Source: Fibrobacter sp. (GTDB taxonomy: Bacteria; Fibrobacterota; Fibrobacteria; Fibrobacterales; Fibrobacteraceae). From it: a stretch of 51,119 bases of DNA. This document shows positions 1-51,119 of the stretch, piece after piece (positions within the stretch are counted from its first letter, which is position 1; every line of letters starts with the position of its first letter). Made by a program: the position numbers and the translations under genes. Location: contig JAAZFC010000098.1 in NCBI GenBank assembly GCA_012511955.1, forward strand, positions 1 to 51,119, given 5' to 3'. The notes beneath the pieces were generated by a model. That model was given only the letters and a program-made list of their open reading frames with translations. It was not told where the DNA came from and did not search any database.

Positions 1-554
1 CCCACCGCCGCCACTATATGCTCAGCCACAAAAGCCATGAGAAAAAAGTACCAACTTTGCTGGGTTAGCAAGCCCCAAACAAACAAAAACACCACAGTTA
101 ATAAACCTATTAAGCGCATTAACACCGCAGGTCGTGGATTGGCTTGGGCTATGTAAAAATACTCTATTAAATCGCCATTTTGAGCAATTAGCAGGGGTGA
201 CATTAATATTACTCCATACCATAAATTGCTGTGCATGCCCAAAAGTAAAGGCAAAGTAATGCAAAATAACAGCGAAAATCCCGTAAAAAAGATTCTTATG
301 CGCAAAGCTGAGCCCAAAACCCTTCCCGGCTGATTTTGGGTGGCTAAATTCTGTATCACCACCGACTGCAAACCCGCCGCCGCCAAAGCATTGAATATCA
401 ACACCCAGGAAATCACACTTTGATAGTCTCCATACAGCGCTGGCCCTAAATATCGCGCCAAAACCACGGCGGTAAGTAAGCCTACAATCAGGCGTAAAGC
501 GTGTTGCGTTCCCATCCAAGCCATGGAGCGAGATGCTTTCACAGAGGGCTCCAT
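1..554 (-). CDS. Polysaccharide/O-antigen flippase (Wzx/MATE-like), truncated by the window edge
   Basis: I translated this frame directly. It opens with MEPSVKASRSMAWMGTQ and stays open to the window edge, so only the N-terminal ~184 residues are present. It shows several hydrophobic segments and the family-typical start, an amphipathic helix followed by LIVGLLTAVVLARYLGPALYGDY. Members of this family move undecaprenyl-linked glycans across the inner membrane. The ATG at 554 lies inside the end of the upstream deacetylase gene (16-bp overlap), so the two are probably co-translated. A 165-codon frame at 22-519 on the same strand is a shadow of this gene. Family call is firm from topology and motif; the substrate is unknown. 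Confidence 0.8.
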   Translation of the reverse strand, partial: MEPSVKASRSMAWMGTQHALRLIVGLLTAVVLARYLGPALYGDYQSVISWVLIFNALAAAGLQSVVIQNLATQNQPGRVLGSALRIRIFFTGFSLLFCITLPLLLGMHSNLWYGVILMSPLLIAQNGDLIEYFYIAQANPRPAVLMRLIGLLTVVFLFVWGLLTQQSWYFFLMAFVAEHIVAAV

Positions 555-1879
555 GCTAACCAATCTTGTGCCTGTAGCTCCTGCATTAATACTGAGAAAA
601 ATTCCCCATGGCCGGGATAATCTTGGGAAAAATAAATTTCATGGAAATCTAAGCTAAAAATCCCCCCACCGAGTTTTACCCACTGGGCGTATTTAAGGGC
701 TTTTTGCAGGGACTTTTCGGGGTCGAATTTTTGGGGGTTATGCAGGTTCCAATCCCCTAAAATCAGCGGAATTTCCACAATATCCAAAGCTTTTTGGGTG
801 GCAAAACACCACCATTTATGGGGAATAGCCGAGCCACAACGAAATCCGGGACGGGTGTTAAAACCCATGCTACTGTCAAATTTTACTCCTAATTTGTCCA
901 AGTAATTTAAAGTTTGCCCTGGGAATATCCTTAAAAAATGCTGGCGGCTAATTAAGGGCGCTTTTTGCACCACTTTTTGCCAATTTTGCATTTCTGCAGT
1001 TAAATCCTCTAAACTTTCGGCGTGCAAAGGGCTACCATGCCAACCGTTGTAATGCCCTTGCTCAGAAACTTGCCTCGGTAAATCTCGATATTCGGGAAGC
1101 GCTAAATCGTAGCGTTCAGCTAAGTGATCGCGTTTATGTCCCAGCCAAAAAAAGGTCGCCCTGAGCCCAGCACTACCTTTCAACATTTGCGGAATGGTAA
1201 ACCAGGGATCTTTATGGGGAAAATGCGCCTGCAAAGCTTCTATCAACAATTTTATCCACACTCGGGTTTGCAAAGCGATGGCGTAACTGGGTAAAAGAAA
1301 GAAATGCTTGATCACCGAGCGCAGCTTCCATTTGCGCAAAGAATCCACATCGAAGCTTAGCCAAAATGCACCATTTTTCCCTTTATATAGAGGAGGATTA
1401 ATATCTTTTTGCAATAAATACTCAAAAATCGCCCGCATCCACAAATCCACGAGGGGTATATCGAAAAAATCGTGGCTATCTCCCAAAAATCCCCGATGAT
1501 CAGCTGTGGTAGCATGGTCAAAAAGCTCTGGTTCATATTCTTCGGCGCGCCACAGTTGCCCGCCCAAAAAGGTGAGTAAATCCACGCTGATAGCATTCCA
1601 ATCCCATGCTGTTTGAGGATCGGGCAAAGCGGGGTGGGGTAACATAAACTCCACATTTTGCACAGTTATCGACGATTTATCCACATTCTGGGGGATTAAA
1701 TGTTGAGAACTTTGGGGAATGGATACCGAGCGGTTCTCCAGAGCTAAAATCCATGAGGGATCGCTATGATGGCGCAACAGCACAGTAAAACCCCACCACT
1801 GAGCATAGTTTTGCACTAAGTGCGCCACCATGTTAGCGTGAGGTAATTGGGGATTAATCCATAATGTGAGCGAGTTCAT
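539..1879 (-). CDS. Polysaccharide deacetylase-family protein (DUF7033-like N-terminus)
   Basis: The 446-residue protein has an N-terminal region of about 165 residues resembling DUF7033, followed by a NodB-like deacetylase fold. The metal-binding motif reads SFDVD (residues 175-179), and the histidine motif reads GWHGSPLHAES near residue 280. A segment with KFDSSMGFNTRPGFRCG follows, which is typical of this branch of the family. These enzymes usually remove acetyl groups from capsule or exopolysaccharide sugars. The gene overlaps the flippase and lies near a FemAB/GNAT-like gene, a grouping common in exopolysaccharide loci. No signal peptide is evident, so a cytoplasmic or membrane-associated role is likely. 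The precise substrate is not visible. Confidence 0.8.
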   Translation of the reverse strand: MNSLTLWINPQLPHANMVAHLVQNYAQWWGFTVLLRHHSDPSWILALENRSVSIPQSSQHLIPQNVDKSSITVQNVEFMLPHPALPDPQTAWDWNAISVDLLTFLGGQLWRAEEYEPELFDHATTADHRGFLGDSHDFFDIPLVDLWMRAIFEYLLQKDINPPLYKGKNGAFWLSFDVDSLRKWKLRSVIKHFFLLPSYAIALQTRVWIKLLIEALQAHFPHKDPWFTIPQMLKGSAGLRATFFWLGHKRDHLAERYDLALPEYRDLPRQVSEQGHYNGWHGSPLHAESLEDLTAEMQNWQKVVQKAPLISRQHFLRIFPGQTLNYLDKLGVKFDSSMGFNTRPGFRCGSAIPHKWWCFATQKALDIVEIPLILGDWNLHNPQKFDPEKSLQKALKYAQWVKLGGGIFSLDFHEIYFSQDYPGHGEFFSVLMQELQAQDWLAWSPL

Positions 1880-1916
1880 TGCGGATAAATTTATTCATTT
1901 ATCCGCTAATAAGCAA

Positions 1917-3878
1917 TTAAATGCGGAATTGGCGCACAATAGTTGCTAAACCATGGGCTAACTTGGCTAGTTCTTCGGCGCTCATGCGGACTTGTTGCAC
2001 TCCTTGAGAGGTATCATTGGCGGCTTGACTGACTCCCGCAATATTGCGCGAAACTTCGGTGAGACCTTGTGCAGACTCGGCCACATTGCGAGCGGTATCT
2101 TGGGTGCCAGCATTGATGCCATTCACATTTTGGGCTATTTCGCGCACCGTTGAGGTTTGCTCGTTGATCGAGACCAAAATGGATTGAGAAATATGGTGAA
2201 TTTGATCAATTACCGTGGTGAAGCGGTCGGTAGCTTGGGCTGCAACTGCGGTATTGTCTTGAATATCCTGAATTTGCGCAGCAATTTCTTGGGTAGCATT
2301 AGCGGTTTGGCGCGCCAAATCTTTAACTTCGCTGGCCACTACGGCAAAACCTTTACCTGCTTCCCCTGCTGATGCAGCTTCAATGGTAGCATTGAGGGCC
2401 AAAAGGTTAGTTTGGGCTGCAATTTTGTTAATGATTTCAATGACTTTGCCAATGCTGTCTGCGGCGCTTTGTAATTTTTGCATTACTTCGCGGGTGGTGC
2501 GCACTTCGGAGTTAGCTTGTTGTACTGCGCCAACTTCTTCTTTACATTGATTTTCCACTTCGCGCATTGAAGCGTTAAGCTCTTCAATAGCTGAGGCCAT
2601 GGTGCTAACCGAAGCCGAAACTTGTTCAGAAGCGCTGGAAATGCTGTTTAAATTAACCGAGGATTGCTCAGTGGCAGAAGCCACAGTGTTGGATTGCGCA
2701 GTCATTTCTTCGGCACTGGCAGCAATTTGATTAGATACCGCGGAAAGTTCTTCACTAGAAGAGCTTAAACTGGTGGTGTTATTGGCAATTTCACGGATAA
2801 TATTTTGCACTTTTTCGATAAAAGTATTGAACCACTTGGCTAGTTCGCCGATTTCATCTTGGTTGGCGATGTTAATGCGACGAGTTAAATCTCCTTCCCC
2901 TTGGGCAATGTCTTTAAGCATAGCTGTCAAATTGATAATGGGTTGGGTGATGATACGACCCATGATGATGACCAAAATAAGGCCGATAATCAAAATCAAT
3001 ACGGTGGCTCCAGCAATACTTTTCACCACTTTATTAATTTCGGCATCCAATACTTCTTGCTCGGCGATAATACCTATAGACCATTGTTTGCTGGGAATCG
3101 GGGCATAAGCCATTAGGCGTGTGGTGTCCATAAAGTTATATACAGTAGTGCCAAGCTCTCCAGAAATCATCTGGCTAATGGCATTGCCCAAGGAGGCGAA
3201 TTCGGGCTTGGTTTTGCCTTCTTCCATAAAATTGCGCTGATCCATGACATAATCACGGTTGGCATGGGCGATCACCCCCCCTCTTTTATCCACGATATAG
3301 GCATAGCTGCCTTTGATAAATTGAATGCCATCGGTCATTTCGCTGATCCACATCGCCGGCAAACGACCTATGATCACAGCTTCTACTTTATTGGGCTCGG
3401 ACAAGGAATAGATGGGTGCTGCTACCATGATCACCGCAGAATTAGTCACTCTGCTAATAATAATATCAGAGGTGTTAGCTTCGCCTTTAAATGCTTTTTC
3501 TATATACTCGTGATTGGAAAGATCGGTATTGCTACCATCTTGATAGTGAGCTGTGCGCTTGGCATCTACTACAGCAAGGGCTAAGTAGCTGTAATCTTTG
3601 CTGACTTGAGTTAATAACTGGGGAATTTTACTCCAATTTTGAGCTCTAATATCTTGGATACGAGCGATGCCGCGCATTTCTTCTTCATGGGTTTTTAAGC
3701 GGTGCTCAACTGTAGAAGCAGCTTGCCTGGCTGTGGTGGACATATTGGATAAAGAAATATCAACTAAAACATCTTTGGAAGCCGATGAAGCTAGGTACCC
3801 CACAGATATTGTGGCTAAAGTCAATAAAATAGAAATTGGAATTAAAAGTTTAAAGCGAATTTTTAATCTGTTCCACAT
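1917..3878 (-). CDS. Methyl-accepting chemotaxis protein (dCache-HAMP-MA)
   Basis: This is a transmembrane chemoreceptor of about 653 residues. It has an N-terminal membrane helix, a periplasmic region of about 250 residues with dCache-like features, a second membrane helix ([15 protein letters not shown]), a HAMP domain, and a long cytoplasmic coiled-coil signalling domain. The hairpin tip reads [18 protein letters not shown], the conserved CheA/CheW contact region. An ATG 12 bases upstream (3890) is possible, but GAGG lies six bases before the ATG at 3878, so I chose the start giving [11 protein letters not shown]. It is a single-gene unit with a good promoter at 3920-3948. The ligand is unknown. 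No CheA or CheW gene is in the window. Confidence 0.93.
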
Positions 3879-3919
3879 GTTTGTCCTCATATTGATATTG
3901 TAAAAACAAGATAGATAAG

Positions 3920-3948
3920 ATTATATAATATACATTATTGATTAGCAA
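3920..3948 (-). promoter_or_regulatory. Sigma70-type promoter for the chemoreceptor gene
   Basis: On the minus strand a -35 element TTGCTA (3943-3948) is followed by exactly 17 bases and a consensus -10 TATAAT (3920-3925). Transcription would start near 3913, giving a leader of about 35 bases with the GAGG ribosome site. The spacing and the perfect -10 make this one of the clearest housekeeping promoters in the window. Confidence 0.65.
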
Positions 3949-4024
3949 GCATTTAACCACATAAAACAAAAAATTTATTGAGGGAAAATGGCTTTGTTCA
4001 AAAAATATTATTACACTTTGGGGC

Positions 4025-4981
4025 ATGATGCAAGCCCAAAATAAATATCGCGAGTTGTGCCAAAGCGACGCTGATATTCCTCTTTTTAGCCAAGCGTGGT
4101 GGTTAGATGCGGTAGCGGGACCCGCAAATTGGGGGGTGAGTTTGGTGGAAAAGTCGGGAGAGATCGTAGCGGCGCTGCCCTATACGATAAATCGCAAGTG
4201 GGGTATGACTAAAATATCCCAACCGGTACTGACGCCTTTTTTGGGGCCGTGGTTTAAAATTTATGCCCAAAAAAATACGCAACGCTTTACCATAGAAAAG
4301 GAATATTTAGAAACCTTGTTTGCCCAACTGCCCCGCCATGTTTTATATAGGCAAAATTGGCATTATCGCGCTCAAAACTGGTTGCCTTTGTACTGGCGAG
4401 GGTTTGAACAATTTACCCAATACAGCTATGTAATCAATGATCTAAGCGATTTAGATGCGGTGTGGGACAATTTTGCTTCGAGAGCACGCACCACTATACG
4501 CAGCGCGCAAAACAAACATGAATTAACAATTAGCAACGACATTAGTATGACTGATTTTTATTCACACAATAGACAAATTTTTGAACGACAAAATATTCCC
4601 GTCCCCTACGACTTAGCCACCGTGGAAAGAATCCACCAAGCGACCCAACAACGCCAAGCCAGTAAGTTTTTTGTGGCTAAAGACAAAGAAGATAATATCC
4701 ATGCTATTGCATACATAATTTGGGATGAAAACTCTGCACACTATTTAATGAATGCAGTAAATCCAAGCTTTATGCATACTGGAGGCCAAAGCCTGTGTTT
4801 GTGGGAGGCTATCAAATTTGCATCCTCTGTAACGCAAAGCTTTGATTTAGGAGGGTCAATAATTGCCCCCATCGAAAAGTTTTTGCGCGCTTTTGGGGGC
4901 GAATTAAAATCTTTTTTAGGGATACGCAAGGTGCATAATCCCTTGTTAAAAGCTTATTACCAGCTACGAGGAATTTGGTAA
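4025..4981 (+). CDS. FemAB/GNAT-like acyl- or aminoacyltransferase (BioF2-like fold)
   Basis: The 318-residue protein shows the double-GNAT layout of the Acetyltransf_6/FemAB-like group. An N-terminal half begins FSQAWWLDAVAG and contains ALPYTI. A second half contains ASRARTTIRSAQNK, then HAIAYIIWDENSAHYLMNAVNP and a late GGSIIAPIEKFLRAFGGEL segment. Proteins of this group are often found in exopolysaccharide and cell-wall loci, where they acylate sugars or lipids. It is transcribed divergently from the chemoreceptor and converges on the xylanase with only three bases between the stops. The start is preceded by a weak purine-rich TTGGGGC. The family is clear; the substrate is not. Confidence 0.75.
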   Translation: MMQAQNKYRELCQSDADIPLFSQAWWLDAVAGPANWGVSLVEKSGEIVAALPYTINRKWGMTKISQPVLTPFLGPWFKIYAQKNTQRFTIEKEYLETLFAQLPRHVLYRQNWHYRAQNWLPLYWRGFEQFTQYSYVINDLSDLDAVWDNFASRARTTIRSAQNKHELTISNDISMTDFYSHNRQIFERQNIPVPYDLATVERIHQATQQRQASKFFVAKDKEDNIHAIAYIIWDENSAHYLMNAVNPSFMHTGGQSLCLWEAIKFASSVTQSFDLGGSIIAPIEKFLRAFGGELKSFLGIRKVHNPLLKAYYQLRGIW

Positions 4982-4984
4982 ATC

Positions 4985-6898
4985 TCAACGGTGCAAAGCG
5001 CCATTGAGGCGATATTGTTTCAGCAGTTTTTGCGCAGCGGGCGAAAGGAATCTGCGCAAATTGGGAGTGGAACTTTCTTCGCTAAATTCCACCCAATCAA
5101 TATTCCCAAAAGACCCCGTGATGCTTAACCGCAAAACAGCCTCTCCTGCGGGCAAAGTGCTAGTGCTGCCCTCAAGCACCGTATAAATGTCCCACGAATC
5201 CGTATTGGGAATGCTAATATTATTAGTAATATCTTCCCCGTCTATGCTCAATTTGAATGCGGCATTATCTCCCCCCGAAGACACCCGTGCACGCCAATAA
5301 TATACCCCAGCTTTACTGATATTCACTGTATATTCCAACCATTCTCCCTCTTCGGTCCAGCCTATAGCGTAGCCATCTTCGGTGGCGACAATATCCACCC
5401 CATCGGTGCGATAAACTTCGCCTTTATTTTCGGGATCCGCATCTTGATAAGCCACACCAGAACCGCCTTTATCATAATCTTCCATCTCTATTTTTCCGGG
5501 AATAGTAGCAGGGCTACCATTCCAAGGCGCTCTTTCTTCTGGAGGCGCTTGGGGACCAGTTCCCACCAAAGTAGTTACACTTTCTTGGTCAAAATTTGTA
5601 CTAAATTTACCCGCCGTGGCGGTGATTTTACCTTCATCTTGCACATTTTTGGTAGCCGAAGTGGTGAATTTTTGCCAAGAAGCAATATTTTGCGCTCCGG
5701 GAACATTAAAATTCAAATCTTGCTCCCCTGCGCGGTTTACCACCACAATTACCACACTATCTTCTTTAGTAAACGCAGAAACATAAGCGTGGGGCGCTGG
5801 CTTTTTAGTGGCCTCCACCCGCACCGCACCTGGGCGCACAAATTTGGCGTATTGAGCCATACAATAACCCCTTTTAGTAACCTTTCCCACCTCAGAAGCG
5901 CTGGCCGCATGGGGTTTTACATTGTTTTGGGTATCGTGCATAATCAAACCATAATTGCGGCGAATATACCACCAAGTATATTGATTAAAATTACCCTCTA
6001 CCAAACCCCGATGAATTTCATAGGCCACATCCAAAGCGCGCACCGTATCGTAGGTGGGAGTTTGATCTTGATCTCCAGTAACAATATAACTACGCCACAC
6101 ATTGGCATTGCCCTTAGAATCCGTGTAATGTTCCGTCATCCAAAGTTCCTTGTCAGCAGCTTTTTGCTCCGCCAAAGGGTAATGAAAATAACTATCAGGG
6201 GTGCTAGCCACACTGCCATAAAAATGCGCGCCAATAATATCGATGTTTTTGAGAGCGCTAGGATCGTTTAAAATTGGATCGTAAAGGCCTTTAGCATAGC
6301 TAAAAGATTCCGCACTTATTACCTTAGTGCCGTGTTCCCGCAATTTGTGAGCGTGATTTTTCACAAAATTATGCACTTCCGTGGCATCCCAACAAGGCCA
6401 TGAATCACACCAATCCGGTTCGTTTTGCATGGAAATAGCATAGAGCGGTGCGCCATTATCCTTCATAAATTTGGCAAACTTATTGAGATGAGCAGCGTAA
6501 TCATCGTATCTGGCAGGATTAACTTTATGGGTTTGATAACTGGTTCCCCAGCGCTCTAAGGTGTAAGGTGTGCGCAAAGAACTGGGCGGATTCCAAGGCG
6601 AAGCATAAACAATTCCACCCCGGGCAATCACATCTTTGGCGGTGGCGACTTCGAGGGGCCATTGACTTTCATTATCGGAAATCCACACCCTTAAATCGGT
6701 CAAACCTATTTGCCCCGGACCGTTACCAAAAGCCAAATCTCGGTCTGCTGGGCTTAAATCATAACCCGTCCACACGCGGTGGGTCATACCCCCAAAACCC
6801 CGAATGGATTGCTTTTTGTCACTCACATCCACAGTAACATTTTGAGCTGCCACCCAAACACTAGTGCACAACGCTAAAATCGCAATTCTTTTCCACAT
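4985..6898 (-). CDS. Secreted GH30 (subfamily 8-like) glucuronoxylanase with CBM6 and basic tail
   Basis: The 637-residue protein has a signal peptide (about residues 1-18), a GH30 (beta/alpha)8 plus beta-domain region, and a CBM6 (about 469-605). The likely acid/base is E160 in SMQNEPDWCD and the nucleophile E256 in LWMTEHYTD. The motif TWWYIRRNYG (308-317) matches GH30_8 enzymes, where an arginine in this region recognises the glucuronic acid side chain of xylan. The CBM6 begins KIEMEDYD and ends GNIDWVEF. The C-terminal ~25 residues are strongly basic and end YRLNGALHR, resembling the end of the GH16 enzyme at 17250-18146. It probably cleaves glucuronoxylan outside the cell. Confidence 0.92.
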   Translation of the reverse strand: MWKRIAILALCTSVWVAAQNVTVDVSDKKQSIRGFGGMTHRVWTGYDLSPADRDLAFGNGPGQIGLTDLRVWISDNESQWPLEVATAKDVIARGGIVYASPWNPPSSLRTPYTLERWGTSYQTHKVNPARYDDYAAHLNKFAKFMKDNGAPLYAISMQNEPDWCDSWPCWDATEVHNFVKNHAHKLREHGTKVISAESFSYAKGLYDPILNDPSALKNIDIIGAHFYGSVASTPDSYFHYPLAEQKAADKELWMTEHYTDSKGNANVWRSYIVTGDQDQTPTYDTVRALDVAYEIHRGLVEGNFNQYTWWYIRRNYGLIMHDTQNNVKPHAASASEVGKVTKRGYCMAQYAKFVRPGAVRVEATKKPAPHAYVSAFTKEDSVVIVVVNRAGEQDLNFNVPGAQNIASWQKFTTSATKNVQDEGKITATAGKFSTNFDQESVTTLVGTGPQAPPEERAPWNGSPATIPGKIEMEDYDKGGSGVAYQDADPENKGEVYRTDGVDIVATEDGYAIGWTEEGEWLEYTVNISKAGVYYWRARVSSGGDNAAFKLSIDGEDITNNISIPNTDSWDIYTVLEGSTSTLPAGEAVLRLSITGSFGNIDWVEFSEESSTPNLRRFLSPAAQKLLKQYRLNGALHR

Positions 6899-6969
6899 AA
6901 ATCCATCCTCATAACTGTTTTCTTATAAAATAAGCGAAAAACTAGGGGTTATTAATAATAAAAGATTAA

Positions 6970-7040
6970 TATCATGGACAAAAAGTCCATGGCAAAGCAG
7001 TTTTGCATGGCAGCGCTAAGAATATGCTGATTGTGCCTTA
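6970..7040 (+). pseudogene. Decayed fic fragment upstream of the intact fic gene
   Basis: Read as codons, positions 6973-7038 give HGQKVHGKAVLHGSAKNM and then a stop. This matches residues KKEWVLNGETVLYGSAKSLM of the intact Fic protein downstream. At DNA level, CAGTTTTGCATGGCAGCGC here differs from CAGTTTTGTATGGCAGCGC in the gene (from about 7507) by one base, and identity extends on both sides. It is a relic of a second fic copy or of a rearrangement. The segment also contains a perfect hairpin, CATGGAC-AAAAA-GTCCATG (6973-6991). Confidence 0.6.
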
Positions 7041-7065
7041 AATCAGCCGTTTTGTAGTGAAAAAG

Positions 7066-7087
7066 CTAATTTATATATATAAATTAG
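7066..7087. promoter_or_regulatory. Perfect 22-bp AT-rich palindrome upstream of fic (possible operator)
   Basis: The half-site CTAATTTATAT is followed immediately by its exact reverse complement. The palindrome ends 11 bases before the preferred fic ATG at 7099. It sits where a repressor would block transcription or translation, and Fic modules with winged-helix domains are often autoregulated. Binding by the Fic protein's own HTH is inference. Confidence 0.45.
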
Positions 7088-7098
7088 GTTCTATAATT

Positions 7099-8130
7099 AT
7101 GGAGAATTTTGAGGAATATTTACGACAGGGCGAGCCCGATCGCTCCACCAAGGCACAACAGTGGCAAATAGCCATTGGTTTACAGCAAGTAGATGGTTTG
7201 CAAACTTCGGAATACTTGATTTCCACCGCAAAGCAAAATATTGAAGGCAAACTGAACCTCACCCAAGTAAAGCAACTCCTAAACGAGTATTACCAACAGC
7301 AACCTGTACAAAAAGAAGATTCCAGAACCGAAGAAGCCGACAAAGTGTCCGCACGGGTGGCAGAAATTTTACAAGAAACAAGCTTTAGCTTTTCCCCCGC
7401 AGAATATTTAAGCATTCACCGCCGTTTATTCAAAGATATTTATCCTTTTGCTGGAGTGGTGCGAGATTACAATATCACAAAAAAAGAATGGGTGTTAAAT
7501 GGCGAAACAGTTTTGTATGGCAGCGCAAAAAGCTTAATGGCCACTTTAGAATACGACTTTGAACAAGAAAAAAAGTTTAATTATCAAGACTTAAGCATTG
7601 CAGAAAGCATAGCTCATTTAGCGCATTTTACTGCATATTTGTGGCAAATCCACTTATTTGGAGAAGGCAATACCCGCACCACAGCGGTATTTTTAATTAA
7701 ATACTTACGCAATTTAGGTTTTAAGCAAGTAAATAACACACTCTTTGCCGAACATTCATGGTATTTTCGCAATGCTTTAGTTAGAGCAAACTATCAAGAC
7801 CTTTCCCAAGGCATTCATAAAAGCTTAAAATACTTGGTGGCCTTTTTAGAAAACTTGTTGCTGGGCAAAAACCATCTGTTACAAAACCGCAAACTGCATA
7901 TTAATTACACCGATACCCTAAATGACTCTGTAAACCCACGGTATAATACTGTATTATCGTTGATTAAAGACAATAATCGCATTAGCGCCGCTGAAATAAG
8001 TCAGCAGTTGGGACTTAGTTTAAGCACAGTAGAACGCAAAACCAAAGCCTTAACAGATCAGGGGTGGATTCACCGAATAGGCAGTGATAAAACAGGGCAT
8101 TGGCACATTGTCGAGGGAAGAGAATCCTAA
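7099..8130 (+). CDS. Fic-family AMP-transferase with fused VbhA-like N-terminus and C-terminal winged helix
   Basis: Fic enzymes transfer AMP or related groups to target proteins. The 343-residue product has three parts. An N-terminal helical region with GLQQVDGLQTSEY resembles the VbhA antitoxin. The central Fic domain carries HLFGEGNTR, fitting HxFx(D/E)GNxR with the catalytic His present, though the usual Pro after His is Leu. The C-terminal winged helix contains ISAAEISQQLGLSLSTVERKTKAL. The VbhA inhibitory consensus (S/T)xxxE(G/N) aligns with LQQVDG here, so Ser is lost and Glu is Asp. A GTG at 7057 could add 14 residues, but that stretch merely translates the palindrome, so I chose the ATG at 7099. 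The target is unknown. Confidence 0.88.
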   Translation: MENFEEYLRQGEPDRSTKAQQWQIAIGLQQVDGLQTSEYLISTAKQNIEGKLNLTQVKQLLNEYYQQQPVQKEDSRTEEADKVSARVAEILQETSFSFSPAEYLSIHRRLFKDIYPFAGVVRDYNITKKEWVLNGETVLYGSAKSLMATLEYDFEQEKKFNYQDLSIAESIAHLAHFTAYLWQIHLFGEGNTRTTAVFLIKYLRNLGFKQVNNTLFAEHSWYFRNALVRANYQDLSQGIHKSLKYLVAFLENLLLGKNHLLQNRKLHINYTDTLNDSVNPRYNTVLSLIKDNNRISAAEISQQLGLSLSTVERKTKALTDQGWIHRIGSDKTGHWHIVEGRES

Positions 8131-8167
8131 AACTTGGTTTGCGCTCAGTTTTAATATATTTTTCAGC

Positions 8168-9388
8168 ATGAGCTTAATATTATTAGTTATTTCTGTATTG
8201 CTGTTAGGCTGCCATAGTCCAGACCAATTTATTGGCGGCGAGCGGCAAAGCACAAGCGCCCAACTCCAAGGGGGTAAAGTCTATCCCATAAACCCCGACT
8301 TACAAATTTGCAATCCTGGTATTTCCACGGATACGGTGCGCTTTCCCCGCGCCATGTTGTGGCTAGGTTTTGCCGGGCAACTCAATGTGAAAAATGCCCC
8401 CGAAGGCTACACCACCACTAAGGTTAAAATGCACGATCGCCTAACTATTTCTGGGCACGATAATTCCGTACTGTGGTTTATGACCATGGATCAAATTCCC
8501 TCGGTACAATGTGAATTTCAAGACCCAGATTGGTCGGCTCACCCCGAATGGATTGTAACTCTAGGCGCGCAACCCCAAGGCAAAAACTGCGACAATTCTG
8601 ATACGATTTGGTATTCGGGCTATGTAATTCGCCCTGCGGACAACGCCTATTTCCGTTTTGCCGATCGCAGCTTAGACCATATTTCTACCCCGAACTTTTG
8701 GATAGACCAAGCCCCAGAAATCCCCACAGAAGGCGTGGAAAATCCTGCTTGGCAAAAAGATACGGTGGATTACTCCCAGGGATTTGCTACTCCCCAAGCG
8801 GTACAAGACTATTTTGGCACCAAAAATGTGAAATTCACTTGGTCTAAAGAACACGATGGTATGACTTTGTATTACATAGATTACAGCGAATCCAAACCCA
8901 AAGCGCACCGTTTAGCTAAACCCCGCGGCCGTGAAAACTGGAAAGGCGAAAGCGCCATGATTAGCCCCGATGGCAAATGGATAACTTACAACCTTTTTGA
9001 GCGCCAAGATACTTATTCTGCCTATATTCAAGAATTACGCCCCAATTCTACCCCTATATTAATAGCCGAAGGCGCCATGGAACCTCGTTGGTTTGTGCAC
9101 CCAGCTGATCCCGAACGCTGGTATATTATTTACATTACCGTACCCGCAGGCAACACCTATATAATCACCCAAGCCTTGGACGAATCCCAAGTGGAAAAAG
9201 ACGGTTCTGCTGGAGCCACTTGGATGCAAGAAGTTAAACTTAGCGCTGGTATGCCCCAAGATTTGAGCTATAGCTTGGTGGGAGAGCCAGAAAAATTGGT
9301 AAACTTACCTTTTAGAGCAGGGCGTTCCCCCGATGGTCGCTGGTTGGCCACTGGCACCAATAACGGTTATATGTTGGAGTTACCATGA
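8168..9388 (+). CDS. Beta-propeller lipoprotein (TolB/PD40-like), unknown function
   Basis: The product (about 406 residues) starts MSLILLVISVLLLGC, a clear lipoprotein signal with lipobox LLGC. The mature part contains propeller-blade motifs such as ISPDGKWITYNLF and RSPDGRWLATGTNNGYMLEL, like TolB/PD40 repeats. A longer frame begins at 8084 inside fic, but the signal peptide argues for 8168. The stop overlaps the next gene's start by four bases (ATGA), so this lipoprotein and the beta-barrel protein are translationally coupled and probably form one surface complex. The pair follows fic by only 37 bases and could share its transcript. I do not recognise a specific function. Confidence 0.7.
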   Translation: MSLILLVISVLLLGCHSPDQFIGGERQSTSAQLQGGKVYPINPDLQICNPGISTDTVRFPRAMLWLGFAGQLNVKNAPEGYTTTKVKMHDRLTISGHDNSVLWFMTMDQIPSVQCEFQDPDWSAHPEWIVTLGAQPQGKNCDNSDTIWYSGYVIRPADNAYFRFADRSLDHISTPNFWIDQAPEIPTEGVENPAWQKDTVDYSQGFATPQAVQDYFGTKNVKFTWSKEHDGMTLYYIDYSESKPKAHRLAKPRGRENWKGESAMISPDGKWITYNLFERQDTYSAYIQELRPNSTPILIAEGAMEPRWFVHPADPERWYIIYITVPAGNTYIITQALDESQVEKDGSAGATWMQEVKLSAGMPQDLSYSLVGEPEKLVNLPFRAGRSPDGRWLATGTNNGYMLELP

Positions 9389-10542
9389 AAAAATTAAATC
9401 TTAAAAAACTAGGTTTTGGGCTAAGTGCAGCGATTTTTGCCTTGGTGGCATATCAAGTTTTAAGCCCCGTGGCATGGATTTCCGAACAAAAGCCCCAACT
9501 TTCCTTAGCATTGACCCCCTGGGAGGCAGTAGGGGGCTGTGGTGCTGGCGGTTCTGGCGGCGGTGCCGGCGATGGCATTCAATGGGTGGGAGAAGGCGTA
9601 AGCGGTGGGCGCGTGGAAGTTGAGGTACTCCCCCGTTTTAGTGTAGGGCAAAACTACACCGATTTGAATATTCCCATGCGCTGGTCATTTAAACCCACTT
9701 GGAATATGAATTTAGGGCTAACTTTACCCTTTGTTTCTAAACGAGGAGAAGTTCAATATCGTACCAACCAAAGCCCTGCGGACCGCACCACGGGAGGCTT
9801 AGGGGACATTTCCCTAGATTGGAGCATAGATTTAGGCCCCTCAGCTCAGTACAGTTTTAGCATTGCCCAAAGCCTCCCTACCGGACAATACGACATTGTG
9901 CGCGGTCCGGAATCTGCCTTAGAATTTTTACCCGGATCTCTGCAAAAAGGCAGTGGTATCTACTCGACTACTTTTGGGCTATCTTGGCAGCGCGATGTAG
10001 ATAAAGGGCTTTGGCTCTACAATTTAAGCTATACCCAACCCTGGATAACCCGATTTATGACCGGGAAAAATGAATATATGGATAAATGGTTGAGCAACTA
10101 TCAAGGCATAGATGATAGGCGCTTTTATTACGATTGGAAGTTTTATGGCGAAAGCGATTTAGGGGATTATACTCCGCCATCGTTGGGAGCCACGGTACAT
10201 TATGGCTATCGCGGCGTGCCGGGAATGGTGCATAGCGTAGGTTTGAGCTTTAGTGCGCCTTTGGGTGTAGCTTGGATTCGCTCTGAAAAGACTGGCATTT
10301 ACGATCCGCGCCCCGATCCCGACCACAAAGCTTGGAGCGCAGCTCTGGTGTATGGCGCCGAATTTATCCGCGACGATTTCCCCATCTTTTTAGCCTTTAG
10401 CTTGCCCATCACCGATCGCCCCAACGACCCCAATGACAACGAATACGATCCTAGCCCCATGGCCCAATGGAATGGCCCCGATTGGAGCAATGTGTTGCAA
10501 CAATGGGTGCTAGCTCTAGGATTTAAAACTAGTTTTTGGTAA
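9385..10542 (+). CDS. Outer-membrane beta-barrel protein, transporter-like
   Basis: The 385-residue protein has an N-terminal hydrophobic signal/anchor segment. Next comes a glycine-rich, cysteine-containing stretch (VGGCGAGGSGGGAGDG), then alternating amphipathic strands such as WNMNLGLTLPFVSKRG, GLGDISLDWSIDLG and YSFSIAQSLPTG. It ends in an aromatic residue (GFKTSFW), as expected for a BamA-inserted barrel. The pattern resembles the MetA-pathway phenol-degradation/transporter barrel group. It overlaps the preceding lipoprotein gene by four bases, which suggests the two proteins assemble together. The substrate is unknown. Confidence 0.65.
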   Translation: MKKLNLKKLGFGLSAAIFALVAYQVLSPVAWISEQKPQLSLALTPWEAVGGCGAGGSGGGAGDGIQWVGEGVSGGRVEVEVLPRFSVGQNYTDLNIPMRWSFKPTWNMNLGLTLPFVSKRGEVQYRTNQSPADRTTGGLGDISLDWSIDLGPSAQYSFSIAQSLPTGQYDIVRGPESALEFLPGSLQKGSGIYSTTFGLSWQRDVDKGLWLYNLSYTQPWITRFMTGKNEYMDKWLSNYQGIDDRRFYYDWKFYGESDLGDYTPPSLGATVHYGYRGVPGMVHSVGLSFSAPLGVAWIRSEKTGIYDPRPDPDHKAWSAALVYGAEFIRDDFPIFLAFSLPITDRPNDPNDNEYDPSPMAQWNGPDWSNVLQQWVLALGFKTSFW

Positions 10543-10551
10543 TGAAATTAT

Positions 10552-11898
10552 ATGACAATGTTATTAAAAGAGCCACAATTAGATTTATTGCACACAATGA
10601 ATTCATTAAATAGCCAAAAAATAAAAGATAAAAAGGATACATTACATGTCCTCTCACTTTTTTCAGGGTGCGGAGGAATGGATTTAGGTTTTGAAGGTGA
10701 CTTTCCTGTTTTAAAGGAATCTATTGGCAACTCGGAATTCGTAAAAAAAGATCTAAATAACGGTTTTGTTCAGTTAAAAAAAACTCGCTTTAAAACTGTA
10801 TTTGCTAATGACATCTTAAGTGGTGCAAGAGTTGCTTGGACAAACTATTTTAGCAAAAGGGGACGCGATCCAAATGATTTTATCTTGAAAAGCATAGTTG
10901 ATTTAGTAAAAATGCATAAAGAAGGAGTTTCAATATTTCCAGATGAAATTGACATTGTTACTGGTGGATTTCCTTGCCAAGATTTTAGTATAGCAGGTAA
11001 AAGAAAAGGCTTTAATTCAAATAAAAATCATAAAGGAGAAATTATATCAAATGAAGTTTGCTCTGTCGCTACACGGGGACAGTTATATATATGGATGAAA
11101 GAAGTAATTGATATAACAAAACCAAAAATGTTTATCGCTGAAAATGTTAAAGGTTTAGTCAACCTCGGTGATGTTAAAAACATTATTCAAAATGACTTTT
11201 CTAAAGCAGGCGACAACGGATATATAGTTCTTGAACCACAAGTTTTACATGCAGCTGATTATGGAGTACCACAATCAAGGGAGAGAGTTTTTTTCATAGG
11301 CATAAAAAAATCAGCCTTAACTGAAAATTCTCTTAATGCGCTTCTAACCACACCTTTAACCGAAGAATATAACCCTTACCCACAACCAACTCATTCTTAC
11401 ACTTACCAAGATAGCGATCTGAAAAAGTTTGTTAAGCTAAAACATGTCTTTAAACATTTGGTTGAACCTGACTTTTCAAAAGATTTATCACAAAAATCAT
11501 ACTCTAAAGCCAAGTATATGGGAAAACACTGCCAAGGGCAAATAGAAGTAAACCTAGAAGGCATTTCCCCAACAATAAGAGCAGAGCATCATGGAAACAT
11601 AGAATTTAGACGGCTTTCCAAAAAAAATGGAGGAAAAATCTATGCAGAATTGAATAATGGTCTTAGTGAACGAAGATTAACTGTAAGAGAATGTGCATTA
11701 ATTCAAACATTTCCTCCTGATTATGAGTTTGTAATACCCAACCAAAACGGACGCAAGGGTTCTTATATGCTAAGCCCTTCTAAAGCCTACAAAGTAATTG
11801 GAAATGCTGTTCCGCCCCTTTTAGCCTATAACCTAGCTAAAAGAATTGAAAACATTTGGAAACTCTACTTCGGAGAAAATGATGATAATCTCTGTTAA
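10552..11898 (+). CDS. Type II DNA (cytosine-5) methyltransferase
   Basis: The 448-residue protein carries the 5mC methyltransferase motifs in order: LSLFSGCGGMDLGF (I, SAM binding), GGFPCQDFSIAGKRKGF (IV, catalytic Cys142), MFIAENVKG (VI, ENV), PQSRERVFFIG (VIII) and YKVIGNAVPPLLA (X). The variable target-recognition region lies around residues 290-385. It protects the host from the nuclease encoded immediately downstream, whose start overlaps this gene's end. The gene is visibly AT-richer than its neighbours, as is the nuclease gene, which suggests horizontal acquisition. The start has no strong ribosome site. Recognition sequence not identifiable by reading. Confidence 0.93.
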   Translation: MTMLLKEPQLDLLHTMNSLNSQKIKDKKDTLHVLSLFSGCGGMDLGFEGDFPVLKESIGNSEFVKKDLNNGFVQLKKTRFKTVFANDILSGARVAWTNYFSKRGRDPNDFILKSIVDLVKMHKEGVSIFPDEIDIVTGGFPCQDFSIAGKRKGFNSNKNHKGEIISNEVCSVATRGQLYIWMKEVIDITKPKMFIAENVKGLVNLGDVKNIIQNDFSKAGDNGYIVLEPQVLHAADYGVPQSRERVFFIGIKKSALTENSLNALLTTPLTEEYNPYPQPTHSYTYQDSDLKKFVKLKHVFKHLVEPDFSKDLSQKSYSKAKYMGKHCQGQIEVNLEGISPTIRAEHHGNIEFRRLSKKNGGKIYAELNNGLSERRLTVRECALIQTFPPDYEFVIPNQNGRKGSYMLSPSKAYKVIGNAVPPLLAYNLAKRIENIWKLYFGENDDNLC

Positions 11899-12970
11899 TC
11901 CAGAACCCACTAATAATGAGTTTAAAGAGTTAATATCGGCAACACTTACTGAACTAGATGCACAGTCTAAGAAATCTGCTAAATGTATTAAGTCCCTAGC
12001 TGGCAGAGCCTTTGAGCCATATATAAAAGACATTATGTCTAATTTAGCTATTGGTACTTCCTTCGAAAACAGTATTGAGTTAATAGGTGGGCAAAAATTT
12101 CCTGATATTGTTGCTAAAAAGTTCTATGGCATAGAAGTTAAAACAACTAAACAAAATCAATGGAGAACAACAGGAAACAGTGTTTTAGAGACCACAAGAG
12201 TAGATGGAGTTGAGCGAATATTTATGCTGTTTGCTAAACTACACAATCCCATCGAATTTAAATGCCGACCATACGAGGATGTTTTATCGGAGGTAGTGGT
12301 TACGCACTCACCAAGATATTTAATTGATATGAACCTAAAGAAAGGAACTACTATTTTTGATAAAATAGGCAAGTCATACGAGCAATTAAGGAAAGAAGAC
12401 AGCCCTATAAAACCCATTGTTAGATATTATAAGCAACAGCTTAAACCAGGTGAAGAACTTTGGTGGATTGATGCTGATAAAGATACTACTAAAGCCTCTA
12501 ATAATTTTGTAATACAATTATGGACAAATTTAGACTCATCTTATAAAAAACGACTCCGCAACCAAGCGCTTGTATATTTCCCTGAAATTTTTGGAAACTC
12601 ACCTGAAAAATATGGAAGGCTTGCTCTTTGGCTTATTACTAAGAAAAGCATTGTATGCCCAAATGTCAGGGATTCATTTACTGCAGGTGGTCAAAAAAAT
12701 TATAAAATAGGAAATGAAAAAATCTATAATGTTCCCCGGGTTTTTATTAACATGCTACAAAATATTACAGATATTATTGATATAATTAACAAAACAAGTT
12801 CAGATGAGCTAAGTGGTTATTGGAACATATATACTACTGATTCGCAAAAAGTTAGTCATTGGGTAGAATTGATTGACAAAGAAGCTTTTAAGATTAATAC
12901 AGCAAGTCATCTTAAAATAAAAGAAATATTGACTTCTGTTATATATAATGAATGTGGATTAAGCATATAA
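11882..12970 (+). CDS. Putative type II restriction endonuclease (PD-(D/E)XK)
   Basis: The 362-residue protein contains FPDIVAKKFYGIEVKTTK, a good PD...(E)xK nuclease core, in its N-terminal third. It has no similarity I can name to a specific endonuclease. Position directly after, and overlapping by 17 bases, a 5mC methyltransferase is the main reason for the call. Frames beginning at 11846 or 11879 are possible. GGAG at 11872-11875 is six bases before the ATG at 11882, which decides the start. AT-rich codon use matches the methyltransferase and differs from the surrounding genes. Confidence 0.78.
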   Translation: MIISVNPEPTNNEFKELISATLTELDAQSKKSAKCIKSLAGRAFEPYIKDIMSNLAIGTSFENSIELIGGQKFPDIVAKKFYGIEVKTTKQNQWRTTGNSVLETTRVDGVERIFMLFAKLHNPIEFKCRPYEDVLSEVVVTHSPRYLIDMNLKKGTTIFDKIGKSYEQLRKEDSPIKPIVRYYKQQLKPGEELWWIDADKDTTKASNNFVIQLWTNLDSSYKKRLRNQALVYFPEIFGNSPEKYGRLALWLITKKSIVCPNVRDSFTAGGQKNYKIGNEKIYNVPRVFINMLQNITDIIDIINKTSSDELSGYWNIYTTDSQKVSHWVELIDKEAFKINTASHLKIKEILTSVIYNECGLSI

Positions 12971-12993
12971 GCTGCAAAAGTTTGCTCTAAACA

Positions 12994-13016
12994 TTATTTT
13001 ATGTAAAGTAAAATAA
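12994..13016. repeat. AT-only inverted repeat after the restriction-modification pair
   Basis: TTATTTTA, a 7-base loop and TAAAATAA form a perfect 8-bp inverted repeat 23 bases after the nuclease stop. It could be a weak terminator or an operator for the lipoprotein gene at 13089. No U-tract follows directly, so its role is uncertain. Confidence 0.3.
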
Positions 13017-13088
13017 AAGCTTTCCTTTATATAGGTACTATCATTTTCAGTGAAATTATATAGATTAACTTAAAAACCTGGAGTTAAA

Positions 13089-13520
13089 ATGAAAAAACTT
13101 CTTCTTACTATGTTGTTGCTCTTGCTTTTTTCCTGTGGTGAAAAAGTGAACGAACCTGTGGTTATAAGCTGCACCCCTGAAAATGGCCGAGATATTGAGT
13201 TTATGTCTCCCAAAAGAGGGGATGTTTTTGCCCCAGGAGAAACTGTGGTACTAAAATGGCGCGCCAAAGTGGATGATTTTACTGGCTTTTTACCTATGAT
13301 TTCTCTGAATAACAGCGAAAACTTTGACCCCATTACAGATGAGTCTATTTTTGCTGAAGGCAACCCTGCGGAAGGGGATTATTGTGTAGAATTTAGCTAT
13401 ACAATCCCTGCTGATATGGGCTACAACGACGAAGTGTGGTTTCGAGTAAAAGATTACAGCGATCCCAGTTCAGTTTATAGAGATCAAGTGGGTCCGCTTA
13501 CTGTAAAACCCGCAGAATGA
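13089..13520 (+). CDS. Small lipoprotein with Ig-like fold, unknown function
   Basis: The 143-residue product starts MKKLLLTMLLLLLFSC, a classic lipoprotein signal with lipobox LFSC. The mature part contains FMSPKRGDVFAPGETVVLKW and later YTIPADMGYNDEVWFRVKDYSDP. These resemble Ser-Thr-rich/KRE9-like Ig folds in which a weak W/V-rich sandwich is repeated. CTGGAG lies five bases before the ATG. The stop overlaps the epimerase start by four bases (ATGA), coupling it to the sugar operon downstream. GC content returns here to the host-like level after the restriction-modification genes. Function unknown. Confidence 0.72.
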   Translation: MKKLLLTMLLLLLFSCGEKVNEPVVISCTPENGRDIEFMSPKRGDVFAPGETVVLKWRAKVDDFTGFLPMISLNNSENFDPITDESIFAEGNPAEGDYCVEFSYTIPADMGYNDEVWFRVKDYSDPSSVYRDQVGPLTVKPAE

Positions 13521-14563
13521 GCAATAAAAAAGTGTGTGTGGTGGGAGCCGGTGGTTTTATCGGCTCTCATTTATGTGAACATTTGCTAATAAAAGACTAC
13601 CAAGTTACGGGAGTTGATTTATCAGATCTTCGTTTGTCGGGTATTTTGGAGCATCCCAATTTTAATTGGCAAACTATGGATTACAGCCTTGGCGAAAATC
13701 CGCAAATTTTGGCACAAAACCACCCAGTGGTAATTAACGCCGCCGCTTTATGCAATCCCAGCTTGTATAACACCCAAGATTTACAGGTAATGCACAGCAA
13801 TTTTAACGCTCCCCAAAAATTGGCAAATGAATGCGCCGAAACAGGCACTTGGCTCATACATTTTTCTACCAGTGAAATTTATGGCTACGGCGATGCCACC
13901 CAAGCTTTACATGAAAGCACACCCAGCAATTTAGGCTCTGTGGGAGCGAGGCGCTGGAGTTATGCCACGGCAAAATTATTGCTAGAACGCTGGTTAGTGG
14001 GTTTAGAAAAAGAGCGCAATTTAGCTTGGACCGTGATCCGTCCTTTTAATATCTTGGGGCCACGCATGGATTATATTCCCGGCGTGGATGGCCAAGGGAC
14101 TCCCCGGGTAATGGCGAATTTCAGCTCTGCTTTACTCAAAGGCCAAGCCCTGCCCATTGTAGATGGCGGCAAGGCCCAACGCGCTTTTACTTGGGTAGGT
14201 GATGCAGTTAAAGCTGTGGAATTGATCTTAAAAAACCCTAGTTCCAGCAAAAACCAAGCTTTTAATATTGGCAATCCCGCCAATGAGATTTCCATGATAG
14301 CTTTGGCCCAACAGATGGTGGAAATTTACCGCAAAATTCAAAGCCAAAACCCCCACTTAGCCCCAGTGGCAAAACCCGCACTTCGCCATGTAAAGGGCAC
14401 CGAATATTATGGCCCGGGCTACGAAGATTCCATCCGCCGTTTACCCGATATTTCTAAAGCGCAAAAATTGCTTAGTTGGCAACCCCAAACAGATTTACTT
14501 ACTACTTTGTATGGCTGTTTAGAGTGGTTTACACAACATTATGGCAATTTAGTATGCAAATAA
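13517..14563 (+). CDS. NAD-dependent epimerase/dehydratase, ArnA-decarboxylase-like extended SDR
   Basis: The 348-residue protein is an extended short-chain dehydrogenase. It has the nucleotide-binding GAGGFIGSHL near the N-terminus, a catalytic Tyr/Lys in WSYATAK, and the sugar-nucleotide segment VIRPFNILGPRMDY. The C-terminal region, with IVDGGKAQRAFTWVGDAVKA, INIGNP-type FNIGNPANE and YYGPGYEDSIRR, closely parallels the UDP-glucuronate decarboxylase domain of ArnA. It probably oxidises or decarboxylates a UDP-sugar, but the exact product cannot be read from sequence. It overlaps the lipoprotein upstream (4 bp) and the glycosyltransferase downstream (10 bp), so the genes form one operon. 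Confidence 0.85.
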   Translation: MSNKKVCVVGAGGFIGSHLCEHLLIKDYQVTGVDLSDLRLSGILEHPNFNWQTMDYSLGENPQILAQNHPVVINAAALCNPSLYNTQDLQVMHSNFNAPQKLANECAETGTWLIHFSTSEIYGYGDATQALHESTPSNLGSVGARRWSYATAKLLLERWLVGLEKERNLAWTVIRPFNILGPRMDYIPGVDGQGTPRVMANFSSALLKGQALPIVDGGKAQRAFTWVGDAVKAVELILKNPSSSKNQAFNIGNPANEISMIALAQQMVEIYRKIQSQNPHLAPVAKPALRHVKGTEYYGPGYEDSIRRLPDISKAQKLLSWQPQTDLLTTLYGCLEWFTQHYGNLVCK

Positions 14564-15285
14564 GCATTTTTATCCCCGCTTATAACGCTGGGGGACATTT
14601 ATCACAAACCATAGCTCGCATTGAAGCGGATTTTTGGTCGCAAATTAAAAAGATTCACATAATAAACGATGGTAGCACCGACAATACTGGGGAAATCGCC
14701 GCACAATTAAGCGCAGAATATCCGCAAATTGTGGTGCATAATTTTAGCCAAAACCAAGGCTATGGAAAGGTAGTGCGTTTTGGCTTGACTCAAGCCTTAA
14801 AAGATCAAAGTCGTGGCATAGTTTGTTTGCACGGCGATGGGCAATACGCTCCCGAAATGTTAGGAGAAATTTGCGCTCCTATTTTTGCAGGAAATTTGGA
14901 TTTGGTGCAAGGAAGTCGCCACGCCCAAGGTACTGCAGCCCAGGGAGGTATGCCCCGCTATAAAATCTGGGCGGGACACGCATTATGCGCCCTAGAAAAC
15001 CGCATTTTTAAGCTTAATATGACGGACTATCATAGCGGTTATTTGGCTTATAGCACCGCTATGTTGCAAAAACTACCCTTTGCTCAGCTAAAAGGCGATT
15101 TTGAAATGGATTTAGAACTCATCGCCTTGGCGCAAGCCCAAGGTTTTAGATTGGGTGAAATTGCTATTCCCACCCGCTATGCCGACGAAATTTCTTACCT
15201 TAACCCTTGGCGCTACGGTTTGCGCGTACTACGAGTGGTACAGCGTTTTAGGCGAGGATTTTACCATAATTTGGGGAAAGTTTGA
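14554..15285 (+). CDS. Family 2 glycosyltransferase (dolichyl-phosphate mannose synthase-like)
   Basis: The 243-residue protein has a GT-A fold of the DPM1/undecaprenyl-phosphate transferase type. It starts MQISIFIPAYNAGGHLSQTI and contains INDGSTDNTGEIA, a metal-binding HGDGQYAPEML (DxD-like DGQ) and VQGSRHAQGTAAQGGMPRYK. There are no long C-terminal membrane helices, so it is a soluble or peripheral enzyme. An open frame extends upstream to 14476, but homology begins at the ATG at 14554. It overlaps the epimerase by 10 bases and the SDR by 4. It likely transfers a sugar made by the neighbouring epimerase to a lipid carrier. Confidence 0.88.
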   Translation: MQISIFIPAYNAGGHLSQTIARIEADFWSQIKKIHIINDGSTDNTGEIAAQLSAEYPQIVVHNFSQNQGYGKVVRFGLTQALKDQSRGIVCLHGDGQYAPEMLGEICAPIFAGNLDLVQGSRHAQGTAAQGGMPRYKIWAGHALCALENRIFKLNMTDYHSGYLAYSTAMLQKLPFAQLKGDFEMDLELIALAQAQGFRLGEIAIPTRYADEISYLNPWRYGLRVLRVVQRFRRGFYHNLGKV

Positions 15286-16154
15286 AACGAGTTTTAGTAA
15301 CAGGCGCTGGGGGCGCTTTGGGGCGCGAATTGCTAGGAGTATTGCGCGCCCAAGGTTGGCAAATACGGGCGTTGCATTGGGCGGAGGCGGGCGCTCTTCC
15401 CCCGGCGGAAAAAGGCGTGGAATGGGTGGCGGGGGATGTGCGCCACGCCGAGTATTTAGAAGAATTAATGGCGGATTGCCAGGCGGTTTTGCACTTAGCG
15501 GCGGTGATTTTAACCGCAAATCCGCAGTTATACGAAGAAGTCAATGCCGCCGGGACGCAAAATGTGGTGCGGGCGGCGGAGCGTGTGGGTTTAGAGCATC
15601 TCATTTTAGTCTCATCTATATCGGTAGAATACCCCCAAGCCACGCTTTATGCACAATCCAAGATGCGGGCGGAGGCGGCGGTGCGCGCCAGCGCCGTACC
15701 CTGGACCATTGTGCGCCCCACTTTACTCAGCGGCTCAGGGGGTGGCGCCGAATACCACCTTTTTGCCCGCTTGGCAAAGTTACCGGTGGTATTTCTGCCC
15801 TTGGCGGGCAGAGCGCGCAAACGCCCGATTAGCGTCGCTGCTTTGGCGCGGGGTTTGGGACAAATCTTGGCACAACCCGCCGGCAGCGTCGGTAAAACCT
15901 ACGCCTTGGCGGGCGCAGAAATTCTCACTCTAAAGCAAATTTTATCGCAAATAGCCCAAGAGCATGGCCACCGCAGCCCATTGGTGCTTCGATTTCCCGT
16001 CTTTTTAGGGAATATTTTCACCCGCATTTTAGATTTATGGCCTTTTCGCAAATTTTCGTGGTACCAAGCCTGGCGTGGGTTATGCACAGATGCAGCCCCC
16101 TCCATTGCCCCTGCTCAACAAGATTTTGGCTATGATCCTAATGAAAATTCTTAA
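15282..16154 (+). CDS. NAD(P)-binding atypical SDR
   Basis: The 290-residue protein starts at a TTG that overlaps the preceding stop (TTGA), with GGGGAAAG just upstream. The N-terminus, VLVTGAGGALGRELLGVL, is the Rossmann glycine motif. VLHLAAVIL, LILVSSISVEYP, a Tyr/Lys pair (YAQSKMRAE) and WTIVRPTLLSG follow the SDR pattern. It is closest in style to atypical or NDUFA9-like SDRs. A role in sugar-nucleotide or lipid-linked sugar modification is likely from the operon. The gene is distinctly GC-rich compared with its neighbours, which creates several long spurious open frames on both strands between 15155 and 15832. Confidence 0.82.
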   Translation: MKRVLVTGAGGALGRELLGVLRAQGWQIRALHWAEAGALPPAEKGVEWVAGDVRHAEYLEELMADCQAVLHLAAVILTANPQLYEEVNAAGTQNVVRAAERVGLEHLILVSSISVEYPQATLYAQSKMRAEAAVRASAVPWTIVRPTLLSGSGGGAEYHLFARLAKLPVVFLPLAGRARKRPISVAALARGLGQILAQPAGSVGKTYALAGAEILTLKQILSQIAQEHGHRSPLVLRFPVFLGNIFTRILDLWPFRKFSWYQAWRGLCTDAAPSIAPAQQDFGYDPNENS

Positions 16155-16227
16155 CTATCTTAGGGAATGGCTGATGGTTTATTCAGAAATAGCTTATTAA
16201 GCATTTGCTGATTTACCAAAACTCCCT

Positions 16228-16908
16228 CTAATTTTGCACACACCGCACAGCATAACCGTTGAATTTTGGTTGGATAGTGTTCTCAAAATCATCCCGTTGA
16301 TCGTGAATATAATACACTACAGAAGAGTTGCCCCCCGGTTGTTCAGCACTCCACCAATAGGCATAATAAAATTCGCTATTGAAAATGCCATTGTGAAAAA
16401 AACCACTGGGCATTGCGCTAAAATTAATTTCATCAGAACCATTAGCGATGGATTTCCATCCATCTGCGGCTTTGAGTTTACGACCCGCCACTTGACTTCC
16501 GCCTAAAACTTGAATCAAAGTATCCCAATCACTGGCAGTGGGCAAATGCCAGCCCACAGGACAAGCGGTGCTGGCAGCCACCCAGTTGTACAGTACTCCG
16601 TAAGCCTGGTATTTCTCCAATTCTCGCGCCACTGACACATCGGTGCCATTGTAACCAAATACATAATATTTAGCCAGATTAGTGCTAAATTCCACGCCGT
16701 TTAACTGAGGTAAGTAGCGCAGATTTTCAACCATCCAAATTTGCGTTCCCACTTGTACTGTACCGTAGAGATAACCATCTCTGGAGTCAGTAAAAGAATC
16801 GTGAATGACTGTCAAAGGAGTAGTTGCTTCGGTGGCAGAATCAACCTCACCACAAGCCCATAAATTCAGCAAAAACAAAGCAAAAACGAGTTTAAATAAA
16901 TAGTGCAT
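16228..16908 (-). CDS. FISUMP-domain lipoprotein (Fibrobacter major paralogous domain)
   Basis: The product (about 226 residues) begins MHYLFKLVFALFLLNLWAC, with lipobox LWAC. A Fib_succ_major (TIGR02145) domain follows, with GTQIWMVENLRYLP, YGVLYNWVAAS, CPVGWHLPTASDWDTL and a C-terminal GYAVRCVQN. This family is highly expanded in Fibrobacter and is thought to be surface-exposed; its molecular function is not established. An ATG six codons upstream (16926) exists, but the signal peptide starts cleanly at 16908. The gene converges on the SDR, with an unremarkable 73-base gap between the stops. Confidence 0.9.
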   Translation of the reverse strand: MHYLFKLVFALFLLNLWACGEVDSATEATTPLTVIHDSFTDSRDGYLYGTVQVGTQIWMVENLRYLPQLNGVEFSTNLAKYYVFGYNGTDVSVARELEKYQAYGVLYNWVAASTACPVGWHLPTASDWDTLIQVLGGSQVAGRKLKAADGWKSIANGSDEINFSAMPSGFFHNGIFNSEFYYAYWWSAEQPGGNSSVVYYIHDQRDDFENTIQPKFNGYAVRCVQN

Positions 16909-16994
16909 TTTGTAAAAATAAGTCATCCATCAACAAATAACCACCATAAAACTAAAACACTTATAGATTGCTCACCACAATAGTCAATAATTAA

Positions 16995-17195
16995 ATGCAA
17001 GCGCGATTAGATTATCAGAAAGTAGCTCCCGAAGCTTTACATGCCATGTTGGCTGGGGAAACTGAACAACGACTGTACGCTCTAAGCGCTTGGCGCGACA
17101 CCCCATTTTATACTCCTAGAGAAAAAGCGGCTCTTGCCTGGACAGAAGCTCTCGCATCGATACAGTCGATACAGTTTTGCACGAAATCATCATAA
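16995..17195 (+). pseudogene. Carboxymuconolactone decarboxylase-family relic with internal deletion
   Basis: The 66-codon frame joins the family N-terminus (MQARLDYQKVAPEALHAML) directly to a later part (GETEQRLYALSAWRDTPFY, then REKAALAWTEAL). In intact AhpD/CMD proteins about 50 residues lie between these blocks, including the redox CxxC motif. Here they are missing, and the C-terminus is also lost. The break at the 3' side coincides with a tandem TCGATACAG repeat (17157-17174). The product would lack the active site, so I call it a pseudogene. Confidence 0.75.
17166..17180 (+). repeat. Third, imperfect copy of the TCGATACARTTTTGC sequence
   Basis: TCGATACAGTTTTGC here differs by one base from TCGATACAATTTTGC at 24352-24366, the right flank of the nucleotidyltransferase/HEPN pair. 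It is preceded by a tandem copy of TCGATACAG and lies at the truncated end of the CMD relic. Confidence 0.45.
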
Positions 17196-17249
17196 AATTC
17201 GCCTATTTAAGCGGTTTTTACTGCTAATTTACAAATAAGGAGATAAATT

Positions 17250-18146
17250 ATGAAAAAGTTTTCAAAGAGTTTTTTAGTGGTTCTGTTCATTTTAACCGCT
17301 GTGCATGCCAAAGATTATTCCGGGGCTGAACTATACAGTCGCAATTCTTTTATGTATGGCAAATTTGAAGCGCGTATGCAAATGGCCGCCGGCTCCGCTT
17401 TGGTGGGATCCATGTTTTTGTATTACGACGATTCCTGGGAAGGCCAGGGTAAACCATGGGTGGAAATAGATATGGAAGTGCTGGGAAAATCCCCGGAAAG
17501 CTTCCAATCCAATATCATTAGCGGTAGTTTGGAAAGAAAAATTACTAGCGAATCGCACCACCAAATGCCCGTGCCCGCCAACCAAGCTTATCACACCTAC
17601 GGAATGGAATGGACTCCGGAATATGTGGCTTGGTTTTTAGATGGAGTTGAAGTTCGCCGTAACCAAGTGGGACAAAGTGATCCCAAAAATCAGGTAAATA
17701 CTTTAACTGAAGCCCAAAGTTTACGCTTTAATTTGTGGTCTTCGGAAGTACCCGCCTGGGTGGGCCCCTGGGACGAAGGTATTTTGCCAGTACATCAATT
17801 TATTAATTGGGTTAAAGTTTACGATTATACCCCTGGTCAAGGTCCTGATGGTAGTGATTTTACCTTAAACTGGACTGATGATTTCGACACTTTCGATGCC
17901 AGTCGTTGGGGAAAAGGCAACTGGACTTTTGACGAAAACCGCGTGGATATGCACCCCGAAAATGTACAAGTGCAAGACGGTATTTTAGTGATTAGTTTGA
18001 CCAAAAAAGGTGAAGAGGGTTTTAAAGGAAGTGTACCCTTGGATTCAGAAGAAAGTACTTCTTTGCGACCAATTATTCCCCCCGAACGCAAAACCCTAGC
18101 TGAAAATGTGCGCTGGTATAATTTACAAGGAAAACTACAAAAATGA
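17250..18146 (+). CDS. Secreted circularly permuted GH16 1,3-1,4-beta-glucanase (lichenase)
   Basis: The 298-residue protein has a signal peptide ending at about AVHA^KDYSG. The mature sequence closely follows the F. succinogenes beta-glucanase, a natural circular permutant of GH16. It begins in the middle of the normal fold (DYSGAELYSRNSFMYGKFEAR) and has the catalytic block WVEIDMEVLG (E72 nucleophile, D74, E76 acid/base). It ends with the strands that are N-terminal in ordinary lichenases (DFTLNWTDDFDTFDASRWGKG). The poly-Ser and basic C-terminal tail of the rumen enzyme is replaced by a short end, VRWYNLQGKLQK. AAGGAG precedes the ATG at good spacing. It cleaves mixed-linkage glucans of cereal walls. 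Confidence 0.95.
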   Translation: MKKFSKSFLVVLFILTAVHAKDYSGAELYSRNSFMYGKFEARMQMAAGSALVGSMFLYYDDSWEGQGKPWVEIDMEVLGKSPESFQSNIISGSLERKITSESHHQMPVPANQAYHTYGMEWTPEYVAWFLDGVEVRRNQVGQSDPKNQVNTLTEAQSLRFNLWSSEVPAWVGPWDEGILPVHQFINWVKVYDYTPGQGPDGSDFTLNWTDDFDTFDASRWGKGNWTFDENRVDMHPENVQVQDGILVISLTKKGEEGFKGSVPLDSEESTSLRPIIPPERKTLAENVRWYNLQGKLQK

Positions 18147-18180
18147 TGTGATTTTGCTGCTTAGCAACTAGATTTAACTT

Positions 18181-19179
18181 ATGAGCAGCGAAATTATCAT
18201 ATATCAAAACCAAAATGGAAATATAGAACTAGATGTTCGTTTAGAAGATGAATCGGTTTGGTTGAGCCAAGCGCAAATATGCGTTTTATTTCAAAAATCT
18301 AAAGCCACCATTAGTGAGCACATCAAGAATGTATTTTCGGAGGGAGAATTAAATGCTTTGGCAACTGTTCGGAAATTCCGAACAGTTCAAACAGAGGGCA
18401 AAAGAACTGTAGAAAGAGAGATAGAACACTATAACTTAGATGTAATTATTTCGGTGGGATACAGAGTCAAATCCCTACAGGGCACGCAATTCCGTATATG
18501 GGCCACTCAGCGCTTAAAAGAATATATCGTCAAAGGCTTTAGCTTAAACGACAAGAGATTTAAATATGGCAACTCAATGAATTACTTCAGCGAGCTGCAA
18601 AACCGCATCAGACAAATTCGGCTTTCAGAGCGCTTTTTCTACCAAAAAATAAAAGATATTTATACAACCAGCATTGATTACAATCCCAAAGATCCCCAAA
18701 CCATACAGTTTTTTAAAATGGTGCAAAATAAATTACTGTGGGCAATTAGTGAGCAGACTGCTGCTGAGTTAGTGTTTAGACGCTCCAATGCTGCCCTGCC
18801 TTTGATGGGCATGCAATCTTATGATAAAGAAAATAAAAGTTCCATCAAAAAAAGCGATGTTAGTATTGCTAAAAACTATTTGACCAAAGATGAAATTAAA
18901 CTTTTAGGATTGTTGGTTGAGCAGTATTTAGCTTTTGCGGAAACTATGGCAGAACAACAAATTCCCATGTATATGGATGATTGGATGCAAAGGTTGGATG
19001 TTATTTTACAATTAAACGGCCGAGAGTTATTGAATCACGCTGGTAAAATCTCGCATGAGATGGCATTGGAAAAGTCATATATTGAATATGAAAAATACAT
19101 TGCACTGCAAAAAACCAAAGAAAAAAAACTGAGTTTGCAAGAGCTAGAGAATGATTTAAAAAAATTAACTGGAGAGTAA
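18181..19179 (+). CDS. RhuM-family (virulence protein RhuM-like) DNA-associated protein
   Basis: The 332-residue protein matches the RhuM family. It has an N-terminal KilA/Bro-like helix-turn-helix region (VWLSQAQICVLFQKSKATISEHIKNVF), then REIEHYNLDVIISVGYRVKSLQGTQFRIWA, which is highly conserved in the family. RhuM proteins occur in pathogenicity islands, plasmids and defence-rich regions, and their biochemical role is not settled. It lies seven bases upstream of the GntR-type regulator on the same strand, so they may share a transcript. This is an accessory gene next to metabolic ones. Confidence 0.88.
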   Translation: MSSEIIIYQNQNGNIELDVRLEDESVWLSQAQICVLFQKSKATISEHIKNVFSEGELNALATVRKFRTVQTEGKRTVEREIEHYNLDVIISVGYRVKSLQGTQFRIWATQRLKEYIVKGFSLNDKRFKYGNSMNYFSELQNRIRQIRLSERFFYQKIKDIYTTSIDYNPKDPQTIQFFKMVQNKLLWAISEQTAAELVFRRSNAALPLMGMQSYDKENKSSIKKSDVSIAKNYLTKDEIKLLGLLVEQYLAFAETMAEQQIPMYMDDWMQRLDVILQLNGRELLNHAGKISHEMALEKSYIEYEKYIALQKTKEKKLSLQELENDLKKLTGE

Positions 19180-19186
19180 TTAGCCT

Positions 19187-20560
19187 ATGAAGCAACGAAT
19201 TATAGAAGGTTTATTGAACGGAAACTATCATTCTGGAGATAAGCTACCCTCAGTGCGTAGCTTAATGCAAAACTTTGGCGCATCAACTTATATGGTGCAA
19301 ATAGCTTTACAGGAACTCAAAGCGGCGAAAATCATCCATAGCATAGCTGGTCTGGGACATTTTTGGGGAAGCAAAGCCAAACTACCAAGACCGGTGAAAT
19401 TACCGCCCGATCCTCTAAGCGCATTGCGCCAGCGATTTTGGCAAGATTGGCAACGAGGGGTGTATTCCCCCGACCATCCCTTGCCCACGCTAAAAGAAAT
19501 GCAACATGTTTACGGGGTTTCTCCGCATTTGCTGCGCAAAATGTTAGAAAGCGAGCGGGAATTAGGCAATTTAGATCGTATTGGGCGGGGGCGCTATTAT
19601 TTCACCCATGCTTCCGCCACCGCGCACCAACAGCAGATTTTACTTATTACCCGCTCTACGCCTTGGGGAGAATTTCAACCTGCGAGCGAGCGCGAGATGA
19701 ACTTTATCTTACTTACTTATAAACGAGCCGCTACGCTAAATTTGCAAATAGTTTTGCTAGGTTACGACGAAATTAATCAACAATGGGTGGATCGCAAAGG
19801 TCATCAGCGGCAGTTGCGAGAATATAGTAGCGTCATGGGGATTTTAGTTTCCACTATGTTGGTACACAAACCTGCAAGTTTATTGCGCAAAATTTCGCTT
19901 TCCGCCATGCCCGTGGCGGTGTGGTGGGAGCATCCTCAAAGCGCAATTCCCAAACATGCAATGCGGCGCAAATATTGGAAAGTTTTTAACTCCACTTTTG
20001 GCCCCCGACCCGGTTTAGAAGTGGGTCGCTATTTGCGCAGACATAAAATTGCGCAAGTGGCTTATGTTTCTCCTTTTCACGCCAGCTCTTGGTCTCAAGA
20101 TCGTTTGCTAGGCCTGCAAAAAGCAGGGCTGAAAGTAAAAAGCTTTGTGCGCAAAAAGTACGCCAGTCCCTGGGATTTCCACCAACTGGCTTTGCAAAAA
20201 GGTCATGGCAAAATGGCCGATATTAAAGCCCAAGAACTACTCAGCAATTATGTGCGCAGAATCACTGCAAAATTAAACCCCGAAATTCCCTGGGTGTGCG
20301 TAAACGATCAAGTGGGGGAAATCTTGATGGAGTTATGGGAAGATAGCCCTATAAAACCACAAATAATTGCCTTTGACAACTCGGCGGTGAGCTATTTACA
20401 GCAATTTGATTCCTATGATTTTAACACCGAATCCTTGGTGACACAAATGTTTTATCACTTGCAAAATGGTCAGCGAGCTAATAAACGAGTTTACAGCGAA
20501 GTGCTGGGACAGGTAGTGAGTAAAAGCGATTATAACTATATTAAGGGCGTTAAAACTTAG
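19187..20560 (+). CDS. GntR-type regulator with two winged helices and a LacI-like sensor domain
   Basis: The 457-residue protein has a GntR winged helix (GDKLPSVRSLMQNFGASTYMV, residues ~17-37) and a second, diverged one (HPLPTLKEMQHVYGVSPHLL, residues ~96-120). A region of about 300 residues resembling periplasmic-binding/LacI sugar sensors follows, with QILLITRSTPWGEF, VAYVSPFHASSWSQDRLLGL and IPWVCVNDQVGEI. Such two-HTH GntR proteins usually bind operators as dimers and respond to a small ligand. It is only nine bases upstream of metY, so it may control that gene or be co-expressed with it; the ligand is unknown. The start follows a TAG stop in frame. Confidence 0.8.
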   Translation: MKQRIIEGLLNGNYHSGDKLPSVRSLMQNFGASTYMVQIALQELKAAKIIHSIAGLGHFWGSKAKLPRPVKLPPDPLSALRQRFWQDWQRGVYSPDHPLPTLKEMQHVYGVSPHLLRKMLESERELGNLDRIGRGRYYFTHASATAHQQQILLITRSTPWGEFQPASEREMNFILLTYKRAATLNLQIVLLGYDEINQQWVDRKGHQRQLREYSSVMGILVSTMLVHKPASLLRKISLSAMPVAVWWEHPQSAIPKHAMRRKYWKVFNSTFGPRPGLEVGRYLRRHKIAQVAYVSPFHASSWSQDRLLGLQKAGLKVKSFVRKKYASPWDFHQLALQKGHGKMADIKAQELLSNYVRRITAKLNPEIPWVCVNDQVGEILMELWEDSPIKPQIIAFDNSAVSYLQQFDSYDFNTESLVTQMFYHLQNGQRANKRVYSEVLGQVVSKSDYNYIKGVKT

Positions 20561-20569
20561 TAGGTTAAT

Positions 20570-21850
20570 ATGTCAAAATCTAGATCAAATGAAACTGTTT
20601 GTGTGCAAGGCGGCTGGAATCCCCAAAAAGGTGAACCCCGCATTTTACCCATAATCCAAAGCACTACTTTTAAATACGACACCAGCGAACAGATGGCGCG
20701 TTTGTTTGACTTAGAAGAAAGTGGATATTTTTATTCGCGTTTGCAAAATCCCACTTCCGATGCGGTGGCAGCTAAAATCACTGAATTAGAAGGTGGTGTT
20801 GCAGGTATGCTCACCTCCAGCGGACAAGCGGCTTCATTTTTTTCCATATTTAATATCTGTTCCGCAGGGGATCATTTTGTGAGTTCTTCCACTATTTACG
20901 GCGGTACTTACAACTTATTTGCTGTTACCCTCAAAAAAATGGGCATCGAAGTAACTTTTGTGGATCAAAATGCTTCTGCTGAAGAAATTGCTCGGGCCAT
21001 TCAGCCCAACACCAAATTAATTTTTGGAGAATCTATTACCAATCCTGGTGTGCAGGTTTTGGATATAGAGAAGTTCGCAAACGTGGCCCATGAACACGGT
21101 TTACCACTAATTATCGACAATACTTTTCCCACGCCCATCAACTTTCGCCCTATAGAATGGGGTGCAGATATTGTAATGCATTCTACCACCAAATATATGG
21201 ACGGACACGCCACCAGCGTTGGCGGAGCTATTGTGGATAGCGGTAATTTTGACTGGAATAAATATGCGGATAAATTTCCTGGATTAACCCAACCAGATGA
21301 TTCTTACCATGGTTTGACTTATACCAAAGCCTTTGGCAAAGGTGCATACATCACCAAAGCGGTGGTGCAACTTATGAGGGATTTAGGCGCACCCCAATCT
21401 CCACAAAATGCTTTTTTAACCAATATTGGCATTGAATCACTGCATTTGCGCATGAAACAGCATTGCGCCAATGCCCAGAAAGTAGCGGAATATCTGCAAG
21501 AGCGCAAAGAAGTTGCTTGGGTGCAATATCCTGGGCTCAAAGGTGATAAATATTACGATTTAGCGCAAAAATATTATCCCAACGGTTCTTGTGGAGTCTT
21601 GGCTTTTGGGCTCAAAGGCGGTCGCGAAGAATCCATCGCTTTTATGGATAAGCTGAAGCTTATCAGCATTGTAACCCATGTAGCAGATGCGCGTTCTTCG
21701 GTATTGCACCCCGCCAGTCATAGCCACCGCCAGCTTTCCGACGCTCAACTCAGAGAAGCCGGGGTTCCTCCCGACTTAATACGCTTTTCTGCAGGCATCG
21801 AAAGCGCCGACGACATCATCGCCGATATCGAACAAGCTTTTGATGAATAA
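20570..21850 (+). CDS. metY: O-acetylhomoserine sulfhydrylase (aminocarboxypropyltransferase)
   Basis: The 426-residue protein is a Cys/Met-metabolism PLP enzyme of the long MetY type. It uses O-acetylhomoserine and sulfide (or methanethiol) to make homocysteine (or methionine). The PLP lysine is K208 in MHSTTKYMDGHA. Other marks are YSRLQNPTSDAV, TSSGQAASF, the cofactor-ring residue in IIDNTFPTPINFRP, and the C-terminal SIVTHVADARSSVLHPASHSHRQ. Length and the inserted GLTYTKAFGKGAY segment separate it from the shorter cystathionine synthases and lyases at 27988-30240. It follows the GntR gene by nine bases. Confidence 0.92.
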   Translation: MSKSRSNETVCVQGGWNPQKGEPRILPIIQSTTFKYDTSEQMARLFDLEESGYFYSRLQNPTSDAVAAKITELEGGVAGMLTSSGQAASFFSIFNICSAGDHFVSSSTIYGGTYNLFAVTLKKMGIEVTFVDQNASAEEIARAIQPNTKLIFGESITNPGVQVLDIEKFANVAHEHGLPLIIDNTFPTPINFRPIEWGADIVMHSTTKYMDGHATSVGGAIVDSGNFDWNKYADKFPGLTQPDDSYHGLTYTKAFGKGAYITKAVVQLMRDLGAPQSPQNAFLTNIGIESLHLRMKQHCANAQKVAEYLQERKEVAWVQYPGLKGDKYYDLAQKYYPNGSCGVLAFGLKGGREESIAFMDKLKLISIVTHVADARSSVLHPASHSHRQLSDAQLREAGVPPDLIRFSAGIESADDIIADIEQAFDE

Positions 21851-21913
21851 GATGGTTTTAGTCAAGATACACAAAGGAAATTTCTCCACGAAACCTTTTT
21901 TTTAGCATACCAA

Positions 21914-23482
21914 TCAAAACCACCATACGCTAAGGGGGCCGGCAGCTCCCTCTAAATTTTCGCGGTACATTTTGTCTTCGAAACTCATGGCGCGACCTTT
22001 GTCAGAGCGGTCAAAAATCACTAAATGTTGGGTGTCAGGCTTAACTTTATCCGCATAAAAAGCGATTTGCTTGAGCCCTTCGGCTAAAGTAGTGGCACGG
22101 CCATCGTGGGGATGCACTAATTTGATTTCTACCAAGTGGCTCCACTGCTTCCACTCCACCAGCATATCTATGCGCCCCCTGCCAGCGGCAGCCTTACGGG
22201 TTAGGCGGGCTCCGCCGTTGACAATGCGCTGAAAATAAGCCATCAACAATAGGTGGGGAAAAGCCTCAGTGTAATCAAATTTTTGTTCCCACAAATCGCC
22301 ATTGCGCCGCCAAAAGGTCTGAAATTCTTCCATTAATGCTTCAATGTCTAAATCACCGTTATCTTTTTGCCACTTAAACTCTGGAGCGGGGATAGCCAGT
22401 TGCTGACCATAGTTTAAACTGCGAATCAGCACTTCGCGATAAATAGGGTTGGCTATTTGCGGAGTGCCGTTTTTTATAGTTATTAACCCTAGGTCTAAAC
22501 TAAATTCAAAACCAGGTCTAGTGGCTAATTCAGGATCGTTTTTACCAATTAGAATCGGTTCAACAACTTGCCTAATGCGGGGCTCTTTTAAACGCTCCGC
22601 CAAGGAATCAATGTGCACTTCCCGCCGTTCTATAAGTTTTTCTTTGGCTTGCTCAATATGAGCTGCGGTAATATCTTCGCCTTGAGGGCAACATTCACTC
22701 ACACAAAAATCTGCTAAAGAGTTAACCAGCCAAGGTTGCCCGCAGCTGTAATGGTAGAGTAGTTCTCTAGCGTCATCAGTAAAAATTTGTCCGGTGGCGG
22801 TGGTGTGTTGACTGAGTAAAGCATTGACTTCGTCTGGTTCAAAATTTTGTAGAGTAAAGCTTTCTTTTTTGACATTAAAGGGTGAACCTGGGTTCACTGG
22901 AACTCCATCTTTGGCATACACCAAGTAATCCCGCAAGTCCCGCATGCCCACCAAAGCAATGCTAATGGGAAACTTTCCCTTTCCCCGACCGGAAAAACCA
23001 TCGCGAATTTGCCGCAAAAAGCTAATCATAGCGGGGCCTTCAAGTACATCCACTTCGTCAAACAGCAGCACCAAACCGTGATCGGGGAACTTTTGTGCCC
23101 AACTTTGTAACATTCGGTGCAATTGCTTTCCTGCCGATGCTATTTCGGGGATTTCTGGCCAATATTCTACAGGCAAATGCAGTTCGGCACGACTTTTTAT
23201 GCTTTCGCACACCAAAGACATGGCGGTGTCCATATCAGCAATCCCTTGACAAGTTTCCACCGAAACATATAAGGAAATTATCCCCGGTTGGGCGTTGAGT
23301 TGCTCCATCCAATTCAGCAAGAAACTAGTTTTCCCCGTTTGGCGGGGAGCGTGCAACACCCAGTAAAGCTTTTCGTCTATAAATCTCTGCAATTTCGCGG
23401 CATCAATGCGATCCACAGGGGAAAGCATATAGTGCATATCCGCCATGCAAGGCCCAGTAGTGTTAAAACTCTTTTTATGCAT
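21914..23482 (-). CDS. AAA ATPase fused to a C-terminal PD-(D/E)XK nuclease-like domain
   Basis: The product of about 522 residues belongs to the AAA-like family that typically begins KSFNTTGPCMADMHYML. The Walker A is APRQTGKTSFL and Walker B is LVLLFDEVDVL. The C-terminal ~100 residues hold RGRIDMLVEWKQWSHLVEIKL, a PD-(D/E)XK nuclease-like core. Function is not established, but this architecture is widespread in Bacteroidetes/Fibrobacter accessory regions and may act on DNA. The frame can extend to 23509, but family alignment supports the ATG at 23482. It converges on metY and lies beside the nucleotidyltransferase/HEPN pair. Confidence 0.82.
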   Translation of the reverse strand: MHKKSFNTTGPCMADMHYMLSPVDRIDAAKLQRFIDEKLYWVLHAPRQTGKTSFLLNWMEQLNAQPGIISLYVSVETCQGIADMDTAMSLVCESIKSRAELHLPVEYWPEIPEIASAGKQLHRMLQSWAQKFPDHGLVLLFDEVDVLEGPAMISFLRQIRDGFSGRGKGKFPISIALVGMRDLRDYLVYAKDGVPVNPGSPFNVKKESFTLQNFEPDEVNALLSQHTTATGQIFTDDARELLYHYSCGQPWLVNSLADFCVSECCPQGEDITAAHIEQAKEKLIERREVHIDSLAERLKEPRIRQVVEPILIGKNDPELATRPGFEFSLDLGLITIKNGTPQIANPIYREVLIRSLNYGQQLAIPAPEFKWQKDNGDLDIEALMEEFQTFWRRNGDLWEQKFDYTEAFPHLLLMAYFQRIVNGGARLTRKAAAGRGRIDMLVEWKQWSHLVEIKLVHPHDGRATTLAEGLKQIAFYADKVKPDTQHLVIFDRSDKGRAMSFEDKMYRENLEGAAGPLSVWWF

Positions 23483-23526
23483 AAGGGAAATATATGTAAA
23501 ATTGTGCATATACGGTCCCCGAGTGG

Positions 23527-23565
23527 TTTTAATCCAATATATTAATATTCAAAATGTGATTAAAA
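23527..23565. repeat. 8-bp inverted repeat upstream of the AAA ATPase gene
   Basis: TTTTAATC (23527-23534) and GATTAAAA (23558-23565) form a perfect inverted repeat with a 23-base spacer in the gap between the ATPase start and the nucleotidyltransferase stop. It may be an operator for the ATPase gene; nothing else supports this. Confidence 0.25.
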
Positions 23566-23575
23566 TTGTATCGAG
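23562..23575 (-). repeat. Left 14-bp flanking repeat of the nucleotidyltransferase/HEPN pair
   Basis: AAAATTGTATCGAG here is the exact reverse complement of CTCGATACAATTTT at 24351-24364. The two copies lie just outside the two-gene unit at 23583-24319 in opposite orientation. No transposase is between them. Confidence 0.55.
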
Positions 23576-23582
23576 GGGTGCT

Positions 23583-23915
23583 TTATAACGAGCTTTTCAG
23601 AGAGTAGTAAGTTGCGGGATAAATAATTTCACCATGCACATCTATGCTAGCCTTCAAATCTTTATCTGTGAGCAGATCGTAGCAAACAAAATCTACAAAG
23701 AACGGTAATATTGAGTTTTCTTCCAAATTATGCTTCATTTGTGCAGCTAAACCATGACTTAGTTCTTCCCCTTTAAGGGCAATATCTACATCTGAGCTAG
23801 GCTTATAGTTCCCTTGGGCGCGGGACCCGAAAATAACTGCAGACTCTACCTCAGTATATTGACCTATAAAATCCACAATTTCTTGTAATTGCGTTGCTGT
23901 TAAACCAAATTTCAT
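23583..23915 (-). CDS. MNT-type minimal nucleotidyltransferase (HI0073/MntA-like)
   Basis: The 110-residue protein is a small polymerase-beta-fold nucleotidyltransferase with VIFGSRAQGNYKPSSDVDIAL, matching GSxxxG...DxD. In toxin-antitoxin pairs of this type, the MNT protein modifies and silences a HEPN partner. Its start overlaps the partner's stop by four bases (ATGA), the usual arrangement of HI0074-HI0073 pairs. The active-site aspartates of the DVD motif are present, so it is probably active. The unit is flanked by 14-bp inverted repeats. Confidence 0.9.
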   Translation of the reverse strand: MKFGLTATQLQEIVDFIGQYTEVESAVIFGSRAQGNYKPSSDVDIALKGEELSHGLAAQMKHNLEENSILPFFVDFVCYDLLTDKDLKASIDVHGEIIYPATYYSLKSSL

Positions 23916-24319
23916 AGGCGTGAGTTAAAATCATGGTTAAGTTGCTCAACCAGAGGAAAAAACTCTGTTTGAATAAAAGCCACAGTCTCAGCCAACACTT
24001 TTTCATTGTAACTATGACTAGCTAAATTTCGCTTTTCTACAACTTGTAGCCAGGGCTCAGCACTTGCAATTAAACCTGCTTGAAAAGCAGTACGAATCAC
24101 TTGTTTAGGACTTTTGGCATCACTATAACCTTCGCTTGCTAAATAATCTTTGAGTAAATTCCATGATAATTCATAGTTAAACTCAAAAGCTTGTACCAAA
24201 GCCATCTGCAGAATATCATCTTGAGGCGCTACAGAAACTCTTTGTAAAGTGCGCTTTAGAACATCAAAAGCTTTACGGAAACTTTGGAAGCGTTGCTTCC
24301 AGCGTAATTCATAATTCAT
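23912..24319 (-). CDS. HI0074-like nucleotidyltransferase partner (HEPN-fold)
   Basis: The 135-residue all-helical protein matches the HI0074 nucleotidyltransferase substrate-binding family. Marks are MALVQAFEFNYELSWNLLKDYL in the centre and VVEKRNLASHSYNE near the end. RNLASH fits the RX4H motif of HEPN ribonucleases, so it could be the toxin of the pair. A GTG at 24325 is possible, but AGAGG five bases before the ATG at 24319 favours the latter. It is first in the two-gene operon. Confidence 0.88.
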   Translation of the reverse strand: MNYELRWKQRFQSFRKAFDVLKRTLQRVSVAPQDDILQMALVQAFEFNYELSWNLLKDYLASEGYSDAKSPKQVIRTAFQAGLIASAEPWLQVVEKRNLASHSYNEKVLAETVAFIQTEFFPLVEQLNHDFNSRL

Positions 24320-24350
24320 ATTCACCTCTTGCTAATTTTAACTTCTCCAT

Positions 24351-24364
24351 CTCGATACAATTTT
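24351..24364 (+). repeat. Right 14-bp flanking repeat of the nucleotidyltransferase/HEPN pair
   Basis: CTCGATACAATTTT, the exact inverted copy of the left flank at 23562-23575. It lies about 30 bases upstream of the HEPN gene start and 10 bases from the end of the aldose epimerase gene, so it may also overlap the pair's promoter. Confidence 0.55.
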
Positions 24365-24374
24365 GCCAAAACCC

Positions 24375-25361
24375 TCAGTTCGCAGCAAACTCGGCGCCCC
24401 ATATCCATGACGACCTACCACCTTCTTCCCCTGGCTTCAGCACCACTAAATCCCGATGATTGTTAAGCACATCGGCGGGGCAAGTCATGGGTTCGATGGC
24501 GACATAATTGCGATGCCCGGGAGTGTAAAGCTGCAGGTATTTATAGCCCTTTGCACCCATATTTTGCCAATAGCGAATAGTTCCCCGCTGGGGACAATGC
24601 AGTTCAACTTCGGCTAAATCGCTTTCATTGGGAGGAATTTCCCAACAGGTGTTGATTTCTGCATCGTCAATGGCACGCAGTTTATCCCAAGTGGTGTCCG
24701 CAGTGGATTTACCTGTGGGAATAGAACGATCATCCACTTCTATGCGCTTCAAAGCCGAAGGCAAACGCAATTGAAGTTTATTAATACTATCTCCAAAACC
24801 AAAATAAGGATGCCAACCTTCGCCCAAGGGCATAGGTTTTTCCCCAGTATTACGCACTGTGGTTTCCACCTGAAAGCCCGCATTACTTAAAGAATATGTA
24901 CTAGTGGCCTTAAAAGCAAAAGGAAAACCGGCTTGAGAACCATCATAATGGCATTCTAGGCTGAGTTTGCCAAACTTTTCGGCACTAAACCACGAAGTTT
25001 TAGTCCATTTTTGATCAAAAAGCAAGCCGTGAATGGCGTGTCCTTGTTCCCAGGGAAAATTACAAGGCAACTGATAGCTTTTGCCGCACCAATTCCATTT
25101 TCCCGAACGCACTCTATTGGGAAAAGGAGCCAAACGCGCCCCACAATGAGAGCTGTTAAAACGCTCTTGCACCTCCTCTGCAGAAGCGTAGCCTTCCATC
25201 AAATGCAAAGTTTCGCCTTTTTGGGGAACGCGCCAACCAATCACGCTGCCACCCATTCCCGCCAAAACCTCTAATTCTACCCTTTGGGGGGAACGCAAAA
25301 TAAATCGTTCCATATCGCCCCAATGGCTCTCCACCAATTCAAATTTCGCAGTTGGGTTCAC
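24375..25361 (-). CDS. Aldose 1-epimerase (mutarotase-like)
   Basis: The 328-residue protein shows the galactose mutarotase fold: NRVRSGKWNW, GHAIHGLLF (conserved His), EGWHPYFGF (second His), and VAIEPMTCPADVLN with the catalytic Glu. Such enzymes interconvert sugar anomers before phosphorylation. It begins with a GTG at 25361, preceded by GGAGG at six bases, which is a strong ribosome site and decides the start. It overlaps the phosphohexomutase gene by 23 bases, so the two are coupled. With the glucokinase divergent from them, this forms a small hexose-processing cluster. Confidence 0.9.
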   Translation of the reverse strand: MNPTAKFELVESHWGDMERFILRSPQRVELEVLAGMGGSVIGWRVPQKGETLHLMEGYASAEEVQERFNSSHCGARLAPFPNRVRSGKWNWCGKSYQLPCNFPWEQGHAIHGLLFDQKWTKTSWFSAEKFGKLSLECHYDGSQAGFPFAFKATSTYSLSNAGFQVETTVRNTGEKPMPLGEGWHPYFGFGDSINKLQLRLPSALKRIEVDDRSIPTGKSTADTTWDKLRAIDDAEINTCWEIPPNESDLAEVELHCPQRGTIRYWQNMGAKGYKYLQLYTPGHRNYVAIEPMTCPADVLNNHRDLVVLKPGEEGGRSSWIWGAEFAAN

Positions 25362-26811
25362 GCCAAGCCTCCAAAATACTAATACATTTATCGTTTAATT
25401 CCACCACCCGTTGGGCATCGTGGCTTTCATTGTAACAACGCAATTCAGGAGCGTTGCCCGATGTACGCAAATGTACAATTTCTTGGGAATCAAACTCCAT
25501 ACGCACACCATCGGTGAAATCTGCTTGTACAAAGCTTCCACACAATGCACCAAACCATTTTTCTGCTAAATTAGCTACTGTATTTTCCGTAAACTTCTGC
25601 AGACAAGCTCGTCCTTGGGCGGTGGGAAACTCAGGCAAACGGTTACTAGCCGTAAAACGCTCGGGCAATTGCTCCGCCACTTGAGCCAAACTTAAGTTCT
25701 GTTGCTTGGCCCACCCCAAAGTGGCCACCACTGGCAAAAGAGCATCGCGAGTAGGCAGTGCCGACAGAGATTTCCCCTTTAAATTCACCTGATTTTGTAA
25801 TAAAAATCCCCCATTAGCCTCGTAACCCGCCACAGGGCCAAAATCTTTTTGCAAAGCTTCCATACCCGCAATCACAAAAGGCGATCCAATGCGCGTGCGT
25901 TCCACTTGTTGAAAATACTCACTTTTTTCGGCAGCGCTATTACAGCTTACCGGAATAGCCACCGCAGCAATGCCCAAAGCCCGCGCCGCCACTATACCCA
26001 AAACATCACCCCGCCACCAATTTCCCCTAGCATCGGCTAAAAGCGGTCGATCCGCATCGCCATCCATGGAAATTAAGGCATCAAATTTATGCTCCTGGGC
26101 CCATTGTCGCGCCAAATCTTGATCTTCGGGTCGAATAGCTTCAGTATCCACCGGCACAAAAACTTCGGAACGCCCCAAAGCAATCACCTCAGCGCCTAAA
26201 GCCTCCAAAAGCTCCACCGCCACATCGCGCCCCACCGTGGAATGTTGATAAACCCCTAAACGCCAGCCTTCTAAAGCCTGCTTGCCAAAAAAATCCACCA
26301 AACGCTGCTGATATTCCGCCACACATTCCGTTTCACTATCCACACCTAAATCTTTTGTGCTACACAATTCCTCACTAGGAACTTCCACCACTTGAGCGGT
26401 AATTCCCTTCTCGTCAGCTTTGGTGATTTCCCCTAAATGGGTGTTAAACTTGATACCATTGCGATCGTCGGGAATATGACTACCTGTAACCATAATGCTG
26501 GGAATTTGGCGCTGCAAACCATATTGTGCCACCGCCGGAGAAGGCACCCGCCCGCAATTATGCACCTGCCAACCCATATCTTGCGCCGCCTTGCTTACCG
26601 CCGCCATAATGCGCCCCGTACTTGGTCGCAAATCCCCTGCCACAGCCAAAATATAGTGAGGACAATTTTGCGTAGCCATATATTGTAAAAAAGCTTGGGT
26701 ATAAGCATAGCACACCGCATCAGTCATTTGCACCACCAAGCCCCGCGCTCCGCTAGTGCCAAAACTCACCCCACTTTGGGACATCAAATCTTCAATCTTT
26801 ATTTTATTCAT
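25339..26811 (-). CDS. Alpha-D-phosphohexomutase (phosphomannomutase/phosphoglucomutase)
   Basis: The product of about 490 residues interconverts hexose 1- and 6-phosphates. It carries the N-terminal substrate loop SFGTSGARGLV, the phosphoserine loop TGSHIPDDRNGIKF, the metal-binding loop DGDADRPLLAD and the sugar-binding GYEANGGFLL. The TGSHIP variant of the usual TASHNP is noteworthy but keeps the serine. Upstream in-frame ATGs exist at 26874 and 26925, but the family's N-terminus begins near MNKIKIEDLM, so I chose 26811. The last 23 bases overlap the mutarotase gene. Confidence 0.9.
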   Translation of the reverse strand: MNKIKIEDLMSQSGVSFGTSGARGLVVQMTDAVCYAYTQAFLQYMATQNCPHYILAVAGDLRPSTGRIMAAVSKAAQDMGWQVHNCGRVPSPAVAQYGLQRQIPSIMVTGSHIPDDRNGIKFNTHLGEITKADEKGITAQVVEVPSEELCSTKDLGVDSETECVAEYQQRLVDFFGKQALEGWRLGVYQHSTVGRDVAVELLEALGAEVIALGRSEVFVPVDTEAIRPEDQDLARQWAQEHKFDALISMDGDADRPLLADARGNWWRGDVLGIVAARALGIAAVAIPVSCNSAAEKSEYFQQVERTRIGSPFVIAGMEALQKDFGPVAGYEANGGFLLQNQVNLKGKSLSALPTRDALLPVVATLGWAKQQNLSLAQVAEQLPERFTASNRLPEFPTAQGRACLQKFTENTVANLAEKWFGALCGSFVQADFTDGVRMEFDSQEIVHLRTSGNAPELRCYNESHDAQRVVELNDKCISILEAWREPNCEI

Positions 26812-26898
26812 AAGCAAAAGATATGTTTTTGTGCTAGCTAAACACTCCCTAATTTGATTTTTTCTATTTTTCATTTTATAAAAAGTTAAGGAGTTCAA

Positions 26899-27963
26899 AT
26901 GCAGGTTAATTGGAAAAACCCCCAAGCTAGTTTCGAAAAGCTGATTTTAGTAGCCGATATTGGTGGAACCAACTCAAATTTAGCCTTGGTGGGCCTAAAC
27001 AACGATAAATTCATTCTGATTTTAGAAACCGTTTTTGCTTCCCAAGCCTTAAATAATCTCATAGAACCATTGCAACTCACCTTAGCCGAAGCCCAAAAAG
27101 TGCGGCCTGAGCTTGTACCCACCCAATGCTGCATTAGCGGTGCAGGCCCCGTGGAAAACAATGTCTGCACTATGACAAATTTAGCGTGGCAAATAGATGG
27201 CAATGAAATTGGCGAAGTTCTCAATATTCCTACCATTGTTATTAACGACTTTTTAGCCATCAGCTACGGCATTCCCACCCTAGATGTTAACGATTCTCAA
27301 CAAATACACCAGATAGCCCACGCCGATGGCACGCGCCCCCAAGCCCAAAGCGCCACCAAAGCTGTGGTGGGTCCAGGCACTGGTTTAGGCTGCTCTTTTT
27401 TAGTACCCCATCAAGGGAAATACATTCCCGCCAGCTCTGAGGGAGGCCATATCGCTTTTGCCGCCTTTGACCAAGATTCCCAAGAATTTGTAGAATATAT
27501 GCGTCAAAAAATAGGAGATTGGCCCGGAGTTGAACCTTTGGTATCTGGAACCGGCATAGCCAATATGTATGATTGGTGGCAAGCCACTAGAGAGCTGCCC
27601 GATACTCCAGCTTGGAAAGAAATTGCACAAGCTGATTCTACGGACCGCCCACGCTTGATTTCGATTTTATCTAAAAACGACGAAACCGCCGCACAGATGA
27701 TGCGCTTTTTTGTGAAATTACTAGCCCGTTTTGCCAGCGATGTGGCAGCTTTTACCTTACCTTTAGGCGGACTTTACTTAGCCGGCGGAGTAGCCCAAAA
27801 AGAACTGCATTGGCTAGAAGCAGACAACCTTTTTAGTCAGTTTTTTGTGCAAAACTACAACCCCAATTTGGTAAATGTACTTAAACAAGTGCCTATTTAT
27901 CTGATCAAAGATTACAGCATCAGTTTATATGGCGCCGCCAACGCTTCTATAAATTTGCAATAA
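26899..27963 (+). CDS. glk: Glucokinase (ROK-independent Glk family)
   Basis: The 354-residue protein phosphorylates glucose with ATP. It has the phosphate-1 loop LVADIGGTNSNLALV, the catalytic Asp in VINDFLAISYG, GPGTGLGCSFLV, the sugar-binding EGGHIAFAA, and C-terminal LPLGGLYLAGGVAQKE. AAGGAG lies five bases before the ATG. It is divergent from the phosphohexomutase, with an 87-base shared promoter region, so the three sugar genes may respond to the same condition. Confidence 0.9.
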   Translation: MQVNWKNPQASFEKLILVADIGGTNSNLALVGLNNDKFILILETVFASQALNNLIEPLQLTLAEAQKVRPELVPTQCCISGAGPVENNVCTMTNLAWQIDGNEIGEVLNIPTIVINDFLAISYGIPTLDVNDSQQIHQIAHADGTRPQAQSATKAVVGPGTGLGCSFLVPHQGKYIPASSEGGHIAFAAFDQDSQEFVEYMRQKIGDWPGVEPLVSGTGIANMYDWWQATRELPDTPAWKEIAQADSTDRPRLISILSKNDETAAQMMRFFVKLLARFASDVAAFTLPLGGLYLAGGVAQKELHWLEADNLFSQFFVQNYNPNLVNVLKQVPIYLIKDYSISLYGAANASINLQ

Positions 27964-27987
27964 AAAAAATTAATATCTTATACGCAC

Positions 27988-29130
27988 TTAGCTAAGCGCT
28001 TGGCTAAAATCTGTGATTAAATCATCCACTGATTCTAGCCCCACAGACAAGCGCAACAAGCCATCGTTTATACCGCGACTTTTCCTCTCTTCGGGAGGCA
28101 TAGCTGCGTGGCTCATAGTTGCAGGATGGCTCACAATGCTTTCTACCCCGCCAAGACTCACAGCTGTTAAGGGGATTTGCACTTTCGCCATGAAATCTAA
28201 GGCTGCGGTGCGATTTTCTAATTCAAAGGAAAGCACTGCTCCAGACCCAGAACTTTGGCGCTCATGCATACTTCTATGCAAATGATTTGCCAATCCTGGA
28301 TAATATACCTGGGAAATTCTTTTTTGCTTTTGCAACCATTCGGCGAGGGCGCTGGCGCTTTGTTGCTGGGCGGCCAAACGCACCCCCAAAGTCCTCATGC
28401 CGCGCAGCACCAGCCAACTATCGTCTGGGCTGAGCACCGCGCCAAAGCCTATTTGCACTTGACGCAGGCGCGTTGCCAAAGCGCTATCTGACACCACCGC
28501 TAAACCCGCCAAAACATCGCTGTGCCCGCCCAAAAACTTCGTGGCACTATGCAAAACAATGTCAAAACCTAAATCCAAAGGTTTTTGCAATAACGGCGTC
28601 ATAAAAGTATTGTCCGTTAAGCTCAACAAATTATGCTTTTTGGCTAATTCTGCAATGGCTATCATATCGCAAATGCGCATCAGCGGATTGCTAGGACTTT
28701 CCACCAAAATCCCTGCGGTTTCTGGGCTAATGGCAGCCTCTACAGCAGCTAAATCTGCAGCATCCACCCAAGAAGTTTGCAAGCCCCAACGCTCTAAAAT
28801 CGCCGTGAGCACCCTATAAGTACCACCGTAAATATCTTCGCCTACAATAATATGATCACCGCTTTTAAACAGCATTAAAGCACTGCTAATAGCCGCAATA
28901 CCCGAAGCAAAGGCAAAACCATATTGGCCATTTTCTAAATCAGCAATGGCTTCTTCCAAAGCTGCACGAGTGGGATTGCCACTGCGCACATAATCGTAAG
29001 GAACAGAATCTTCTCTAGGATCTTGGTTATAAGTAGAAGCTCTATAAATGGGTAAACTAGAAGCCCCAATGGGATCATCTTTCCAATGCCCATTGTGTAT
29101 TAAGCGAGTGTTTTCTTGCTGGTTTTTCAT
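27988..29130 (-). CDS. Trans-sulfuration PLP enzyme (cystathionine synthase/lyase family)
   Basis: The 380-residue protein is a Cys/Met metabolism PLP enzyme, with the PLP lysine at about K198 in LHSATKFLGGHSDVLAG. Other family marks are YDYVRSGNPTRAALE, FASGIAAISSAL and SLGGVESIVSHPATMSHAAM. The sequence cannot separate cystathionine gamma-synthase, gamma-lyase and beta-lyase. It starts directly at the stop of the upstream paralogue (TAAATG), with AGGAG at the end of that gene. The two enzymes together could form cystathionine and cleave it. Confidence 0.88.
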   Translation of the reverse strand: MKNQQENTRLIHNGHWKDDPIGASSLPIYRASTYNQDPREDSVPYDYVRSGNPTRAALEEAIADLENGQYGFAFASGIAAISSALMLFKSGDHIIVGEDIYGGTYRVLTAILERWGLQTSWVDAADLAAVEAAISPETAGILVESPSNPLMRICDMIAIAELAKKHNLLSLTDNTFMTPLLQKPLDLGFDIVLHSATKFLGGHSDVLAGLAVVSDSALATRLRQVQIGFGAVLSPDDSWLVLRGMRTLGVRLAAQQQSASALAEWLQKQKRISQVYYPGLANHLHRSMHERQSSGSGAVLSFELENRTAALDFMAKVQIPLTAVSLGGVESIVSHPATMSHAAMPPEERKSRGINDGLLRLSVGLESVDDLITDFSQALS

Positions 29131-30240
29131 TTATTCTCCTAAAGCTTGGTCTAAATCGGCAATTAAGTCATCTGCATGCTCTATGCCCACAGAAACGCGA
29201 ACCAAACAATCATTTATGCCTAGTTTTTCCCTTACTTGGGCATCCATATCAGCGTGGGTTTGTAAAATAGGGATGGTAATTAAACTTTCTACCCCGCCTA
29301 AACTTTCAGCATATATCCACAAATTAACTTTTTCTAATAAATTTTTAACTCTCAAATGACTATCTGTGCTAAAACTAAGCATTGCTCCATAGCCAGGATA
29401 GTTTACTTTCACCACCCCTTGGCGATTTTGCAACCATTGGGCAATAATTTGCGCATTTTTTTGGGCAGCATTAAAGCGCAAAGCTAAAGTTTTAAGGCCT
29501 CGCAACATCAACCAGCTATCAAAGGGCCCTAAAACCCCTCCACTAGTGTTCTGTATAAAAGCCAAACGCTCTGCTAAAGCCTCATCTTTCACCGCCAAAA
29601 CCCCAGATATAACATCGTTATGTCCTGCCAAATATTTTGAACCGCTGTGAATAACAACATCAGCACCTAGTTCCAACGGCCTTAACAACAAAGGGGTTAA
29701 AAAGGTAGAATCCACCATAAGTAAAACATCATTTTTTTGGGCAGCTTTTACCACCAAGTCCAAGTCTAAAGTTTTCACGGTAGGATTGGTGGGAGTTTCT
29801 AGCAATACGGCATGCACATTGAGCATAGCTTCCGCGGGATTATCTCGCAGAGCTTCGAAATCACACCATTTAATAATCAAGCCCCAAGGTTTAGCCAGCT
29901 GCTCTACAAGGCGGAAAGTCCCCCCATAAATATCTTCGGGAATAAGCAAAGTTTGACCAGGTTCCATTAAGCGCAAAGCGCAATCTATGGCCGCCATACC
30001 AGAACTAAAAGCCAATGCCCTTACGCCACCTTCTAAATCCGCCAAAACTCTTTCTAGCTCCTGGCGAGTGGGGTTTGCTGTGCGAGAATAATCAAAACCA
30101 GTACTTTCACCCAAACCGGGATGTTTAAAAGTGCTACCAGGAACTATGGGCATACTTACAGAGCCTGTGCGCGTATCCCAACGAGAACCAGCCTGAGCCA
30201 AACGAGAATCTATCTTTAATTTTTGATTATCCATGTTCAT
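29131..30240 (-). CDS. Second trans-sulfuration PLP enzyme, paralogue of the downstream gene
   Basis: The product (about 369 residues) shares the same fold, with the PLP lysine in VIHSGSKYLAGHNDVISG, FDYSRTANPTRQELE and SLGGVESLITIPILQTHADM. It lacks the usual MSH motif near the C-terminus, where the downstream paralogue has TMSHAAM and this one has ILQTHADM, so their substrates probably differ. The frame runs to 30303, but that extension crosses the transcription terminator of the kinase operon, so I start at MNMDNQKLK. Confidence 0.86.
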   Translation of the reverse strand: MNMDNQKLKIDSRLAQAGSRWDTRTGSVSMPIVPGSTFKHPGLGESTGFDYSRTANPTRQELERVLADLEGGVRALAFSSGMAAIDCALRLMEPGQTLLIPEDIYGGTFRLVEQLAKPWGLIIKWCDFEALRDNPAEAMLNVHAVLLETPTNPTVKTLDLDLVVKAAQKNDVLLMVDSTFLTPLLLRPLELGADVVIHSGSKYLAGHNDVISGVLAVKDEALAERLAFIQNTSGGVLGPFDSWLMLRGLKTLALRFNAAQKNAQIIAQWLQNRQGVVKVNYPGYGAMLSFSTDSHLRVKNLLEKVNLWIYAESLGGVESLITIPILQTHADMDAQVREKLGINDCLVRVSVGIEHADDLIADLDQALGE

Positions 30241-30280
30241 AAAACTAGTAAACAATGTAAGGCTTTTACATAGATTTATA

Positions 30281-30313
30281 TAAAGAATAACCCAGGTTTT
30301 CACCTGGGTTATT
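30281..30313 (-). terminator. Hairpin ending the receptor-kinase operon
   Basis: A perfect 12-bp stem (AATAACCCAGGT paired with ACCTGGGTTATT) closes a GAAA loop on the minus strand and is followed by CTTTA. It lies 38 bases after the kinase stop at 30351. The U-tract is weak, but the stem is strong and separates the six-gene operon from the PLP genes. Confidence 0.7.
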
Positions 30314-30350
30314 TGTATGTATCAATTAATCTAAAGGAAAATTGTATTTA

Positions 30351-32762
30351 TCAAACTACTGGAAAGCTTTTAGTAGGTATCTCCATAACAAAACTAGTGC
30401 CTTCGCCTAATCTGCTTTGCATTTGGATACTACCCGCCAAGCTTTCAATATTTGCTTGCACTGCAGCCATTCCCACTCCGCGTCCCGATGTTTCGGTAAC
30501 ATCGTCCCGTGAAGATAGCCCATTTAAAAAGACCAACTGTGATTTTTGTTCTTCATTCATAGCATCTACTTGTTCTTGGCTAACCAACTGTTTTTCCACC
30601 GCTTTTTTAGCCAAAGCTTCAGCATCGATGCCATTGCCATCATCACTAAGCTCTATGCGATAAATGCTATCGTGTTCACTTACTGATAATAAAATCTGAC
30701 CAGTAACATCTTTGCCTAAAGCCTCTCGCGCTTCTCCGCCTTCTATTCCATGGTCCGCCGCATTTCTTATTAAATGCACTAGGCTTTCATTGATAGGGTT
30801 GAAAAAGCTAGGAGCCAACTCTAGTGCTTCAGGGTTTACTTTGAAATCTATCAACTTATCGGATTTTAAAGCAATTCTTTCTATCACTGTGGAGTATTTT
30901 TCAGCTAATTTTACCAAAGGAACGTACTTAATTTGATAACAAGCTTCAAAAAGTGGGGCTAGTAAAGAAGATTTGCTCATATTGGGATCCGAACTTATCT
31001 TTTTTACTAATGATTGTAAATAATCCACTTTGGATTCCGCTATTTGCACTACAACTTCATCTTCGCCACCACGCAAGCGTTTGCTTATGTTTTCCACCTC
31101 TTCTCTGCTCTTTTTCAGGTCTTCGATGTTGTTTTTAAGCTCCTCTATGGAACTTGCTGTACGCGTTTCAATAGGCGGGCGCAATGCTTCTAAAATAGTC
31201 TCAGCTTGGTCTGCAACATAAGATATTTCTTCAAAACCATAAGTGGCTGAGTTTCCTTTTATAGTATGTAAGTCGCGGAATATTTCACCAACGGTATTTT
31301 GGTTGATATCCAATTGTTTACCATCAGGGAACTGCTCGCGCGCTCTCACGCTTTCTTCCTCTAATAACTTGACATTATCTTCGATCAAAGATAAACGACT
31401 ATCTGTATCTACAAAGTAGTCAGCTATTACTTCAGGAGGGTTATTAACTAGACCGAGTATTGTTTTAACTTCGTTTTCATGGCGACGTTTTTCTTCTGCA
31501 ATAACTTTTTCAATTTTGCGAGTTTCAGTAACATCATCCACCAAAACCATAACTCTTTCTAACTCTTGGTTATTATTTAGTACTGGTCTGTAGCCTACTT
31601 CTACTGTTTTTTCTTCTAGGCCTTCAAAGTAGCTAAACTCTAAAATTGGAGCTAATCTTTCGATTTTTTCCCAACGAAGTTTACCCAACCTTATTTTAAC
31701 CAATTCTAACCAATCACTCCATTCAGATTTTTGCGAATCTGAAAAGTGCAAAGCTTTAGCAACATCTATTTTGGCAACATCTTCTACACCTAAAATCTTA
31801 TTCGTAGCTTTACTGTATTCATCATTAATAGTGCCATCTAAATTAACAGTAAATAGACCTTGATCGATATTATCTAAAATATCACGCACTTGACGCATTT
31901 TTGCATCTACTAACTCTTCTAAATGCTCGGTATATTGCTTTACCGTGAGACGCATATTTTCAAAAGAGTTTGCCAAATCACCGACTTCATCGTCAGACTC
32001 AACCTTAACTTCTTCTCGGTAATCGCCACCAGCTATTTTATTAGCAGCTTTATTCAAGTCTGTAATGGGTTTAGAAAAAGATTCAGATTGTTTTTTCGCT
32101 TGAATTGTTGCGATGGCAAAAGCTATAATAGCAAGGGCAAACAAAATTCCTATTAAACGAATTAATGCTTTTATGGCTTTAGCATGTGCCCCAGCTAACT
32201 CTTTGTAGAGACTTTCTGTAGAAAATCCATAACGAATCCAACCACTAGGATCATCTTCTATTTTTACTTGAGCCACAAACTCTAGTATTTCGAATTTGTC
32301 ACCGGGGTTTTTTATGGTAAACACAGCAAAATCTTCAATTTTAGCCGCTTCCAGTGAAATTGAATCTTCAAGAATAACTTGACCTGAAATAGTACCCTCT
32401 GTGTTGCTATCACTGGCAAACACCCATGCTTGATTTTCATCGGTCATGTATATTCCATACACTATATTTTCGTCTGCTTGGTATGTACTAGCTACTAAGC
32501 TTTGCACAGCTAAAAAGGCATTATCTTCGACCATGCCAGACAAAGCTTGAGCGTTATTAGCAACCAAGACATTACCTTTACTTATTAACGCAGATCTTAT
32601 TTGCCTTTCAGTGGCAGCACTGGTTTTTCTATTTTCGTTAACAGACAGTAAAACCACTATAGCTATGGTGACTAAAAACATTGGAAGTATAATTCCCAAA
32701 ATTGTTTTTAGTAGCTTACTCTGAATAGTTTTTTTCGCTACTTTATTTTTTTGCTTTGCCAT
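30351..32762 (-). CDS. Membrane sensor kinase: HAMP-PAS-Hpt-CheA-like ATPase, no CheW domain
   Basis: The 803-residue protein has TM helix 1 (~17-40), an extracytoplasmic sensor domain (~41-195), TM helix 2 (~200-222), HAMP (~225-280), PAS (~290-415) and an Hpt domain with phosphoacceptor H499 in DLHTIKGNSATYGF. A CheA-P4-like ATPase follows, with N-box LVHLIRNAADHGIE, G1 DDGNGID and G2 SGRGVGMAAVQANI. There is no CheW-like P5 domain and no HisKA domain. It should phosphorylate its own Hpt, and from there the CheY-like protein in the same operon. It starts one base after the stop of the binding-protein gene and is the last gene of the operon. Confidence 0.88.
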   Translation of the reverse strand: MAKQKNKVAKKTIQSKLLKTILGIILPMFLVTIAIVVLLSVNENRKTSAATERQIRSALISKGNVLVANNAQALSGMVEDNAFLAVQSLVASTYQADENIVYGIYMTDENQAWVFASDSNTEGTISGQVILEDSISLEAAKIEDFAVFTIKNPGDKFEILEFVAQVKIEDDPSGWIRYGFSTESLYKELAGAHAKAIKALIRLIGILFALAIIAFAIATIQAKKQSESFSKPITDLNKAANKIAGGDYREEVKVESDDEVGDLANSFENMRLTVKQYTEHLEELVDAKMRQVRDILDNIDQGLFTVNLDGTINDEYSKATNKILGVEDVAKIDVAKALHFSDSQKSEWSDWLELVKIRLGKLRWEKIERLAPILEFSYFEGLEEKTVEVGYRPVLNNNQELERVMVLVDDVTETRKIEKVIAEEKRRHENEVKTILGLVNNPPEVIADYFVDTDSRLSLIEDNVKLLEEESVRAREQFPDGKQLDINQNTVGEIFRDLHTIKGNSATYGFEEISYVADQAETILEALRPPIETRTASSIEELKNNIEDLKKSREEVENISKRLRGGEDEVVVQIAESKVDYLQSLVKKISSDPNMSKSSLLAPLFEACYQIKYVPLVKLAEKYSTVIERIALKSDKLIDFKVNPEALELAPSFFNPINESLVHLIRNAADHGIEGGEAREALGKDVTGQILLSVSEHDSIYRIELSDDGNGIDAEALAKKAVEKQLVSQEQVDAMNEEQKSQLVFLNGLSSRDDVTETSGRGVGMAAVQANIESLAGSIQMQSRLGEGTSFVMEIPTKSFPVV

Positions 32763-32763
32763 T

Positions 32764-33738
32764 TTATCTTATCTCCTTATCCATGTTAGACAAGCCACTT
32801 TCATTGAGGAAAGATTTTTTCTTGGCTAAAGTGGTATTAATTATTTTTACTACAGAAAGCGGTTGATCTATTTGAGTTTCATCTATAGACCAATCGTTAT
32901 CCATCAATTCGAATAACAAATTAGCCACTTGACTTCCTAATCCACTATGATCAGGTAAAACAGCGAATGACCCTAGCTCAAACTTAGTCTGCACTAAAGT
33001 TTCTACACCTACAATTACTGGGATTTTAGCTCTTTTAGTAGCGGGAATCCAATTTTTGGCAATGGTGTTATTATTTAACAAAGCATTATCGTTTACCACC
33101 CACAAAGCATCTACTTTTTTACGATTAATAAGTTCCCTAAGGCCATTATTTATATCACGACTTATATTTCTACTTTTATCATCTATGGAAACGCCAATCA
33201 AGTCCACTTGTTCGGTTTTGCAAAACCCTTGATTTTGTTTGAAAAAGCTTTCCCAACTGTTGCGGTACAATACCCCTACTTTTTTGATAGGCTTTTTACT
33301 AACAGCTCGTAAGTTTACTACCGATGTAACCGCAGGAATTTCATAGCTGACTCCCATTATATCCATACCTTGAGTAATGTTAGGAAGTTGTAGAGCCATT
33401 AACGCCACTGCTGGATACGGCTTAACATTGTTTTTCAAAGCATTGCTCACATGTTCTTTGTATAAGTTAAGAGCATGATTATCCATAATTACTAGAGCTA
33501 CTGGTTCTTCTTTAAGAATATCTTCTCTTAAATTACTCCATTTTTGTTTTGGGTTGATTTCTTTACTAACTAAAATTAACTCACCTTCTAAATCTTGCTT
33601 TATAGCCTCAAAAGCTTCATTAAATTCAGCTCCTGCGGTGTGTAAAGCAACTACTTTATCTTGTGAAAAAGAAACGGTTGTCATAAACAACATAGTACTT
33701 AGAAAAAAGACAATCGGATTAAACAATTTTATTTCCAT
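32764..33738 (-). CDS. ABC-type substrate-binding protein (PF04392-like)
   Basis: The 324-residue protein has a signal peptide ending near SFSQ. Its fold resembles the ABC_sub_bind (PF04392) family: VKPYPAVALMALQLPN, IMGVSYEIPAVTSVVNL, KKVGVLYRNSWESFF and VVNDNALLNNNTIAKNWIP. No ABC permease or ATPase is nearby, so it is unlikely to serve import. Its location one base before the sensor kinase suggests it presents a ligand to the kinase's sensor domain. It starts inside the end of the preceding gene (10-bp overlap). Confidence 0.8.
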   Translation of the reverse strand: MEIKLFNPIVFFLSTMLFMTTVSFSQDKVVALHTAGAEFNEAFEAIKQDLEGELILVSKEINPKQKWSNLREDILKEEPVALVIMDNHALNLYKEHVSNALKNNVKPYPAVALMALQLPNITQGMDIMGVSYEIPAVTSVVNLRAVSKKPIKKVGVLYRNSWESFFKQNQGFCKTEQVDLIGVSIDDKSRNISRDINNGLRELINRKKVDALWVVNDNALLNNNTIAKNWIPATKRAKIPVIVGVETLVQTKFELGSFAVLPDHSGLGSQVANLLFELMDNDWSIDETQIDQPLSVVKIINTTLAKKKSFLNESGLSNMDKEIR

Positions 33739-34436
33739 TGCTCTACCCCCAACATTGACATTTCGCTCTTGGTGAAAGTTTTAAATGCTGCTATAACTTT
33801 GTCAGCACCTGAACCATTATTTATAACAATTATATTATTCATTTTATGACCTGAACTTTTACTTTTTAATGCTGCTTGAGATCGACTTTTAATGGCGTCA
33901 AAGTCTGACTCAGTGACTAATATTGCATCTGCACTTTTAAAAGTAAGCATAGGTAAAAGGTCTTCTAATTTTGAAGCAAGCCTTATTCTCGCCTCTTGAC
34001 CAGCTATTTTTCGTAAATGTGTACGCATATTTGCGCGTCCACCTACATCCATTAGACCAATATTGGCTTTAGGATTTGCACCGAGATCGAACTCTTCGTC
34101 AATACTCACCCACAATAAATTTTGTTCGGTGGCTCCTTTAGTAACTCCACTTAAAGCAATTTTACCACCAATTTGTGCGGATTCTTTTGCCATTAACGGA
34201 CACACTACCACTTGTGGATTATCTTTCTTTACCAAAGCTTGAAAGTCTGCATAGCGCGCAAAAACTTTAACATTAGCTCCTGGTAATTTAGCTTCCAAAG
34301 CTTTTTCCATTATAGCTGGTCTAGTCAATGTTGTAGCAAAGACATAGACACTGTTTTGTCCCCATAAGCCTCCATACAACAACAATATAGCTACTACCAG
34401 CTGCCATATTTTTATTTTCAAATATTTTTCTTGCAT
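33729..34436 (-). CDS. Secreted periplasmic-binding-like protein, unknown ligand
   Basis: The 235-residue protein has a signal peptide (IWQLVVAILLLYGGLWGQ) and a mature region starting NSVYVFATTLTRPAIMEKAL. It contains GLMDVGGRANMRTHLRKI and TFKSADAILVTESDFDAI. The pattern suggests a type-2 periplasmic-binding fold, but it is too divergent to name. It overlaps the PF04392-like gene by 10 bases and lies 30 bases after the cheY-like gene. A second binding protein in one operon with a kinase suggests a relay or competing ligands. Confidence 0.65.
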   Translation of the reverse strand: MQEKYLKIKIWQLVVAILLLYGGLWGQNSVYVFATTLTRPAIMEKALEAKLPGANVKVFARYADFQALVKKDNPQVVVCPLMAKESAQIGGKIALSGVTKGATEQNLLWVSIDEEFDLGANPKANIGLMDVGGRANMRTHLRKIAGQEARIRLASKLEDLLPMLTFKSADAILVTESDFDAIKSRSQAALKSKSSGHKMNNIIVINNGSGADKVIAAFKTFTKSEMSMLGVEQWK

Positions 34437-34466
34437 TTTGTACCTAATAAGTATTTGCTTTAAGGT

Positions 34467-34850
34467 TTAAAACTCTAATACCTCTTCTATGGATTTTTTA
34501 AAGTCTTCCACAAAAATTGGATCTGCGAATTTAAGTGGTTTTTCCACATAGCCCTTAGCGCCTAGCTTCATACATTCTAGCATAGCAGAGCCTCTAACCG
34601 CACTCACTACCATTATAGTAGCATCTGGAAATTCCTCCATGATTTCTTTAATAGCCTCTTGACCATCTTTGTTGGGCATGGTTAAATCCATGGTAACTAA
34701 ATCTGGTTTAAGTTCCTTATACAAGGCTATAGCTTCATTACCATCTTTTCCTAAGCCAACCACTTCAAAAGACATTTGCTTTTCCATAAAATCTTTTATT
34801 TGCTTGGCTAAAAAAGTAGAATCATCAACAATTAACACTCTTTTTGACAT
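34467..34850 (-). CDS. CheY-like single-domain response regulator
   Basis: The 127-residue protein is a stand-alone receiver. It starts MSKRVLIVDDSTFLAKQI, has the acceptor Asp in LVTMDLTMPNKDG, a conserved Ser in IMVVSAVRG (T/S position), and Lys in GYVEKPLKF. It has no output domain, so it acts by protein contact. It is flanked by the CheX-like gene upstream (11-base gap) and the binding-protein genes downstream. The co-encoded Hpt kinase is its likely donor. Confidence 0.92.
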   Translation of the reverse strand: MSKRVLIVDDSTFLAKQIKDFMEKQMSFEVVGLGKDGNEAIALYKELKPDLVTMDLTMPNKDGQEAIKEIMEEFPDATIMVVSAVRGSAMLECMKLGAKGYVEKPLKFADPIFVEDFKKSIEEVLEF

Positions 34851-34861
34851 ATTTAACCTCT

Positions 34862-35383
34862 CTATTGCTTGTTGCGCTCCAACATCCGACGCATCATTGG
34901 ACTAATGGTAGAGCGACAAGCCCAACCAAAATCAATAGTTTCTCCCTGACAAACTAAAACACCTTGAATTGAACTAGTTTTAGGATATAAAACTTCGTTG
35001 GCATAATACATTGGCGGAGCTTGAGTTAGCTCTTGAAAAGCATCAATTATTGTACTGTTTCCAGCCAAAACTCCACCCATACCGTTCAAAACTTCTCCTA
35101 AGCCTGACCTTGCCAATTCAATATCACCATCTACACCAGGTATCAAATTAAACATCTCAGCACTAAAAGACATAGCCAAAAGACTACTCCAATCATCGTT
35201 ACTCAAGCCCATATTCATGGAATGCTCTTGTTTCATAGAAAGTCTTGGCACAATAGACCATTTTTCAGAGTCTATTTCTTCTATTTCTAATCCCAAGGTA
35301 TCTTGGAATAAATTGCGTACAAGCTCGGGGAATTCCCCGAGCATTGATTGCATTACTTTGTCTATTTTTTCTTCTATTTCCAT
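34862..35383 (-). CDS. CheX/CheC-like phosphatase
   Basis: The 173-residue protein resembles the CheC/CheX/FliY fold. The ARSGLGEVLNGMGGVLAG segment carries the ExxN catalytic signature (E-V-L-N). Members dephosphorylate CheY~P. Its position directly before a cheY-like gene fits this role. It has an N-terminal helix rich in acidic residues and no membrane segment. The same fold appears in the N-terminal half of the diguanylate cyclase at 38081-39106. Confidence 0.75.
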   Translation of the reverse strand: MEIEEKIDKVMQSMLGEFPELVRNLFQDTLGLEIEEIDSEKWSIVPRLSMKQEHSMNMGLSNDDWSSLLAMSFSAEMFNLIPGVDGDIELARSGLGEVLNGMGGVLAGNSTIIDAFQELTQAPPMYYANEVLYPKTSSIQGVLVCQGETIDFGWACRSTISPMMRRMLERNKQ

Positions 35384-35394
35384 ACTACATTTCT

Positions 35395-37953
35395 TTAAAA
35401 GGTTTTTTCCACTTGAATGCCAAAGGAACGACGGTCTATTCCAAATAAATCAGTATGTTCGTCTGAGTTTCCAACTTGTTGCCATCTCAAGCTATGAATA
35501 GCATTTTTGCCATCACGAGTAGCAAGTAAATCATAAGCGTAAACCGACACTCTTAGATTTTCAGCAGCATGCCATTGTAAACCCATATTCCACTTAACCA
35601 TAGGATCTAAATGAGCCCTTAGATAATTGAAATCAGGTTCTTTTTCTACTAATGGTCTACGACCTTTTAGCGCATAGAACACGCGTAAATCTGTGTGGAA
35701 ACTAAAGTCAGATAGCAATCTTAGATCCATGTAAAGTTTAGAAACATGGGTATTTAAGTTCATAAAGTGTTTGCCATCTACGGTAATTTGATCTTTAATC
35801 GCATTACTTGTTACTTCAATTTTTTCACCAGTGGGCACTGGACGGTACCTAGTCATTCCATGCTCTTCATATTCTTCCCAGAACACGCCATCAGTATCAA
35901 ATTCGTCTTGGTAACTGGTATGATCTTGTTTTTCTAAATCCATGTTTACCAATACTTGATAAGCATGAGAAGCACCTACGCGAATGTTTTTCCAATCGGC
36001 GCCTACATCAATTTCAGCATTGACAAACTCGTAATTACCAGAGTTGATCACACGGAATTCTTCTTGGTTCCAAGTAAAGAGATCTTTAACTTTGTTATAA
36101 GAAATAGATGGTTGTACAGTAGCTACACCGAAGTTATGCACACTGGTCAATTCCAAAGATTGCACGCGTTCAGGCTTAAGTTTGTGTAAATCAGATTCTT
36201 TTACACCGGGAATAGGAGTGGAGTTTCCACCGGGTCTTTCTGCAGGTTTTTCAAAATGATAGCCATCGTACGCATCACCATTATCATCAAAATTATTACG
36301 GTTGTATTCGTAGTTATCTGCGCTACCATTATTAGCAGAAGTTTGGAAAATCAATTTAATGGCATGATTTTCTGAAGGTAAAGTAATTAAAGCCAATTTA
36401 GGTGATAGCACTCCGCCAATATCTTTAGTACGGGTGTGGATATCATAGCGTAAACCACCATGCACAAATAGTTTAGGATTCATTTCGTATAACGCTTCAC
36501 CAAAAAACGCATTGTTGGTATAAAGCACATCAGAAACAATCTTGTGCAAAGGCATTTCTTTTTGCTCATTACGCCCCATTAAATCGTTGCCAATATCATC
36601 TACGCGTAGCTCATAACCCACGGCAGCTTGTAATTTATCTATGCTTTTGAGCATAAAAGATGCACCTAAAGAATATCTTCTTTCACCAAAGGTTTCTTCT
36701 ACAAAAGAATTTCTTTCTTCGCCAGCTAAAGTTTCATATCCTTTACGCTCTTCCAGTAAAATTCTGTTAGTTACTGCATCGAACCCAGCTTTTAGTTTTA
36801 ATTCATTGGCACCTATATCTAAATTATAGCTCAATTCAGACATAATATTATCGATTTGATACTGGCGACGGTTTCCACCCCAACTTTCTGTTTCTTGCCA
36901 CCAACCACCATTCCAAGTAGTATCGTAAATAGTGTCTATAAATACAACTTCTTTACCATCTATATTCATGATTTTTTCCACTGGAGTTTTGGATATATCA
37001 CCCATTTCACCAGCGTTTACCCATTTACCTTCTACTAAACGAGCTTCAGAAGTTTCATTTCCTGCAATATCAGGCCAGGGATCCACAATAAATTGTCCAC
37101 CAGCATTAGCTACTTGGTGAGTTACTCTTGTATATAAACGTAAATTATCCCATTGATAATCTATACCTACTTTCCAGTTACCTGGTGTACACCATGCGCA
37201 TCCAGCACTGGGCACGCTTTCATAACCGTTATTACCTAACCATTGGGGATAAGGCCAGTGTGGACGACCCCACAAACGAGCTTCTTCGGGTTTTAAACCG
37301 TCGGATTGGCGATAACCTAAAGAAACTACCAAGCTTTGATTATCATCAAAACCTTGATAAACATCTACGCCAATTTCTTTGCTGGTTCCATCGAAATCCC
37401 AAGTACCGAGACCACCCCGAACTACAGTTTGATCTGTTTCATATCTTTTGGTTACGATGTTAACAATTCCCGCTATAGCACCAGAACCGTAAACTAAACC
37501 AGCTGGTCCGCGCAACACTTCAACCCTTTCTACATCACCAAATAAACCTAAATTTATTTCGGACATAGCCCCATCTCGGCTTTCATGGTTCATTTTATGA
37601 CCATTCACCAAGAAAATAAATTTGGTGTTGCGGTCTGCGGCAACACCGCGCATTCCCCAAATTTCACCATTCCATTTGTTGTACATGTACTGGAAACCAG
37701 GAACATAAATTTCTAACAACTCAGACAAATGCCTAGCTCCAGAGCTATTGACATCCTCTTTTTTAATCACCGTCATACTCAAAGGTGATTTCATTAGATC
37801 TAAATCTAAAAATGATCCTGTTTCTAATGCTAATGAAAGCAAACTACTTAACGACAAATCATCGTAAGAGCTTACCATCTCATCGGCCCAAACCAACGCT
37901 AAACTTATACTCAAGAATAGCATAACTAAGATTCTACTTTTATTTTTTGTCAT
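35395..37953 (-). CDS. TonB-dependent outer-membrane receptor
   Basis: The 852-residue protein has a signal peptide (to about LVWA), a plug domain (PLSMTVIKKEDVNSSGARHLSELL, NGEIWGMRGVAADRNTKFIFLVNG, VERVEVLRGPAGLVYGSGAIAGIVNIVTK) and a long 22-strand-type barrel ending FGIQVEKTF. It has no STN signalling domain and no obvious carboxypeptidase-like N-terminal repeat. GAGGG precedes the ATG. It is the first gene of the six-gene operon and probably captures a ligand whose arrival is reported by the binding proteins and kinase. The ligand (siderophore, glycan, metal) is not indicated. Confidence 0.92.
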   Translation of the reverse strand: MTKNKSRILVMLFLSISLALVWADEMVSSYDDLSLSSLLSLALETGSFLDLDLMKSPLSMTVIKKEDVNSSGARHLSELLEIYVPGFQYMYNKWNGEIWGMRGVAADRNTKFIFLVNGHKMNHESRDGAMSEINLGLFGDVERVEVLRGPAGLVYGSGAIAGIVNIVTKRYETDQTVVRGGLGTWDFDGTSKEIGVDVYQGFDDNQSLVVSLGYRQSDGLKPEEARLWGRPHWPYPQWLGNNGYESVPSAGCAWCTPGNWKVGIDYQWDNLRLYTRVTHQVANAGGQFIVDPWPDIAGNETSEARLVEGKWVNAGEMGDISKTPVEKIMNIDGKEVVFIDTIYDTTWNGGWWQETESWGGNRRQYQIDNIMSELSYNLDIGANELKLKAGFDAVTNRILLEERKGYETLAGEERNSFVEETFGERRYSLGASFMLKSIDKLQAAVGYELRVDDIGNDLMGRNEQKEMPLHKIVSDVLYTNNAFFGEALYEMNPKLFVHGGLRYDIHTRTKDIGGVLSPKLALITLPSENHAIKLIFQTSANNGSADNYEYNRNNFDDNGDAYDGYHFEKPAERPGGNSTPIPGVKESDLHKLKPERVQSLELTSVHNFGVATVQPSISYNKVKDLFTWNQEEFRVINSGNYEFVNAEIDVGADWKNIRVGASHAYQVLVNMDLEKQDHTSYQDEFDTDGVFWEEYEEHGMTRYRPVPTGEKIEVTSNAIKDQITVDGKHFMNLNTHVSKLYMDLRLLSDFSFHTDLRVFYALKGRRPLVEKEPDFNYLRAHLDPMVKWNMGLQWHAAENLRVSVYAYDLLATRDGKNAIHSLRWQQVGNSDEHTDLFGIDRRSFGIQVEKTF

Positions 37954-38011
37954 TTTACCCTCTTTATTTTTGCAGTTAAAAAAATGTCCTATTATAAATC
38001 GTACCCCTTGT

Positions 38012-38026
38012 TTGAACTAATTTCAA
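38012..38026. promoter_or_regulatory. Inverted repeat in the divergent receptor/cyclase promoter region
   Basis: TTGAA-CTAAT-TTCAA is a perfect inverted repeat in the 127-base gap between the receptor start (37953) and the diguanylate cyclase start (38081). A -10-like TATAAT for the receptor lies nearby on the minus strand. It may be an operator shared by both transcripts. Confidence 0.4.
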
Positions 38027-38080
38027 CAAAAACTTTATTTTTTGTTTTTTTTCAAAAAAAACCTTATTTTTATATCAATT

Positions 38081-39106
38081 ATGAATGAAGATCAAAAATA
38101 TATGATCAAACTCAAGCAATGCACACAAGATTTCTCTACTGTTGCTGCTGAGTCAATAAGTGCTATGGGTGCCCCTATCACTCATTCACATATAGAACCT
38201 ATTGATAAACAAGATTCTGATTATGAAGGTCTTACTGTTTTTTGTAATTTTTCTGGGACTGTACAAGGGTTTTTCTTAATTAACATTTCTGAAGATGAAG
38301 CTTGCGCTTTAACGGGCCTTGAAAATATTGATGACAATAGAAATCTCGTAAACGAGTTTTTTAAAGAAATAATTAATATTGCATCAGGGGATTCCATAGA
38401 GTCTTTAGAGGAATATTTAGGCCATTTAACTTATTTTCCTCCTGTGGTTTCCCGAGGTGAAATTGAATTTCCTCTTTTTGCTTCCTCTGAAGTTAGTTTG
38501 CTTTTAAACCATACTATAAAAGTTCATTGCGGTATATATCTCTATCTCGCTGAAATCAAAATAGGAGCAGAGCTACGCCGTATGCAAAAATCTTTAATGG
38601 AAACAAGACATTCCTCTCGCATAGATTCACTAACCATGGTTTATAATAGATTCTGTTTTGATTCTGATTTCCCCAACATGGTAGAAGATTCTTTAACTTT
38701 GCAAAAAACTCTTTCCACTTTATGGATAGATATTGATTTATTTAAACAATTCAATGACACCCATGGACACCAAGTGGGTGATGAAGTACTTAAAATAGTA
38801 GGCCAAGCATTACTTACTTCCATTCGCGATTCTGATATGGCTTTTCGCTATGGCGGCGACGAATTTATCTTAGTGCTACGAGGTACACCGCGCACAAAAG
38901 CTACCATTGTTGCTGATAGAATTAACAACTATTTAAAAGAAAATCCTTTGACAGTAGCTGATGGGGAATTAATCACACCTACCTTAAGTATTGGTATCAG
39001 CGACTTGCAATTGGGTGATACTGTGGAGTCTTTATTAGAAAGAACTGACAAAGCCCTCTATACCGCTAAGGACAGAGGGCGAAATTGCGTAGTTATCGAG
39101 CCATAA
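38081..39106 (+). CDS. Diguanylate cyclase with CheX-like N-terminal domain
   Basis: The 341-residue protein has an N-terminal CheX-like domain (~1-170) with NEFFKEIINIASG carrying ExxN (E-I-I-N). A short coiled linker (GAELRRMQKSLMETRHSSR) leads to a full GGDEF domain with the intact RYGGDEF motif. The inhibitory I-site RDSD sits exactly five residues upstream, so both activity and c-di-GMP feedback are expected. An open frame begins at 38042, but the ATG at 38081 fits better. It is divergent from the receptor operon and shares its regulatory gap. Confidence 0.88.
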   Translation: MNEDQKYMIKLKQCTQDFSTVAAESISAMGAPITHSHIEPIDKQDSDYEGLTVFCNFSGTVQGFFLINISEDEACALTGLENIDDNRNLVNEFFKEIINIASGDSIESLEEYLGHLTYFPPVVSRGEIEFPLFASSEVSLLLNHTIKVHCGIYLYLAEIKIGAELRRMQKSLMETRHSSRIDSLTMVYNRFCFDSDFPNMVEDSLTLQKTLSTLWIDIDLFKQFNDTHGHQVGDEVLKIVGQALLTSIRDSDMAFRYGGDEFILVLRGTPRTKATIVADRINNYLKENPLTVADGELITPTLSIGISDLQLGDTVESLLERTDKALYTAKDRGRNCVVIEP

Positions 39107-40022
39107 ACCATGGCTTGTAGCTATTATTCAGAGGCTTAACCACATAAATTCCAGGATTTAGCTGAACATTTTTCCAGTTTGCGCCTCTATACACTCTCTG
39201 ACCTTGACTATTATAAATCTGCACCACATCTGGATAATTTTGACTGATATTTCCATTAGTTAACAAAATCCCTGTGGGTTTTTCGGGTTCAGGTTCAGGT
39301 TCGGGTTCAGGTTCTGGTACTTTTATAGGATCTTCAAAAGCTTCAACTGAATCGGAAAATTCTGGCTCTTTTTCTAATAGCCCATAGTTTACTTTGCGCA
39401 AAATAAGGGAATATTGATAAAAATGACCCTGTGATTCTTCCTCAATCGAACTTAAGATGGCAGAGCTAACATCAGCACTATCTAAGTTCATGATATACCT
39501 TGAAAAAGAATAAATTTTTGATTCTGCAGGCACTGAATCTTTAACATAAAGGTAAGCATGCCAAGTGGTTGTATGCCCAAGTATGACTATTTCATTAAAA
39601 GATATTGTTTTATTTTCAAGATTTTGCGTGTCAGGCATAAACCAAAACCACGGATTTTCTCCAAAATTAGTCATTTTAACATCAGTTACAAACCTAGTCC
39701 ACAAACTATCTTCTAAAATTATATGTTCTTCTTTGTGATATCCAGAGTGCACAACTTTCTGCTTATTCCAATTGCATGAAGCTGAAAGATAATCTAACAT
39801 AAGCAGACTATCTTCCCAAAAGGGGTTGGGGATTTTATGTAGCGCTTTGTCGCTAAGCACAGCAACTTGTTTAAGATTATCTTTAGAATCTCCAACAAAA
39901 TAATATTGATCTACTGAGTCCACTCCTAGCATATATAAACTGTCAGGATCGGCACACCAATCATGAGACCAAGAAAAACTATAGGCTAAAAAAACTAGCA
40001 CCAAATATTTAATTTGCTTCAT
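39093..40022 (-). CDS. Secreted protein with PE-repeat linker and T9SS-like C-terminal domain
   Basis: The 309-residue protein has a signal peptide (to about FSWSHD) and a globular part of unknown fold with several Cys and Trp residues. A PEPEPEPEPEPEKP linker follows, encoded by a hexanucleotide repeat. The C-terminal domain VQIYNSQGQRVYRGANWKNVQLNPGIYVVKPL matches the Por/T9SS type A sorting pattern. It would be exported and anchored or released at the surface. The last 14 bases overlap the convergent cyclase gene. The main domain is not recognised. Confidence 0.72.
   Translation of the reverse strand: MKQIKYLVLVFLAYSFSWSHDWCADPDSLYMLGVDSVDQYYFVGDSKDNLKQVAVLSDKALHKIPNPFWEDSLLMLDYLSASCNWNKQKVVHSGYHKEEHIILEDSLWTRFVTDVKMTNFGENPWFWFMPDTQNLENKTISFNEIVILGHTTTWHAYLYVKDSVPAESKIYSFSRYIMNLDSADVSSAILSSIEEESQGHFYQYSLILRKVNYGLLEKEPEFSDSVEAFEDPIKVPEPEPEPEPEPEKPTGILLTNGNISQNYPDVVQIYNSQGQRVYRGANWKNVQLNPGIYVVKPLNNSYKPWFMAR
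39285..39318 (+). repeat. Hexanucleotide (GGTTCA)n-type repeat encoding the PE linker
   Basis: About five imperfect copies of GGTTCA/GGTTCG lie in frame. Copy-number change would alter linker length by whole Pro-Glu units without a frameshift. Confidence 0.7.
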
Positions 40023-40059
40023 AACTACCTCTATTATAAAAATAACTATAAAACAAAAA

Positions 40060-40082
40060 ACGCAGAGAAGTTTTCTCTGCGT
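40060..40082 (-). terminator. Rho-independent terminator of the Hsp20 gene
   Basis: On the minus strand ACGCAGAGAA pairs with TTCTCTGCGT around a 3-base loop and is followed by TTTTTTG. It lies 27 bases after the hsp20 stop. Stem and U-tract are both good. Confidence 0.85.
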
Positions 40083-40108
40083 CTGGAGACAATGGAATTT
40101 ATTTAATT

Positions 40109-40528
40109 TTATTGGATTTCAATTCTTTTTGCCACTGCTTCTGGTTTTTGCGCAATTTCTAGTCGCAGCACCCCATCGTGATAACTGGCTTCAATGTTTT
40201 CTTGATCCACCGTATCAGCCAGTTTAAATGAGCGCTCATATTTACCCCATGCTCTTTCACCTAAATAGTTTGAACCTTCTTTGAGTTCACGCTCGTGTTT
40301 TTTCTCGGCACTTAGGGTTAGGACATTGCGTTCCACCGAAACAGTGATAGATTCTTTGTTTACCCCAGGTAATTCAGCTTCTAAGACTAGTTTATCATTT
40401 TCTTCGAATACATCGACACGGGGTCTTAGTGTAGCATTTTCATGGCTTTGGGGTGCGCTAAAGTAATTATCAAAAAAGCTATCTACAGAACTTAAATTTC
40501 TAAACGGATTAAATACAGTCATGTTCAT
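40109..40528 (-). CDS. Small heat-shock protein Hsp20
   Basis: The 139-residue alpha-crystallin-type chaperone binds unfolding proteins and keeps them soluble. The core runs RPRVDVFEENDKLVLEAELPGV, then ITVSVERNVLTLSAEKK, SFKLADTVDQENIEASYHDGVLRLEI, and ends with an IEIQ tail like the I-x-I motif. AAGGAGAT lies six bases before the ATG. A sigma54-type promoter at 40579-40594 precedes it, which is unusual for most heat-shock genes. It is a single-gene unit closed by a strong terminator. Confidence 0.94.
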   Translation of the reverse strand: MNMTVFNPFRNLSSVDSFFDNYFSAPQSHENATLRPRVDVFEENDKLVLEAELPGVNKESITVSVERNVLTLSAEKKHERELKEGSNYLGERAWGKYERSFKLADTVDQENIEASYHDGVLRLEIAQKPEAVAKRIEIQ

Positions 40529-40578
40529 TTTTATCTCCTTGCTTAAGGTTATTTTATTTTGTTGTTTGCTCCTTATAT

Positions 40579-40594
40579 TGCAAAGAGCGTGCCA
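40579..40594 (-). promoter_or_regulatory. Sigma54 (-24/-12) promoter for hsp20
   Basis: On the minus strand TGGCAC, five bases, then TTGCA match the -24/-12 consensus exactly. It lies about 51 bases upstream of the hsp20 ATG. Farther upstream an inverted motif GCGCTAAAAACGCG could be an enhancer-binding site, but that is weak. Confidence 0.7.
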
Positions 40595-40711
40595 ATACCA
40601 AAAATCACTGAATTATCGCGTTTTTAGCGCATTTTCAACTAATTTAAGCTTTTTTAAAAATAAATGTTGCTTTTTAGAACTCTGTTTTTGCAACGCTGGT
40701 GCAAAAGAAAA

Positions 40712-40733
40712 CGCCCACAGATTTCTGTGAGCG
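40712..40733 (-). terminator. Rho-independent terminator of the qNOR operon
   Basis: On the minus strand CGCTCACAGA pairs with TCTGTGGGCG (one G-T pair) and is followed by TTTTCTTTT. It lies 42 bases after the qNOR stop. Confidence 0.75.
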
Positions 40734-40774
40734 TGATTAGTAAGGAGAGTATTACAGTATGGGGAGCATTATTT

Positions 40775-43027
40775 TTATTTGTTTTTACAACACTTGATGC
40801 TTTGACGCAATACATCACCTGTAAATAAAGCTAGTAGCCCTACTCCTATTAAGAAAGGAGTATCACCTATAAAGCGCATCCAGCGTAAGGTTTGCATATA
40901 GCCTTGTTGCATAAATTCTGCGCTGCGAGCAAACCATAAACCATGCTCCACTGAGGCTATAGCTTGTAGGATTCCTATGGGTAAGAGAGAGAAAAGAATC
41001 ATAGCAGCCAAGCCAAAGTTCATAAGCCAAAAAGACCATTTAAGCCAAGTGTTATTCCACTGTGCTCGGGGGTTTAAGCGTCTTAAAACTACTAAAATCA
41101 AACCAATGCTAAGCAACCCATAAACTCCAAAGGTAGCCGCATGGGCATGCACCGGAGTTAGATTTAAGCCTTGCACATAATAGAGCGAAATAGGTGGATT
41201 AATCAAAAATCCGAATACTCCAGCGCCCACAAAGTTCCAAAATGCTACCCCTATAAAGAACTTGATGGGCCACTCATAAGTTTTCATCCAATTAGCTTGC
41301 AAACCACGCGACCAATTATCAAAAGCTTCTACACCTACCAAAACCAAAGGCACAACTTCTAGGGCAGAAAAGCATGCGCCAATAGCCATAATAGATGTAG
41401 GAGTTCCACTAAAATACAGATGATGGAAAGTTCCGGGGATTCCGCCAATCAAGAAAATAGATGCCGATGATAAACTCGCTCTAGTAGCAAACTTTTTGGA
41501 AACTAGGCCTAAGTTTACAAAGAGGAAAGATATGGCCACGGTGGCAAAGACTTCAAAAAATCCTTCTACCCATAAATGCACCACCCACCAGCGCCAATAT
41601 TCCATTACGGAAAGGTGAGTTTTGGCACCATAAAACAATCCTGCACCATAAAATAGACCTATTGCTGTGGCAGAACCGGTAAACAAAGCCAACAAGCTTT
41701 TATCTTCACCAGGTTTCTTTAAAGCTGGTAAAATTCCGCGTAACATTAATCCCAACCAGAGAATTAATCCCACCAATAGGGCTATTTGCCAAATTCTACC
41801 TAAATCCAAATATTCATAACCCTGGTGTCCTATTAAAAAACTTATGTCTAAACTTAATTTTTGATGAATAGCTAAGGCTTCGCCCAAAAGTGAACCGCCC
41901 ACCACCAAAACCAGCGCCCCAAACAATATGTTTGCGCCTAATCTTTGATGTTTTGGATCTTTACCCCCATTAATTATGGGAGCTAAAAATAAACCTGCGG
42001 TTAAAAAAGAAGTCGCTATCCAAAATAAAGCCAGTTGTATATGCCAAGTACGCGCTAAACTATAAGGCAACCATTCACTGAGTTTAAATCCATAAAAATC
42101 TTGACCTTCTACGGTGTAATGCGCTAAGGCTCCTCCCAAAAGACTTTGCAATCCAAAAAGAGCCACCACCACCAGAATATATTTCCACAAAGATTTTTGC
42201 GAAGGGGTTAAACTAAAAGAATTAAGCGGATCGTCTATGGGTGCAACAATATCATCTTCCTCTTTGCGTTTAAAAGACCATATCCATACAAAAGCACCAA
42301 TGGCTAAAACCAAGAGAATAATAGAAGCTATGGACCAAGCAATATTTGCTGTGGTGGCCACATTGTCTATTAAAGGTTCGTGGGGCCAGTTGTTAGTATA
42401 GGTTATTTCGCTGTTAGGCCTATTAGTGGCCGCCGACCAAGAGGTCCAGAAAAAGAATTTGGACAGATTTTGTCGCCTTTCTAAATCGGGCATTACATTT
42501 TCTTGCATAGCATAAGCTTGTCTTAGCTTTTGAAAATCGGGATGATTTCCATAAAGCTCAATGTAATGTTCTGCGGTTTTTTGTATAGCCGCCCAGCGTC
42601 TGGGGCTAATTTGTACTTTATCGGTTTTAGCGTTGTAAGTATTACTGCGTATATCTTGTTTGAGCGCTACTTTGGCCACAGCTATTTCTTCGGAATTTAG
42701 ATTAGCATAACTTTTAGCAAAACGCTCTTGGGAAAAGTTTTCTAACCAAAATCCTATTTCACGATGCAACCAATCGGCAGTCCAGTCAGGCGCTTGGTAT
42801 GCCCCATGCCCCCAAACTGTTCCTATTTGCTGACCACCAGCAGATTGCCATGCTAATTGTCCGTTTATTATTTGATCTTTGCTAATAACTTGCTTCCCAT
42901 TGACCTCAAAAGCACTGGGAATGGGGGGTGCTTGTCTATATACCTCTTTACCATAAAATCCTAGTATGGTAAAAGTAAATACCAAGACCCCCACCAAAGA
43001 CAACCAATGTAAGCGATAGGCCTTCAT
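40775..43027 (-). CDS. norZ: Quinol-dependent nitric oxide reductase (qNOR)
   Basis: The 750-residue single-subunit enzyme reduces two NO to N2O using quinol electrons. A long periplasmic N-terminal extension (~35-225) replaces the cytochrome c subunit of cNOR. About 12 further membrane helices follow, with heme/FeB ligands such as HIQLALFW, HLWVEGFFEVFA (with the active-site glutamates), FHHLYFSGTP and HAHAATFGVYG. A GTG at 43036 is possible, but AGGTG six bases before the ATG at 43027 decides the start. It follows the RIC stop by one base, so the two are co-transcribed from the sigma54 promoter. Confidence 0.95.
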   Translation of the reverse strand: MKAYRLHWLSLVGVLVFTFTILGFYGKEVYRQAPPIPSAFEVNGKQVISKDQIINGQLAWQSAGGQQIGTVWGHGAYQAPDWTADWLHREIGFWLENFSQERFAKSYANLNSEEIAVAKVALKQDIRSNTYNAKTDKVQISPRRWAAIQKTAEHYIELYGNHPDFQKLRQAYAMQENVMPDLERRQNLSKFFFWTSWSAATNRPNSEITYTNNWPHEPLIDNVATTANIAWSIASIILLVLAIGAFVWIWSFKRKEEDDIVAPIDDPLNSFSLTPSQKSLWKYILVVVALFGLQSLLGGALAHYTVEGQDFYGFKLSEWLPYSLARTWHIQLALFWIATSFLTAGLFLAPIINGGKDPKHQRLGANILFGALVLVVGGSLLGEALAIHQKLSLDISFLIGHQGYEYLDLGRIWQIALLVGLILWLGLMLRGILPALKKPGEDKSLLALFTGSATAIGLFYGAGLFYGAKTHLSVMEYWRWWVVHLWVEGFFEVFATVAISFLFVNLGLVSKKFATRASLSSASIFLIGGIPGTFHHLYFSGTPTSIMAIGACFSALEVVPLVLVGVEAFDNWSRGLQANWMKTYEWPIKFFIGVAFWNFVGAGVFGFLINPPISLYYVQGLNLTPVHAHAATFGVYGLLSIGLILVVLRRLNPRAQWNNTWLKWSFWLMNFGLAAMILFSLLPIGILQAIASVEHGLWFARSAEFMQQGYMQTLRWMRFIGDTPFLIGVGLLALFTGDVLRQSIKCCKNK

Positions 43028-43028
43028 T

Positions 43029-43682
43029 TTATTCACCTAAAGCGCGGGGGAAAAGGATGTTATTTTCCAAACTTATATGTTCCATCAACTCTTGGATAAA
43101 AGTGTGGGTGTTCATATAAGAAGCGCGCCAAGTATTGCATGCCCCTTCGGGCAAAGTGAAGTTATTTGTCAACTGATCCATAAGTTCCACATCTTTGCCG
43201 GCCTCATCGTGTTCGTGTAGCATAGCTTTAATGGGATGACTCATCCAATCTTTGTCAGCATTTTCTAAAATAGCAGGAAAAAGCACTTGCTCTTCTTTTG
43301 CCATGTGCGAAAGCAAATCTTCTTCTAGTTTTTCGAGCACATCAGCTAAACCTGCTGGACATTCGGGATGATAGCCATGTACCTGCTCTACGCGACGAGC
43401 TAAGCGAATCAATTCAGGAAGATCTTCCCGATGTTTAGCGTGGTAATTTTTTATGATATGATCTATAATTTCACTGTCAGCACGGCTTTTCCAATCATCA
43501 TCACCTTCAAATTTTTCTAAGCCTTGTAATTCTGACAATAGCTTATCGGTGTTTTCGCCACAAGCTTCACCTATGGTTGTGTTTCCGCCGCAGCAAAAAT
43601 CTAAACCATGGGATCGTAAAATACGGGTGGCACCAGAGTATTCAGTGGCTACTACGCCTAGGGGAGTGTTTGCTGTAATCAT
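43029..43682 (-). CDS. ric: Iron-sulfur cluster repair di-iron protein (RIC; YtfE/ScdA)
   Basis: The 217-residue protein restores Fe-S clusters damaged by NO or oxidants. An N-terminal ScdA_N domain carries SHGLDFCCGGN. The hemerythrin-like part has di-iron histidines in HIIKNYHAKH, LLSHMAKEEQVLFP, MLHEHDEAG and ELMEHISLENNILFP. A frame reaching 43805 exists, but AAGGAT six bases before the ATG at 43682 and the family N-terminus set the start. It is the first gene of the NO operon. Confidence 0.94.
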   Translation of the reverse strand: MITANTPLGVVATEYSGATRILRSHGLDFCCGGNTTIGEACGENTDKLLSELQGLEKFEGDDDWKSRADSEIIDHIIKNYHAKHREDLPELIRLARRVEQVHGYHPECPAGLADVLEKLEEDLLSHMAKEEQVLFPAILENADKDWMSHPIKAMLHEHDEAGKDVELMDQLTNNFTLPEGACNTWRASYMNTHTFIQELMEHISLENNILFPRALGE

Positions 43683-43721
43683 GATTTTATCCTTGTTAGT
43701 TGTTGATTTCACATTATCATT

Positions 43722-43736
43722 GCAACAAACATGCCA
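43722..43736 (-). promoter_or_regulatory. Sigma54 promoter of the ric-qNOR operon
   Basis: On the minus strand TGGCAT, five bases (GTTTG), then TTGC match the -24/-12 consensus except for T at the last base of TGGCAC. It is 40 bases from the ric ATG. Together with the NorR-type activator gene, the three upstream sites and qNOR, this is a coherent NO-inducible circuit. Confidence 0.8.
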
Positions 43737-43784
43737 ACAAAAACAAGCAAAAAGTCCTTTTAAACTCACCTCACACAGTTTTAT

Positions 43785-43841
43785 TTGTATATTCCACAAT
43801 AACACAAGTTGTTATTCTTACAAATATTGTGTTTTTAACAA
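43785..43841. promoter_or_regulatory. Three TTGT-N7-ACAA sites: probable NorR enhancer
   Basis: Perfect half-site pairs occur at 43785-43799, 43809-43823 and 43827-43841, each TTGT, seven bases, ACAA. E. coli NorR binds three GT-N7-AC sites upstream of norVW; these contain that core and extend it by two bases on each side. They sit about 50-120 bases upstream of the sigma54 promoter and just before norR itself, so NorR may also control its own gene. Confidence 0.75.
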
Positions 43842-43849
43842 TTTATGAG

Positions 43850-45373
43850 ATGATTATGAACTTTGATTCTTGCTCAGCGGTCTTAAATTTAACCTTAGCG
43901 CTAAATGCCACCGCGTCCATTGATGCAAAACTCGCTGGTTTTCTCAAAAGCTTAAATGAATTTATTCCTTTTGACTCTGCAGCGGTGCTAATGAAAAATA
44001 AGGGTAATCTCAATGTTTTAGCTTCCATGGGTTTAAAAGCCGAAGCCCGGGTAAAAAAATACCCTATAGCCGAAAACCCCCGCTTTAAAATGATTATCAA
44101 ATCAGCTAATCCCATTGTTTTTCCTCCGGATAGCACCTTGGCTGATCCCTTTGATCACTTACTAGAAATAACCGATTTTGATTCCCAAGGCCAAGTACAT
44201 TCTTGTCTGGGATGTCCTTTAACTGTACATAACGAAGTCATAGGCTGCCTTAGTTTAGATGCTTTAAAACCAGGCGTGTTTAATGATTTATCCCACGAGT
44301 TTTTAAAAGTCATTGGCGCTTTGGTTGGCACAACTTTACGTAATGCTTTGATTATCCAACAAATGGAAAGAGACAATCACCGCGCCATGGAATGGGCAAG
44401 GGAAATACATAAGCTCCAAGAAAAAAGATCTTTGATTGGAGATTCTGTGCCCATGCAAAAACTGCGACAAGAAATTAAGTTGGTGGCGCGCTCCCCTTTT
44501 CCGGTTTTGGTTTTAGGGGAAACAGGAACTGGAAAAGAAATTGTGGCTAAATCTATTCACCAACAATCCTCGCGCTATGCTGAGCCATGGATCACCGTAA
44601 ACTGCGCCGCTTTGCCCGAAAATCTCGCTGAATCAGAGCTTTTTGGCCATTTGCGCGGAGCTTTTACTGGAGCAGATAACCATAGGCCCGGAAAGTTTGA
44701 ATTAGCCCACCAAGGTACGATTTTTTTAGATGAAATCGGTGATTTAAGTTTAAATTTACAAGCCAAAACATTGCGCTTGCTGCAAGAAGGAGAGATTCAG
44801 CGAGTGGGAGCAGACGAAACTTTAAAGGTCGATGTGCGAGTAATTGCCGCCACGCATCGCAATTTAGAAGCCATGGTTAAATCTGGAGAATTTCGCCAAG
44901 ATTTGTATCATCGCCTCCATGTGTTTCCTATTCGCATAGCGCCTTTGCGAGAGCGCTTAGATGATTTAGAACTATTGGCGGCAAACTTTGTTGCAGAAAC
45001 CGCGCGAAACTTAGGTTTAAAAGATGTTAAAATCGACCCTGAACTTATTGACCTTTGGAAAACAGAAAACTGGCCTGGCAATGTGCGTGAATTACAAAAT
45101 CGCGTGCGTGCCACTATCATAGCTATGGGTTTAAATACCAGCGATACTATGCTTACTGCGCATTTAAACTCCGAAAATGCACCTACAAATTCAAGCCCTA
45201 CGACACCGAAAATTGATTTACAACAAGGATACTCTAACCTGATAGAAAGCTTTCGAGCCAAAATTATTGCCGAAGCTTTACGCCAAACTGAGGGAAGTAA
45301 CAGTAAAGCCGCCGATTTAATTGGTATGGATAGGGGAAACTTTAGTCGTTTGCGTCAGAGATTGTTGGATTAA
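43850..45373 (+). CDS. norR: NorR-type NO-responsive sigma54 activator
   Basis: The 507-residue protein has a GAF domain (~1-170), a AAA+ domain (~192-425) and a Fis-type HTH (SNSKAADLIGMDRGNFSRLRQRL). The GAF domain keeps residues matching those proposed for the E. coli NorR mono-iron centre: R78 in NPRF and D99/D102 in DPFD. Walker A is GETGTGKE and the sigma54-contact loop is GAFTGA (270-275). ATGs at 43850 and 43856 are both plausible; the longer frame to 43700 overlaps the promoter region. It is divergent from ric-qNOR and controls it through the three sites at 43785-43841. Confidence 0.92.
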   Translation: MIMNFDSCSAVLNLTLALNATASIDAKLAGFLKSLNEFIPFDSAAVLMKNKGNLNVLASMGLKAEARVKKYPIAENPRFKMIIKSANPIVFPPDSTLADPFDHLLEITDFDSQGQVHSCLGCPLTVHNEVIGCLSLDALKPGVFNDLSHEFLKVIGALVGTTLRNALIIQQMERDNHRAMEWAREIHKLQEKRSLIGDSVPMQKLRQEIKLVARSPFPVLVLGETGTGKEIVAKSIHQQSSRYAEPWITVNCAALPENLAESELFGHLRGAFTGADNHRPGKFELAHQGTIFLDEIGDLSLNLQAKTLRLLQEGEIQRVGADETLKVDVRVIAATHRNLEAMVKSGEFRQDLYHRLHVFPIRIAPLRERLDDLELLAANFVAETARNLGLKDVKIDPELIDLWKTENWPGNVRELQNRVRATIIAMGLNTSDTMLTAHLNSENAPTNSSPTTPKIDLQQGYSNLIESFRAKIIAEALRQTEGSNSKAADLIGMDRGNFSRLRQRLLD

Positions 45374-46061
45374 TGGTGAAATTAACTTGACAATAAGGGC
45401 AAAACTTATTTTTACAAGCTTTATTAAGCTTTTTATCAATCAACTGTAGCATGAATTTTTCTAATTCTGGAAATGTTTTTTTTATAACTTCTCCAGCTTG
45501 CTCTTTATATTGTAAAAAATATGACCACAATAATTTATTAGCATTTAAATTTTCTATAAAACTTCTGCCCATGCAAAAATCGTGCAAATAATCTCTAACC
45601 AATAAAGTATAATCTGGTGTCGGAGTTTCTTTGCGCCATTGCAGCACTTCGCCAAAAATATATTGCTTGTAGTTAGGCAATTGATGGAATTGATTTTTCA
45701 TTTCATGGAAAACTCTTTTTATTGTGAAGCAATACTCCATGGCTTGGTTAAATTCTGAGCTAATTTCGTTTAATTTCGCAAAAAAATCATCTTGGTCTGC
45801 AAAATCACCGAATAAAGACATCATTAATCTTATATCAGTGCATTTTTTTAATTGTAAATCCAATTTTTTACAATCAGCCACAACCCATGAATTTGGTCCT
45901 AAATATTCTAATAGTTTTTCTTTTTCATAAAAAAGTGCCCCTGAATTTTCTTTTAGAGCCACATAATTTTTTTGATTACTCTTAATACTTATAAAATAAC
46001 CCACAAAAATTATACCCAAAGATTTTCCCATAAATGCACTTTTCCCTTTCAAAATAGACAT
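45342..46061 (-). CDS. Unknown protein with C-terminal CPYC zinc-ribbon-like end
   Basis: The 239-residue protein is not recognised. It has a short hydrophobic stretch near the start (GIIFVGYF), a mainly helical, lysine- and aromatic-rich body, and a C-terminal CKNKFCPYC cysteine group that could bind metal. It is convergent with norR, with a 32-base overlap of the two ends. An alternative start lies at 46031. Codon use is AT-rich. No neighbour suggests a role. Confidence 0.55.
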   Translation of the reverse strand: MSILKGKSAFMGKSLGIIFVGYFISIKSNQKNYVALKENSGALFYEKEKLLEYLGPNSWVVADCKKLDLQLKKCTDIRLMMSLFGDFADQDDFFAKLNEISSEFNQAMEYCFTIKRVFHEMKNQFHQLPNYKQYIFGEVLQWRKETPTPDYTLLVRDYLHDFCMGRSFIENLNANKLLWSYFLQYKEQAGEVIKKTFPELEKFMLQLIDKKLNKACKNKFCPYCQVNFTINPTISDAND

Positions 46062-46098
46062 TAATCTACTATTATTAATCTAAACACCAATCTATGTC

Positions 46099-46127
46099 TT
46101 GCCAATAAGCAAAAAAATGATTAAATT
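46099..46127 (+). promoter_or_regulatory. Promoter of tRNA-Met
   Basis: TTGCCA (46099-46104), 17 bases, then TAAATT (46122-46127); the tRNA begins about 14 bases later. Good -35 and spacing. Confidence 0.55.
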
Positions 46128-46141
46128 TTCATTTCAGAATT

Positions 46142-46215
<74 letters not shown>

Positions 46216-46233
46216 TTCTTTTTAGAAGGTTAT

Positions 46234-46641
46234 ATGAAGCATTTTTTTATTATCATCAGCATAGTTTTAATATCTTCTTTTAATTCATGCAAGAAGGACA
46301 ATAACCTTTCGACAGAACAAAACAAAAGTGAAATTTCATTAAAAAAATTTAGTGCTCCAGAAGAAACCACCATAAATCAACAGACTGCAAATAGTTATGT
46401 TAAAACTAGTACAGCTTTGCACCTACTTGCAAAAGACTGGGTAACACAGTTAGAAAGCACACAAAATGCCGAAGAAAGGGTATTAATTTTAGGTGGCTTC
46501 GAAAAAGCCCGTGATCAGCTAATACGAAAAATTGGTTTAGAAGGTATTGAACATTTTAATTGGATTTCCACTGTTGCTATTAAAGACCAAAAAAACAAAG
46601 ATGTTTTTGAAAAAGCTGGTTTACATATAGCAAGCGAATAA
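46234..46641 (+). CDS. Small lipoprotein, unknown function
   Basis: The product (about 135 residues) starts MKHFFIIISIVLISSFNSC, a lipoprotein signal with a weak lipobox (FNSC), followed by a Lys-rich helical mature part (ISLKKFSAPEETT, ERVLILGGFEKARDQLIRKIGLEG). An open frame beginning at 46186 overlaps the tRNA and is not used. AGAAGG precedes the ATG. It lies 16 bases upstream of fabI and may be co-transcribed with it. Function unknown. Confidence 0.6.
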   Translation: MKHFFIIISIVLISSFNSCKKDNNLSTEQNKSEISLKKFSAPEETTINQQTANSYVKTSTALHLLAKDWVTQLESTQNAEERVLILGGFEKARDQLIRKIGLEGIEHFNWISTVAIKDQKNKDVFEKAGLHIASE

Positions 46642-46657
46642 TAAAGGACTTTTATAT

Positions 46658-47449
46658 ATGATGAAAGGTAAAAAAGGCATCATTTTTGGTGTTGCTAATC
46701 AACGTTCCATAGCTTGGGGTATAGCCCAAAAACTTTTAGAAAATGGAGCAGAAGTAGCATTTAGTTATATGGGTGAAAGGTTAAAAGGAAGTTTAGAAAA
46801 ACTAATTATTGACTATCCTCAATGTAAAATGTACGAATGCGATGCTTCTGATGAAAATCAAATTGAAAATGTAGCTGAACAATTTAAAAACGATCACGGT
46901 TCTTGTGATTTTATAGTTCATTCCATTGCTTTTGCTGATAAAGATTATTTATTGGGTAATTTTTACAAGACTCCTAAAGATGTGTTCTTACAATCCATGG
47001 ACATCTCTGCTTACACCCTAGTTTCCATTACTAGGCATTTTGAGTCCATTTTGAATGATAATGCTTCCATTGTAGCCTTAACTTATTTGGGCTCTACTAA
47101 AGTGGTTCAAAACTACAATGTGATGGGTGTAGCCAAAGCTTGTTTAGAAGCTAGTGCTCGTTATTTAGCTAACGATCTCGGTCACAGAGGTATCAGAGTT
47201 AACAACATATCAGCAGGTCCTGTAAATACTTTAGCAGCCCGCGGTATTTCTGATTTCACCAATCTTTTGAAAATCCATCGCAGAGTAGCACCTTTGCGCT
47301 CTAATACCACCCAAGAAGAAGTTGGTGGCGCAGGCTTATTTTTATTATCCGATTTATCTAAAGGCATTACTGGGGAAACCATGTATGTAGATGGTGGATA
47401 TAATAAAGTTGCTGTGGGCGGTATAGATGCCTATAATTTAGATTCTTAA
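46658..47449 (+). CDS. fabI: Enoyl-ACP reductase FabI
   Basis: The 263-residue SDR reduces enoyl-ACP in fatty-acid elongation. It shows the FabI-type nucleotide motif GIIFGVANQRSIAWGIAQKL, HSIAFADKDYL, and the catalytic pair in YNVMGVAKACLE (Tyr, six residues, Lys) rather than the YxxxK of ordinary SDRs. IRVNNISAGPVNTLAARGI follows. Starts at 46658 and 46661 are both possible. A good terminator follows. Confidence 0.95.
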   Translation: MMKGKKGIIFGVANQRSIAWGIAQKLLENGAEVAFSYMGERLKGSLEKLIIDYPQCKMYECDASDENQIENVAEQFKNDHGSCDFIVHSIAFADKDYLLGNFYKTPKDVFLQSMDISAYTLVSITRHFESILNDNASIVALTYLGSTKVVQNYNVMGVAKACLEASARYLANDLGHRGIRVNNISAGPVNTLAARGISDFTNLLKIHRRVAPLRSNTTQEEVGGAGLFLLSDLSKGITGETMYVDGGYNKVAVGGIDAYNLDS

Positions 47450-47473
47450 ATTTTTAAAAATTCTTTTTAAAAT

Positions 47474-47501
47474 AGAACTGTCATTTAGGCAGTTCTTTTT
47501 T
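47474..47501 (+). terminator. Rho-independent terminator after fabI
   Basis: AGAACTG and CAGTTCT pair around a 9-base loop and are followed by TTTTTT. It lies between convergent fabI and the SUMF1-like gene and may also work in the other direction. Confidence 0.75.
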
Positions 47502-47513
47502 ATTTATAACTGA

Positions 47514-48590
47514 TTATTGAACTCTAACTAAACGAAATCCTGTACCAAAATCCACATAGCCACTAGCAGAAAATGTTCTATTAGTGATGCGTAAAAACAT
47601 AGCATCGTTCATCCAGTTTCCACCCCTAATTTGCAATTCCGACAATAAACCCTCACCCTGAGGATCTGTAACATCTCCAGCATTATAAGGATCAGGACTC
47701 CAGCTTTGATTTACAAATTCTGATAAATTTCCAGCCATATCATATAAGCCATAGGCATTAGGTAATTTTGATGCTACTTTATGAGGGCCATGCAAATCTG
47801 AATCTATCCCCAGATCAATAGAATTACTTTTCCAAACCGCATAAGAAGATATTACTTCTATTTCATTTTCGTTTAAAGGCATACGGAAATTCTCACCCCA
47901 AAAATAATCCGTATCTACACCGCCGCGAGCAGCGTATTCCCATTCCGCTTCTGTGGGCAATCTATAGCCATTAGCTTGGTAGTTAGTGCTAAAGCTTAAA
48001 CTAAGCTCGTCTATCTCATAAGCGGGCTCAAAACCTTCTAAAACGCTACGAGCATTGGCGTATTTCACCGCTAAATATGGAATTGGGATCATGGCCGGAT
48101 AATCATCCCCCAATTGCACAAAAGCTATTTGTTGCGCACTTTGCCAAAATATTTCCAATTGTCCAATAATTTCATCGTCGGGATCAAATTCTTTTAAGGT
48201 TTTTATCATTTGCCCTTGGGTAACTTCTGTATTATCCATATAAAAATCATAACTAAAGCTAACCGAGTGTATTTCTTTTTCGGGAATACCTTCGAGCATC
48301 AAATAAAACTCAAAGTTAAGGTAAGATTCTTCATCTTCTATTCTTTTAGCTAACTCTATAATATCAGCGCCCATATTAAAACTTTGTCCCGCTGCATTTA
48401 TCAACACTGGCTCAGGGCCGTAATCAGAACTAGGTGTGAAATTTTCACCATTAGTATTTGTATTGCCTGTATCTGTGGTATCAGCGATATCGTTATTCAG
48501 TGAATCTATAATTTCGTTTTCACTATTATTAACTTTATTGTCACCACAGGAAAAAAATATTAAAGCTGTAATTATCAATAAAATTCTCAT
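47514..48590 (-). CDS. SUMF1/FGE-fold lipoprotein, catalytic cysteines absent
   Basis: The 358-residue lipoprotein (lipobox FFSC) has an Asn/Thr-rich spacer and then a formylglycine-generating-enzyme-like fold: VSFSYDFYMDNTEVTQGQM, GYRLPTEAEWEYAARGG, NAYGLYDMAGNLSEFV, IRGGNWMNDAMFL, FGTGFRLVRVQ. The cysteines used by true FGE near the C-terminus are missing (NRTFSASG), so a structural or binding role is more likely. It starts one base after the stop of the arylsulfotransferase-like gene; both belong to one surface-protein operon. Confidence 0.85.
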   Translation of the reverse strand: MRILLIITALIFFSCGDNKVNNSENEIIDSLNNDIADTTDTGNTNTNGENFTPSSDYGPEPVLINAAGQSFNMGADIIELAKRIEDEESYLNFEFYLMLEGIPEKEIHSVSFSYDFYMDNTEVTQGQMIKTLKEFDPDDEIIGQLEIFWQSAQQIAFVQLGDDYPAMIPIPYLAVKYANARSVLEGFEPAYEIDELSLSFSTNYQANGYRLPTEAEWEYAARGGVDTDYFWGENFRMPLNENEIEVISSYAVWKSNSIDLGIDSDLHGPHKVASKLPNAYGLYDMAGNLSEFVNQSWSPDPYNAGDVTDPQGEGLLSELQIRGGNWMNDAMFLRITNRTFSASGYVDFGTGFRLVRVQ

Positions 48591-48591
48591 T

Positions 48592-50190
48592 TTAATCTCC
48601 TATTCTAATAGTTTTGCTAAATATTTTGCCATTATTACGCACATTTACAATGTAAAGCCCTGGTTTTAAGCTTTCTACACTTAATAAATGATTTACTGAA
48701 CTAATTTCACCGCTATGCTTTTTTATACCATGTAAATTAAAAACTTCAATATTTGCAAAATGTTTTATGCCGTAAACTGCGATTTTTTTGTCTTTTATTT
48801 GGATTTTTAAATTGCTGGGGGCATTAATTAATCCACTAACTGCACTGGTGGAATCAGTTAGCCAAGGATTTACCCAAACGCTAGAAGATGAACCAGCTAG
48901 CCAAGGATTTACCCAGACACTGGAGGATGAATTTTGTGTAGTGCTTTCTGCGCTAGAGGAGCTAATGGGAAGTGCTGCGCTGCTAGAAGATGGTTGATTT
49001 AAACAATAATTGTTGTAATGTTCGGTGGCTTTTGCGTCTCCTTGATTTTTTGCTGCTAAAATAGCCCCATAACAGATAGGATAACGATGTATTCCATTAG
49101 ATGCGTTGGCTTTCCAACTACCAAGAGCATTGGATGTACTTTGTTTTGCTCCTCCATCAGCGGCAAATTCATAGGCAGTAACCCCACCCATACCATTGCC
49201 TTCGTTGGTAAAAGATATTAACCAATTGCCGTTAAATATCTTTTCCATAGCCCCAGAATTCGCATGTCTTGAATTATTATTACTGCCTTGAAACACAATT
49301 TCGTAATCCCATTCTCCACTACTTCTTAAATTGAAAATAGGTTTAACTTCATAACCTGTGGCAAAATTATTGTTATTGGGAGATTGATTAGCGTACAAGA
49401 CTAAGTTACCGGCTCCTGTAACCCCTGATTTCACCCACCTAGAACTATGTATAGCTTCGGTGGCGTACTGCACTCCACTAGCTCCATACTGCCTAGGATT
49501 ACCAAAACGCCAGAGGATATCCCCAGCAGTACCTTTTGCCTGGGTAGAATCTATGGATCTATCAATAACATAAATTTCGTAAGTGTAGTGAGCGCTAAAA
49601 GCAATTTTATTGCTAACGGGATCCCAATCTATTTGGTTCATGTGATAAGGTTCAGGTTTAGTTGTATTAGGTTGTAGTTTTGTAGGTCCAGAACCTTGAT
49701 GATCATTGGTATGCCAAGACCAAATCACTTTTTTATTCGCCACATCGTATTCCACTATGCGCTCCCCGCAAGCGCCATTATAGCTTTCTGATACTATGGC
49801 CAAAACTGTACCTTTTTCGGTAAGTGTAATAGCATGGTGTGGATTGCCGCCTCCTAAATCATCAGCTGTTATAGTTCTGATATTATTACCATTCCAATCA
49901 ATTTCATAAATATTACTATAACTTCCTCCCATTACAGCACATGTACTACCTCCTCCGCCTCCAGACCATCCACCACCCCAAATACCTCCACCACTACCAC
50001 CAGTGTACCAAACTGTGCCGCTATCGGTTAAATGAGCAGAATAACTATTGCTAATAGTATTCCATTGTTGTAGAGTATTGCCCTTGTGATCTAACAAAGA
50101 ACTATAGGTAAAAGTTAAAGCTTCACTTTGTGCTACTGCATAGGTAGCACTTAAAAGCATAAATAAAAAAAGAATTTTATTTTTTTTCAT
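48592..50190 (-). CDS. Arylsulfotransferase-like beta-propeller with poly-Ser repeats and T9SS-like tail
   Basis: The 532-residue secreted protein has a signal peptide (to about AVAQ) and an ASST-like propeller: NPHHAITLTEKGTVLAI, YHMNQIDWDPVSNKIAFS, GDILWRFGNPRQYG, HANSGAMEKIFNGNWLIS. An unusual glycine/tryptophan-rich insert sits near residue 65-82 (GGGIWGGGWSGGGGGS). A Ser-rich linker with two VWVNPWL repeats leads to a C-terminal sorting-like domain (IEVFNLHGIKKHSG ... LKPGLYIVNVRNNG). Actual sulfotransferase activity is uncertain. It lies between the CotH-like and SUMF1-like genes. Confidence 0.78.
   Translation of the reverse strand: MKKNKILFLFMLLSATYAVAQSEALTFTYSSLLDHKGNTLQQWNTISNSYSAHLTDSGTVWYTGGSGGGIWGGGWSGGGGGSTCAVMGGSYSNIYEIDWNGNNIRTITADDLGGGNPHHAITLTEKGTVLAIVSESYNGACGERIVEYDVANKKVIWSWHTNDHQGSGPTKLQPNTTKPEPYHMNQIDWDPVSNKIAFSAHYTYEIYVIDRSIDSTQAKGTAGDILWRFGNPRQYGASGVQYATEAIHSSRWVKSGVTGAGNLVLYANQSPNNNNFATGYEVKPIFNLRSSGEWDYEIVFQGSNNNSRHANSGAMEKIFNGNWLISFTNEGNGMGGVTAYEFAADGGAKQSTSNALGSWKANASNGIHRYPICYGAILAAKNQGDAKATEHYNNYCLNQPSSSSAALPISSSSAESTTQNSSSSVWVNPWLAGSSSSVWVNPWLTDSTSAVSGLINAPSNLKIQIKDKKIAVYGIKHFANIEVFNLHGIKKHSGEISSVNHLLSVESLKPGLYIVNVRNNGKIFSKTIRIGD
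48859..48936. repeat. Two tandem 39-bp units in the poly-Ser linker
   Basis: The second unit begins at 48898. Each encodes SSSSVWVNPWL plus two residues; the copies differ mainly at third positions. A recent in-frame duplication of a linker module. Confidence 0.8.
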
Positions 50191-50213
50191 GGCTAATCTC
50201 AGTCAAAGTCTGT

Positions 50214-51119
50214 TTATTCAATGCTTTGTCCTAAAACATTGAATATTTTGTGATTATGGACAATTTTGCCCATTTTACCCTGCCTAAAATTTCTATTAAA
50301 ATATCTATTGCTAAAGTTTAAGATACTGACAAAATCTTCGTGATCATAAGCTTCTAATTCTGAGCGAATAAAATCACTTCTCTGTGTAATAAACTCTTTT
50401 AAACCTGGTATGCTGCCGGTACTTGTTTGCAATTTATCTTGTAAGTTTGTTTCAAAATCTTCTAAACTAAAAAGACTATTTTCATCTTTTGCTATTTCAG
50501 GACGAACCAAATTGGCCAAGCTATCTATCTTAGCCTCTATAACCGTGGGGTTTAAATCTTCATTTAAAAGAGTTTCAATATTCTGTACATATAATTTACG
50601 AATATTTGCACAGTCTAAAACTTTGTTAAACAAAGGTCTTTCTTCTAAATAATTAAATATCGAATGATTATAAACATTCCAATTATTGCTGTATGTTCCC
50701 CAAGCTAAATTTAAATCCCAAGGAATAATATGATTAATTCCCTTTTCACCTAATTGATAAAGATAATAGTTTCGACCGCTACCTAAATATGAATCAAAAT
50801 TTCCAATTACATTAGTGATAGCAAAATACCAAGCTAGATTTTCTTCGTTTATATAAGTAAATAATTCAGAACAATTGCCTGCTGGCTCAGAAATATTTTC
50901 TAAAAAGCTCAGAAAATTAGTCCAATCATTTTTATCTCTTTGGGTTTTAAGTAAGATTTTATCTGCGTAACTTTCCCAGTTATCATCATAATAAAGTAAT
51001 GAAAAACCTGCATTTCCCGCTTTAAACAAATTTTGTTCATCTTCATTATACCAAAGATTAAGGAATTTTTTATCAACTTGCTGTACTTGAGTATATAGCC
51101 CTAAATCAATGCTTTTATC
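50214..51119 (-). CDS. CotH kinase-family surface protein, N-terminus outside the window
   Basis: The frame is open to the window edge; the visible ~301 residues are C-terminal. It begins with DLGLYTQVQQVDKKFLNLWY, then LLYYDDNWE, and has the CotH-type HIIPWDLNLAWG motif. CotH proteins phosphorylate spore-coat or surface proteins, and related ones are common in Fibrobacter. It ends KIVHNHKIFNVLGQSIE, which looks like the first strand of a T9SS sorting domain cut short. It lies 23 bases upstream of the arylsulfotransferase-like gene in the same operon. A start near 51029 would be internal. Confidence 0.82.
   Translation of the reverse strand, partial: DKSIDLGLYTQVQQVDKKFLNLWYNEDEQNLFKAGNAGFSLLYYDDNWESYADKILLKTQRDKNDWTNFLSFLENISEPAGNCSELFTYINEENLAWYFAITNVIGNFDSYLGSGRNYYLYQLGEKGINHIIPWDLNLAWGTYSNNWNVYNHSIFNYLEERPLFNKVLDCANIRKLYVQNIETLLNEDLNPTVIEAKIDSLANLVRPEIAKDENSLFSLEDFETNLQDKLQTSTGSIPGLKEFITQRSDFIRSELEAYDHEDFVSILNFSNRYFNRNFRQGKMGKIVHNHKIFNVLGQSIE

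Follow-up and report, generated by a model that had tools for sequence, protein, structure and literature searches.

A TonB-dependent receptor, two periplasmic binding proteins and a CheA-type sensor kinase encoded as one unit in Fibrobacter: a candidate trans-envelope signalling module

Introduction

While TonB-dependent receptors can pass signals across the envelope, the best-known examples do so via FecR-type anti-sigma factors, and in FecA-FecR-FecI the signal likewise starts from a TonB receptor in the outer membrane. Periplasmic binding proteins (PBPs) provide a different entry point. In CBP-ChiS, a PBP controls a membrane kinase, as is also the case in LuxP-LuxQ and TorT-TorS; we know of no dedicated TonB receptor encoded alongside any of these three, and to our knowledge PBP-gated kinases all use a single PBP. 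Such control by a PBP has been described for LuxP-LuxQ and TorT-TorS (PMC5908839). In the AioX-AioS-AioR and ArrX-ArrS-ArrR systems, the gene of a PhnD-fold PBP adjoins those of a membrane kinase and a response regulator; the PBP is thought to activate the kinase, and AioX to serve as a ligand of AioS (PMC5908839).

The locus described here combines elements of both kinds of system. It lies on a 51,119-nucleotide stretch of a contig from a Fibrobacter genome; this whole stretch is called the window below. A search of the open-access literature (the subscription literature was outside it) found no description of this arrangement, in which a TonB receptor is combined with a histidine kinase and solute-binding proteins (SBPs).

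Results

Organization of the six-gene unit

All six open reading frames proposed in an initial sequence-only reading were recovered, on the minus strand. In transcription order they encode a TonB-dependent receptor (TBDR, 35395-37953), a CheX-like protein (34862-35383), CheY (34467-34850), two binding proteins, SBP1 (33729-34436) and SBP2 (32764-33738), and a sensor kinase (30351-32762). The five junctions consist of gaps of 11, 11 and 30 nt, an overlap of 10 nt and a gap of 1 nt, the last one (SBP2/kinase) reading TAA-A-ATG. The unit is closed, 37 nt past the kinase stop, by an intrinsic terminator hairpin on the same strand (30286-30313) with a perfect 12-bp stem, a 4-nt loop and a T-rich tail (fold energy -18.8 kcal/mol, z -4.9). 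The gaps of at most 30 nt and the terminal hairpin of the earlier reading thus stand, but of its two overlaps only the 10-nt one does, SBP2 and the kinase being separated by 1 nt. The Pfam scan of the window proteins identified Plug and barrel domains in the TBDR, Response_reg in CheY, and HAMP, Hpt and HATPase_c in the kinase; the CheX-like protein, SBP1 and SBP2 gave no meaningful match. The scan detected no permease, CheW/P5 domain, CheR or CheB among the six genes, as had been claimed for permease, CheW and receptor methylation genes, and the ABC importer pair of permease and ATPase is absent from the operon.

Three matches to Cys/Met-metabolism PLP enzymes, two of them adjacent, occur on the contig (27988-30303 and 20585-21316). 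On the other side of the unit lie a secreted-looking protein without Pfam match (39093-40022), which contains a PEPEPE linker and ends in a stretch like a sorting domain, and a NorB-type nitric oxide reductase protein with a cytochrome c-like N-terminal domain (40775-43036; Pfam COX1 E 2e-64).

The receptor

The TBDR (852 aa) has a signal peptide, a plug (Pfam E 2.5e-16) and a beta-barrel (Pfam E 1.2e-12). The whole genome (2.68 Mb) has just one plug domain besides that of this protein, which is 44% identical, over its length, to a module TBDR of locus L022. As in FecA-FecR-FecI, a TonB receptor at the outer membrane is the proposed start of trans-envelope signalling. However, the Pfam scan found only Plug and barrel, with no STN domain at the N-terminus, and in neither the six genes nor the four scanned genes that flank them did it detect a FecR-like anti-sigma or ECF sigma factor; here the inner-membrane partner is a kinase. 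The TBDR and the kinase weakly match NCBIfam NF053590 (TOL_0244 TonB receptor) and NF053592 (HK_near_YfiR_like), both far under the cut-offs (the two scores being 35.3 bits against 194 and 52.7 bits against 645). To go by its name, NF053592 reflects a kinase that NCBI curators had noticed next to periplasmic proteins of the YfiR-like kind; at the window locus, none of these was identified.

The two binding proteins

SBP1 is a secreted type-II periplasmic binding protein. Its structure model, built from a 22-sequence alignment (pLDDT 92.5), has a PhnD/PtxB/AioX-like fold in Foldseek comparisons with the PDB (PtxB E 7.7e-11; AioX TM 0.68; ArrX TM 0.61), the matches being type-II binding proteins of the PhnD/PtxB kind, with the transport PBPs PtxB and PhnD among them. 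None of the 22 homologues has a meaningful Pfam match, and the SBP1 profile found no relative among PDB chains by sequence. On its model, SBP1 is thus best described as a family without a Pfam name that has an AioX-type fold. That fold by itself is no proof of signalling, because AioX-like PBPs also resemble the transport proteins PtxB and PhnD. Locus L041 has the remainder of the module, but of SBP1 itself just the C-terminal third is detected in an open frame (9681-10010), possibly owing to a frameshift or a sequencing error.

SBP2 is a secreted type-I periplasmic binding protein, distantly TrpX-like (NCBIfam TrpX E 8e-11, 41.6 bits against an equivalog cut-off of 390). The binding proteins had originally been labelled PF04392-type, for which Pfam gives no support; SBP2 is distantly TrpX-like and the SBP1 model has a PhnD/AioX fold. 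PF04392 (ABC_sub_bind) has no Pfam match in SBP2 or anywhere in its genome, and membership of SBP2 in that family was dropped. Sequence-profile searches of the PDB with SBP2 and with the kinase sensor returned nothing useful.

In locus L046, SBP2 and the TBDR form one open reading frame of 1091 aa (SBP2 at residues 25-318, the plug at 361-470 and the barrel at 534-1059). This fusion was seen once, in a metagenome-assembled genome (MAG). Read by eye, the join keeps the usual TBDR N-terminal stretch and has no internal signal peptide, and this speaks against mere loss of a stop codon as its origin. The TBDR N-terminus faces the periplasm, and the fusion would therefore place SBP2 beside the receptor; it supports a probable link between the two. 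SBP2-like domains also head proteins of ~740-810 aa that adjoin SBP1/SBP2 (L091:7875-10310, L093:1862-4273 and L095:10105-12339), with a DUF4388 C-terminus (Pfam in L091 and L095).

The sensor kinase

The kinase (803 aa) is a membrane protein consisting of a periplasmic sensor, HAMP, a PAS-like region, Hpt and a CheA-type HATPase. The P1 Hpt and P4 ATPase features of CheA are both present, the NCBIfam CheA match covering residues 604-797, and Hpt His499 and the ATPase motifs are invariant in the kinase alignment; Pfam detects no P5/CheW-like regulatory domain. The sensor is probably of the sCache type, to judge from the group of its relatives: 12 of 19 aligned sensor relatives match sCache_3_2 (PF17203; best 1.7e-14), although the window's own sensor alone does not.

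Near SBP1-SBP2, this sensor domain is found on varied cores. Most Fibrobacterota have the CheA-type core; the core is HisKA in L044 and L092, SpoIIE in L043 and GAF-Hpt-HATPase in L038, a locus of the cultured Pleionea sp. CnH1-48. It is the sensor domain, not the catalytic core, that keeps company with the SBPs. Since the sensor domain is constant beside the SBPs and the catalytic part variable, the pattern points to the sensor domain as their likely partner. In some cases, a sensor-domain kinase lies apart from every SBP of its assembly. A second kinase-type protein is seen near the module in L024, L025, L027, L041, L045, L049 and L087; its N-terminus carries, or is immediately preceded by, a CheX-like region, after which come Hpt and CheA-type ATPase domains, in one open reading frame in L041 (Pfam).

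CheX, CheY and a divergent GGDEF neighbour

The AlphaFold model of the window CheX (173 aa; pLDDT 92.7) has its best PDB matches in Foldseek exclusively among CheX/CheC-like structures (1squ, 1xko, 3hm4, 6vpw and 3hzh), the Borrelia CheX-CheY complex included. The motif SGLGEVLN corresponds to S-x3-E-x2-N, and D/S-x3-E-x2-N is kept in all 20 stand-alone CheX-like open reading frames found, window included. By modelled fold and by motif, the protein is predicted to be a genuine member of the CheX-type CheY-P phosphatase family, so the initial CheX-like label is borne out. CheY (127 aa) is a single-domain response regulator (Response_reg E 2.7e-22) in which Pfam finds no output or DNA-binding domain; the acidic pair, the phospho-acceptor Asp, the Ser and the Lys are conserved across module CheYs.

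Divergent from the TBDR start, on the plus strand (38042-39106), lies a gene for a CheX-like domain joined to a GGDEF diguanylate cyclase (Pfam E 6.6e-4 and 5.7e-42, respectively). A full-length homologue adjoins SBP1 in L090, where the CheX domain is above the Pfam cut-off. This neighbour, which the initial reading had left outside the unit, would, if it belongs to the system, possibly be its output.

Distribution within Fibrobacterota

Among 168 genomes of the phylum, SBP1 is present in 26, SBP2 in 27 and the sensor domain in 28, and all three occur together in 25. At the genus level, 16 of 17 genera with SBP1 also have the sensor (Fisher p 2e-8, phylogeny ignored). These genomes have few TBDRs (2-19 each, with two in that of the window), and yet, of the 31 SBP1 loci in the phylum, 18 have a TBDR no more than 10 kb away, compared with ~1.2 expected (counts read by hand from maps, in which several loci end at contig ends). 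No TBDR was detected at several loci, some of them ending at contig ends. In L035, L036, L040 and L042, TBDR-CheX-CheY is convergent with SBP1-SBP2-kinase, and in the window the same two blocks stand in one line. The distance matrices of SBP1, SBP2, sensor and TBDR correlate (r 0.55-0.83), as shared descent alone would make them do.

The other members of the window's own family are without all three markers (SBP1, SBP2 and sensor), and among 60 relatives SBP2 was found only outside the family, mostly with SBP1 and the kinase alongside. The module is dispensable in this family, since relatives there are without the system. Because the window module groups with class-level relatives (support 0.998), retention accompanied by loss in sister genera would be at least as likely as its recent horizontal acquisition by the window genome. 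That the contig had been mis-binned was another explanation considered and rejected; a neighbouring gene has its best matches within the same class and family. The clustering expected from the sequence-only reading is thus seen in other Fibrobacterota, where the genes are grouped, not scattered, the other members of the window's own family being without the module.

Occurrence in other phyla

A scan of a genome collection with the SBP2 alignment returned 24 loci, most with the same partners, among them loci of Pleionea, Colwellia, Halobeggiatoa, a Moraxellaceae MAG, Holophagae, Myxococcales and Deltaproteobacteria. In the class to which the Myxococcales MAG belongs, 25 of 290 genomes have SBP1; the counts are 2 of 297 for the phylum of the Holophagae MAG and 2 of 369 for the class of Pleionea. 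When 19 further loci were picked by SBP1 alone, SBP2 was present in every one (19/19), a sensor-domain kinase in all but one (18/19) and a TBDR in all but two (17/19); 18 of these loci come from the Myxococcales/deltaproteobacterial class and one from the Holophagae phylum. One of the 19 (L151) shares sequence range with L054 of the preceding set, and a few members of this class were already part of the profiles.

The module core, recurring in Myxococcales, Deltaproteobacteria, Holophagae and Gammaproteobacteria, consists of the TBDR, SBP1, SBP2 and the sensor kinase with its sensor domain. It is conserved across phyla, while the catalytic core and the output are exchangeable; CheX/CheY is the Fibrobacterota-type output and lies outside the core. 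At many mapped loci the core genes adjoin one another so closely that a permease gene would not fit between them. The idea from which the analysis started, that receptor, binding proteins and kinase make up one dedicated signalling unit, is backed by the clustering, the cross-phylum core and the SBP2-TBDR fusion.

Discussion

The gene presence, domains and folds observed, together with the non-random linkage, the co-occurrence, one fusion and the swapping of cores behind a constant sensor, are best explained, with a probability of roughly 0.6, by a trans-envelope module that runs from the receptor via the SBP pair to an sCache kinase and on to CheY, which is reset by CheX. Counting against this reading are the loci without a detected TBDR (some cut off at contig ends), the sensor-domain kinases that lie apart from SBPs, the resemblance of AioX-like PBPs to transport proteins and the absence of the system from relatives in the window's own family. 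The contacts, ligand transfer and sign of control that we infer would be as follows. At the outer membrane, the TBDR would acquire a ligand, which it would hand, perhaps via direct docking, to SBP2, on the receptor side, and to SBP1. The loaded (or unloaded) SBPs may then bind the sCache sensor domain and alter kinase activity. In the window, the kinase would autophosphorylate the CheA-P1-like Hpt histidine and pass the phosphoryl group to its presumed partner, the neighbouring CheY, and hydrolysis of CheY-P by CheX would be the reset. The final output may be c-di-GMP, via the adjacent CheX-GGDEF protein.

This last step can be made specific: CheY-P would act via the divergent CheX-GGDEF protein, so that an outer-membrane ligand sets c-di-GMP. 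Such control refines the trans-envelope reading and is compatible with it, and it draws on the position of the gene, on the homologue adjoining SBP1 in L090 and on related CheX-headed proteins in L024, L041, L045, L049 and L087. However, CheX-GGDEF stands beside the module in two lineages only and GGDEF is outside the conserved core, and so specific a version is rather unlikely. Alternatively, the TBDR and the SBPs could feed an ABC permease encoded elsewhere, with the kinase sensing another cue and regulating the uptake genes. The likeness of SBP1 to transport PBPs and of SBP2, distantly, to TrpX would suit such a division of labour, which is nevertheless improbable: the six genes include no permease and the abutting core genes of many mapped loci leave none any room, the periplasmic sensor domain and not the kinase core stays with the SBPs, and the module CheY is without a DNA-binding domain.

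The unit shares with canonical chemotaxis an Hpt with a CheA-type ATPase, a chemotaxis-like CheY and a CheX with the phosphatase-family fold and motif, and the window genome has a separate CheA/CheW system. The kinase might accordingly send CheY-P to a flagellar or other motility apparatus, as an extra chemosensory input without methyl-accepting chemotaxis proteins (MCPs). However, the window kinase sits in the membrane, bears a sensor and a HAMP domain of its own and has no CheW-binding P5 domain; the operon is without MCP, CheW, CheR and CheB; and at other loci this sensor and these SBPs occur with a HisKA or SpoIIE core, which leaves a chemotaxis side-input a slim chance. A fortuitous neighbourhood of unrelated genes, which the absence of the three marker proteins from other members of the window's own family might suggest, is hardly credible: the clustering repeats across many genera and several phyla with differing gene orders, SBP2 and the TBDR are fused in one case, and the co-occurrence counts and the SBP1-picked loci contradict it.

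Among the described systems closest to the trans-envelope module proposed here is AioX-AioS. The window has a secreted PBP gene beside a membrane kinase with a periplasmic sensor, an arrangement repeated in other phyla, and the modelled SBP1 fold is close to AioX and ArrX. By analogy, the window system, which has a TonB receptor and a second SBP in addition, may work like PBP-triggered kinases such as AioX-AioS. There are differences, however: the SBP1 profile has no detectable sequence similarity to any PDB chain, the module adds a second, type-I SBP and the TonB receptor, and its output is CheY/CheX, with no transcription factor. Similarly, LuxP-LuxQ, TorT-TorS and CBP-ChiS share the PBP-gated membrane kinase proposed for the window but have a single PBP, from families that may be unrelated to those of the window. 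That the module represents a separate class of TonB-receptor signalling, in which an outer-membrane receptor is physically coupled to a dedicated SBP pair gating an sCache kinase, so that the signal runs unbroken from outer membrane to cytoplasm, without STN, anti-sigma factor or ABC permease and with swappable outputs in several phyla, is a tentative proposal to which we give somewhat less than even odds.

A conserved module joining a TonB receptor to a PBP-gated kinase would offer a defined path along which a ligand at the outer membrane could act on a phosphorelay in the cytoplasm. The module brings with it two periplasmic protein families absent from Pfam. The SBP2-receptor fusion is a ready protein for structural work, and the sensing half lends itself to testing as a unit because its outputs (CheA-type, HisKA and SpoIIE) are exchangeable.
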